A DNA stretch of 64,000 bases, taken from Polytrichum commune. Lineage: Eukaryota > Streptophyta > Polytrichopsida > Polytrichales > Polytrichaceae. Below are positions 1 through 64,000 of this stretch, piece after piece (the stretch's first letter is position 1; every line of letters begins with the position of its first letter). The translations under genes were made by a program, and so were the position numbers. Where the stretch lies: NCBI GenBank assembly GCA_950295325.1, contig OX485804.1:16988001-17052000 (forward strand), written 5' to 3'. A model generated the notes under the pieces. The model was not told the DNA's origin. It saw only the letters and a program-made list of their open reading frames with translations, and ran no database searches.

Positions 1-74
1 AATATAATACTATGTTGTAATGGTCAATTTATAAAATTAATGTGAATCTAAAGTACCTATCCAATTTTATAGGA

Positions 75-780
75 ATGGAGGAGATTGATTAAAATCAAAT
101 ATTTTATGAAGATATTGAAGAAGTTAGTGATGAGGAAAGACACATGGAATATGATGCATTTGATGATAATTATGAAATGCAAGAGGATATTGGGATTTCA
201 AACATTGTACTTCATCATTTTTAATTTTTATCTTTTAATTTGTACATATTTCCATACAAGGCCTACATTTACATGATTCAATGCATCAAAGGAGACATCA
301 TTTTCACTGAAGATATAATTCAAAATATTGATCCACAATTTATTAATTTGGATTGGGCCGCCGAAAACATGGAACGAGAAGCTTTGAAAAAATGAAAAAA
401 ATATGGAGCTAGTTTAGCTGTACATAAATTACCAAATGGTGAAAATAGATTATACAGTAAAATTCCAAAATATTTTCATCTTATTATCCCCTTTGTTGAG
501 GAGTAGAACAAATTGTCACATTATCACATACTTTGCGCGAACCACATTTGGGAATTATAGCCACCAAATAGCATATTACAAATCAGGGTTGGTTGGTGGG
601 CGCACGAAATCATGATATTCCACAAGATTTTATCCGAGAATTCATTAACGGATACTCTTAATGTATTTCAATAAAATCTTCGAATGATGTTTAAATTCCA
701 ACTCGAAATAAACGTAAAAAATATATTCTTGAGGAGGTTATCAAAGTACCATTGGAAACATTTGACGATACTATGAAATA
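75..780 (+). pseudogene. Decayed coding fragment upstream of the MULE, family not recognised
   Basis: Stretches of protein-like sequence can be followed here through several stops and frame changes. From 75 an acidic segment reads through a TAA at 90-92 and includes EDIEEVSDEE and MEYDAFDDNYEMQ. Around 310-500 a second stretch includes NLDWAAENMEREALKK, a TGA, then KKYGASLAVHKLPNGENR. Around 595-780 a third includes GARNHDIPQDFIREFINGY and ends near a TAG at 778. The spelling looks like former protein rather than random AT-rich DNA. It lies just upstream of the MULE transposase on the same strand, so it may be another part of that element or a nested one. I do not recognise the family and assign no function. 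Confidence 0.35.
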
Positions 781-1418
781 GTTGATATTCAAATATCATG
801 TACTTTTCTATATTTTGTACTATTAATGTATATATATTTTTATAGTTTGCATCATTTAATGTAATACAAATAAAATTATAACTATAAATTTCATATTTAA
901 TTTTTTATTCCATCATTTATAAGATTCTAGATGATGTTAACAATTATGTAGCAATTAATATTAAGTAGCAATGCTAGGATGATTAACTTTTAATATCCAC
1001 AAATTTATCCCAATAAGAAAAGAAAAATTTACAAAACAAGCGTGAATAAATGAATAATTAATCAAATATGGCAGCTTTAAAAAGATACCAAGAAGGTTTT
1101 CAATTTGGTGTTGGAAGAGTTTTCCAAAAAACGTAAGTATTTTTTTACCTCACCGACTATCATGCTAATTTATAATTATTTATATTTGTTTGGATCATAA
1201 TGTAGTATAGGTAGGATTACACTTGATAGGAATTTTATCCTTAAAACTCTACATAATTAATTATAAACATTGAAAACAACTTACGGAACTAGATTCAAAA
1301 TAGTCTAAATAACTCAAACTTAGTGTTACTTATGTTTTTGGAAAAGCATCAAACCGGCATGCGGTTAGTTAGGGTTTGCTACTTAATATTATGATTGTTG
1401 TGTCATGTAATTTTTCAG

Positions 1419-4400
1419 ATTTATTTGCGGCAATGTAATACATGTAGTGTAACATCTGTACCTATTCCAACCACAATTACACATTATGGATGTAATTAAG
1501 GAGGAACATATCGACATGGGAAGAAAAGAAAAATTGAAGATTATGCCGAACAAATGACACAAAAACAACAATATAGTAAGGCTAAGTATTGTGGATGTGA
1601 ATTTTCAATCAAAATTGTGCAGCCGGTTGAAGCACATAAGAATGTTGACGTTAGTTATCTTATACCATTGATATCCAATATTTTTGCATTTCTTTTATTA
1701 TTTTAAATACACAACATAGTAATTTTATGGCAATTTTTTTTTAATATAACATTAAGTAATTCGGACCTTAAATAAAACCATCAAAAGAACATAAAACGTA
1801 GGCATATATGTTTTATGTTTTTCCAAAGTTATTATTACATTTAAAAAATTAGTTGGATTACATATAATTTTTTTGGATCATTTTATTAATCGTCAACATA
1901 GACATCAATAACAAACAATATATAAATGATGGTAAAATTTCTAAAGTAACGTGTACAATTTTTTTTTTAAATGTTTATATTTTATTCTTAATATACAAGT
2001 GTATATTTATATTATAGTTGTTATCAAATATAATTTATATGGTTTCAAAAGTAGAGTACTAGCATTATGGATGAATGTTATGACACTATGTAGATTCACA
2101 TTCACAGAGAGCATTCGGGACATATTCCGGGATCGGATGAAGATATTTTATTTTTACCCCTTCATCCCATGGCCATATTTCATTGTATGGAAAATCTCCA
2201 CAATTTTAATGACGTGCAATCAGCCTTAATGGCTGCAAGAACGCGAGCAGATATTTTATGCAAAGAGACGGAACCGTACGAACAAGTTTTATATAGATTT
2301 TTCCAACATCAAAGGATGTTGGAAATTTGGCTTATAGCATGCAAAAAGAACAAGACATGCACAACGATGATTGGGTAAACGTCAATAATGGGGTTAAAGA
2401 TTGGATTACTAGTGATGTGGTAATTTTTTTTCAACCTTATGATCCTAAAAATGAAGATCCCGAAAAAAAACCTTTTGTTTTAGTTATACAAACGAAGTGG
2501 ATAAGGGAATTAACACTTCGGATTATCATTGGATTTGCATAGGCATTAGACTCTACTTTCAAGACAAACCAATATGGTTTGCCTTTTTATGCAGCAATGT
2601 GTCCAAATGGTCGAGGATTGGGAATGCCAATATTTCTTATGTTATGTTCATCTGATGTTAAAAGTGGCCAAGAAAGCATGGCCTTGAAGTTGACGATGAA
2701 AGATGTTTTTGATAAGATGGGATCCGTACGTCCAAAAGCTATTATTATTGATAAATGTATGACCGAATTTAATGCCTTAAAAGATGTTATTAACGAAGAT
2801 TTATGGTGTTGGGAAATCAGTGAAACATGCAAGGTACAAACAAAATGTCATATTTTGTTATGTTGGTTTCATGTTAAAAAAACTTGGATTGAGAACCTTT
2901 TACCAAAAGTTCCCGAGGTGAAAAAAATAGCTTTGTACAAACATATGTGTGAATTATTAGAGTGTATCACGGAAGAGGCATTTAACACAAAGTACGAAGA
3001 ATTTAAAATCACATATGAAGATAAACGTGATGTATTAAATTATGTGGCTACTGGGTGGGCAGGGATTGAATCCCAATGGCGTGAAATGTGGCCTTGTTAT
3101 AATTGGCTATATGAACATGGATTTGTCAACACTACAAATATTGTTGAAAGATTGTGGCATTATATCAAATACACCCTATTACGAAGAAAAGTGAACCGGA
3201 GGCTTGATACATTGATTTGGGCACTTATTGGTGAGTTACTTAATCCCCCCTCCTTTTACACTAGAACTTGAATTTAAAGGTTAAAATAAATAACCAAATT
3301 CGCATTGGTGAGTATTCTTTTACACATGCTTGTTCATTAAGACTTATGTAATACATGAGCTTTGAACTCAAATATGGAACTTTCTAATGGGCTTACAACG
3401 TTTGAATATTGTCTCCATAGATCCAATGTAGAGTCATTACAACAAATCCCCGTTTTTTTTTATAAGTTCATAGTCAAAATTATAACCTACTCTATGAACT
3501 ATTCAATGAAGTGTCCCTAACTTTTGTCCATTGGTGTTTATAACACGCAGGTGAAAATAGGAATGGCTCACGTTTTGGCGGTGGAACGTTATTCGATCAT
3601 TATCGGCATATTAACTTATTGAGCGAATCGGGAAAATATTCAACACGTGGCCACGACAAGCACTACACAACAAGATTACAAAGGGCGACTCGAATTGTTG
3701 AAAATTACCAAAATGATCTAGAAGGACATTTACAAATAATTGATCCATATAGTATGGAATTTTTGGTTCGAAGTCAAACAAATCCAGATGCTTGGTATGC
3801 ATTAAACCTAGGTTATGAGTGTTGTGAGTGCAACGACCAAGTGCACATATGTAAGCATAAGTTGGTTGTACGCATGTTATTGGATCGAAAGTTAAAACAA
3901 TTGAAGATATTACTATCATCGAACGAAGAGGGATTTTCACATGTTGTACATGAAAATTTTGAGGTGAAGCTTCAATTGAAGCGGGAAGGTTAATAAAAAA
4001 TGACACATTATTTGACGACGAAGAAAGCAATCCAATAGGTATGTCAGAAACTCAACTCATATACAAACTAGGTATTATTTGGAATTGGAAAATGATTAGC
4101 TACATATAATGAGAATGTTAACGTTGTTAACACGAGTGGTAGAGTTTTTGTGGCCGTTTAATGAGATATGTGGGAAACTTTGATATATAAGTATAGAATG
4201 GGTTGATATCAAGATATAGACATTGCATAATTTACCTCATGATTTAAGTTATTGATCGTAAAATCATTTGTTTTGCAGAGGCGCTTACGGAGGCTGAAGG
4301 TGAAGAGGACATAATATGTAATGATGCAAATGTCAGTATGCTTCCATTGTCTTTGGAAGATGAACCCATGAAATATTTGGGCACCCAAGTTAGTCAAGGG

Positions 4401-5126
4401 ACTAATATTACTGTTGATTCCATAAATGATAGGATTCAAGCCATTATGCGTGATTTTTTCATGCAAGATAAAATTGATTTACTAACTCAACCACAACTTG
4501 ATGCCTTGGATAAAGCGGTTAAGGTGTTCGGGAGAACCACGAAATCAATATTTAATCCTAGGGTTACACCCAAAGCAATTAGTCTACCTCGTGCAGGAAC
4601 TAATATTTTTTCTATCCAAGCTCATGTGACTAGGACAAGATTTGGTCATGGGAGGCCTTGGAGGGGAGAGGATACAATGGTCACCATGGAAGATGATATG
4701 ACCCAACCTTCTACTACAACCAATATAAGTACGCAAGGTTTACAAAGGCCAAATAATACAAGGGAAAAACACCAACGACAAAATGTTGCCCGAAAATGAA
4801 AGCGCGTACAATTTCCAAAGGTTTTCAAGCAAAAATGTTGTGTGTGCGGAGACTATAATATCATTTTATCTAGTTATGATTCCACCTCGTGTAGGAATTG
4901 TGCTTCGCAAGTGACTAGAGGCGAGTTAGAATTTGGAACAATTGGCATTGATGGGTCATTGGTTGGAAAGTTGGTGGAGATTTTCAATAACGAAACAAAC
5001 AAATGGTATATTGGTAGGCTATCATGTTACAACCATTGCAAGGAGGGAGACTATCCACAATCATATAGCATACAACATAATGGTAATGTCATTAGAGGCA
5101 TTACATTTCCATATGAAAATATTTGA
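1419..5126 (+). pseudogene. MULE (Mutator-like) transposase pseudogene with SWIM zinc finger and Tudor-like tail
   Basis: This is a broken transposase gene of the Mutator-like DDE superfamily, whose products cut and join transposon ends in the nucleus. Recognisable parts, in order, are: exon 1419-1649 with Cys/His-rich DNA-binding-like sequence (QCNTC, HYGCN, YCGCEF); an exon from about 2060 to 3230 with the MULE core (LDSTFKTNQYG, AIIIDKC, NTTNIVERLWHYIK); an exon 3551-4038 with a SWIM finger (CCEC, then CKH); and an exon 4279-5126 with a C4-type finger (CCVCGDYN, CRNC) and a Tudor-like module (VGKLVEIF, KWYIGR). Introns 3231-3550 and 4039-4278 still have GT/AG ends and matching phase. Damage includes stops at 1497-1499, 2540-2542 and 4797-4799, and frame shifts near 2320-2340 and 3985. 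A possible first exon is at 1068-1132 (ATG, then GTAAGT), but its phase does not fit, so I left it out. Confidence 0.8.
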
Positions 5127-5129
5127 TTT

Positions 5130-5671
5130 ACTTGACAATAGGCATAATACATAGATTATGTAATGTAGGTGACACTAAGTATGATACAATTATTTACAAA
5201 TGTATATGGGCCTTTTGTGGTCACTCTTCTTAATTGGACATGTATATTTGAGTGGTATATGTGCAAGTCTTGAAGTTAGGTATGGACACCAAAATGCATG
5301 TCTTGAAAAGATAGAGGACATCGTGTTGAGAACTTATTAACCATGCTAAATGGAACAAATCTCATAATTGGGAATGCCTAAATGGTAATTGTTTTAACTT
5401 ATGGAATGTTCATTTTGATAGTGAATAGAATATTCACACGAGTTCCTCAAATTATGCGGAAAGTGGGCACATGCACAAATTGGATGTGCTAATCATCTCG
5501 CATTAATTACATGTTTGGCATCCTAGTATCTTAGTACAAGTGGGTGAACAAAAAGAATGTATGTTTAAGACGTGGTTACCTTACAATGTTGGGGGAAGTT
5601 GGAAGTGCCCACATTGCTTTGAAGTGTAAATTCATGTATGAGTACGTAAAAGAAATGACCCAACCTTAGCC
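5130..5671. other. Spacer with a dispersed repeat fragment
   Basis: No gene seen. The 5220-5320 stretch (Taattggacatg.. tttgagtggtatatg.. ggacaccaaaa type wording) recurs in related form near 48380, 62820 and 63085, and in reverse near 18770. It is therefore a dispersed repeat family of the spacers. Confidence 0.4.
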
Positions 5672-6200
5672 GTCCCTTGCCACTTAGGGCCACTTCACAC
5701 ATGAGACTGAGAGCTTGTGACCCTTACACTTTGAGCACTCTTATTGGTGGAAAAGGCGGAACCGGTCCAAGTTCGCTTCGCATTACGTTTGAAGGACCAA
5801 CAGAGTAAGTGAATGCAAGATGGATGTAAAGTCTACATTGATTCCTACATGGCATCAAATGGGTCACGTTTCATGGTCACTTGGACTACTTTCAAAAACC
5901 ACATCTTGGAGGTAGGCCTAACACAAAATTGGGAGACCATCGCATTCCGAACGCTCACAACCGTTGGTTTATTCTATTTTATCATGTGTGAGGACCCGCA
6001 TGAATAGAAATTCAATGAAATAGCATTTGGTTGAGGGCCCGGTACATATGACTTCACATTACACTTGAGGATCCGTGACCGCACTACATGATTTTGGAGG
6101 TGTCTTGGGACGGCCTTTAGACACTTTCTTGTGGGCTCTCACAATTTCACGGTGATGGCTCTTGGCTCGTGTGTGAAGTGGCCCTTAGCAAGTAAGGGTA
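5672..6200. mobile_element. Inverted-repeat (MITE-like) DNA element, about 530 bp
   Basis: The left arm 5672-5722 and the right arm 6152-6200 are inverted copies of each other, roughly 80% alike over about 50 bp. They share the core gggccacttcacaca. No transposase is present between the arms. Target-site duplication is unclear: TTA stands next to one end and TAA next to the other. I infer a non-autonomous DNA transposon, superfamily undetermined. Confidence 0.5.
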
Positions 6201-6328
6201 ACCAACTAGTTATTTAGTAAGTAGAGTAAGGGTAACCAACTAGTTATTTGGTAAGTAGAGTAAGGGTTACCAACCAACTAGTTATTTAGTAAGTAGAGTA
6301 AGCGTAACCAAATAGTTAGTTAGTAAGT
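6190..6328. repeat. Four-copy tandem repeat, unit about 35-38 bp
   Basis: Four imperfect units follow one another, each containing gtaaccaactagttattt and ending in agtaagtag. The third has an internal insertion and the fourth has diverged. They run into a CCTAGCC-rich degenerate stretch at about 6329-6385. Confidence 0.85.
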
Positions 6329-6385
6329 AGGCCTACCTAGCCGCCTAGCCTACCTAGCTGCCTAGCCCACCGAGCCTGCCTAGCC

Positions 6386-8165
6386 ACAAGGCCCGACACC
6401 ACCCTAAAGCTGGCCTCCCCGAAAAAAGACATGAGGCCCACGGCCCCACCCCGCCTTGGTGGCAAGCACCACCCCCACCCCCTCGCCACCTAGGATCATT
6501 GAGGCCCTTGGATGGGCCTTGGTGGATCAACGGTCCGGATGCACCATGCTCGCGAAATCAAGAGGCTCGTTCACAGCGCCTCAGTGACGGGGCTTCCAAC
6601 CCCGTATGCAATTTGAGCATATGCAGTTTCAACGCTATATGTAATTTCAATATTGGAGTGGAAATGCAAACCTTATAGGAGGTCAAAGAGAAGGCAGTCT
6701 CTCTCTAGGGAATCGGATATGCTCTCCCAATTTCATTAACTATTGACCCCCTTACATGGGTCGGTCACTTAGCATGTTTTCATGTATACATGTACGTTTA
6801 ATGGGAAACTAAATGGGGAATTGTTTGGTGCACGGCAATACTTTTTGGACCCCTTTAGTTATTAAGAAATTGTTGTTTTTTGATTTAAGGGTACCACAAA
6901 GTTAATTAGAAGAAAAAAATGTGCACTAAATATATGGAGGAGTATGTTTGATACGAAAAGATTGGCACCCCTAAAAGCCTCATTCAAAGTCATCGTATAA
7001 TTAATTACAGTGCATTTTATAATTGATGATGTTTACTTAACTTGGTAAACATACTTTCTGATTTATTTGGGATTAATTATACTTAATTACATTCAATCAC
7101 ACTTAATTAGTTTGAGTGCGTATGAATACATGTGAAAGTAGACAACATTACCTCAAATATTATAAAATATACATACTAAATCAACACACTAATTTAAGTG
7201 TCATTTTAGAATGGCAAAGACAAATTCAAATTGTAAGTCACAAAAATTATAACCTTAGTAGTAGTGAGGGTTTTGTAATATTTTGACTTCCAAGTCAATT
7301 ACATATTTTATTGACGGTTTCACTTTGATAATGAAATCCCAATCAATTGCTTAATTACCCAATGAAAGTGAACATATAAATATTGGATTTTGGGCCTTGA
7401 AGGTGAAGTGCACTCAATATGGGATTTGCAATCAAGCGGCCTTCAAGAATGCAAGGGCAATATTTTTTTCGAAGTTGGGCGGGGCGGGCAACAGTTTTCG
7501 GTCAAGTTCAAAAAAAATTCCCGGGAGGGCTGCCCCCGCCCGGATCTGACACCCCCCAAAGTTCGTAGGGGGGTGTTTAATGTCTGTCTCCACTACCTTC
7601 ATGTAGGGTAGGTAAAGGGCTCCACTCTATTTCAGGTTGGTTCAAGGTGGGATTAGGGTGGCTTGTCAATGCCTATTCTAGCCATTCTATTCACAACGCC
7701 AAGGAGGTAACCCCACAAAGCACAAAAGGGTCATTTCCCAGGATGCAAGGGGGTCGGTTCCCGGGATGCAAGGTGATGGTTTTGCAAGCGAACCGGGTGG
7801 GACCATGAAGGTAGTTGTGTGGCTTTGCATACCATTACTACTTGGGCTTTGATGTAGTTCAGGTCTAGTACCCAACTATGTTGTGTTGGTTCTAGGCAAT
7901 GAAGGTGGGGGTCCTCATCATATGCGAGGTTGCCATACACGGGGCCTATGGATTGGTTTAAGGAAGCTAGTAGTTTTGACTTTGAATATTCATCGAATAT
8001 TCAATTGAGACTAAAAATATTGTTTCTTTCTTGATACCTATGTTTAGCCCAAAGGCTAATATGATTTTTTTTATATCAACCACATAGCCATATATATGTG
8101 CAATAGCTTAAAGTGTTGGTTTAAGCACCCTCTACCTTACGTACTTTCATATTCATGTAAGGCTA
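6386..8165. other. Spacer without recognisable genes
   Basis: Contains a GC-rich patch (6400-6560), a stretch at 6650-6750 that is an inverted relative of 10420-10640, and another GC-rich patch at 7490-7560. Open frames here are short and unlike known proteins. I see no gene. Confidence 0.5.
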
Positions 8166-8386
8166 CTACACTAAATATTGTATGTAGTGTCACTTACTAA
8201 TTGGAGTTACATGATGCTATAACATTTTGTTATTGATGTAGTTTCTTACCAAGTAAAGATGTTAATGTTTTGTGATGTCCAAACAACCAATTTGACCTTT
8301 GTTGGTAAAAAAAAACATGTACAGTAAAAAATAGCATTCTGTAATTCAAAATTGTAAATGACAATAAATAAAATGCATTAGTGTAG
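8166..8386. mobile_element. TA-flanked MITE, family 1 (copy a)
   Basis: A short element with long terminal inverted repeats of about 50 bp. The left end reads CACTAAATAT and continues with tagtgtcacttacta. The right end is its inverted form, ending in TTAGTG. TA lies immediately outside both ends. There is no coding capacity. Related copies sit at 8552-8775, 10074-10279, 17272-17488 and 43121-43320. The TA flanks suggest a Tc1/mariner-type (Stowaway-like) target preference. Confidence 0.75.
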
Positions 8387-8551
8387 TTTGTGTGTGGATA
8401 ATTGAGAGAGGGGGAGGGGAATGCCATAAATGGTAAGAAAGTAAATTGGAACAAGCAATGATAGAAGGTATAAGAAGGGAAATGGAGGCAAAGGAAGTTG
8501 GGGGAAAGGCTCAATGCTCATGCAGCCCATGTCCTCTTGTACAATTATATT

Positions 8552-8775
8552 CACTAAAACTAAATATGGTATCTAGTGTCACTTACTATTCAAAATTATG
8601 CAATGCTATATCTATTTACTGTATATCTCATATTCAACCAAAAAACATTAATTTGGTTGTTTGAACATTACGGAACATTAACAACTTTACTTGATAAAAA
8701 ATCACACAATAGGAAGAAAAAAAATAGCATTGTGTAAATCCAAATAGTAAATGACACTAATTGTCATATATAGTG
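8552..8775. mobile_element. TA-flanked MITE, family 1 (copy b)
   Basis: Same family as 8166-8386. The left arm carries tctagtgtcacttactatt. The right arm is inverted (aatagtaaatgacacta) and ends TAGTG followed by TA. The left outer end is less well preserved. Confidence 0.7.
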
Positions 8776-8822
8776 TACCTCTTTATTTATGTAAGGCTAT
8801 TAGTTTGTGTGTGGGATGATGT

Positions 8823-8840
8823 GGGGGGGGGGGGGGGGAG
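8823..8840. repeat. Poly-G tract
   Basis: An almost uninterrupted run of about 16 G residues in a GA-rich context. Similar homopolymer tracts occur at 46698-46710 (G) and 53818-53838 (C). Confidence 0.9.
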
Positions 8841-8889
8841 GGAGAGATAAAAATTAAAATATAAATTGGAACGGCCAATGATAGAATGT

Positions 8890-9090
8890 AAGTAGGGAGT
8901 TCAAAGTCAATTGAATTCAATGTTGAGGGGCTTGGACCTTCCTAGTGATAACATCGCTTACGTACTCCATTGAAATGCCCACATTGGACTTGTGATCATA
9001 GACTAGTGCACCAAATCTCGAAAACGTCCACTATTCCACATTCTTCATGCTACTGCTCATGAATGTTAAGTACTGTTCTCCCTCTTTAGT
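8890..9090. repeat. Dispersed repeat, second copy at 34002-34175
   Basis: Begins with ttcaaagtcaattgaattca and runs through cattcttcatgctact. A clearly related copy in the same orientation is at 34002-34175. No coding content. The copies flank the two cysteine synthase segments at unequal distances, so they may be unrelated insertions of one repeat. Confidence 0.7.
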
Positions 9091-9094
9091 ATGA

Positions 9095-9930
9095 CACGTT
9101 TGGGAAACAAAAAAAAGTCGTATTATCGAGGTGTCGTCTTCTCATTAATTTGGCAAATGGCGTAAAGTTGTCGTATTATTGAGGGAATTCATATGAAAAC
9201 ATAAGTACATTTATGAGCTTAAAAATATATACAATGAGTTTAAGCAATATAGATGGTATGAAATAATAACTTATAATTCCAAATAAATACAAATATTCTC
9301 AAGAACTCTTGAAATAGGAGTCCAAAGACCTATGGTGTAGCCTACCCAAGTTAGCAGTTGTCATCTTATCTAAATTCTTTACTAACTTTTGAAAACTAGT
9401 AATTTCATTAACACCAAAATATAAAAAGTTCTCTAATAAGAAACTAGATGATAATGATGCATGACGTTTAGCATCAAGATATTGGTGATACTATATGACC
9501 CATGCACAAGAGCTCTAGATTGTTCTATCTAATTTCTGACATAAATTTATAGTTATCTAAAGTTCATTTAGTTTCATCCACATTACTTATGTAATGTCCA
9601 CATTCAACCACATACAATCACTAAGGAACAAACTTATGAGTGAGAAAAGCAAGCAAGCCAAGAGCTATGCTTTTGGAGAGAGCCAATAAAGCCATGCATA
9701 ATATAATACAATATAATACAATATAATATAAATGAAAGCGCTTGGGAAGTAGTAGTTGAGATATTGATTATAAGAAGTTATCAAAACAAATGACCATGTT
9801 GTAAAGTTACCTTTAAAGGCCACAAGCAACGGATATCAATTGTTATAGATATGACAACAATGGCGATGAAGTAAAGTTGATAAAGGATGGCATGGCCATG
9901 CTCACCATATCACTTTGACCACACACACAT
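9095..9930. other. Spacer, nothing recognised
   Basis: AT-rich, with a degenerate ATACAATATA run at about 9701-9731. No gene, RNA or element could be supported. Confidence 0.5.
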
Positions 9931-9934
9931 GGGC

Positions 9935-10281
9935 TACTTGAGCAGTGAGTCCTTCCCCCAACTTTCTCTACTCCCTTCTTAATACACCTTCTATCATTGG
10001 TTGTTCCAATTTACTTTCTTGCATTTACGGTGTCCTTCCCTCCTCTCCCATTTACCCACCCACAAACAAACTACACTAAATATTCACTCACTATTTGGAT
10101 TTACACAACGCTATATCTTTTTATTGTTGATGCAACCTTTTACTAAGTAAAGTTGTTAATGTTCTATAATGTCTAAACAACCAATTTAACATTTGTTGAT
10201 AAAATATAAGATATATAATAAACAAATATAGCATTTTGTTATTCCAAATAGTAAGTGACACTAAATTTCACATTTAGTGTA
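9935..10281. mobile_element. TA-flanked MITE, family 1 (copy c), plus adjoining inverted repeat arm
   Basis: The MITE itself is 10074-10279 (CACTAAAT to ATTTAGTG) with TA on both sides. The adjoining 9935-10073 is an inverted copy of 8387-8530, so MITE plus neighbour form one arm of an inverted repeat. The other arm is 8110-8530. The arms are about 400 bp and are separated by about 1.4 kb. Confidence 0.7.
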
Positions 10282-10535
10282 ATAGCCTTACATGAACATA
10301 TAGGTACATTGGTTGTAATAGAGGACATGTAGGGTCCCATTCGTGGCCCATCACATGCAAGTGGGCACCAACATCCACTACATGCAAAAACATAGTACTT
10401 GTTGGCAAGGTTTGTAGCTAAGAATGGAGATTCAAAAACCCATGTCCTCCGACAAGATTGGACTATGCGATAAAAATGTATCGAGCGTTAGGAGGTTCAA
10501 TAGTTTACGCAATTGGTACATGTCTTCTGATTCCC

Positions 10536-10536
<1 letters not shown>

Positions 10537-10593
<57 letters not shown>
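10537..10593. repeat. (AG)28 microsatellite
   Basis: An uninterrupted AG dinucleotide run. It has expanded inside a dispersed repeat (10420-10640) whose inverted relative at 6650-6750 has only a short TCTCTCTC run at the same point. Confidence 0.95.
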
Positions 10594-10596
<3 letters not shown>

Positions 10597-10903
10597 TCTT
10601 CTCTTGAACTTCCTATAAGCTTTTCACTTCCACTTTGAATTTTCAAACTTGAACTATTGATAATTCATATGGCTTGTATATGCTGACTCGACAAGATAAA
10701 TCCCAATGTTGGCAATTTGCAAGTGGAGTTGGAAGTGTCCTCAATAGGGTCATGTTGTTATTGCATGTGAAACGTCATGGTAAGGTGCAATAAACTCGCT
10801 ACCATAGACATGCACTTTGGTAATTTTGCAAAACGTCAAATCTTACTTGCCACTAGAAATTCCATCTTGAAGTCCTTAAGTTCTCTCAAAATCAGACATC
10901 TCC

Positions 10904-10976
10904 TCCGTTGTAGTCTAGATGGTTAGGATACTCGGCTCTCACCCGAGCGACCCGGGTTCGAGTCCCGGCAACGGAA
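10904..10976 (+). tRNA. trnE-CUC: tRNA-Glu (anticodon CTC)
   Basis: A 73-nt gene that folds into a full cloverleaf. The acceptor arm TCCGTTG (10904-10910) pairs with CAACGGA (10969-10975), with discriminator A at 10976. The anticodon stem CTCGG/CCGAG encloses loop CTCTCAC with anticodon CTC at 10938-10940. The T arm CCGGG-TTCGAGT-CCCGG contains an intact B box (GGTTCGAGTCC), and the D-arm region TAGTCTAGATGG gives the A box. CCA is not encoded, as expected for a nuclear gene. It supplies glutamate to GAG codons and would be transcribed by RNA polymerase III from its internal promoter. There is no intron, and it looks functional. Confidence 0.94.
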
Positions 10977-11117
10977 GCTCCCGAGGAAATGATTAGACTA
11001 CCTTTTTCTGAGAATTTATTGACAAAAAGTGAAATTGGCGCATTGTGCTTGGCCCCAATGCCATCACAAAACTTTGTGGGGGAACCGATGAAATTTGGCA
11101 GGAAAGCCACATCAACA

Positions 11118-11598
11118 TTGCTTCATTTTTGGGGACTTTGGATCCAAAATTTAACTCTTGACACATAGAATCGCTCCATTTTGGAGTTTCTTTGGTGTTG
11201 GACCCTAGTGCAAATCCACCCTTAGCACATCAAAAGAGCTCAAGCACACTAAAAGCAATAGGTTTCTAAAGAACAAGAGATTCGACCAGGTGTTCAAACT
11301 TTACAAACTACTCCACTCTTATTTAAATGTGACCACAATTGGGAGAACCTCAATTTTCCATTAGGAAATCAGCAAGAAGTGCACTTCTGATTACCATAAG
11401 TAACTTAAGGGGGTCTGATGATTGACGATGCTTCATGATAGATTTGTTGATGCACCACAAGTTTTGAGAGTACTCGTGTTGAGAGTTGGGTCTAGCTTTT
11501 TGGAGATTACAAATTCAGAATGATGTTCGTAGCACATCGTTGGAATTCAGATTGCATTGCATGTGATCAGCGGAGCAACTAGGCGACATTGATCGGCA
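11118..11598 (+). repeat. 5' flank of duplicated cysteine synthase segment, copy 1
   Basis: Matches 35815-37541 except that copy 2 has about 860 extra bases (36556-37415). The last 110 bases before the ATG are nearly identical in both copies, so the core promoter and leader were duplicated with the gene. A fragment of the more distal flank recurs at 56280-56400, so part of it is also a dispersed repeat. Confidence 0.8.
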
Positions 11599-14500
11599 AT
11601 GGCGACACCTTCGGGAGCAGCAGTTCTGGTGGAGAAACTATCCTTGCAAGATGGACCGAAACCCCGGCAGCTCAAGATTTGTCGCGGGGTGGAGGAGATG
11701 ATTGGCGGCACACCGATGGTGGAAGTGACAAGCATCCTCAAAGCTGATGGTGCGGTGGCAAGAGTGGTGGCCAAGATGGAGTGTCTTCAACCCGGCGGAT
11801 CTGTTAAAGACCGCATCGTACTCCCGTGAGATTTTGCATCGCCAGAACCCGTACTAGTCTCTTCTTCGTCCATTATGATGCCGATTTGTGCAATTACTGT
11901 ACTGCGACTGTCGTGATTAATTCCCTCTATGCTTTGTACATTTCTTATCATATTAGGATGAAAAGCTCACCAATTGCAGCATGTTACTAGTTGCCAAAGA
12001 CCACATCGTACTCCCGGGAGGTGCATCATTGTAACCCTCGTGTCTTCTTTGTCCGTTTTGCAATTTGTGCACTGCGATTGTGACCGTTCCCTCGGTGTTT
12101 CTTCCATTCCTGCTCTCTTTAGACTGAAAGTTCACCAATTGCAGCATGTTAGTAGATGTGAAATAGTACATCGCACTCCCCGGAGACGCATTGTTCAAAT
12201 TCTCGTGTCTTCTTCGTCTATTTTGGCTTTGGTCAGATTTGTAGGACTTGCGATTGTGGCCATTCCCTCAGTGTTTCTTAGCTTCCTGTGCTCTTTAGAC
12301 TGAAAGCTTCATCCATCCAATGCAGCATAGGACTAGATGTCAAAGACTCAAAGACGCATCGTACTCCCGTGAGAGATGTGGCATCACAAGCCCTCGCGTC
12401 TTGTTCGTCCAGTATGTGATTTTTGCAATTTCTAAACTGCGATTGTCGCAATTTCCCTCGATTCCTGCATTCCTTCTCTCTTTAGATGAAAACCTCACTA
12501 GATGCAGCATGACAGTAAATGTCAAAGGCCGCATCGTGCTCCCGTGAGATGCATCAGAAAACCTCGTCTTCTTTGTCCATTATGCGATTTGTGCAATTTT
12601 TGCAACTCAATTGTCGTAATTCCCTCGGCATTTCTTAAATTCCTGCTCTCTTTAAACTGAAAAAGGTCACAAAATGAAGCATCGCACTCCCGTGAGATGC
12701 ATCATTACAAACTCTCGTGTCGTCTTCGTTTATTATGCGATTTGTACAATTTGCAATTGTAGCAATTCCCTTGACATTTCTTACATTCCTGCTCTCTTTA
12801 CACTGAAAAAGTTGACCAAATGCAGCATGTTACTAGATGCCGAAGAAAAGGGGCTCATAACCCCGGGGAAGACAGTGCTGATTGAACCGACGAGTGGGAA
12901 TACGGGTGTGGCACTCGCCATGGTGGCCAGACGGAGAGGATACCGATGCATCCTCGTGATGCCGGAGTATTACTCCTTGGAACGCCGAATTCTCTTGCGT
13001 GCTTTAGGTGCTGAAGTTATTATAACAGGTTAGTTTTCGGTGTTTGAGCATTCTTCCTTACATATCGATCCATCACTTAACTCATTCAAGAGCCTTTCCT
13101 GTACTGAAGGGCCAGCCACACAAAGCTTGAGCTCAGCTTGAGCTTGCAAATGTGATGGGCCAAGTTGAAAGCATTTGGACCCTTACATGTGCCTAAAATT
13201 GTGGAGCTTAGATCCTTCTTATTTTGGATTTTGAATTGATTTTCAAGATCAAGCCCGAACTTGAATTTGTAGTCATCGGACTTGACATGACTACAAGCTC
13301 GACTTCGGGCTTAAACTTGAAAATCAATTTAAGAAAAAGCGCGGAACGACCTTGAGACAAAGCTCTATCGTCTTTGACACATGTAAGGGCCCAAATTCTT
13401 TTACCTTGGCCTACCGAATTTGCAAACTTGAGCTCAACTTGTGCGTGGCAAATCCATGACACTAAGATGGAGCACTGTATTCCAATTCAAGTTAGCCGAG
13501 TTGAAGGATTTTCCAACTTTTGTTTCTGACGATTGTGTGATTCGTCCTGCATTGGAAGAGCAGAGGGAGCGAAAGGACTCCCCGAGTTGTTCAGAGTATT
13601 GGACGAGTTGCTAAAAATCACACCGAACTCCCACATGCTCAGCCAGTTTCAAAATCCGGAAAACCCTAATGCTCATTTCCGCACTACTGGTGAGGCTCAT
13701 GACCAAACACTGGTTCCTAAAGCATTCATATCTTCAACTTGATATTGAAGATGAGACTATGATGCGAATATAAATTCCTTTCCGCAGGACCGGAAATATG
13801 GGAGGCGACTTCGGGGGAAGTCGACATCTTAGTGGCCGGCATTGGGACTGGAGGGACCGTCACCGGTACAGGCCGGTACCTGAAGAGCAGGAATGCCAAT
13901 GTGCAAGTCGTTGGGGTTGAGCCTGCTGAAAGTGCAATTCTGTCAGGTTTTGCTAATTTCTCCAAAACTTCCACACATTGATGGTCGGATGAAATCTCTA
14001 CATGGTAGGGGGTGCCAATGTGAGATAGGGTTGTTTCTAAAAATGGTGGCACTAGAATCAGAGAGAAAAACCAATCTTCTACTGGTCGTCGGTTGTTTTG
14101 ATCATGTGAACCACGAGGAGGAAGCTCCACTTGCAGGTGAACATGAACTGCTCATGTGGATAATTGTCTGGAACGAGTAGGGAAAATGATGACTCGCAAC
14201 TAGGTTAGAATTGGCAACACTTAGATGCTTAGAAATGGAAGGCGATTGTGTGCATGCATATAAGAGAGAAACCTTCTTCAAGAGGACTTCTCCTTTGCAC
14301 TAAGGTATAAGTGCCCATTGTGGACACTTTGAGCACTACTCCCTTACCTAACTAAGACAAATTATCCAATGTTTTGTGTGGATTACCAATTATGTTATGA
14401 GCACAATAACATTAAGATCACATGAATCAAACCATACCTTACTTCTTGAGAGATGTTCAAGTCACAAACCTCATTTGACCCTTCCTAGCTATACGGGCCC

Positions 14501-16387
14501 CCCAAAAAATGGACAGTGTTTGTTGACATTTTGTCTCCTTCAACCACTGAACTGTGTTATTAGACCTTAGAATAACACAGTCAATATTCATGAAGTACGT
14601 ACAGTAATCTACCGCTTAAGTGCGCACCCATTCAAGTAGGCATCCCAGTTAAGTGCGCATTTTTTTCGACAAAACTCATGGTTCATATTTTATTGTTTGA
14701 ACATGTCATGTAGAGTCATTTGTCACGAATGCTTGAATTTTTTACACTCAACATTCAATGTCAGTTTGTTAACGTTTTACTTAAACGTCTCAAACGATCG
14801 TCGCAGTTCATCATACATCTATCCAACTTCCGTTTGAGCATCGGAGTAAAGCAATTGGTTGTTGATGTCGAGGACAATGATGTGTAGGGCTTCAAAACCC
14901 TTGAAGTCAGTAGCACTTTCAGATTCAACAAATGTCTAGATAGGCTTGATTTCGTCATCGATAGGTGGTTCTTCTTCAATTTGAATTGTTTCCAGAAATT
15001 CTTCAACGTCCTCCAGCATAACAACACAATATTCTTTGTTGTTTGCATCATCGATATCTAACAAACTGCTCATTTCTTTTGGTTCGATGGAGATCTACAA
15101 AGTACGCACCTGCCAACTAAGTGCGCACCAATGGCTTTGGTTCAAAGTGCGTACTTAAGCGGGAGATTACTGTAGTTGCCCACTTTGAGGGGAAAATAGG
15201 TGTCAGAATTGGGGCCACTGATAGAATTGAGTGCTTCTACCTTATTGCAATCACAAGTTTTCACTTGAGCCATGTGACTGAGGAGTACTTGACTTTTGTC
15301 ATGACTTGGATGCCTTGGCTTTTTCTTTTTCTTTTCACTATATCTTTTTGGCATGGGAGAGGGCAATGTGCATTCTCTGGTTTCATTCTATAGATTCTTG
15401 TGGTTCATTGTTCTTCATTCCATGGCTGCTAACCATCATCACATGGATGCTTGTGCAGGAGGCCAGCCAGGAAAACATAGCATACAAGGCATGGGCGCTG
15501 GATTTATTCCTGACGTTTTAGATGTGAAGATACTGGATAGGGTGATCGCAGTGCACAGTGATGAGGCAATGGAGATGTCAAGACGACTGCAGACTGAAGA
15601 TGGCCTCCTTGTTGGCATGTCCTCTGGCGCCGCATTTGCTGCTGCCCTCAAGGTATGGAAGTTGAGCTAATGCTTCTTTCTGAGTACTACACCTCTCCAA
15701 ACCCATCTCTGATTAGAAGGAATCTGCTTCAAGAATCAGATTTTGCATCTCAGTTGCTTGAACTCAAAAGATAGAAACAGTGAACCTCTTTCTTTCAACC
15801 TAACCCTGAAGATAAAATTTGAGCTCATGGTGTTTCTGTGAGTACTACACCTATCCAAATTCATCTATGATTAGAATTTGCTTCAAGGAATTAGTTTCTG
15901 CATCTCAGTTGCTTACAGTCAGAAAACCGTGCAATCAAGGTGAGATGTTACATACTGCCAACCTCTTTCTTCCAGCCTAATATTCCTGTTCAAAATGAAT
16001 ACGTTGAATTCTCCTTGAAAAACAGTTTGACTCTTTGTAAACGCATGGTAGAAGTATGTCGAGAACGCTTAAGTTCGACATCGTTAGATTTTGCAGGTCT
16101 TGTGGATTTCTTACTCCTCAGAACAAACAGGTTGAGCTTCGTACTGCATAGTTTTAAGTAGCACCAAATTTTCTGACCATGGGAATTGCATTCCATGTCC
16201 TTCATGTGCTGTCTACTTGCAACTAAGAGTTTTTCCTGACTGGCTATTTGGACAGATGGCAAAGGAGCCAGCAAATGCAGGTAAACTCATCGTGGTGGTG
16301 TTTCCAAGCGCAGCAGAGCGTTATCTCAGTACAGCTCTTTTTGATTCTCTGAAAAAAGAATGCGAGACTATGAGTACCTACGAATAA
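11599..16387 (+). CDS. OASTL: O-acetylserine (thiol) lyase / cysteine synthase, copy 1 (six exons)
   Basis: A PLP enzyme of the beta-substituting family, which makes cysteine from O-acetylserine and sulfide. Exons are 11599-11825, 12826-13028, 13561-13689, 13788-13946, 15459-15652 and 16256-16387. Phases agree throughout and give 347 codons. Visible motifs are the PLP lysine in GGSVKDRI (K70), TSGNTG (98-103), GTGGT (206-210) and SSGAA near 294. The ends of the protein match family length. The first 25 residues are short and not targeting-like, so it is probably cytosolic. Oddities: GGSVKDR where plant enzymes usually have SSVKDR; about two residues missing at the exon 2/3 joint; and intron 1 made of repeats. 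Beta-cyanoalanine or S-sulfocysteine synthase activity cannot be excluded. The exon 1 donor was chosen as CTCCC|GTGAG because it preserves family spacing. Confidence 0.9.
11826..12825 (+). repeat. Intron 1 tandem array with mini-exon-like cassettes (5 units), copy 1
   Basis: The intron consists of units of about 150-190 bp. Each unit starts with a GTGAG-like intron start and ends with ctctttaRactgaaa and a gcag acceptor, then carries a cassette. Cassettes are 11980-12015, 12145-12180, 12326-12368, 12508-12543 and 12680-12691, of 36, 36, 43, 36 and 12 nt. Each joins the first 14 nt of exon 2 to the last 22 nt of exon 1. The first two have lost the donor GT, the second has a stop, and the third is out of frame. 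The last two have AG, GTGAG and an open frame. Confidence 0.88.
13134..13441. repeat. Long foldback in intron 2, copy 1
   Basis: Arms 13134-13191 and 13378-13441 are inverted copies sharing ccttacatgtg and gagcttgcaaa-type ends. The inside continues as a second palindrome (ttgattttcaag / cttgaaaatcaa). The whole 308 bp can therefore fold into one imperfect hairpin. Its counterpart in copy 2 is at about 39590-39892, with the outer right arm shortened. Confidence 0.75.
14602..15172 (-). mobile_element. Pogo-type (Tc1/mariner) deletion derivative inserted in intron 4 of copy 1
   Basis: The ends are inverted repeats beginning CAGTAATCT (14602) and finishing AGATTACTG (15172), with TA on both sides. 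Copy 2 has the empty site with a single TA (aagtacgtagtt near 41030). Sub-terminal AAGTGCGCA-like motifs are repeated at both ends and probably bind transposase. On the minus strand, 15060-14760 shows an acidic protein remnant ([17 protein letters not shown]) with several stops, consistent with the C-terminal tail of a CENP-B/pogo-like transposase. It is 571 bp and non-autonomous. Confidence 0.88.
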
Positions 16388-17271
16388 AACTAGGTGACTC
16401 GGCATGAAACATCCACAAACCACACATATAACCGGGCGATGAAAATACAGATGTATACATAATATATATAAAACACTAGCTGTTGATAATTGTAATGGTT
16501 GTTACTGCAGGGCCAAGAGGCTCTTGTAAAACTACGTTAATGACTAGCTCCTGAGTCATAGTGGTGATCCAAGCCCCAAATTGGTGCAATTGATGAAGAT
16601 ATCACAATTGTATCGTAGACCTAGGCTGCGAGGTCATGTCTGAAATGTGGATACAAATTATCAGGGTTTGTAAAAAACATTCCATTCTTGAAATTTCTGT
16701 CACCTCTTACAACCAGATGAAAATGCACATTTTTCATGAACATAATTTACACTTCCATGCATCTCCTGCAAAAAGCAAACAGCTAATATTTTGCTTCACT
16801 CACTACTGTACGTGCCTCTGAGGTGGAACATTTTGGTTGGATCGCATGAAATTCAGTACTTCCAGTAAACATCATATACTAATAGCTTACGCGAATCAAA
16901 TTCCAGGCTCTGGTCAAATACCATACTAATTGTTGAGTCTCATCTACATTATCCCAACTTCTTGAGGTCATTTTGTCTGGACCAGGTATACATAATTTCT
17001 CAAATACCTCCAATTGCGTGTGCTTGTTCAACATATAAGGTAATCTTCTGAGAAACACTCAATTTTCATGTTCACCAACTAGGACTTCTGTGTGATAGGT
17101 TATACCATAGATAATTTTTAGCGTTTTCTATCTCTGGTGCAGAATGATGATGTGGGCCACAAGCATTCACCAGCGGTCGGGAATTGCAGACAAAAATATC
17201 TGAAACAAACAGGAGCAGCATCTCTGCTTCAGCACACATCCACATGAATATTGTGCCGCCCCAAAATACTA

Positions 17272-17488
17272 CACTGTTTATGGTATATAGTGTCACTTAC
17301 TCTTTGGAATTACGCAATGCAATAACTTCGTATTTAGGAACCCAATTCTTACTTTCAAAAGTTGAATAGGTTGTTCAGACATTATAGAACATAAAAGACT
17401 TTTTCTTGGTGAAATATGAAATTCTCAGTATTATTTATAGCACTGCGTAAATCTGAATAGTAAGTGACACTAAATACCATGACCAGTG
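17272..17488. mobile_element. TA-flanked MITE, family 1 (copy d), downstream of OASTL copy 1
   Basis: CACTGTTTATGG at the left, inverted form ending CCAGTG at the right, TA on both sides, with the usual tagtgtcacttact inside. The same insertion is at 43121-43320 in copy 2, so it was there before the segment duplicated. Confidence 0.78.
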
Positions 17489-17563
17489 TAGTACACATCT
17501 TTTATGACTACTAAGCTTAGATGGCCCTGCACTCTCTTACAATCATGAGTAACTCACCAGGTA

Positions 17564-17938
17564 AGGCACCACGGGCCTTGGCTTGGTGGTTAGGGCTCAT
17601 GGCCCCCAATGAGGAGGTTATGGGTTCTATTCCCCATGCCGGCGTGGTGCTCACCACCTTAGTCCACCCAACTATGGTGGGGGGTCCTTGGACCTTGTTG
17701 TATGGGTACCTCAAAGCCCTTTGGGGGGATACCATGTCCGGTATCTTCAAGGAACTAGTGGCTGGCTAGGAACTAGTATAGTGTGTCACTATAGTGCACA
17801 TCCTCAAAAGGGGAGAGTAGTATTGTCCCAATGTCCCCTTGTCAAGTAGGCATCGGGTCATTGGCATTACGAACGGACACTTTATTCACGCCGGCCCCTT
17901 GCTAAAAAGGGACTGGAGTTTCTATCTATCTATCTATC
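17564..17938 (+). mobile_element. tRNA-derived SINE with 14-bp target duplication
   Basis: A 375-bp insertion bounded by the direct repeat taactcaccaggta (17550-17563 and 17939-17952). Its 5' part carries RNA polymerase III promoter boxes: A box TGGCTTGGTGG at 17579-17589 and B box GGTTCTATTCC at 17623-17633, one base off the tRNA consensus in the core. The 3' end is a (TCTA) simple repeat. The combination of tRNA-like head, body, simple tail and target duplication defines a SINE. It is absent from the matching place in copy 2. Confidence 0.88.
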
Positions 17939-18113
17939 TAACTCACCAGGTATTCCCTCGTATAATGGTATAGTGTAAGGTAAGTGGGCCTTAAATGGAC
18001 ACTTTTAGCTCTGCACACAGTTCTGGTAGGAAATGAAAAACGAAATTAGTGTGAGGTGATTGACAAATGCAAATGGGTGCTGTAGCTATTTTCCTCATGG
18101 TTTCCAGGGCTTA

Positions 18114-18635
18114 TGCCCCCTTCCCACCTGACTTTAGTTAAGACCCAAAGTATTTCCTAAAAACCGGGTAAAGCTCCCTCGGTTATAGCGGAGGCATCCG
18201 ACTATCCCAATGCACCTACAAGAACTTGCTCCGGAGATTTTCAAGTAGCTTTTAGTTAAGTAGCTTTCACACATGTTCATGGTTTTATCTACCAAGCAAT
18301 GACATGTTGGGTAGTTTTTGTCCCATCCCCAAATGCCTTACTACTCACCTATCTTACCATCGGTTTTTGTTAATGGGGCTCCTCGTGCCCTCATAGCTAA
18401 GACTAAAAAGCAACCAATCAAAAGGATGGGAGGCGACACTTTTAAAGCTCCTATATTCTTGCCTCATGTTTAGGTACCGATGGGAGGGTCGGTGGTTGAG
18501 GCTTAAAACCTCCACTTTTAAGCCATGCCACATCATTTGCCAACTAGGCTCGGCACTAGACAATGTCGATGGTGTGAGGGCCGGTTTGTTAGAACCAACT
18601 TTTAGTCTTAGCTAAAGTCGGGTGGGAAGGGGGCA
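18114..18635. mobile_element. Harbinger/Tourist-like MITE with TTA target duplication
   Basis: The left end TGCCCCCTTCCCACC (18114 on) and the inverted right end ending at 18635 form terminal repeats of about 31 bp containing ctgactttag. TTA stands immediately outside both ends (18111-18113 and 18636-18638), the usual target for PIF/Harbinger elements. It is 522 bp with no coding capacity, and lies within the roughly 1.6 kb that copy 2 lacks. Confidence 0.8.
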
Positions 18636-19184
18636 TTATATGGGTATTTTGTTCATTATCAAAGTGAGGATTCTTAAGCTTGTTATATGGTTATATATAT
18701 GTGTCTCCCAAGTATGTTGATTATATAATGGTTGGTAAGTTTTGAGCATGTAGTCCCATCTCTTTTAAACACATGTCTTTTTGGTGTTTCATTCTTAGAT
18801 CCACATCTACCACCCAACACTCAAATATAGGCGTTTGATGAACAAATGTACCGAGTAAGGTATGCATACAAAATGTACCATTGGCGGGCACTCTATGTGG
18901 CCGAGGATTTGTGCCACTCAAGTAAGTTGAAGTTGAAAACGTTGGGGGCTTACTCTTCATAGTTCAAATATTACTTTTTGAAGCATATTGTACCCTAGAA
19001 TTAGCATAAGGGACCTGGAACTACACTATTTATGGTATTTAGTGACACGTACATTATTTGCAAAGGGCCTAAACTAGATGCCTACGGGTCTCAAAGTGTC
19101 ACATGTACTAATTGTCAATATGATGTTATTCATCAATATAAGTAACTTCTTGAAGTGAAAAAATATATACATTATGACATTTGG

Positions 19185-19720
19185 TTTAGGACATTGGGAT
19201 CCTTGAGATGATAGTTTTGCGTTCTAGTAGACGTGGCGAAGATATTATTGAGCATACTAATGCCAAGCGCCATATGTTTATATTTTAGTATGGAGAGAAA
19301 GATATTCTAGAGGATACTAATGCCAAGTGTCATTTGTGTACACTTTTAGTCAATTTGTAGACCATTGTGTAAAACAAGTTTACACCTCATAACATTATTG
19401 AACATACTCATGCCAAAATATTAGAAAGCGCAATTGGACATCAACTATCACGAGGTGACACTAATGGTGAAGTTGGTGATCATTACTGTAACCTATATTA
19501 CCCCTCAAAATAGGGTAAGTGACACTATTACGCATGTGATATGCAATACCGTAAACAAATGAACACCTTTTACACCTAATACTATGGTTTACTATTTGGA
19601 GTTATATGTTCCTATAGCTTTATATCGATGATCTCAACATTTGACGTAGATAACATAAATAAATAGGTATATGCATGTCAAGGAACATAACATAACATAA
19701 CATAACATAGCATAGCTAAT
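19185..19720 (+). repeat. 3' flank of the duplicated segment, copy 1
   Basis: Matches 43395-43830 (shared gacattgggatcc, ttattgagcata, acctcataa). Copy 1 has 17551-19184 inserted between the gene and this flank. The match fades into an ACATA-type pentanucleotide run at about 19688-19716. Confidence 0.75.
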
Positions 19721-19855
19721 GATGAAAGATTGAGTGATGAAGAATCCCTCTAAGAAAGAATTCCAATGTTAGAAAGATTGGATGAAGTGAGAAGTCAAAC
19801 CTAATTAAATATGGCAACCATTTAAAAATGGTGTAAAACTTATAACGGCAACAAA

Positions 19856-20065
19856 ATGAATTCTAAAACAATAAATGCCAATGATTTGGTTTTACTTTGT
19901 GACAACTACTTTCAAAAATTTCTAAACAAATATAAACTACATTGGATGGGCCCTTATCAAGTTAAAATTGCTCATGACAATGGATCATTTGATTTGGTGG
20001 ATTTTGAAGGCACATCATTTCCCACACACATCAACGGCTATTGTCTAAAAAAATATCATATGTAA
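19856..20065 (+). pseudogene. Ty3/gypsy polyprotein C-terminal fragment (integrase end)
   Basis: About 70 codons resemble the end of a Ty3/gypsy polyprotein after the integrase core. The wording NDLVLLCDNYFQKF, HWMGPYQVKI, DNGSFDLVDFEG and INGYCLKKYH is typical of this region. The frame closes in a normal stop. No gag, protease, reverse transcriptase or integrase core lies upstream, because the preceding sequence is the cysteine synthase flank. This is therefore a truncated insertion. A 3' LTR could begin soon after 20070, but no pair was found to prove it. Confidence 0.75.
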
Positions 20066-23000
20066 CTGAGGACAATTACTTGGGTAAAATGAGTGGGAGT
20101 CTCTTATTATAAGTAATTATTATTACTTTAAATTATATATTTAATTGACTTAATTTTATTATATAGAATTTCATTTTTTAAATTAGTATTACATATATTT
20201 TATAGATATCTTATGAATAAATTATAATGAAATTAAAAAGGATGATGGGAAAATTTGGAAGCCAAAGAGTTAATTAAGTTGGTAAGTCTTAATTGCTGGA
20301 ATTAAAGAGGAAACCCTACGGCCTAGACAATAGACTTACGGACATGCTAGTATAGGTTGACTGAGAAGGCAAAAAGCCAACAAAAGATCAACAGACTATA
20401 GGCTAGGTTTTCATATGTCGTTACAAAAATTTAAAAGGCGGAACGTTTATAGGCAATAGTCTAGCAAAAACATAACGAGTGGGGTAGAAGTTGCAAGTTG
20501 CAGAGCTCGTTGTGGTAGTGGAGAAGTGGCTTTTGCATAAACCATCAAGTGAGTTATGATGTTACTATTTTATTTTATTCTTGTATACTTTCTATTGCAA
20601 TAAACAATATTTTGTGCAAAAGTAAGTAACTTGATATACTCAGACTATGGTCTAAGAGAAACATATGCCAGTGTTTGAGTTTAAAGACTTTGACCAGGTC
20701 ATGAGAGAGGAGGTTAATGATAAAGGAAAAAAATTGAGCATGTTGAGTGAGATATTAGGGTTCTTCAAAAATATAAAAGGGAGTCTAAGAAAAGTGATCT
20801 TAGTAAGAAGAATTGGAAAGGTTGACAAAAATAAAAACCTTAATTAGGTTATGAAGAGAGATTGAAAGGCATAAGTAATCCTCTAAAAATAATTAAAGAA
20901 GTCAAGTCTTTTTGAAAGAAAATCAACAGTGGGGGTAAAAGACAAATATTAGGTAAAAAGCATAAGTAATCTGAGGGTACTGGAGTAACTTGAAGGCATG
21001 TTTAGAAATTATGGATTCCTAGATAGGTGAGTTTTAGAGAAATAGAAATAGAAAAACCCATGGAGTTGTTGGAACATGGCAAAGACAATGAGCAAAAAAG
21101 AAAAAATTAAAATTGTCACATGAGAAAAATAGAGTTTTTCAGGAAATTTGAGATAGTTTCAAGAAAAATGAGTTCATAAATGCCGAATGACCGAGAGAAA
21201 ATATGAAATAAAGGCATCAATTAAGCTTCTGAGCAGGGATAACATAAAGAACACCTCTCCAAAATTGTGAAAATTTGGGAAGAGAAGAAGATCCAAGTTG
21301 TTGAGTGAAAAAAGAAATCAAAATATATTTGTGTGCTAGAGAGGGTTTTGGAAAGGAAAAAATAAAATTACAAGATTAAGATGCAGGGTCCCACCCATAA
21401 AGTTTTTTTTGGTCTATAGTCTTTCTTACTAAATGAGGACAATGGGAAGTGAATGTTGAAAGGACAAAAGCCAAAATCAAGTGCTAAAGGATAAAAATTG
21501 CGGAGTGGACAAAAATGAGGATTTTTTACCTTTAAGAAGCGTAGGGTTAAAATTGAAATTGAAATTGTCTAGAAAAAACTCTCTAAAGGCAAGTAATGCC
21601 TTTGAAATTCAAGAAAAATAGTCAAAAGAAGGAGATATTTTTTAGCTCAACAAGTCAAATCTGTTACCTTGATTTTCTTAGAGAAATAAAATAAACAAGG
21701 TGAATTCAAAAATCTATGGTTGAAAAGAAATCACATGATAATATTAGGTTGGAGGCTAGAAGAAAGATCAGGCATTCATAAAAAGTCAGGAGGATAAGTT
21801 TTGAGGTCAAAACAACAAAATTAGATAAAACAAAAGTTTGAGTATAAGTAATATTTGGGGTTTTGGTTGTTCATATGTTAATTAAAAATCTTCCCACATG
21901 CTAATTTCTGAATTGATAAAAGTAATTCATAAATGAATTTTAGATAATTGAGTCAAAAAAAGGCATCTCAAAGTGAAAAAAAAGTGAAATCTTTTTCACG
22001 TAGGGACCACTACAACCAACTAGAAAACTCCTCTCTAAAATCTAAAATCTATTTCGACTTTGAGGAGGGAATAGGGAAGCTTCTTGTAGAATCTTTGAAT
22101 TGGCTATGAACTGATAGACCGGTTGCGTTTATAGGATTGATACTACTGATATCACAGACTATAGGCAAGTCTAAAATTATTATGGTTGGGTTACTTAGTT
22201 TTTTTGAGTTATTACTTTGGACATGTGAACGACTATGGTCATGTTGAATTATGCAACCATGAAAGCTAAGAAGTTGGAAGAATAGGAGAGGCCACTTACC
22301 TTTAAGTCAATAGTTCTACCCCACATTACCATGTCTGAACAAAGCCTTGAAAGTGAAACGAGAAAAATTAGAAAGGGTAGGAGTTTTTTATTTTTTATAT
22401 GTTGGATCCAAAGTATAACAAGAGTAGCATATGTTGACATAGTCAAACCTATTCCCGGGAAACTAAGACAACCCAAGTTGGGGGACAATAGACTTCTCAG
22501 TAAAGTTTGTAAATGAGGTGTCTTAGGGGCCTCAAGTGCCCTCTTATATAGGTTCCGATATCTAGGAATTTCTTAATGCGGCGGTTATGCCTCTTTCCCC
22601 TATTACCAAATGTTCCAGTTTCTTAATTTAGACTCTAAATATTATGACAGTCTAAATTTATATTGAATAATCTATTTTTGGTAATAGACACATGTTTAAT
22701 TCATATGTAGTCTTGAAAGACATGTGGTTGGTTTTTTAACCACATGCCTAGATGTGCCAGGATCGTTGGATGTGCCTTACAATATCTCATTCAATTATTT
22801 TAATCCAAGGTGGTTGTGGAGGTTAAGTCCGTCCAATCGAGTGGTCATCCCCAGTTATATGTTTTTCATCTATTTGAGTTCATCTAAGTCTATTTACTAA
22901 TTAGTCCTAGGTTGGTCGCCATGTTTACTAATTCCTAGTTTGGTTTTCGTGTTCCCGTGGCTCGCCGGCTCTCAGTCCCTTCGTCCTCGGGATCCCAAGC

Positions 23001-23279
23001 TTCTTATCTTCTTGACCAACCCTCAATCCTCTTGCACTCAACTTGGCCTCGGTCCCAGCTTGATGACGTTGGCTTAGGCTTCGGGCCTTGCTACCGATAC
23101 CCAACGTCTTTCGTTGGCTCCGAGTGAGGATTTTTCAGGGGCTAACTGTCTATTTCAATTTGATAAGGTGGTCCATAGACTCAAGAGGTATTTGAGTGAG
23201 TTGTCAAGCCAAAAAACACCTTTACTAAACTTACATGGACAAGTATAATTTGACTTACCTCCAACCAACTTTATTCTAG
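20066..23279. other. Spacer, probably retroelement-derived
   Basis: AT-rich and A-rich sequence with many short broken frames. The 20560-20650 stretch has an AATAAA-like signal, and 22930-23140 is locally GC-rich. These would suit LTR or internal retroelement sequence, but no LTR pair, primer-binding site or domain was identified. Confidence 0.35.
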
Positions 23280-24052
23280 TTTGTCAGACTATGGACTTGC
23301 CCTTGCTTGAGAGTCCCTTATCCTACGTTACCTTGGGCAGTATGCCCACATGTTTGATGCACTAGAAGAAAAGTTGATTCCCACCTGGATGGCCATTACC
23401 TGGCTGCTTGAAGACTATGGCATCCATTACTGGAGAATTTTGAGACAATGGTCTGTGGTACCCCCAACAACTATGGCTAATCATTCGCACATTTGTTTTT
23501 GTCCCCACAAAAACAAATGGAATCCAACAGCCATCCTATCCAGTGGCGAATACAATTGGTCATTGATAATTGGGCCAAAATCTATAGCTGTTGAGTGCAA
23601 GACTACTTACAAACATTTTTTTCAAGAGTATATCCATCATTGTGACCCGGTATGCTATAGAACTATAGTCTTTGCTAATATTCTTGCAGATTGGTGTAGA
23701 TAGTGGAATGTGACTATTGGCATAAATCAATTTAACAAAAGTTATCACAATGTTCTTGCAACTTCTAAAGTTAAAGTATCAACCCATGAGATGGATGAGA
23801 CTGGTGGAGGCTATGGCCATCAATCATTTTATTGTAGGTGCACATAAGTGCCTTATCAATGAGTTTCCACACACAAGAGCATGTCCTTTTGAGAGCTTCT
23901 TGAGGTGGCAGTGCAACCACGCACTTGAATTGGTGGTCCGAGACGAAGACCTTCACAAGGCACTCGAGAAACTGGAAACCACAGAGTTAAAACGAGGAGC
24001 GGAAGAAGCTGCTCAAAACCAAAGATGTCCCCCGAAGCTGCTCAAAAAATAA
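23280..24052 (+). other. Two neighbouring open frames, not recognised
   Basis: A frame open from before 23350 to 23703 contains YLGQYAHMFDALEEK, TWLLEDYGIHYWRI and KTTYKHFFQEYIHHCDPV. A second at 23750-24052 contains HKCLINEFPHTRACPFESFL and EDLHKALEKLETTELKRG. They are on the same strand about 50 bp apart and could be one gene broken by a stop or shift. Composition looks protein-like, but I do not recognise a domain. They sit among retroelement-like DNA, so a transposon origin is most likely. No function is assigned. Confidence 0.3.
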
Positions 24053-27000
24053 GTTGCTAGACGGCCAACAATTAGATTAGTAGGTGTCGTCCGATTTTTT
24101 GGCCTCGAGACCCCAAAAACCCTAAATTAGGGCTCTCTAGGGCCTAGCCTAGCTACGGCAAGTGAATTAGTTAGATAAGTAGTGACTAAAATCACTAAAA
24201 AGCTAAAAGTAGCTAGCCTAGGTAAAAAAGACCAAAAGTTAGGTCAATTGGTAAATTAGTAAGTAAATTGGGTTTTAGTAGCTTCTCAAAAGACTTTTTG
24301 ATTAGATCCGGAGCTACCAAACCTATTGGGAAGAGGTTTGGAAGCCCCCGAACCTCCCCGGAAAAGGGTAAGGGGGAGGAAGATGAAGTTAGACGGACCG
24401 CATTTCTTCGTGTTCGCAATCGTGTTTCGTGTGCAAAATTTGTAATTTCCTCTCGTGAAGAGAGTTTGCGAGTGAAAGATCGAATAAAGTTCTTAATTCA
24501 TTACTCAACTGGGTGTGAAACCCATTGCACATTGCTTGTGTGTGATTTTTATTTGGAAAAATTGGTTGTGTGGAAATTTGCTTGCGAAAAATCTAATTTG
24601 AACGCTGATCAGTTTCTTAAAATAGTAGATTTCAGGCTGCAGTTGAGTTTTCATGCCTTGTTGTGAGAAGTTAATGTGCAATAAGTGTGTGCTCCAATTG
24701 GATTCAAGGAATTGGATAATACGAGCTTGAGGTCAACCAATTAGAATAATTTGCAATCAGAGTGTTAAGTTTGATGTGAGATTCTTATTTTGCAAATTCC
24801 GAAGTCACACAAATCTGATTGCACGAGGGTTTGAAAAAATCGCCGCCGGGAGTCTCTCGGAGCTGAGAAGGCCAATTTCAGGTGCTGATGCAAGAGCGTT
24901 ACTGATTGATCTCGAGAAGTTTAGAGAAGTTACCTCAAATACCTTAAGGAAAATTGAAAGATGGCAACATGTAACCAATTGAATTTGGAAATATCCGTAA
25001 ATTCAAGCGACATCTCAAAGGGACTGTGCTTTCGAAGAGACTGATTCGGCCAAAGAATCAAGGAGCCGAATTCGAATGTAGGGGTTTTAATCAATTTGTG
25101 GGAAGAATGCAAGTCCGAGGATTGAAGCGCTGAGGAATCAGGTGGTGTTTGTAAATTTGAAATGGCCAAAAACAACTAAGAATCATTAAATTTGATTGAA
25201 GCAATCCCCTGTTGCGGAGGAGAAAGAAGCAGGGGAGAAGAAGAAGAAGAAGAAGAAGAAGGGGCCACGTGGCGCAAGGAGGAGCATCCTCCCAAACCAG
25301 AGTTCACGCTGGGAAAGAGGCTGGGAAATAACTAGCTGCAAAATACCCATGTTCACACTGCAGCAGGCAACATGCTGTAAATCCTTGGATTTATGGAGGC
25401 TGAACTTACTTTTACTGCAGGTAAAAACTACTTTGAGATTTAAATATCTAAAATTAAGGCATTAAAGCCTATTTCAACATCATTTAATTATCTAAATGGG
25501 CATTTTGCACAATCCAACATACAAATAAATCAACTACCATTGGAAAATCAATGAAAAAATGTTTTTAAACACTTTTGCAAAGCGACAAGGAGTAAATTAA
25601 GGCATGTTTTAATACATTAAATAAATTGAATAATCTAAACAAATTTAGAAGTGATTTCTAAATCAAAAGGAATTAAAGTAATAAATAATTCCCTAAGGTA
25701 TTTAGGGCCTAAGAATTAAATTGGAATTAAATTGGTATTAAGGAACCCGTTATTGCGAGATAAATATACTAAAAAGAAAGTAAAAATGGGTTAAAGCTTA
25801 TTAATGAATCATGGTATTTGATCCGCCAATGAGGTTGGGGTGAGGACCATGTATTATTAAACTGATATCATTAAATTGAAGATTAATTAAGGAAAGACTG
25901 TGAATAGATTTCTTGATACACTAAATTGGCGGTAATTAAGGAGAGACAATGAAATTCACCAGAGTGCCCTTGGCTCTAGTGAAGGAGTGGTTACTGGATA
26001 CTTGAAAAAGACAATTGTTGAGCCGTGACTCCCTGCAAGAAACTTCGAAAGTCAAAATTGGTCACTATTGGACAATGGTTGTGAGGGAGTGACTGAGCAA
26101 TTACATGTATCGCTATGAGTGACCTTTAACCCCAATTAAATAATACCTAAAGTTCCCTTTAAAAGCTAATTTCTTTAGGATTGTCGTCCTAAACTCATCT
26201 TAATCCCTTTGTGATCTATCAATTAACTTAATGGTGATCCCTAGATATAAAATATGACACTCATTTGGTCTTCCCTGTGTGGTTTTCTTAATTGGAACCC
26301 AAACAAAAAAACCTATCTACAGCAGGGGGTTAAATCATCGTAAAATTTTGGTTTTTCAGCTCAAATATGAAAACAAAGTTTCTAGTTGTTCATCACAAAT
26401 CTCAAACAATAATCGGAAATGGAAATAGAAGCTCAAACATTAACAGGCCGTAGCGGAGATCAAACCACCTTAGCCATATAACATGCCGGTTACCAATTAG
26501 TATATTAATAAGATACTATGTGAGGTTAATTGGCCATGATTAGTAAGCCAATTTGGACTAGTAGGCTATGAAGAGGGCAAGTAAACATTAGTGAAACTAA
26601 GAGGAAACTAGTAAGTCACATAGCAAGCCACTTAGGATTAGTGGACTTCAAGGTGGCAAGTAGCCGTCTAGGCCACATAGGTAAGGCAAACGAAGGTAGA
26701 AGTAAATAAGGACCAAGAAATGATTTCTTGGTTAGCCTTAGGAATCTTCCCATACCTAGATAATATATAGGTAGATTCTAGGCTATAATCTACTACATCT
26801 TGAATGTAAAAGAAGATGAGGATTTTATGAGCTCTTTCCAAGGATGTATGGAAGAGCTATCTACATTTTCTTAGAGAAATTAAGGATATGATAAATTAAG
26901 AGGACGGCACATGTTAGGCACCTCCTCTCACTATATATAGAGTAGGATTAGCGTTAGAATACCTTACCTTATTCACGACAATAGGCTACACGAGAGCTAG

Positions 27001-28250
27001 GTCCTTTGTATCATTTACCATTTTGGAATATACGAGCTTCAAGCTCAACCTTCGTCATAGTTATTCAAGGTGGAGGCAAAGCAAAGTTTTAGCTTAGACA
27101 TAGTTAAGTTGAGCAATGGTGAATGCAACTTGAGATATCCTATAGCAACTCACATGAGGTGAGATATTACATAAGTTAGAGTGAGGTAGTTTATATAGCA
27201 AAATGATTTGGAAAACTTGACATAAAAATTGAGAGACAATTATAAAGGAGTGGCTTATGGAGTCAAACATTTGATGAGGAAATTGGATACTCACATGAGG
27301 TAAGAATAGACACAAGAGTGGATAGGAGTTAAATCGAGGTGATTATTACAAAAACAAGTGAGACTTGAAGGGTTTTAAGTGCAAGTGTGAATAATTGAAA
27401 TAGAGAGATTATAGATGTGAGAAGATTGGTTGATACACAAGGCAACTATAAAGAATAAGAGAAAGAGAGGTTATGAATGCAAAAATTGTATGCGGACAAC
27501 TATTGCATGAAAACTAACCTCCACATAATTCTTTTCATTCTTCCTAGGTCATAATTCTCTTAATACAAGAAAGTTGCTTGGTAATTGATAATTTGAAAGA
27601 ACTCCATGATCAAATCATTTCATTTACAAGTATATTATTATTCTACGATATAAGCGGCTATCACTAAGTATCAATGAACTCTATATACCTTACAATATCT
27701 AAGAGGTTAATGAATCATAACTTGAATATTTTTGAAATATAATACGGGAAGTTATGAACAAGGAATGAAGTGTGATGAGTTTTTTTATTCACTTTGATTC
27801 GACTAGACGATGATATTACTTTAACCATTGATTGGTTATGTTATGACTATGTTTAAAATAGAATACAATCAATTATATCGTATATGCTTAAAATATATTA
27901 TATACCGTACCTGCATGGCCAATTTGGCATTTAAGTGCCGAATAATTATTTTAATTACTGCAAGGTCATTATGCAATTACAACAATATTTTAATCATTAT
28001 TCGACACCCATGAACAATATTAACGAAACATTCGGCATTATAATTGTAGTTTGTTATTTTTGTTACATTCATCCCTCCTCTTAACGTTTTAAGCTCAAAA
28101 ATACTGTGATTTTTGTAGACAATATGTTTTCATGAAATAGTTTACAGTCTGAGGATGGGGTTGTATGTATGAACAATTTCGATGCAAAAATTTAGTATAG
28201 AGGTTTATATGTGTAGAGTAGTGTGATAGTGAGAGGTTTCCTAGATTACA
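24053..28250. other. Spacer, probably decayed LTR-retrotransposon sequence
   Basis: No gene recognised. 24440-24560 has an AATAAA-like site followed by conserved-looking text, 25238-25262 is an AAG-rich run, and 26930-27060 has a TATATATA box followed by sequence like a retroelement leader. The phrases aatacgagcttgagg (24718) and atatacgagcttcaag (27026) resemble each other, suggesting related LTR ends. This remains inference. Confidence 0.3.
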
Positions 28251-30005
28251 ATGGCATTTCACAGTGAGAAGAAACAAACAGTGCTCACTTTTATATTCAA
28301 AACAATCACACAAGAAGATAGAGAAGTAGTTCTTGCAAAAGAAATTGAGGTTTTGAATGAGGCAGCTGAAATTCACAAAAATTTGGAAAGAGAGAGTTAA
28401 AAAAAACGTCCAATAGGTCGTCCTAGAAAGTCTTCAATTCTACTTCAACCTCAACAAATCAAGAAAGAGAAGGAAGGTGATGAAGAGCACAAAGGAGGCA
28501 ATCAACACAAGACGAAAAGAGGACCATACAATAAATGGTTCACAAAATAGCTTTTCCCTCCTATTGAGAGGGTTGTCAAAAGGTATTGGAGAAACACTGA
28601 TACTGTCAATTACTTGAAACTAGCATTCAAAACTTCTCACGCTTCAAGTCCTTATGAGAAGTTAAGTAGAGCAAGTTTATGGAATTGGTTTGATGACAAA
28701 GGTGATCTAAGACCTAATTTCAAAGAAGCATCAGAGCTAGGACATCATGTGAAATATCAAAAGCAAAATCTTTATGTCCTAGAAAATCACCCTCATGTGA
28801 AGGATCAGTTGGTGTCTAAACTTGAAAAATTGAGGGAAAGAAGTTATACTCTTTCGCTTAGCATTATCCAACCAATCTTGAGAGGCATGATTGAAGCTGT
28901 AGCACCTGAATTAATAGATGACACTCCTGGAGGCTTCTCTGTGTCAATGAGATGGACAAGAAAATTTGTTAAATTCTATATGAATTGGACATTTCGTAAA
29001 GGAACTACAATTGCAAGCAAAGTTCCTATTGATTGGATGGAACAAAGATTAAATATGAATTACAGAATAGCTTATCTTGTGAAAGTGTACAACATTCCTC
29101 CATACTTGGTGATAAACTCAAACCAAACAGGTATTCATTTAGTACCATCAGTAGGAGGAAGAACATGGGATGTTAAAGGAGTCAATGATGTCAAAATCCT
29201 AGGTTTAGAGGACAAAAGACAAATAACATGCGTTATTTCCTCCAATGCATCAGGAGAGTTTTTACCCCCTCAATTGATATTTACACGTACTGCTAATCGG
29301 TGTTTGCCAAAGTACACTGAAGCAAAAGCAAGGTGTTTAGAAGAAGGTTGGCATCTTACATTTTGAGCTAATCATTGGAGCACATTGGAGACTTCAAAGC
29401 AATTCGTGGAGAAGGTTCTTGAACCTTACTTAGCCTCTATGATCAACTTGCACAATCTACCAAGGAATCAAAAACTTGTTTGGTTAATAGATTCATGGTC
29501 AGTACATAAGAGTTCTGAATTTTTAAATTGGATCAAGAGTGAGCATACCAATGTCCTAGTTCTATTTGTTCCAGCCAATTGTACCTCAAAGTTGCAACAT
29601 GCTGATGTGATTCTCCAAAGGCCTTTGAAACATGCCTTTAAGCTGCATTTTCACAAATGGACCACATCACAAGTTAGAACTCAAATTGAGGGTAGCAGAG
29701 AAGGAGATGTACACTTGAGGATGAGCAATTTGAAGCCACTAATTTGTGAATGGCTTCACAATGCATGGACACAAATCAAGAACATGCAAGACATGATTAT
29801 CAAGGACTGGGACAAGTGTGGAATAGACAAGGCATTCATAAATGAATTTCAACTCAAGGCTATGGTGGCAAATGCTGAATCTCCACTCTTCAAAGTGAGT
29901 CCAGAAATTGAAGAAAATATTGAAGAATATAACATCTCAGATCCTACAATACCACTTAACAAAATTGTTAGTGAGTTTCTTGCAGTTGATGTGGAGGAAA
30001 CTTAG
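28251..30005 (+). pseudogene. Pogo-like DDE transposase pseudogene with three in-frame stops
   Basis: A single reading frame runs about 585 codons from an ATG at 28251 with no frame shifts. It is interrupted by TAA (28398-28400), TAG (28548-28550) and TGA (29364-29366). The N-terminal part has basic segments (RPIGRPRKS). The rest is a DDE superfamily endonuclease domain of the pogo/Tc1-mariner type. The first acidic site reads NSNQTGIHLVP, where the family has Asp at the third position, so the first catalytic Asp is Asn. The second site is LIDSWSVHKS and the third LQHADVILQRPLKHAFK. Downstream frame ends at VDVEET. It would have acted in the nucleus on transposon ends. It is now inactive by both stops and the missing Asp. 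Confidence 0.85.
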
Positions 30006-33000
30006 ACTTAGCTTTTGTAGTTGATGTAGAGGAAACTTAAACCTAACTTCTCCTAGCAACGTTCGACTGCATAAGAAACTGAGGTTGCCAGAGAATGTGG
30101 ACATGGATGCGATCAGAGTTGAAATTCTTAAGAGTGGCAAGTTGATACAAGTCACGCATGTGACAACAAATCAACACAACAATGGAGCAAAATCAGTTGC
30201 CGCTGCTTCGGAGGAACCATCTACATCGATGTCGCAGGCAACTACTCCACCCAAGCACTAGTTTAATATGAATGTAGTTGAAATTAGGTGTGAAATTAGG
30301 AATTGTAATGAGAACATGAAATTAATGGTTGTTGGGAATTATCCTAAATTCCGGGAGGCTGATGTTAAGGTGGTGGACATTCTTAAAATCAATTTGTACT
30401 TATGTGCAGATGTTGTCACACAAGGTTAGAATTATGTTGGATCCTAACAAAACCAATGTGGCCCTTAGCTTGGTAACACAACCTCTATTCTGCAAATCTT
30501 GATACGGTTCATCAAAGCTGGATTCCCAAATTCTGACACTGTAAAACACTATCAACACTTGCTATCACATTCCAAACATCTTAGCAGTCATATTTTGTCA
30601 ACAAACCTCGGAATACACTTCACCTGATCCACATTAATAACAACGATTGGAGTGAGTGAGTTGCAATCATCTTGAGAGGAAACTATGGCAGTCAAGCCAT
30701 GTTCAAGTACAAAAAGTGCAGATCGGCAAGAGGTCCCAAAGAAAAACCAGAGCCAAGATCACAAGAGAATAAAAAACCTACCAAACGCCGATGGAGTGCT
30801 TCGAAACGTTCTGGCTTTCGGTGCGAAAGCCACAGCCCGGCTCTGCACCGAGGCTGCGACGGTCCTCTGCAGCGCCCGCGACACAAACCCTAAGATCTTC
30901 GTTCCGCTAAGTAAAAGGGAGAGCAGAGACAAGCCAAGCCAGAACCGCACGTGTTGATTTCATCTATTTCGGCAATTCATCCATGAATTTTATCAACTTT
31001 GGACAGTGAGGCCTTGTATTTATCACATATTTCGGCACCTCACAAAATGACTTATTTTCTGCTGAACTGGCCATGCAGGTACGGCATATGAGATAGTGGC
31101 GAATCCATAATTGGTTGTGAGATTGACAATTTGAGAAATAGAAAAAATATATATATTTGAAAGAAACCCAAAACGGTTACTTGGCCGTTGAAGAAGGACA
31201 TTTGGACACTCGTAGGAGGTTGTTTAGTTACATTGAAGACAGTCACTTGGCCACTTGAGGAAGATTATTTGGATACTTGAAGGAAATTATGTGTGACTTG
31301 AATATTTGCCACTTGAAGAAAAAGTTACTTGTTACTCGGTACTCGGCGACTTGAAGAAACTTACGACCATTTGGATACTCGAAGAAATATCATTAAGAGG
31401 TTGCACTAAAAATAAACTGTAATTTATGTCATTGAGGAACCAAAGGACACACAAAAAGAAGGGGATTATTATAAGAGGAATGACTAAGTTGAGTTAATAA
31501 CTCAAGGATGCCTCCTCAAGAGTTGATAAGAAAATGGAAATTAGTAGAGGTATCACTACACATGTGAAGAGGAAATCTCCTTTACATGGGAAGAGAGTAT
31601 CTAACAACCACTTCATTATTGTTAAAATACAATCCACACATGTTTCAACAGAAAGCAGTTCCAGTAATTGACACTAACAATTAGGAGACTGAAAATAAGA
31701 CTTGCAAAAGAGGAAAAAGTCTTGGAACGAAAGGTAACTTGGCTTCATTGAAGACGGTTACTTGGCTACTTACCGAATGTAATAGAAAGGACAACCGCGA
31801 GACGATAATAACGCACGACAAGGAAATTAGGTAGTTAGATCATCATAATCTGGACGATGCTCTAAGTCACCACGATACGGTCAACCCTAGGACAAGTGGA
31901 GGTAGTTGAGCTCTACACTAGTGAACTAGAAAAATCCCAAATAATTCAGTGAGAACAGACAATAGTCTCGAGATATCGGAAAAATGGATTAGGAAGAACA
32001 ATAGTCTGATACATGTCATTGTAGTTATTTATATTTGAAAGGCTCTCAGTTAGATATGTAGGATTTGAGAAACAAAAGGAGAGCTCTCAAAGGAGAGCAA
32101 GAAAAGTTGGGAGAGCCGAAAATATAGATAATTGTTTTTGAATCCATATCACAATTCCTTGAAGTCAAATATAGTTATTTTGTGTAGATGCAATTGTTGG
32201 AATCGTGAAGTAATTTGGAATAACTTCGAGGTGAATGAACTGGAGTATATCTTAGTTTAAGTTGCTTTTGTGTACCATTTTGTTTAAGAATTGTTGCGTG
32301 AAGCAAAATGTGCAGGAATTGGAGATTGTAATAATAAGAAGATAAATCATGATCCATATCTTAAGTCTATAGCCTCGGGTTGTACGTTGCTGGAGTTAGT
32401 AAGTTTAGTAGAAATTGGAATATGAATTTACTTGAGCCTAGATAAAATTGGATGGCATTCAGTAAGGTTGGGTGACTCATGTTGGAATGTTTAACGTTTA
32501 TTGGAGAAATCAGTGAATCAACCTAGGGGACGAGACTGTGGTCTTGTCTAAATTTGGACTCCCAAATGTAAATTGAGTTTATTTCTAGAGAAGGAACAAG
32601 TAGAGAATCTTGAATGATTAAATCTGCAGTATATAAGAAACCTGAAATAATATTTTGCATACTATAGCCCGAGTATATTATTAAAGTGAGTTGTCAAGGC
32701 AAGGTGAATGAGTTGCAAGGCCATTGTCTGTGAGAGATATGGTATGAGAGAAGAGGCTTGGATCCCTGAAATAATTATTGATAACTAAAGCAGAGTGTTA
32801 GGGTTGGTAACTCTATTGCCTTGTAGTGAGTTATTCGCATGTATTGATAACCTACTCAAAAGGGAAAGAACTCTAATAGGAAATCAAAAATTATGAGTTC
32901 GAACATACATGAAATAATACATGCAAATGAATTTACAGTCAATTGGTTGAGATATTTAATTCTAGAATGTTACTACTCAAAATGATCCTTTTGATGGAAT

Positions 33001-35814
33001 GCCTTTGAGTGTGGAAGTTAGGCAAGTCATCAATGAAGTTTGTGCATTGGCTATATTACTAACAAGGTTGGCAAGGACATAGCCTTATTTGTGCTATATT
33101 ATTTGCAAACCATTAAGTTAACCCTTGGCAAGAGAGGAAAGTGTTCAAACACCCAAGACCATTGACTACGAAAAGGTGGAGGATGATCAATAGTTTTACT
33201 AAAGGGAATCTTGGTAAGTGCACTGGGAATCAATCATGAATTTACGCAATTCCATTGTGAGTTATTGAAAGGTAATACCTAGTTATGAAACATACTTGTC
33301 TATAGCCTTGAATTTGATTAGGAAGGTTGTACCTTCAAGATAGTATCTGATGAGGAAACGAGGGTGCAAATTGAACATTAAGTTCCTCATAATAAGTTGA
33401 AAGAACCATGCCATAGAAACCTAACTAGGAAGTATGGTCTGATTTACAATTGCACGGAGGGATGCTAGGATTATTTGAGTAAAGGAAAGGCCAAAGACTA
33501 CAGTCGGACAATGTAAATAAAAAAACATAAGTTAATCAAAGAAGAACGAAAATCCTGAAAGAGTGATTGCACTGCAATATCAAGTAACACTAAAAAAGAT
33601 CAATTCATACAAGACCATTGACAACACCAAAGTGCCCTTGGGTTTGGTAAATAAACATAAATGGGATACTTTTGCAAGACAATTGACCATGGTTGCGCCT
33701 ATGCTTGTGCACTGCACTTGGTCCAATTAAAATGAACTCGCTGCCATACCATTGCCTGGGCAGTTAAAAGGAAGGTAAGTGACTGTCACAATTGCATCCA
33801 CTGACATCGACGGTTTTTCACATCTGTACCTCTCATCCACCATCTAATCGTCAATTCAACCCGGAAACAAAGTCAAATAACCTTCTGTTTGCCCTAATAA
33901 ACCTTATCTAAGACACCTAGACATATTATACGAATCGCCTTTTGAATCTTCCCCGATCGTTCCCTAGTTGATTGTTCATAGCCAAAATCTAAACTACATG
34001 GAATTCAAAGTCAATTGAATTCAATATTGAGAGGCTCAAACCTCGTAGTGATAACATTGCTTATGTGTTCCAATGAAACGCCCACATTGGACTCGTGATC
34101 ATAGGCTAGTACACAAAATCTCGGCAACTTCCACTATTCGGCATTCTTCATGCTACTAGTCAAAAAGGTTAAGTAGCATGTGCGTCATGTAGACGGCGGC
34201 CCGCCTCGAGTATCCTTGAATTGCTCCCAATTCCCAAAGCTATTGTTTCCTCTCTTCACGCACTTCTCAAAGGATTTGCAACACACTGTTATTGAGGTCG
34301 ACAAATTCAAAACATGCCCTCTGCGTGTGATGATAATAATAATAATAGTAGTAATAATATTCTAATGAGGAGGCTCGCATGACGAGGATAAATTGGTCAC
34401 TAGAACAAGTGTTTGGGGAGAATTTGAGCATAACCGGTGAAGATCCTAGCGTTTCCAACTCCAACCGGTTACGTGTTCACATCTTTCGGTTTCTCTTCAT
34501 TAATTTGAGGTATGTTCTATAGATTCCTTGAAAATGATTCGTAAAATTCTTGAGGTCTTGCACTTCAACCGGTTATTTCTCAAACTCAACCGGTTCATTT
34601 GTAACTAATCGCCGGTTCTCCCCAGACATTGTTTGGAACTAGTTCTTTGCTGCCTCTTGAAAGAATTTAAGGTTCACACACACACTTGCCAATGTTTCAA
34701 GAAAGCTACACTAAAATTGGTACATAAAATATATGATCCACCCTAAAGTTTTCACATCGATCCTTGATTGCACATTATTTGTCGACCCCCAATATTAAGC
34801 ATAACGGGTAATATATTTGTGGACCACACTAAGAGGTGGTCCTCACCAAAATCGTAATGAAGGACTGCAAGTTGCGTTCAATGATTTCCCGCTTTGAGGG
34901 ATGTGACTCAAACAAAGAAGTGGCCTAAGAGTGAATACAAGAACTATAAGAAATCAATATAGTGGTTCTTTGGAACAGTTTTGGTGTGAACCCAAGAAAG
35001 ACTATAGTGGGTTCTTCTTCTTCTTCTTCTTCTTCTAAATGATATTTAATATAAAGGTGAAAGGAAACCCAACAACACTCTAATTGATAGAGGTTCTCAA
35101 TATGATTGATACGTTCGAATGGAAATAAGCCCCAATTTTGTGTATAGACAATTCATTTGACTTTGCCCCAATTCACCTAAACTCAACGTATACTTAGCAT
35201 GTACTTCTAATTGTGCATTCTCCCTTTTTAACAATAACCCACAAATATATAGAGAAGAATATTATGTATAAGTGCCACATCATTGGAAAGGTGATTAACG
35301 TATGGTCTAACAAAAACAAGTAAAATCTACCTTCCTTCCATATTCCCTCCCTCCATTTCCTCCTTCATTGCATTTCTCTCCTCCTCCCTTTTCCTTCCTC
35401 CGTACCTTAATATTCATTCTTTGGATCTTCGCTTGCCCAATGTACATTGTGGTCAAGAAAGCTTAGCTAAGATCCAATAGTATGCTGACGTAATTTTGGT
35501 ACTTTGGTCACTCATCTTTGACAAATGGAGCCACGTTTTTGCAGGATCCCTTATCGAAACAAAAAGATGAATTGTTAAGTTAGGTCCGGTTGACCACTGC
35601 ACTGAATGAATATTATATTTAGTGTCATATGGCATTTTATGTGACTGCGGTGACTTTTCTAATGAATAGGTTTACAAAAAACTGTCATCTCAACTTACTT
35701 TAGTTCATCCACTTATGGTATATTATGTATCCTAACAATCCTGTGATGAATTCTTGTCATAAACGATTTAAATTTTGATGAAAAGTCAACACGACTTCAT
35801 TTTTTGTACTTTGG
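30006..35814. other. Spacer with degenerate repeats
   Basis: No gene recognised. 30780-30950 is unusually GC-rich for the area, with open frames on both strands but no recognisable protein. 31165-31390 is a degenerate array (separate entry). 34330-34360 is an AAT-type microsatellite and 35012-35036 is (TTC)8. 34002-34175 is the second copy of the 8890-9090 dispersed repeat. Confidence 0.45.
31165..31390. repeat. Degenerate array of cacttgaagaa-type units
   Basis: The phrase gttacttggccacttgaaga and relatives recurs at irregular intervals of about 22-50 bp across the stretch, with an outlier at 31735-31775. The units are too diverged to count exactly. Confidence 0.55.
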
Positions 35815-37541
35815 ACTTGGACCCTAGTGTAAATTCTTTAAATCCGAAATTTTGCTCTTGACCCATAGAATCACTCTATTTTGGAGTTTCTTTGGCCTTG
35901 GACCCTGGTGGAAACCATCCTTAGCACATCAAACCAGGTCAAATACATCAAAAACAATATGTTTCTAATAGGCTTGTCTACCTCAAGCAAGTGATGGACA
36001 GATAACCAACGAGAGAAGAGTGGACAATGAGCTGTGGGAACAGTTTGTCATCCACCGACTCGAGTTGTTTATTGGACATAATTTTTATCAACTCATGAAC
36101 ATAATCTAACGGTTATATATGATATCTCATCACCATAGATAATTTTTTCTGTGACGAGTCATGATAAACCTTCTACTCTTGAATGAGCAATTGGTCATGG
36201 GAGTAAATATAGCACACTTCCTTGTCAATGACTCCATAATGTGCAATTTTTGCCCTTTAAGGTAATATGCAATTGTTATTTGTTTTTTTTCTTTCTTTCA
36301 TGAAACCCCTATATTTGATTAATGTGTGGTTGGATGAGGACCAAAGAACAAACTATCACGTGTTCAAAAGAGATTCGACCAGATGTTCAAACTTTAAAAA
36401 CCACTCCACTCTCAATTGTGAACACAATTGGGAGAACCTCAATATTCAATTAGGAAATCAACAAAACGTGCAATTCTGATAACCATAACTAAATTAAGGG
36501 AGGTTTGATGTTTGATGATGCTTCATGGTAGATTTGTTAATGCACCATGAGTTTTGTTGTGTAAATGTAATTGGTAAAAGTTGGAGAACGTGAAAAGCAC
36601 ACCGAATAACACCCATATACTTACCTTATTCGGTGCATAGTGGATTTGGTTTGACTTGGCCGGCACATGCCAAAGTGGATACTGCGAAAAGCAAATAAGT
36701 CAATGTCAACCTAGCTACGCCCCAATTCACATGGGGTCCCAAATTCCAAGTCCAAGTCCCAAGTCCCAAGTCCCACTCATATCAGCAATAACATGTCTTG
36801 AACATGGAGAACTCACTGCTAAGTTAGTTACAAATGAACTAGGTTGAGTTTGAGAAAGAACCGGTCCAAGTTCAAGACTTCGAAAAAAAATCGATCATTT
36901 TAGAGGAATCTATGGAACATATCTCCAATTAGAAAACCGAAAGATCATAACATGTAACCAATTGGACTTGGAAACACTACAATTTTGATTGATTGTGTCC
37001 AAAAATCTCCCCGGACATTCGTCAACAACTCCCGACATGGAGGAAAACAATATGTACGTTTGACAAATTTCATTTAATGTTCAACTTTGAATCCAAAGTG
37101 TCACATGACGTTCTCAAAAACAAAAATGAATGTCAATTGATATATCTACATTTTCTTCTACAACGCACCTCAATGTCACATGCCTAGTAGTATGTGTCAT
37201 TTCAATTTCTAATGTGTAATTCACATGGTATTTTCCTTCAAATTTGAAAATGTGCATGTCAATTGACATGCATTTCTTGTGTGTGCAAGTTTTTGCGTGT
37301 CCAAATGTCAAAAATACACGCTCGATGCAAAGCTTGAACCTCAAGAAACCATCAAAGTACACATTATATCCATTACAGTAAAAAAATGATTTTATTATAA
37401 AAACACTGTTGGCACTTATCTCTGAGAGCTGGGTCTAGCTTTCTGGAGATTACAAATTCAGAATGATGTTCGTAGCACATCGTTGGAATTCAGATTGCAT
37501 TGCATGTGATCAGCGGAGCAACTAGGCGACATCGATCGGCA
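35815..37541 (+). repeat. 5' flank of duplicated cysteine synthase segment, copy 2
   Basis: Corresponds to 11118-11598 but holds about 860 extra bases (roughly 36556-37415). Inside these are a caccgaataa / ttattcggtg inverted pair (36599-36638) and a short aagtccc tandem run (36746-36772). The extra block begins only about 120 bp before the ATG, so distal promoter sequence differs between the two genes. Confidence 0.75.
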
Positions 37542-40500
37542 ATGGCGACACCTTCGGGAGCAGCAGTTCTGGTGGAGAAACTATCCTTGCAAGATGGACC
37601 GAAACCGCGGCAGAAGATATGTCGCGGTGTGGAGGAGATGATTGGCGGAACACCGATGGTGGAAGTGACAAACATCCTCAAAGCTGATGGTGCGGTGGCA
37701 AGAGTGGTGGCCAAGATGGAGTGTCTCCAACCCGGCGGATCGGTTAAAGACCGCATCGTACTCCCGTGAGATTTTGCATCGCCAGAACCCCTACCAGTCT
37801 CTTCTTCGTCCATTATGATGCGATTTGTGCAATTACTGTACTGCGACTGTCATGATTCCTTCCCTCCATGCTTTGTACATTTCTTATCATATTAGGCTGA
37901 AAATCTCACCAATTGCAGCATGTTACTAGTTGCCAAAGACCACATCGTACTCCCGGGAGGTGCATCATTGTAACCCTCGTGTCTTCTTTAATTTGTCCGC
38001 TTTGCAATTTGTGCAAATTTTGGACACTGCGATTGTGGCCGTTCCCTTGGTGTTTCTTACATTCCTGCTCTCTTTAGACTGAAAGTTCACCAATTGCAGC
38101 ATGTTAGTAGATGTAAAATACTACATCGCACTCCCTGGAGACGCATTGTTCAAATTCTCGTGTCTCCTTCGTCTATTTTGGCTTTGGTCAGATTTGTAGG
38201 ACTTGCGATTGTGGCCATTCCCTCAGTGTTTCTTAGCTTCCTGTGCTCTTTAGACTGAAAGCTTCATCCATCCAATGCAGCATGTGACTAGATGTCAAAG
38301 ACTCAAAGACGCATCGTACTCCCGTGAGAGATGTGGCATCACAAAATCTCATGACTATTTCGTCCATTTTGTGATTTGTAGCCATTCCCTCCGCGCTTCT
38401 TGCATTCCTGCTCTCTTTAGACTGAAAGTTTCACCAAATGCAGCATGTTACTAGATGTTGAATACCACATCGTATTACCCTGAGATGCATCGTTGCGATT
38501 TCTCGTGTCCTCTTCGTCCGCTTTGCAATTTGTGCAATTTTTCGACACTGCGATACGTTTCTTACATTTGTCTTCCCTTTAGGAAAGCTCACCAAATGCA
38601 GCATATTATTAGATATCAAAGATTGCATAGTACTCGCGTGAGATGTTGCATCCCAAACCCTCGTGTCTTCTTCGTTGATTTCTCAATTTGTGCAGATTTT
38701 TGACACTGCGATTGTCGCAATTCTCTCGGTGTTTCTTGCATCTCTGCTATTTAGCCTGAAAGCCTCGTCCATCTAATGCAGCATGTTATAAGATGTCAAA
38801 GACCGCATCGTACTCCTGTGAGATGTGGCATCACAAGCCCTCGCGTCTTGTTCGTCCAGTATGTGATTTGTGCAATTTCTAAACTGCGATTGTCGCAATT
38901 TCCCTCGATTCCTGCATTCCTTCTCTCTTTAGATTAAAACCTCACTAGATGCAGCATGACAGTAATTGTCAAAGGCCGCATTGTACTCCCGTGAGATGCA
39001 TCAGAAAACCTCGTCTTCTTTGTCCATTATGCGATTTGTGCAATTTTTGCAACTCAATTGTCGTAATTCCCTCGGCATTTCTTAAATTCCTCCTCTCTTT
39101 AAACTGAAAAAGGTCACAAAATGAAGCATCGCACTCCCGTGAGATGCATCATTACAATCTCTCGTGTCGTCTTCGTTTATTATGCGATTTGTGCAATTTT
39201 TGGACACTGCAATTGTAGCAATTCCCTTGACATTTCTTACATTCCTGCTCTCTTTACACTGAAAAAGTTGACCAAATGCAGCATGTTACTAGATGCCGAA
39301 GAAAAGGGGCTCATAACCCCGGGGAAGTCAGTGCTGATTGAACCGACGAGTGGGAATACGGGTGTGGCACTCGCCATGGTGGCCAGACGGAGAGGATACC
39401 GATGCATCCTCGTGATGCCGGAGTCTTTCTCCTTGGAACGCCGAATTCTCTTGCGTGCTTTAGGTGCTGAAGTTATTATAACAGGTTAGTTTTCGGTGTT
39501 TGAGCATTCTTCCTTACATATCGAACCATCACTTAACTCACTCAAGAGCCTTTCCTGTACTGAAGGGCCAGCCACACAAAGCTTGAGCTCAGCTTGAGCT
39601 TGCAAATGTGATGGGCCAAGTTGAAAGCATTTGGACCCTAACATGTGCCTAAATATGTGGAGCTTCGTTCCTTCTTATTTTGGATTTTGGATTTTGAATC
39701 GATTCCCAAGATCAAGCCGGAACTTGAACTTGTAGTCATCGGACTTGACTTGACTACAAGCTCAAGTTCGGGCTTAAACTTGAAAATCAATTTAAGAAAC
39801 AGCGCGGAACGACCTTGAGACAAAGCTCTATCGTCTTTGACACATGTAAGGGCCCAAATTCTTTTACCTTGACCTACCGAATTTGCAAGCTTGATGGAGC
39901 AGTGTTTTCCAATTCAAGTTAGCCGAGTTGAAGGATTTTCCAACTTTTGTTTTTGACGATTGTGTGATTCGTTCTGCATTGGAAGAGCAGAGGGAAAGAA
40001 AGGAATCCCCGAGGTGTTCAGAGTGTTGGACGAGTTGCTAAAAAACACGCCGAATTCCCACATGCTCGCCCAGTTTCAAAATCCGGAAAACCCTAATGCT
40101 CATTTCCGCACTACTGGTGAGTCACATGTCCAAACACTGGTTCCTAAAGCATTCATATCTTCAACTTGATATTGAAGATGAGACAATGATGCGAATATAA
40201 ATTCCTTCTCGCAGGACCGGAAATATGGGAGGCGACTTCGGGGGAAGTCGACATCTTAGTGGCCGGCATTGGGACTGGAGGGACCGTCACCGGTACAGGC
40301 CGGTACCTGAAGAGCAGGAATGCCAATGTGCAAGTCGTTGGGGTTGAGCCTGCTGAAAGTGCAATTCTGTCAGGTTTTGCTAAATTCTCCAAAACTTTCA
40401 CAAATTCATGGTCGCATGAAATCTCTACATGGTAGGGGGTGCCAATGTGAGATAGGGTTGTTTCTAAAAATGGTGGCACTAGAATCAGAGAGAAAAAGAA

Positions 40501-42235
40501 TCTTCTACTTATCGTCGGTTGTTTTGATCATGTGAACCACGAGGAGGAAGCTCCACTTGCAGGTGAACCTGAACTGCTCATGTGGATAATTGTCTGGAAC
40601 GAGTAGGGAAAATGATGACTCGCAACTAGGTTAGAATTGGCAACAGTTAGATGCTTAGAAATGGAAGGCGATTGTGTGCATGCATATAAGAGAGAAATCT
40701 TCTTCAAGAGGACTTCTCCTTTGCACTAAGGTATAAGTGCTCATTGTGGACACTTTGAGCACTACTCCCTTACATAACCAAGACAAATTATCCAATGTTT
40801 TGTGTGGATTACCAATTATGTTATGAGCACAACAACATTACGATCACATGAATCAGACCATACCTTATTTTTATAGAGATGTTCAAGTCACAGACCTTAT
40901 TTGACCCTTCCTAGCTACATAGGCCCCCCAAAAAATGGACAGTGTTTGTTGACATTTTGTCTCCTTCAACCAATGAGCTGTGTAATTAGTCCTTAAAATA
41001 ACACAATTAATGTTTAAGTTTAAGTACGTAGTTCCCCACTTTGGGGCGGAAATAGGTGTCAGAATTGGGGCCACTGATGGAATTGAGCGCTTCTACCTTA
41101 GTGCAATCACAAGTTTTCACTTGAGCCATGTCACTGAGGAGTACTTGACTTTTGTCAGGACGTGGATGCCTTGGCTTTTTCTTTTTCTTTTCGCTATATC
41201 TTTTTGGCATGGGAGAGGGCAATGTGAATTCTCTGGTTCCATTCTATAGCTTCTTGTGGTTCATTGTTCTTCATTCCATGGCTACTAATCATCATCACAT
41301 GGGTGCTTGTGTAGGAGGCAAGCCAGGAAAACATAGCATACAAGGCATAGGCTCTGGATTTATTCCTGAAGCTTTAGATGTGAAGATACTGGATAGGGTG
41401 ATCACGGTGCACAGTGATGAGGCAATGGAGATGTCAAGACGACTGCAGACCGAAGATGGCCTCCTTGTTGGCATCTCATCTGGCGCCGCATTTGCTGCTG
41501 CCCTCAAGGTATGGCTAATGCTTTTTTCTGAGTACTACACCTCTCCAAACCCATCTCTGATTAGAAGGAATCTGCTTCAAGAATCAGATTCTGCATCTCA
41601 GTTGCTTGAACTCAAAAGATAGAAACAGTGAACCTCTTTCTTTCAACCTAACCCTGAAGATAAAATTTGAGCTCATGGTGTTTCTGTGAGTACTACACCT
41701 CTCCAAATTCATCTATGATTAGAATTTGCTTCAACGAATCAGTATCTGTATCTGAGTTGCTCTCAGTCAGAAAATGGTGCAATCAAGGTGAGATGTTACA
41801 TACAGCCAACCTCTTTCTTCCAGCCTAATATTCCTGTTCAAAAGAAATACATTGAATTCTCCTTGAAAAACAGCTTGACTCTTTGTAAACGCATGGTAGA
41901 AGTATGTCGAGAACGTTTAAGTTCCACATCATTAGATTTTGCAGGTCTTGTGGATTTCTTACTCCTCAGAACAAGCAGGTTGAGCTTCGTACTGCATAGT
42001 TTTAAGTAGCACCAAATTTTCTGACCATGGGAATTGCATTTCATGTCCTTCATGTGCTGTCTACTTGCAACTAAGAGTTTTTCCTGACTGGCTATTTGGA
42101 CAGATGGCAAAGGAGCCAGCAAATGCAGGTAAACTCATCGTGGTGGTGTTTCCAAGCGCAGCAGAGCGTTATCTCAGTACAGCTCTTTTTGATTCTCTGA
42201 AAAAGGAATGCGAGACCATGAGTACCTACCAATAA
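37542..42235 (+). CDS. OASTL: O-acetylserine (thiol) lyase / cysteine synthase, copy 2 (six exons)
   Basis: Paralogue of the gene at 11599, same strand, same exon plan. Exons are 37542-37765, 39282-39484, 39988-40116, 40215-40373, 41315-41508 and 42104-42235, giving 346 codons. Lengths match copy 1 exactly except exon 1, which is one codon shorter (RQKICRG versus RQLKICRG). The PLP lysine (K69), TSGNTG, GTGGT and SSGAA motifs are all kept. Differences are scattered single residues, for example EGKKGIPEV for [20 protein letters not shown] for [11 protein letters not shown], and last residue Q for E. No stop or shift is seen, so both copies could be active. Intron 1 is longer by three repeat units. 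Intron 4 lacks the pogo derivative. The substrate could be that of a beta-cyanoalanine synthase, as for copy 1. Confidence 0.9.
37766..39281 (+). repeat. Intron 1 tandem array with mini-exon-like cassettes (8 units), copy 2
   Basis: Same architecture as in copy 1. Cassettes are 37919-37954, 38100-38135, 38281-38323, 38444-38479, 38602-38637, 38782-38817, 38955-38990 and 39127-39138. All are 36 nt except the third (43) and last (12). Those at 38602, 38955 and 39127 retain AG, GTGAG and an open frame. The one at 38782 has good splice sites but an in-frame TAA. The first, second and fourth have lost the donor GT. Copy 1 looks like this array after loss of three units, by exchange between unit 3 and unit 6. 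Confidence 0.88.
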
Positions 42236-43120
42236 AACTAGGTGACTCGGCATGAAACATCCACAAACCACACATATAACCAGGTGATGAAAATACAGAT
42301 GTATACATAATATATATAAAACACTAGCTGTTGATAACTGTAATGGTTGTTACTGCAAGGCCAAGAGGCTCTTGTAGAACTACGTTAATGACTAGCTCCT
42401 GAGTTATAGTGGTGATCCAAGCCCCAAATTGGTGCAATTGATGAAGATATCACAATTGTATCGTAGACCTAGGCTGTGAGGTCATGTCTAAAATGTGGAT
42501 ACAAATTATCAGGGTTTGTAAAAAACATTCCACTCTTGAAATTTCTGTCACCTCTTACAACCAGATGAAAATGCACATTTTTCATGAACATAATTTACAC
42601 TTCCATGCATCTCCTGCAAAAAGCAAACAGCTAATATTTTGCTTCACTCACTACTGTACGTGCCTCTGAGGTGGAACATTTTGGTTGGATCGCATGAAAT
42701 TCAGTACTTCCAGTAAACATCATATACTAATAGCTTACGAGAATCAAAATTCCAGGCTCTGGTCAAATACCATACTAATTGTTGAGTCTCATCTACATTA
42801 TCCCGACTTCTTGAGGTCATTTTGTCTGGACCAGGTATACATAATTTCTCAAATGCCTCCAATTGCGTGTGCTTGTTCAACATATAAGGTAATCTTCTGA
42901 GAAACACTCAATTTTCATGTTCACCAACTAGGACTTCTGTGTGATAGGTTATACCATAGATAGATTTCAACGTTTTCTATCTCTGGTGCAGAATGATGAT
43001 GTGGGCCACAAGCATTCACCAGCGGTCGGGAATTGCAGACAAAAATATCTGAAACAAACAGGAGCAGCATCTCTGCTTCAGCACACATCCACATGAATAT
43101 TGTGCCGCCCCAAAATACTA

Positions 43121-43320
43121 CACTGTTTATGGTATATAGTGTCACTTACTCTTTGGAATTAGGCAATGCAATAACTTGGTATTTAGAGTCAATTTTTTCC
43201 TTTCAAAAGTTGAATAGGTTGTTCAGACATTATAGAACATAAAAGGCTTTGCTTGGTAAAATATGGAATTCTCACTGTGTAAATTTGAATAGTAAGTGAC
43301 ACTGAATACCATAACCCATG
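43121..43320. mobile_element. TA-flanked MITE, family 1 (copy e), downstream of OASTL copy 2
   Basis: Orthologous to the insertion at 17272-17488, with an internal deletion of about 20 bp. TA flanks and the tagtgtcacttactc motif are kept. Confidence 0.75.
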
Positions 43321-43394
43321 TAGTACACATCTTTTATGACTACTAAGCTTAGATGGCCCTGCACTCGTTTACAATCGTGAGTAACTCATTACGT

Positions 43395-43830
43395 TCGACA
43401 TTGGGATCCTTAAGATGATAGTTTTGCGTGTAGTATGCATGGGGAAGATATTATTGAGCATATTGATGCCAAGTGTCGTTGGTGTACACTTTTAGCCAAC
43501 TTGTAGACCATTGTGTAAAACAAGTATACACCTCATAAAATTATTGAGCATACCCATGGCAAAATGTAAGAAAGCACAGTTGAACATCAACTGTCATGAG
43601 GTGAGAAGTTGGTGATCATTATTATAACCTAGATTACGTCTCAAAATAGAGTAAGTGACATTATTACGCATGTGATACTAAATACCATAAACAAATGTAC
43701 ACCTTTTACACCTAATTTTGTGGTTTACCATTTGGAATTACTTGTTGCCATAGCTTTATATCGATGATATCAATCTTTGACCTAGATAACACAAATAAAT
43801 AGGTATATGCACATCAAGGAACATAAAATA
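43395..43830 (+). repeat. 3' flank of the duplicated segment, copy 2
   Basis: Matches 19185-19720 and gives the approximate right end of the duplication. Beyond about 43830 the two loci no longer resemble each other. Confidence 0.75.
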
Positions 43831-44195
43831 ACTTTCTTGACAACAAAGTTAAAGCAACATTGTAACAAACCTCCCACATGTTTGCCACCAACTTTCATAA
43901 TAACAAATATCAATCAATATGACGAGTTGAGGAACTCAATTTATTTTCTTTGTAACATTTAATTACAATAATAGACCAATTAGATCTTGGTCTAAGCTCA
44001 ACCACCCAACCATAGGAGAGAAGGAAAAAGGATCTTCTCTCCTCCCCCGAGCTTCCTCTTATGTCAAAGGCACTACTTTTACTTTCTATTTCCAAATATA
44101 GTAGAAGTATTCTATTCATAGCTCTATCTTTTAGTTCTACTATCAATCTTCTCTCTTTTGTTCTTCTAGAACCTTCTTCCATCTCTTAATTCAAT

Positions 44196-44580
44196 CACAT
44201 TCTTCCAACTGGAATTGCCTAATCCAACTTCATTCATCATCCATTATTCTAGTTGGAACTAGTTAATTCCAACTTCATTCATCCATCCATTCTCCTAGTT
44301 GGAATTGTCTAATTCCAACTTGATTCATCTATCTATTGAGAGTTGTCTAGCTCCAATGAATAGGATCCAACTTTCACTTTCTAAATTTGGAGTGGCCTAC
44401 CTCCAATGCAACTCATCCAGAGTTGTCTAACTATCGTGCACATGTTCTCAATATGGAATGGTCTAATCCTAGTGCACTAAATATGGAGTTGTTTAACTCC
44501 AGTGCACATATTATCAATTTGGAGTTGTCTAACTCCAGTCCATCCATCTTCAACTTGGAGTTGATCCCATCATCCTTTAC
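44196..44580. repeat. Array of short palindromes (ggagttgtctaactcc family)
   Basis: At least eight variants of a short inverted repeat of the form TTGGA(A/G)TTGTCTAA(C/T)TCCAA follow one another. They are spaced about 40-65 bp apart and separated by ttcattcatcc-like or agtgcac-like text. Examples are near 44315, 44340, 44412, 44455, 44492 and 44522. No coding content is recognised. Confidence 0.7.
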
Positions 44581-47500
44581 TTACACACTGGCACATGTGG
44601 TTAGAATATTCAATCACCCATCAATATTCATAATTACATTACAAACATGTAACTCAAATGATAAACCACATATGTGTAGTAGGTGTAAAAGATGTGGCCG
44701 GAAGCCTACGCAACATGGTGACCAACAATTACATACAAACCTATTCAACTACTAATCCACCTACCTACTTGTGCATCGTTTATGGTATTTAATGTCATTG
44801 GCCCAATGGTGTTGCATATATATATATATATATGTTACATCTATTCAAGTCTATGTATATCCTACATTAAATGTTAGGATATTTCCAATTAGTATCACAA
44901 CATATTCATGTAAAACCGAACGAAGAAATTGCATTGAGCTCAGTTGTACGAGTGGACTGCTAGCAAATATATAAATCATGGTTGTTATTATAAAAATTAA
45001 TAATTATTTGAATCACTTTTTTTGAACTAAAATATCTAACTAAACTATTTAATTATTTTAAATATAAAATTATGATGTTTTATACTAAGGTAGTTATTTC
45101 ATAACTTAAACAAAATATTATAATAGTTTGCGTTGAGAATAAACATGGAAAGGGGTCCTAGTTGCGGTGGACCAACCTTCGATTTCCACATCATTCCTTA
45201 CTTCATGCATTGTTTATCACTTCTTACACTATATATCAAATTGAGAGAAAATCATTAGCCCAACCATGAAAGAAGGCAAGAGCATGCAACCAAAGAGACT
45301 CTTTGTTCATGTCTACTTTTTGAAGATGAGAAATAGTATGACATGTATGTAAATAGACGTTACATCTCTAGAGTCGTAATCAACTTAGTATTATAAGTTG
45401 CAAATAGTGTATGTGGCACGCATTTCATTTCAAAACCATCACGATCATCCCTCCTAGATGTTCAAACCAACGCTAGATTGGTATTGTCTTTTTGTTTCAT
45501 ACCATTCAAGTGTATAGATTGAGAATCTCACATTTTTTGATACTAGTAGGATATGAATAACTCATGGTATTTTTGTTTTTAATATCATTCGTGTCTATAT
45601 ACCATGCAAGAAACTTCATACCTAGGTAAAATCGCCCTAGTATCAATATGATTTCGAATGGTATTGACCCAATCAGTAACCTAGGTAATCAAAATTCTCT
45701 CACCTTGAGATATCCACTGAATACGATATTTGATGGGGAATACAAATTTGATACTCACGAATAGGTTTTTTTAAACCTGATATTGGTGTTGATTATTGAT
45801 ACCATGTATTCACCAAAATGTCAGTCTAAGATTGTTTAGACCTTGGAGTTGGTAACATGTGCATATATGGTAGATGATGTTAAAATCAACACCCACCCAC
45901 CCAAAATCAATCCCTAAAATCTTGCACACTAAGTACATGTTGATTAGAGGATGCCCACCACCTTAACATCATATTTTAAATGTTGGGTTTGGGTCATCTA
46001 CCAACATAACTTAGAACCCTTAGAACTTTTGCATACGCAATTCAACTAAGACATATTTTGGTGTGTTGAAACCCCCTTTCAATTGCTAACGTCTAAAACA
46101 TCTAAACCTCTCTCAAAAAAATGACAGTATTGAACTCATCACTTCAAGTTACGGTTTTGCCACCATCTACCTTAAGTTTGTAACTTCACACATGGGCAAT
46201 GGCCACGTGTAGGATCCAAAAATGAAGCAAGTATGGCACAAGAAACCATTGTGGATCTAGACCTAAGAGCCAGTTTTGACCACTATGAAGAAGTGCACTG
46301 GTCAAGAATTGTAGGGGAACGGAGCAATATGACTAGCTACAAAATGAGTTCTTCACCTACTGAGGTTTACACTACAACCAAAACTTCTCCGGCGGAAAAC
46401 TTCAAGCATGGATGAAAAAATGACATGCATATCAACATGGCAAATGTTTTTTGCTAGGGGAGTTCTCTAGAGGTCAAGTTTCTCAGGCAACCTCAATACC
46501 TCCAACAAGAAACTTGGCCTTCAAAAACCTCCAACTTGAGACATTTTTATTGTCTCCATCTTGTCCTCCACACCAACTGTTACCCTCAAATTACCTTATT
46601 TTAGACTGAAATTCTTGACCAACATGTGCATTTTTTTTCTCTGTGATCTAAAACGGCCCTAAGCTAGTGAATGGAGGGGGTTAGGTTAAGGAGAAAGGGG
46701 GGGGGGGGGGTTACCCCATCATTGGTTCCACGTGTCTTTTGGCTTCCCGGACTATAAAATCAATTTCAATTCATTGGATGGTAGGGCCACGCGAGTGGCC
46801 AACCTATCGCAAAGCCTCAATGAGCTTAACTTAGGTCACGTTTGTAGCTCCATCACACTTTTTATCTCTTGGCATGGGCTTGTCCATCGATACACAAGTG
46901 GACATATCTACAAATCACGCTCTATATATGGACACCAAGCCATTCTTGGTTCCCGGGCCTCTTTTTTGGGCAATACGGTTTGACCACTTTCACATACAAT
47001 AAAGCAAAGCAAGGATTCCAAAGTGCTTTACACAATCTCATCACAAGCACCACATCACCCCATGTTTCGATCGGTGTTTATTTTGGGCCCCTCATGATGT
47101 TCTCATCATGAGAGGAGAGAAAATGGCAACATGTTGAATTGTATGGTAGAACCCTCCAATTAGAATATGTGATGATTATTTATGATAATGTTGGAGGAAT
47201 TATATTTTTTTCTCATTTAATTTTCATCAAATTAGTGCATGGATTTAACATCAAAATGGAGTGCAAAAAATCTATCATTGCATCGAGGTGATCACTCAAA
47301 AGGGGCTAAATAATCATATATCTTCCATGAGATTTGTATATAATGAAATTGTACCAATGGATTCGCCCATAGAATTAAGGTAACCACAAATTCCAATCTT
47401 CAAGAAAATGTTATGCTTATACTTATACATGAGTTGTAAGTGGGCCTCATTCAGTTACTTATCTTGATCACACACATTATATTCGAGTGTTGTGTGTGGT

Positions 47501-48680
47501 CATAGCATTGTTCAGCCATTTGGATTGGTTCCTTGACCCCATAATATGTCAATTACGTTTTGTGGGGCCATGAGCAAAGTAAGAATATTTGTTTACTATT
47601 CATAATTTAGGTTAACACTTGAAATTTTGGGTGGAGTTATACTCCCGGCAACATTCACAAGGATCATTGTTCATTATGGTATTATACACTAAAAATGCTA
47701 TTCATAGCAACACTATCACTGAAAATACTTACATTATCCACAATATTTATACCATTCAAACCGGCATTATTCATTGTTCGTATTGGCATCAATTTCTTCT
47801 TATTTTCTAAGCTTCTTCCCATGAATGTAAGATAATGAAGGCCCATGTAAGATGCTAAATGTGAAATGAAACACAACCATGTATCTGAATATTGTTATGT
47901 TATGTTAGGTTTGGATATAAGACAAACACAAAAAAATGTTTTTGTTTAAAATAAATAAAACTGGATTACGTGCTCAAACATGCAAATTATTCTAGATGCA
48001 CTAATCAACATAATGATTGGGAGAGGCTTCTATTTTAATTCAAAAGTGAGAGACTCTTCACTTCCATATTGAGTAAGTTAATCATATGAGCTCCCAAATC
48101 ATGAGGAAAATGTTCATGGACGAGATTTGGATTTGCTAATCATCTCTTGCTCATTGCAAATTTAATATGGATAAGATAAAGGCATGTAAAATGAAATGGG
48201 CTCATTCTACCTCCAAGAAGCTAACAAGTGAGGCTAGAGCCAGAGTTGTGTTGGTTGACAAAATGGAGCGCCATCAAATTTCTAGACAAAACTACCAACA
48301 TCGAGCAATTTGTTTCATTGAAGTTAGTTAAGTGGACCTAATTCGGTGACTTATCTTAAAACCCGCACTAATATTTGAGTGGGGTGTGGTTAAAAAAATG
48401 GACACCAAAAAGACACATCTTTAGCAAAGATTTAACTAAGTGCTCACAGTTTGCTAAGCATTCTAGACTCAACAATCCATATACTTGAGTGTATGTTGCA
48501 GAGACACACTGCATCACGGAATACCGTGATCAGTGCATGGCTAACGGGCTCGCATTCACGCTGGTATCATATACTAGCGTTACTTTTTCTTTTCTTTTCT
48601 GTATGTTGCAGAAAGGGGGAAGGGGGTGGGGGGAGGAAGACCATATATGCTCATTTCATAAGATGGAGAATCTTTACTTT
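44581..48680. other. Spacer without recognisable genes
   Basis: Contains an AT dinucleotide run (44814-44832), a poly-G tract (46698-46710) and moderately open but unrecognised frames (46233-46415, 46732-46983). No tRNA, gene or clear transposon end was found. Confidence 0.45.
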
Positions 48681-48837
48681 AAGCCCACCCGCACTTACTG
48701 GTGCGGGCCAGTAGTGAACGATTCTTACCAGCATGGGCCACTTTTAGAGTTGGTTTAGCCAGTGCGAGCCACTGGTTGCAACCAATGCTGGTACTCACCG
48801 TTCACTAGTGGCCCACACCAGTAAGTGTGGGTGGACT
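48681..48837. repeat. Foldback element with arms of about 57 bp
   Basis: The left arm 48681-48740 (cccacccgcacttactggtg at its start) and right arm 48780-48837 are inverted copies at about 85% identity. They enclose a loop of about 40 bp. The whole would form a long stem in RNA. It resembles a small MITE or the end fragment of a CACTA-like element, but no target duplication was established. Confidence 0.75.
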
Positions 48838-51800
48838 ATTTGACAACAAGATAATCATATGAACTCCAACATTTATGAGAAAAACGTCTACGGATTTGCT
48901 TCTCATCTTACACATTATCTTGCACTAATTTCGCATATTGTGCTCAAAGAGTCCAATTTTAGGGCCATTTACCTCAATTAGACTGTCAACGTGGTCGGTA
49001 ATTGGAAACCCTTTGGCAATAAATTGCCATACTGATCAGGCAATGAACTCACTCAAGTTCCACCTTGAACCTAACTAAGTTATAAATGAGTCGGAGACTC
49101 CAAAACCAAAAGGAAAAGCAAACACAACCTTTTGCCACCTCAACAATAAATATGCTTACTTGGCACTGCGGGACGCTGCCAACGAGGATTTGCCAGGGGT
49201 GTCCGATTGCATCCCAGGTTCTTGGGCTTCGTAAGAATTTTGGGCCAATAGCTTAGGCTTTTTAGATGGGCTCGGGGTTCTCGTTGCCACCACGTTAAGT
49301 GGGACCAACCCCAGCCACAAAGCCCATTGGAATCCCCCCATTAAAGCTGAGGTGGCAGAGGGTTCTGTGGTCCAGGGGAGTACACACGTATCACTTTCTG
49401 CCATGTGGCGGGCCCCAGCTTGGCTGTGCCCTCATGTACCACGGATGAAGATTTCAGGATCTCCCTTCAGGCTACACTGACTGTCCACTTGGTGCCTGTT
49501 AGTAGGTGGCATCATGCAGTGCTATAACTCTTTAACAAGAATGTAATATTTGGTACCAAGCAAAGTCATTAATGTTCTATGAGGTCCGAATAACCTATTG
49601 AACTTTCATTACTAAAAATTGAAGTCATGAGGGAGGTGTTGTTGCATTGTGTAACTTCAGATAAAAACACACATTAATTGGGATAATCCTTGTGTTTCAA
49701 ATGTCTAGGTTCATCATCATAAGGTCAAGGATTGGTGCCGCTCAAGTAAGTTGAACATGAGAACCAATGTTGGTTTGGTAGTGTTTTTTTTTTTAATTTA
49801 AATTTTATAAGTATCCGACTTGGATCATAACTTATTTCTAAGCCAATCACAACTTTTGTATTCAAGTGGTCCCTTACTCTGGTCTTGGCGTGACCCACCC
49901 CTACGTTCACATGTTACTTTGATATTTTATATCCTACTTGTGGGGTCCCATGAACCATAAATAAACAAACAAATGAATAAAAAAACCGACATTGAGCAAT
50001 GTGACGTGAATTTGAGCCCGTTGGCCCTACCCTGCTCAAGAATCCTCTTGATGCAAGGTGGGGTTTACTGCCTACCTTGTGGTGGGTGGGCTCTTGGCTT
50101 CCTACCTACCTAACTAGTTTTCTTTCCGTCAAGTAAAGAGAAGATTTCACAACAGGAACCGAACTGCCAACCACTCCATTCGGAAATGGGTACCTCTCCA
50201 CTATCACCCAATAGTTTAAGGTCATCTCGGACCGCATGAACCATAGCATTGTTTAACAACCCCCTTCCGTTGTTGGGACTAGGGGAGCCATGTTTGAGCC
50301 TCCCACACAAAGCAAACTTTTAATTTGTACCAAATGTTGCAACTATATGTTGTGGTGTGACTTTCTTGTTGTAGATGGTGATAGCTTGTTGTCTTGGAAA
50401 CTTATACTTCTTGCCACCCACACAAAGTACTATTTTGCTCATCTAAACTCAATTTTTTTTTTATTGTGTTGGTCTGCAACTTGGGATTTATTTTACGTAT
50501 TGCACAATCAAAAAAATAACAAAGCTTCATCTCATAGATTGCAACACAATTCATATTATTCCTACACTAGTGTGGACTTGTGTTGTCCCAACCCTTTGCA
50601 CATGAGCATATGAATTAATGTCCTAGGGCATATTTGCACAAACTGTTCAACATGCCGTTGCCAAATTTTTTTAAAGGATAGTTGTGAGTGCTCATGCAAT
50701 CACATCCGACCTTTCAAAAATGTGTACGAGTTCTCCAGAGGAAGGAAAGAAAAATGAACATTGTCGGTATAAATACTAACATGAACTTGAGCATGTTGAC
50801 CCCAAATTGTTCACGAGTCTTCTTGATAAAACTTAGGGAGAAAAATGCATTCATCGAGATGTTGATGAGGTATGGGCAAGATTTGAACTCACGCTCCTAT
50901 ATTTAGAGTCCAATGTCCAAACCACCACAAAGTTTTATCTAATTAGTGTGGGCCACAACAATTCCCAATTACCCACATTTTTTTTTATAATTTGAAGTGG
51001 CCCATTGTAATTTCTAGTGTGAAATATTAGTGTCAGTTTTTTCCATGTGCACATGTGGATATAAATTCAAGGCAAGGCAAGTACTATAAAATTACTAATG
51101 TTAAGCAATGCAAGTGCTATGAAATTACTGTGGGTAACGCTAAATTCCAACCCACATGAATTTCCCACCCACACAAATTAGACAAAACGGTGTAGACTAC
51201 ACGACCAAGCAAATTTTTAAATGTCCATGGTGACTATTGTACCGATTACAAACAATTGCCCTCACTAGGATCCAATTCAACACGTACTCCTTTGGTAAGA
51301 TAAAATCACAGAATTGCAAACTCAACTTCATGATATTACAAATCAATTTAGCAATAGGTTCTACCAATTTTATTGGAATCATGAATCAAGTTCACTATAT
51401 AAACAACCAATTTAACTTGATCTTTCAACCAATTTCATTATATGTTGTGAGCAACTTGATGCCCATATTCACAACTTCACAAAATCAATTTCATGAATTG
51501 TATAGATTTATTTACAACTCATAACCATGTAACAACACACTAGTTTTGGAAGTTAAAGGAAGAAATGATAATAATGACATGTTTGACCTAAGTTAACCCC
51601 ATTGTAATGGTAAAGCAAGTAGTATCTTTACTTATTAGTTGTTTTCTTGAAGGAGTTGTCTCACATGTGCCCATGCCCACCGCCATCAAATCACTTGAGG
51701 TCAATAAGACATACATGAGGTGTCTTCAACAAAGCACATGTGAATTAAGGTCACTGAGTTTTTAGAGGTCACTAGAATACACACTAGATTGATTTCTTTG

Positions 51801-54800
51801 TTAGTCATACTAAAAAGCCTTAAAGCCGAAGTAAAATCTCCCAAAATTATCTAATACAATTCAATCCAATTCGACAACTTATTAAATAAAATCTTAAACT
51901 CTTAAGATAAAATTGAACATATAGATGGCATCATTGTAGAGGTAGGATTGTTCTCATAAAATTTTAACCATTCATGTGTCCAAAATCAAAAGATGATATT
52001 GTAAACATGTACATTTGGTGTGATCAGGCAATGGATCAAAATGCTTGGATAAAAATGCCCGTCTTGACCTTTAGGGCTTAAGATCTTTTGCAAAAGCCAT
52101 AAGGCAATCCTTTTGGTTGAGTGTTTTGAGCATCTTATCCAAACATTTGTTAGTCTCAATACAATTCCTCACGAGTGAAAAATCAAGTGCTCCAAATGGA
52201 CAACCTTGTATCTTCACATATATGAATGTTTAATCCCATTTTCTATCATGTGTTGCATCGCTTTTGGGGTGGGAAAAGCCTAAAATAGCTCATAAGGGCT
52301 AGTATGCAAAAAATTTACTAGTTGGTATTACCATATCTCATTTCACCACATAATTTTCTCATGCTCAAACATAAGCAAGTGGATGTATGTATAACTATCT
52401 TAGAATAGAACAACTATCACCGATTTGCAATGACATGGATGTTTGATCTAGCCTCGGTCATGTTCATATCCTAGCTTTGCTCAAATGCACATAAGTAATT
52501 TGTCAATTATAATACACTCACCTTACTAAACATAGCATTCTTCATCTATCCCCTATAACCTTGCTTCATAAAATCATTCTAAGTTTACATATGAGAGAGA
52601 GAGAGAGAGAGAGATTTGATTGGAATGAGAGACATTTCACCCTTGATTTCGAATGTAAGCTCAAATATAAGCTGCAAGCTCAAATGTAAGTTTGAGTGGG
52701 GTTTACGGATCATGAATAAGGGTCAAGACCTATTGTATCATGGAAAGTGGCATAGATACCTTGTAGGACAATGTGGAACGTCAAGTCGGAGAATCTACAC
52801 CTTCCCTAGATGCACCTTTGTCACATTAGGGTCAAATTCCATGTAGACTTTGGAACAACCCTAAATATGCCATTTGAGTGACACCCATTGCCTAGAACAT
52901 TGCATGGCATCATAGCTTGTTTGATTTCTTGGGTTTATTTATTTATTTATTTTCTTGTCAAGTTTTACAATCAAGGTAACATTACTACATTTCATCAAGT
53001 ATTGAATAAGTAGGAAATTACATTGGGACCTTTGGAGTAAGTACAAGGTTGATGTTGTAAAGAAAGTGAGGTAGGACATACGATTCATGTGTGAGGCCTA
53101 CAGTTATAAGTACTACTTTGAATCACATGCTACTTCGTTGTTTGGGTCCCCCCCCAACCAAACTCCATTGCAAAAAGGTGGCCCAATTCATTTGATGTGG
53201 AATCCAATCATTATAGAGCTTGTATCTAACCCAATTCCTTTCCAACTTTGCTTGTCTCCCTTTCTATAGCTTGTTACATGTAGGTGGCATGCTCAAAATT
53301 TGTAATAGGTGGGTGTTATATATATATATATATATATATAATTGTAAGTTTTATGTTGATGTCATAAAAGGTAGAATCTTACCAAGTATGTATGTTTCTT
53401 TTTTGGTTTTGGGTTTGATTATTCTTGGATTTTTTCCGCATACTAACCTCAATTTGGTTGAGACTATCTCAAATCCCATATACCAATCATAGTTTGACTA
53501 TCAAAAGCACTTGATTTGATAGTAGTGTGATCAACAATGTTTTAGCTAAGATTAAAACCTTATATTCTTACTAAATTCAAATACTTTCTTCCTAAACAAT
53601 CATATAAGCCCATCCCCCAAAAAATAAAAAATAAAAAACTAAATAGTCCAATCTCCTTGAAACACAAATGTTTTCTTGTCAACTTTTAGAATCCCAAACA
53701 TAAGCACACACCAATCAATTAAAAGGTGCCCAATTAAGAGAAGTAGCCATATTAGGCCCACTTATGTTGATCTCCCACTCCAAACCATTATGACAACTCG
53801 AGCGGTCGATATTTGCCCCCCCCCCCCCCCCCCCCCCCTCCAAGGCCAACTAACTTAATAAGTTACAAGCTCACGGACCACATATGTTCCTTAAAAGCCC
53901 ACAGGCCTCGGTTGTGACGCACTATCATTACGGGTACTACGTAGCCTCCTTGTTGGGCATATCCATTGAATGATCCCCATCGACGTTCCCAATGGGGGGA
54001 ACCCTCGCTCTCCAAGAGTTCCCAACGAGTGGACCTCATGGAACCATCCTCTCACTTTCTATCGTTGCCTCCCAACAACCTAAAAGAAATCTTTTGTGGG
54101 ACCCGAAAGATGGGAGGCCCTAGAGAGAGCAGTCGGCGGGCTAGCTTTGAATCCCATTATTTATGCTCCATGCTTTCTTTCCACATCTAACGGTAGGGCG
54201 ATGACGATGGGTTGATCAGACGGTGGGCTATGGACTACGTGGAGGGTGGAGCTCCGCTTGAGAAAGAAAGGCGTCCTAGGATAGGGACGCTATGAGGTAT
54301 AGCGCATTTGACATGTGGGTATTAGGGTTATAGTGTTCAGCTCGTTTACTCTGGAGTGTAGGAGTTTTAATGAAATGTAATGAGATTAATTTGGAAGTCC
54401 AGGAAGCCAAAAGGCTTATGGGACTAAACGTACACCAAGACGATGATAAGAGGCTAATTCCTTAGAGTAACATAGTGCAGTGGCCTAGAGGCTAATATCT
54501 CCTTGGTGGCTTAATTGGAAGGAAACCCAAAGTTTGTGTAGAATTACGTTCTAAAACAGGGACAAAAACTCATCTCTGATGGACTGGTAGAGAGCTCTAT
54601 CTCAATAGGTAAAGTAAACTTGGGTGACATGTAATTGTTGTGTATAAGCGTGTGTCTCATCCATCTAACAAAAACATATCACAATAGTATGTAGCCCGTG
54701 CACCGTTTGTGTCGTTGACTTGATTATGAAATCACTGTAGCTTCAAACACCCATAATAAGAGTAACACATCACACTAATGTAATAGTTGGGAATAAATTA

Positions 54801-55761
54801 GGCTATTTTGATTGGAAATGCAATAGGTATTCAAGGCCCATCCATGCTAGGGACAAGATGATGCATGGCCAAAAAAATGTCACATGATTTATGATATTTT
54901 AGGGGGGATGAACGTATGAATATATAATTCACAAGTTTATGGCTCAATAATATGAGTGTTTAAATGTGTAAATTGCGTGAAAAGTTGTATGTTTCCCAAT
55001 GTGATGACAACAAATGTTGAAATTAATCAAAGCACTTACTATACACTTTATCAAACTCGAATATGAATCATAATCCATAAGCTCAAGGGATTGCATAACA
55101 TGGTATGGCTCACACCAACTGCAACTATCATATATCTATTCATAACATTATTATGTGGTATGTCTAGATTAATGTTCCATTTCAAAAAGGTAGTTGAGAA
55201 GAGATCTCATTGATTGACAAAATGTGGCATAATACTACTTTGCACCTTTCCAAATGCAATGACAAATTTGCACCCTATAGATTATTATTATTATTGTTAT
55301 TATTTATTGATGTAAACTACTTGTCATTCATAGGACCACTAAAACCTAGTGTAACACATGAAGAATGCTATGTTGTATTAAAAAAATTAAGTTTTTTTAA
55401 TAATATTTTATGGCCATAGTCCATCCCAACACATGTCTTTCTAACTTCTGCTATTAATAAAAAGCCATATGGCCTTAGTTCCCTAACTACAGAGAAAACA
55501 AGTGTCTTTAAATTTGTCAAGTTCCTCATTGTCCACATGACAATCATATTGCCTTGAGTGATGTTATTATGATGGTGGACAAAATGTTTGACAAGGACTC
55601 ACTACCACACTACCTACATCATAATCAATCTTTGTTCTTACTTTTTCAAAAGTCAAAAAACTCATGCCTGAAATGTAATATTCTACTAGAAATGTCTTGT
55701 ATATTCAACCGTTCAAAAAGTAAACGCAACCCAATTTGATACAATGTCTTTGGACCACCTT
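48838..55761. other. Spacer without recognisable genes
   Basis: Mixed sequence with microsatellites: GA run 52591-52611, TA run 53317-53340, poly-C 53818-53838, ATT run about 55283-55300. 49505-49670 is a worn relative of MITE family 1 (gcagtgctataac to gcattgtgtaactt). 49140-49430 and 53900-54300 are GC-rich islands without a recognisable protein. Confidence 0.4.
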
Positions 55762-55818
55762 AACATTACTTAGCTTAGCCATGGTGTTTTGTGGGCTATG
55801 GCTAAGCTTAGTAATGTT
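55762..55818. repeat. Compact near-perfect hairpin
   Basis: Arms of 23 bp (aacattacttagcttagcca and its inverse) are separated by an 11-bp loop. Only about two mismatches occur in the stem. No poly-T terminator or gene stands next to it. Confidence 0.8.
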
Positions 55819-57200
55819 ATGACTACGTAAGTACTTATCAATTTTATATTAAGTATCTTTCACATTGACTTACAACTGCCAAGTCACTCTAACACACCTA
55901 GTTATCACATTGTTTAAGAATATCATAGGTTGTATTTTGTTTAACACTTGAGTTTGGAGACCCAAATCCCCTGACAACCTTTTGCTCAATTGTAGGTCGG
56001 AGGTTGAAAAGCAAAATTGATCTTATTAATGATCTTAGCAATTACCATCGACATAAATAAATAAATAAATAAATAAATTAGAGTGCATGTTGAAGAAATT
56101 TGGTGTCAAAACCACCCCAAAATGGACTTTAGTTTCAAGCTCAAGATGAAACCAAAGCGGGATCTATGGTTGAACATTGGTTCCTCAAGCTAGGAAATAG
56201 AGTTTATTGAGTGAAGATTGTTGAGATTTGGTGGGACATTGATGCCACATTAGCACCACTTTATTTGTTTCCCATACCTTGGACATGTACCCTAGTGTAA
56301 ACTCCTTGGGTCCAAAATTATGCTCTTGAGATATAAAATCGCTCGAGTTTGGGGTGTCTTTAGTCTTGGACCCCTATTATAAACCCACCCTTAGTAGGAT
56401 CGACATGCTATAAAATTTGTGAAGCATAGACTTTGACTTTGTGACTGATCCAACAACATTAGATCAGGTTTGATTGAAAAAGGTTCGTAAATTTCAACAT
56501 CTTGCATTGAATGTCTTGCAAGTACATTACATTACACATCTCCTTGGTTGCATTTCGTGGGATTAGGTATCACATGAACATAATATTCCTTTATTTTCAG
56601 GATTCCTCGTTTATGGGGAGCACTCAAATTGTGTATGTGGACTTTTTGACAAACAATTGTAAGTTATTAATCTAAAAAAATCACAACCTCTTTCTTTGGA
56701 AAAGACCATCATGTAGCTGCTTTGTTATGTAATGTATGGAGAGAGGAAATCATCGTATACGAGCGTATCTTCCATTCATCCAACTTAAAAGACTTGACTC
56801 TTATAGGTAACCCCCGCTAGAAATGAATCAACCACAAACCTACAGGGGTCAAATTTAATGTTGGATGGACGAGAGGTACACTCTTATGCCATACTTTCCT
56901 CTCCCCATAGTCTACATACAATGTGCTCCACTATATAGATGATTCACTAATGCATAATAATAATAATAATAATGTATCCCGAGTAATTTAAATAAGTCTC
57001 CACAAAGGATAAGTTAAAAATTACTCTTTACCTTGGGTGAACCTCAAGCCTGTACACGTGGCCGGAATCTAGAGGCCTCCTATCCACAAAGACCAGAATG
57101 TCATAAACTCAACTTTCCCAAACAGGCAACAATCGGGCCCCATCCAGGCCTGATATCTATGAAAGGCCAAAATCTATGAAAACAAACCAGAGAAGGTCGT
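55819..57200. other. Spacer, nothing recognised apart from microsatellites and a dispersed repeat
   Basis: Holds an AAAT run (56057-56079), an AAT run (56956-56974), and at 56280-56400 a third relative of the repeat found at 11130-11220 and 35820-35930. Confidence 0.5.
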
Positions 57201-59429
57201 CATAATCTACATGATACGAACATGCTATCCCTGAATGACAACCCTATCTGTAGATTCAGCAGTCACCCTACCTGCGTGAAGGCCGAGCGGCAACCTATGA
57301 CCATCAGAAACAAAGGAGACCTTAAATGTACCCACCAGGAACATCCGTATCCAAGAGTCTACCGAAATATCTGGTTATGTACAGATTTGGAAGACTTAGT
57401 GTGCTTGAGGGTGGTGATATACGACGCCTCGCAATGGCCTCTGGTGGTGCGTGTTTCGCAGCTCCTCATCAGGAGCTTCAAGGTCGCTGTTCTCACATTT
57501 TCCGACCGGAGTAGGTCGCATGTTGCTCCATAGAAACGAAGGCCCTTCCCACGCGCCAAACGATTTTTTTCTTCATGCTTTTGGTGCAGTTTTGAGGAAC
57601 CTCTGTTGCGAAGAAGCTGTGGTGGTATTGGAGGACTTGCTTATCCCTTGCATTGGTGGTGAACGGGAGCGGGGAGGTTCTGGACATGCGAGGAACACTT
57701 CCTGGAATTTGAAGTTTAAGTGATGAATTACGGCGAATCGGTGCGTTTTTTGTCATCTTTGTGTGGTGGAAAAGACGACGTGTATACTCCTTGTTTTGAA
57801 TTTCGGTCTATGTACGATTCTGATGTCTTAAAGTACCTGAGGAGCTGTGAGGAAAAAATTCTCTCTCTCCTACTTTTTTGTGTGAGGTTTCGCTGGAGCG
57901 AGCTTTTGGTTGCATCGCAGGGTTTTAGCCACAGGTATAGTTTTAGATTTGTGCTGCACATGCGATTTTCTTCTCCTCCTTACCGCTATTTCGTTTCGTT
58001 CTTGGCTTTATTCCAGTAGCACTGTTCGCTTTTCCATTTCTGTGTTGGACTGAGGTGTAGCGCTATTGATATCCTCGTCTCGTTCACATTTCCTCCATTC
58101 ATTGTAACGAGTGCTCAGGATCTTGGCAGAATTTTCTCTTATCTGCTCAAGCATCAGATGTGGAAGCTTTTCACGTCGTCTGTGTCGCCATTTTTCTCCG
58201 TTTCTTCTCTTTGCAATGCACATTCCTGTATTTCACCTAGGTTCGAGAGACTTCATATCTATTTCCAACTGTATTTCAAGAAGAGAAAGCTTGATTTGAA
58301 GTCGCAGTATCTCCGACTTTTTCCATTCTGCTTTGCGTTAGTGAATCTTGCTAATGTCTTTACGCACTACGAATATTCTCTAGCGTTGGTGCTCCTTGTT
58401 TTAAATTGCGTTATACCAAATCGAGTGTTCGGAGGGTAGACTGCTTCTTTCTTGGTAAAGCGCAGAAGTTTCTTTCTGGGAGATTAAGGACAGTGTTGTC
58501 CCTAAATATGATTGAACGTAGCTGTCGTTTTGTCGACTAAAATAGCAGAGATTCTCTTCAGAAATTTTTCGTCATCTTGCTCTTCATCTTGCGGAGTTGC
58601 ATTGGAGAAGTCAGTCTGGCTGGTTACCAAGTGCGATACGTGTGGGAGCTTACGAAAGGCTGGCTAAGGCAATTCAGATGCGTTCACTTGTTTCTTAGCT
58701 CTTAGAGGAGCCCTACTTATTTTGATACAGGCTATCGTCGCCTTTTCAGTGCTCCCGGGTCATCTTCTTATTGTGGCGCCTCGTTAGATGCCTGTTTCAG
58801 CGGAAGTATCGAGTTCGCTTGGGGATATGGTCCGTATTGCTATTTCTAATTATGGAAATGCTCTCTTGACCATTAACAGACTGCGGTCGAAAACATTTGC
58901 AGTCAACCCTAGCTACAGGAAGCTAGGGAGCCTTTGTCGCGCTGGAAGAGTTTGAATACACTGTGAAACTTGATGCTCGTCTCGTCCATCTGTTGAGAAT
59001 AAGTTATGACATATCGCACCAACGACTGAGTTTCTGGTCTAAGTTACTTGTTATCCTTCGTTTGTCGAGTTTCCTGCCTTCAGGACCGATGATAGGTATG
59101 GATAACTGTCCACGCGACTAAGGAAATAGGAGAATAGTGATGGAACCTAAACTATAGAATTTTCTTCAGCATGGAAGAGGTGTCTGTTTGTGAATTGACG
59201 TCACTACGATGGTAGAACCATTTATTTATGTAATTGCGTTTTTTCTGTTATTTCTTTTTGCCATGCCAAGTACATGTGGAGGTCTGAGCAAGTTTTTGCA
59301 CTTGTGTACAGGTGAATTCAGGGCTCATGGACAGAGCAGGTTAGACGAGAGGAGAAAATTGTAACGGCATCGACTAGACTTGCAACAACGCCTAATATAT
59401 AGTCCGGCTACTCTTCGTGGTCGGGAATT
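57201..59429 (+). promoter_or_regulatory. Repeat-poor upstream and probable 5' leader region of the BASS gene
   Basis: Composition changes here. GC is higher, dispersed repeats stop, and many short frames stay open on both strands by composition alone. No frame resembles a known protein. The stretch ends at the ATG of the BASS gene and contains several GTGAGG/GTACAG-like splice-site lookalikes, so a 5' UTR intron is possible. I could not fix a transcription start. Confidence 0.45.
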
Positions 59430-62142
59430 ATGGCTGCTAGTCTTGCCAATCCTGTACATACCATTTCTCACCCAGCTTCGTTATCCACATACTTAACTAG
59501 GTCCAACACTGCTTGCAGCAGTAATGCTGTTCTGGGCGGGAGCTTTTCGAAACATAGTCTGTTTTATCATGGTTTCATCAGGCGTGCAGAACTCCTTCAA
59601 CATGTATTAAGCCATGATATCAAATGTGAGTGTCTTTTATCTGTCTCAAAATTATTTTCTCGAGTGAATTTATTGCACTTTTCAGTTCTTTTGGATAATT
59701 CTATCATTATTGGTGTTAGTAAGTGGTAGCAACTTTCTAATTTTATGCCAGAGAGAGGACAAGGATGGGATTTAGTGAGAGAAGAGGAGTATGAAAATCC
59801 GTGTTTCCTCAATTGGGTCCTCAATTTGCTCTTCAGGTAAAGGGCAATGTGGAGACACAGGCAGGCCGCTGCAACGTAAGCTACATAGTGAGTCAAATAA
59901 AAGACAATTAGATATCAACTCCAGCAGCCTTCAAGGCAACGAAGATGGGCACAAACCTCGCGCCTCTCCCCAGAAACCTCTGGCTTCAGCTTCAACTTCT
60001 TACGAGGGGCATGAGACCGAGGAAAATCAACCTAATCAATCAACTAAAGGACGCCAAACAGGAAGAGTGGGTACATACAAGAGAGAAGGCAATGTCTCAC
60101 TGGCTTCATTCGGAATCAAAACAAAACGGGACAAGAAGGGCCAGAAAGTTGACCTGACCAAGTCATTGTCTCAAATGCTTCCATATGTTGTTCTTGCAAC
60201 TGCAGTTGCTGCCTTGACACAACCTGCATCTTTCGCATGGTAAGTCAAATATGTATCAGCATCATATATGAAAGGATTCAATTTTTGTTTTGTCTGTTCT
60301 CTAAGTGTCACATTCTTTGGGGTTTGAGTAACTGGTTTCAAACATGTGTGCATGTGTTCCAAGGTCCAATGGACGACTGGTTGGGGTTTCTATCGGTTGT
60401 CTGAGAGCTTATCTCATGTTTATCCCTGCAGTTTTGCTGACTGATCTAATTTGGAATCTCTTGCGCAGGGTAAGTAAGGACTATTATGCTCCAGCTCTTG
60501 GGGGGATAATGCTTTCCATCGGTGTGCAACTCTCAGTTTCGGACTTTGCACTTGTATTGAAAAGGTAACTGCTTTATTGCGTATTGATAGGTCTTATGCT
60601 TGTGTTTTTCCATGTTAAAAAGTAGTGATCGTGTGTGTGTTTTCTTTAGTCATGGTTCTCATTGTTACTAGCCAGTTTATGACATCGATTACTACTGTGA
60701 GGAGCTCTGAAGTGTCCTGTTTCAGCTGAAATTGGTGTTTTGGTTCTGTCTTACTACATGTCATCTACCTCTTCTAATGTTCTGACAATAACATTTTTAT
60801 GGCCTTGCAGGCCTTTGCCGGTACTCGTTGGTTATGTAGCTCAGTACATGGTCAAACCAATCCTCGGGCTTTTGGTCTGTGCGGCGTTCAACGTGCCTCC
60901 TTCATTTTCTGCCGGATTGGTGTTGACATCATGTGTAGCTGGAGCTCAACTATCAAGTTATGCTGCTTTTTTGAGTGAAGGAGATGTTGCACTGAGTATC
61001 ATTCTCACTAGTTTAACCACTATCACTTCCGTCGTCATCACCCCTCTGTTGACAAAGCTTCTCATTGGATCGGTCGTGCCTGTTGATGTGGTAGCCATGG
61101 GCAAATCTATTCTACAGGTATGTTGGTGTTTGTGAATTAGATATCTGAGTATGTTGGCTCATTATAGTTCAGAATACTGGTAAACTGGACAAGATTACTG
61201 CAGTTTGTAGTAAGCATGCCATGTTGTGCGTTTCATTGAAGAGGGATTAGTTTGGTCTGCTACATATTCTTGCTGTTTGAATGTTTTCTTGATGCCCCAG
61301 GACTGTTTCTATGGTGCACACGATCTGTTATTTTTAGGGCATGATTTGCTGAACCACTCTTTGTCATACGCAGGTGGTGATCCTTCCCATCATGCTGGGC
61401 TTAGGTTTGAACACTTATGCCAAGTCTTTTGTGGATAAGATCCGCCAGTTTATGCCTCTCATGGCTATGGTGTGCACATCCCTCTGCATTGGAAGTCCAC
61501 TTGCTTTGAACAGAAGCCGAATCATCTCTCCTGAAGGATTTCGGCTGTTATTCCCTGTCTTAGCGTTCCACATAGGAGCATTTATTGCTGGATATTGGGT
61601 TTCAAGACTCCCGTTTTGGAGGTACACACCTTCAACCGATTTGTAAAATTGATTGTATAGTAAGATCTTTGCTACTTTGGATGAGGTTGAAAGGTAGAAA
61701 ATAATATTGACTTACCTATTGTTTGACAAGCGGTGCACATATCCAAGTACCAATCATGTTGGGATAGTTAATAAGCTACCATTTCAAACTTTTTCCTCTT
61801 GGATGCTTTGTTTTGGAATGTTCTATATAATCTCCTGGCATGTACACAGCTGATGTGAGTAAACTGGAGTGTGTAGGTGATGATATTTATTGATGATGTT
61901 GTTTTACTTTCAGGCAAGATCAGAAGGTATCACGAACCATAAGCTTGTGCACTGGTATGCAAAGCTCAACACTTGCCATGTTGTTGGCAACACAGTTCCT
62001 TGGTGGAAGTCATGCGGTGCCACCTGCTTGCTCCGTAGTAGTGATGGCCATAATGGGCTTATCACTCGCATCATTTTGGGGTAAGGGACATCAGATTCGC
62101 AGCGTGAAGAACATGCTGCTCGGAGATGTATCATACGCCTAG
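59430..62142 (+). CDS. BASS: Bile acid:sodium symporter (BASS) family protein, probably plastid envelope
   Basis: A sodium-coupled organic anion transporter of the plant BASS family, which includes plastid pyruvate and 2-keto acid carriers. Exons are 59430-59625, 59837-60239, 60469-60564, 60811-61117, 61374-61621 and 61914-62142. Phases agree and give 492 residues. The first 65 residues are Ser-rich and basic with few acids, like a plastid transit peptide. A polar stretch follows, then membrane segments starting LPYVVLATAVAALTQPASF. Family motifs are YAPALGGIMLSIG, AGAQLSSYA, IGSVVPVDVVAM, SLCIGSPLAL, CTGMQSSTLAMLLA and VVMAIMGLSLASFWG. Exon 3 begins at the later acceptor (60469), because that gives WVSKDYYAPAL as in the family. 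Complete and undamaged. The substrate and BASS subgroup cannot be told from this. Confidence 0.93.
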
Positions 62143-64000
62143 CTGGTCAGATTCTACACCCTTACGAGGAGTAAGGAGTTATAAAATTTGTCGAGGCGAG
62201 ATTTTTTGGGGAGAGAATGACAGTAATATAGCTACGACTCTTGTAAATTAATTTGAGCAATTCTGCAGGTCATTCAATCGCCTGGCATGCAAACATGTCT
62301 AGTGCAACTTATGTTGTAATTATTCGAAATTCATCATGATGTATGTGAAAGTATCTATCAAAAACTGCCTGAGTTCCTCTCTCACATTTCTATCCCATCT
62401 CTTGGATCAGTATGAACTTGCGAGGAAGGAGATTTGTTGTTGCATTTCCCCAGGTATTCAGTATGGCACAGACAAATTCAATGGACCTACACTGAGTGAA
62501 AGAATGAAGATCCGTATCCAAGTCCAAAATACATATCTTTGAATCCATTACGAATAGGCCATCCATGAGTCTCACCTGAAGAATTCATAAGGAATTTACT
62601 TGGATTCCAAATATAGCATGATTAACTTTAACTAAGGGTTATCAATGTGCTTATGTAAGGGAAGTGGGCCTTAAAAGGATGCTTTTCTATCTGTACCCAC
62701 TTATTGTAGGATATGCAACACACAATTAATGCAAGATGATTTGCAAATCCAAATCTTGCTTGTAGCCATTCCCCTCATAAATTAATTACTTTTTAAAAAC
62801 CAAACACCTGTATTTGAGTGGTATGTGTTTAGTTGTGGCTTCAAGAATGGATACTAGAAAGACATGTGTTCACAAGAGATTGAATTGCGTGCTAAAATAT
62901 GATAACCATTTGAGGCGCAATAGTAAACATAATTGGGGGAACTCTATATGACCTTTCAACGAGCATGAGAATCTTCACTTCAATAATGCATTGGATATTC
63001 ATACAAACTTTGGAAATGGTGAAGACAGTGGCTATGGCCTTGTTTTGGAATTGCTAAGGTAGTTGTGCCTAGTTTGTTTACTTATCTTAATTGGACACCT
63101 TTATTCAAGTAATATATGGCTAGGTGTGGCTGCAAGAAAGGATACCAAAAAGACATGTTTAAAAGAGATTGGACTACACGTTCAAATTATGTCCACCATA
63201 GTAGGTTCAATAGTCAACATAATTGCGGGGACCTATATGACTATTTAATAAGCACAAGAATCTTCACTTTGATAATGAATAAGATATGTATATGAGCTCC
63301 AAAATTTATGAGGAAAGTGACTATGGCCTCTGTAATTTTGTGAACTATCTCATACTAATCATGTGTTTCATATCCTAGGAGAAGTGGGCTAGTCAGAAAA
63401 TGTAACCATTTAAGACCCATCTACATTACATGATTCTGGCGACTGAAAATTCTTATGATAGAACTTATCTTTGAACTCCTTACATACAAAGTAGAACACT
63501 TTGGTAGAAGTCAAGTTGCACAATCTGGTCATTGTGCATGTGGATTGTTTGTATAGTTCTGACAGTAAAAAAGCCTATAACTAACCAACGATTCTGGAAT
63601 CATGTCACAAAAGCTAACAATTTGTATGCGGTTGTCATTGAAATACAGGCTGCACGTGCATGCAGATTGAACATCAGCCAGAATCACTTGTAAATCGAAC
63701 TCCAGTTGCCTCTGAACCGAAATTCTGTGTTAAGTTTATAAGGATAAGCTTGTAACATGTTACATTTATTGTCCAAAGTGTCATCTATACATAAATAAAC
63801 GGTAACAATCTCGTCTTTGGCTGGATTCCAATCAGATCTCAGGACTCATCTATCTATACTATAATGATGATTGTTGTCCATCTAAACTGCCGGTTGCTTG
63901 ATCTTGAGGCTGTTTCTGGTGAGCACAAGGTCCATATATGTCATAGCGCCGATGCTGAAAATGCATCAACAGAGTCGGCCAACAGGATCAGCTTGAGAAG
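62143..64000. repeat. Downstream region with two diverged copies of a dispersed repeat
   Basis: 62800-63050 and 63090-63350 are related, in the same orientation (shared tagttgtggc/taggtgtggc, agacatgt, gagcatgagaatcttcac or similar). The 62640-62790 stretch resembles 17970-18110 (gtaagtgggccttaaa). No gene was recognised to the window end. A BASS 3' UTR probably occupies the first few hundred bases. Confidence 0.5.

Follow-up and report, generated by a model that had tools for sequence, protein, structure and literature searches.

The first intron of two cysteine synthase genes of Polytrichum commune is made up of head-to-tail copies of one intron, and successive copies are separated by short cassettes that reproduce the edges of the two flanking exons. 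The most probable interpretation is that this intron is a relic tandem array which is spliced as one long intron and whose cassettes drift as intron sequence. The window analyzed here, that is, the whole stretch of 64,000 nucleotides, carries two intact cysteine synthase genes on its forward strand, 26 kb apart, at 11599-16387 (gene 1) and 37542-42235 (gene 2). On the basis of spliced translation, complemented by homology for its first exon, gene 1 consists of exon 1 (11599-11825, ending in ...SVKDRIVLP), exon 2 (12826-13028) and exons 3 to 6 (13564-13689, 13788-13946, 15459-15652 and 16256-16387). Its paralog gene 2, defined in the same way by spliced translation, consists of exon 1 (37542-37765) and exons 2 to 6 (39282-39484, 39991-40116, 40215-40373, 41315-41508 and 42104-42235). 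The first introns measure 1000 nt in gene 1 (11826-12825) and 1516 nt in gene 2 (37766-39281). In both genes, the direct junction of exon 1 to exon 2 gives full-length CysK-type proteins, of 346 and 345 residues respectively, which are 94% identical.

The gene 1 protein reaches 397.1 bits against the CysK model TIGR01139, whose curated equivalog cut-off is 350.95, and most of it can be aligned with structurally characterized plant cysteine synthases. Once spliced, each of the two genes encodes the motifs SVKDR, TSGNTG and GIGTGGT in a single open reading frame; we take them to correspond respectively to the PLP lysine, the loop and the phosphate site. By identity, the closest organism-named relatives among the best 120 of 7996 scored proteins belong to the moss genera Ceratodon (74%) and Sphagnum (up to 69%). 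The annotated sequence of one Ceratodon purpureus cysteine synthase (P0020, M758_12G181500) has the exon-2 methionine as its very first residue, which would be the case if exon 1 had been overlooked, perhaps owing to an unusual intron 1, or lost. The two genes of the window lie within a direct segmental duplication, with matching pieces between 11136-17556 and 35836-43388. A tRNA-Glu (CTC) gene is located directly upstream of gene 1 (10904-10976), and the detected similarity of the segments begins downstream of it. The possibility that the genes are pseudogenes was rejected, since the reading frames are intact in both and they diverge by a dN of 0.025 and a dS of 0.057.

A reading of the DNA made from the letters and their open reading frames (hereafter, the sequence-only reading) had described an array of repeated cassettes at 11826-12825. 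A repeat search, self-BLAST and probes for the exon edges recover the array at that place, together with a second, longer one at 37766-39281. The repeated intron is 120-154 nt long and is present in six copies in gene 1 (11826-11979, 12016-12144, 12181-12325, 12369-12507, 12544-12679 and 12692-12825) and nine in gene 2, with five and eight cassettes, respectively, between them. In a cassette, the opening 14 nt of exon 2 are joined directly to the closing 22 nt of exon 1. Eight families of direct repeats, with 3-6 copies each, recur at successive spacings of 146-191 nt, or of 318-365 nt where a unit is skipped, and self-BLAST matches within intron 1 of gene 1 have E-values down to 1e-88. A probe combining the exon-1 tail with the donor matches five times in intron 1 of gene 1 and eight times in that of gene 2, against means of 0.0 and 0.005 in 200 dinucleotide shuffles, and has no match on either strand of the remaining window. 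The reciprocal probe, which combines the acceptor with the exon-2 head, matches four and seven times (means of 0.04 and 0.055 in the same kind of shuffles); on both strands of the remaining window it has seven matches, namely the two true exon-2 starts and five weak 13-of-18 matches. Chance repeats were rejected because the probe matches are far above the shuffle means, none of which exceeds 0.055. A dispersed transposon was rejected as well: when the gene 1 region was compared with the window by BLAST (E up to 1e-8), the array was found only in the two introns, and the exon edges carried in the repeat also disfavor such an element. The copies lie head to tail and bear the exon edges of both sides at a constant junction, which is the pattern of a tandem intragenic duplication spanning an intron; the repeated duplication of an intron with its exon edges, already proposed in the sequence-only reading, is thereby supported by the alignment of the units, by the constancy of their junction and by the tree of the periods described below.

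The cassettes are heterogeneous in length and in the state of their splice signals. Nine of the 13 are 36 nt long and the other four were altered by indels: the 43-nt form is the homologous cassette 3 of both genes and the 12-nt form is the last cassette of both. In gene 1, cassette 1 (11980-12015, 36 nt) is open and preceded by AG, and its donor has been lost (GG, with a GT 5 nt further on); cassette 2 (12145-12180, 36 nt) also follows an AG, contains an in-frame stop and has lost its donor (CG); cassette 3 (12326-12368, 43 nt) shifts the frame, as does its homologue in gene 2, and keeps both splice dinucleotides; cassette 4 (12508-12543, 36 nt) is open over 12 residues and has both dinucleotides; cassette 5 (12680-12691), with its 12 nt, is 24 nt below the usual length and is open (PIAL), with a GAAG acceptor and a GT donor. 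The eight cassettes of gene 2, also on the forward strand, are located at 37919-37954, 38100-38135, 38281-38323, 38444-38479, 38602-38637, 38782-38817, 38955-38990 and 39127-39138. The earlier picture of units that end in gcag, with 36 nt as the normal cassette length and a GTGAG-like donor after the cassette, is accurate in part: among the five gene 1 units, the length applies to three (the others have 43 and 12 nt), the gcag to four (the fifth reads gaag) and the GT to three (all but cassettes 1 and 2). Its statement that 12508-12543 and 12680-12691 have both splice signals and an open frame was correct, and cassettes of 36 or 12 nt do have the phase of the true junction at both their ends. 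Considering both genes, the units retain intron signals, with AG in front of all 13 cassettes (GCAG in 11, GAAG in two) and GT after only eight (three of five in gene 1, five of eight in gene 2). A stop in the frame of entry is found in three, namely cassette 2 of gene 1 and cassettes 3 and 6 of gene 2. Five cassettes out of 13 combine AG, GT, a length divisible by three and the absence of stops: 4 and 5 of gene 1 and 5, 7 and 8 of gene 2.

Several scenarios may be considered for these cassettes. One possibility is that the open ones are real alternative micro-exons, in which case the inclusion of cassettes 4 and 5 in part of the gene 1 mRNA would give forms of 350, 358 and 362 residues, the additional ones being inserted directly after the PLP lysine segment. 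The five cassettes with AG, GT, phase and open frame are in line with this, and the local splice sequences of open cassettes resemble authentic ones; those of gene 1 cassettes 4 and 5 are much like the true signals, so the sequence by itself gives no reason for their skipping. The flanking introns in gene 1 are 129-154 nt long, and introns of that length on either side would suit intron definition. Furthermore, plain column identity makes the cassettes slightly more alike than the spacers: once the true exon edges are masked, the two cassette halves of gene 2 have mean identities of 0.752 and 0.772 (0.773 and 0.796 with these edges included), versus 0.721 in the spacers. Nevertheless, the cassettes do not change more slowly between the paralogs, where they differ at 7 of 163 sites compared with 19 of 834 (2.3%) in the array spacers (Fisher p = 0.17). 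Introns 2, 3 and 5 differ at 22/499, 6/98 and 22/595 sites, together 50/1192, and the comparison of the cassettes with them (p = 1.0) indicates that the cassettes evolve like other introns. Within the array, where the letters of shortened or lengthened cassettes that fell in wrong columns were masked, the changes per letter amount to 0.079 and 0.082 in the cassette halves and 0.088 in the spacers when the true exon edges are included; with these edges masked, the cassette halves reach 0.089 and 0.097 against the same 0.088, so that the rate is not lower in the cassettes. The changes in cassettes show no codon-position pattern either, with 15, 11 and 11 in the 12 columns of each position and third positions not favored. 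The cassettes have no detectable coding constraint in these small numbers, and coding constraint relative to the flanking intron, which would be the mark of micro-exons, was not found in them.

The known proteins point in the same direction. JGI protein P0001 is 90% identical and has the direct exon 1-exon 2 junction without any cassette; its contigs have at most 1641 nt, too short for introns like those of gene 1 (3748 nt in total), and it is probably the spliced transcript of a related moss. A query including cassette 4 of gene 1 (285 candidates scored) and another with a founder-type cassette (298 candidates scored) retrieved the same six proteins, none of them cassette-bearing, in searches that reach database proteins sharing words with the query. 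The lysine motif is present in 120 of 122 proteins, in 124 instances, and its distance to the following D/E-A-E is seven residues in 123 of them by script; the remaining instance, in P0061, has AAE and shows the seven-residue spacing by eye. P0122, which lacks the lysine motif, reads RIAHSMIQDAE and KIAYSMIQDAE without insertion. An insertion of 12 residues here would presumably disrupt the fold. The proposal of the sequence-only reading that the cassettes serve as functional alternative exons thus finds no support, given that they change no more slowly than their surroundings, lack a codon-position pattern and have both dinucleotides with an open frame in only five cases out of 13. We consider their being real micro-exons unlikely; the cassettes are probably skipped, and a function for them, judged from the sequence, seems unlikely in general.

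The cassettes that would disrupt the protein suggest another role, in which their inclusion (the 43-nt cassette 3 of both genes and cassette 6 of gene 2) would bring in a stop or a frameshift and send the mRNA to decay, tuning the level of the enzyme. These three cassettes do keep both splice dinucleotides. Yet, among the three cassettes with a stop, cassette 2 of gene 1 has lost its donor, the stops are not common to homologous cassettes of the two genes, as drift predicts, and cassette 3 itself differs at 2 of 43 sites between the paralogs. Such unproductive splicing appears very unlikely.

The acceptors and donors of the cassettes have had different fates. At the acceptor end TGnAG, the four specified letters underwent no change on the tree of the units, whereas the donor GT was lost at three different cassettes, or five of 13 when both genes are counted. 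Drift alone does not account for this asymmetry, which is a hint of constraint on the acceptors and not a proof, because the spacers too have 35 columns out of 114 that are identical in every row and the GAG that follows the donor GT is equally invariant. The invariant acceptors, together with the competent-looking cassettes 4 and 5, leave room for low-level use of cassettes. A bolder scenario would see in these acceptors the trace of a live splicing rheostat: open cassettes would occasionally be spliced in, lengthening the protein by 4 or 12 residues at a time immediately after the catalytic lysine, and unequal exchange would shift their copy number, so as to generate a ladder of enzyme forms, some of them inactive and perhaps dominant in the dimer. 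We find this quite unlikely.

The reading of intron 1 as a relic array that is skipped as a whole leads to a scenario for its history. The founding duplication would have copied a single ancestral intron of about 120-155 nt along with 22 nt from the end of exon 1 and 14 nt from the start of exon 2. Its joint would have formed where the exon ends are similar (TGTTAAAGA in exon 1, TGCCGAAGA in exon 2), giving a new internal cassette of 36 nt, in phase. These two sequences resemble each other and share their codon register, which would explain the preserved frame. Unequal exchange between copies may then have multiplied the resulting unit of about 150-190 nt, and the 12-nt cassette looks like the outcome of a 24-nt deletion between two GCAT copies. 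In the tree of the 15 periods, units of gene 1 pair with units of gene 2 (1-1, 2-2, 3-3, 4-7, 5-8 and 6-9, with supports of 0.958-1.000), a cross-gene pairing which shows that the array was already present before the duplication of the whole gene. Since the units of one array are only about 72% alike and the homologous spacers of the two genes differ by just 2.3%, the amplification is much older than the gene duplication. Period 4 of gene 1 is a hybrid: its first part, with a two-base insertion after the donor, corresponds to period 4 of gene 2 and the rest to period 7. This suggests that recombination between units 4 and 7, inside a stretch that they share, subsequently removed three units from gene 1, and places the loss in the intron copy that follows cassette 3 of gene 1 (12326-12368) on the forward strand. 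Alternatively, gene 2 could have gained the units, but its units 4-6 have diverged to about the same degree as the rest, which makes this less likely. In the present genes, exon 1 would be spliced directly to exon 2 and the array would act as one long intron.

The array might also have been kept for another reason, namely the multiplication of an element for intron-mediated enhancement, the exon scraps being incidental. GATYTG, the core of TTNGATYTG, occurs four times in intron 1 of gene 1 and six times in that of gene 2 (means of 0.49 and 0.77 in 500 single-base shuffles) and is absent from the sense strand of the seven other introns tested, and intron 1 of gene 1 is 227 nt from the ATG. In Arabidopsis, six or 11 copies of the motif were reported to make a non-stimulating intron stimulating (PMC6760150). 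The divergence between the paralogs is also lower in the array spacers (37766-39281 versus 11826-12825) than in introns 2, 3 and 5 (19/834 versus 50/1192, p = 0.024, uncorrected), which could be due to constraint, gene conversion or chance; a slower divergence of the spacers would fit an enhancing role. Nevertheless, the full TTNGATYTG is found in intron 1 of neither gene, a tandem array multiplies any sequence it contains, and gene 1 lost three units with its reading frame still intact. Moreover, GATYTG belongs to a motif known from Arabidopsis, and its activity in moss is putative. The maintenance of the array as an enhancer is, on these grounds, highly improbable.

Other parts of the two genes contain repeats of their own. 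An insertion of about 571 nt (14602-15172) lies within intron 4 of gene 1; it has terminal inverted repeats starting CAGTAATCT and TA on either side, and the corresponding empty site is found in gene 2, near 41030. The insertion resembles a non-autonomous element of the Tc1/mariner or pogo type. An imperfect inverted repeat in intron 2 of gene 1 (13115-13449; some 350 nt at about 69%) could form a long hairpin and also matches intron 2 of gene 2 (39571-39891) in reverse. An imperfect direct duplication of about 100 nt (81%) in intron 5 of gene 1, at 15659-15759 and 15816-15914, and also in gene 2 at 41514-41761, represents another short tandem copy in these genes. Finally, a cluster of overlapping tandem repeats of 30-46 nt at 44210-44563 is apparently unrelated to the array of intron 1.

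The mutational process at the origin of the array is already known. In a plant, a new intron has been documented to arise from a tandem duplication that crossed the border between an intron and an exon (PMC4974935), and in Drosophila the novel intron of Bap170 is flanked by an imperfect repeat (PMC2809761). As in the moss array, the duplication described in the plant spans intron and exon, carries splicing signals and alters the structure of the gene; it is, however, reported as a single duplication at the boundary of one intron and one exon that gave a detected new intron, whereas the moss units include both boundaries of the intron, reached six to nine copies and apparently form one long intron. 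The micro-exon genes of Schistosoma (PMC4350168) resemble the cassettes in their very small symmetrical exons, which could vary the protein by a few residues, but there such exons are described as expressed and as making up most of the coding region, while the moss cassettes, putative exons at most, show no coding constraint and sit in the gene of a housekeeping-type enzyme. Uniform exon-intron units were likewise multiplied in one gene in the 90-bp LRR exon arrays of Tetrahymena (PMC6564038), for which unequal crossing over was proposed, and in the LRR exons of brown algal ROCO genes, also of uniform size (PMC11378527). The units of both are described as carrying translated protein repeats, in contrast to the moss unit, which consists of an intron and a chimeric cassette formed from the edges of two exons. 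Stwintrons and introner-like elements (PMC8469720, PMC4457414) share with the moss the multiplication of intron sequence, but they are presented as nested or located at different sites and the moss copies lie head to tail at one site. The sequence-only reading knew of no described case, and in the open-licence literature we likewise found no multi-copy intron array with exon-edge cassettes.

The moss case is thus set apart by a unit comprising a whole intron and both exon edges, by cassettes without coding constraint and by a gene that still encodes a plain enzyme; the novelty lies in its multi-copy form with exon-edge cassettes. If the cassettes prove silent, the array would be a neat but ordinary example of intron growth. 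It nonetheless offers a readable intermediate in the evolution of gene structure, in which a whole intron was repeatedly duplicated with its exon edges in a gene that stayed intact and whose paralogs now stand at six and nine copies. It also raises a testable question, namely what makes the spliceosome pick the outermost pair among many near-copies of its splice sites.
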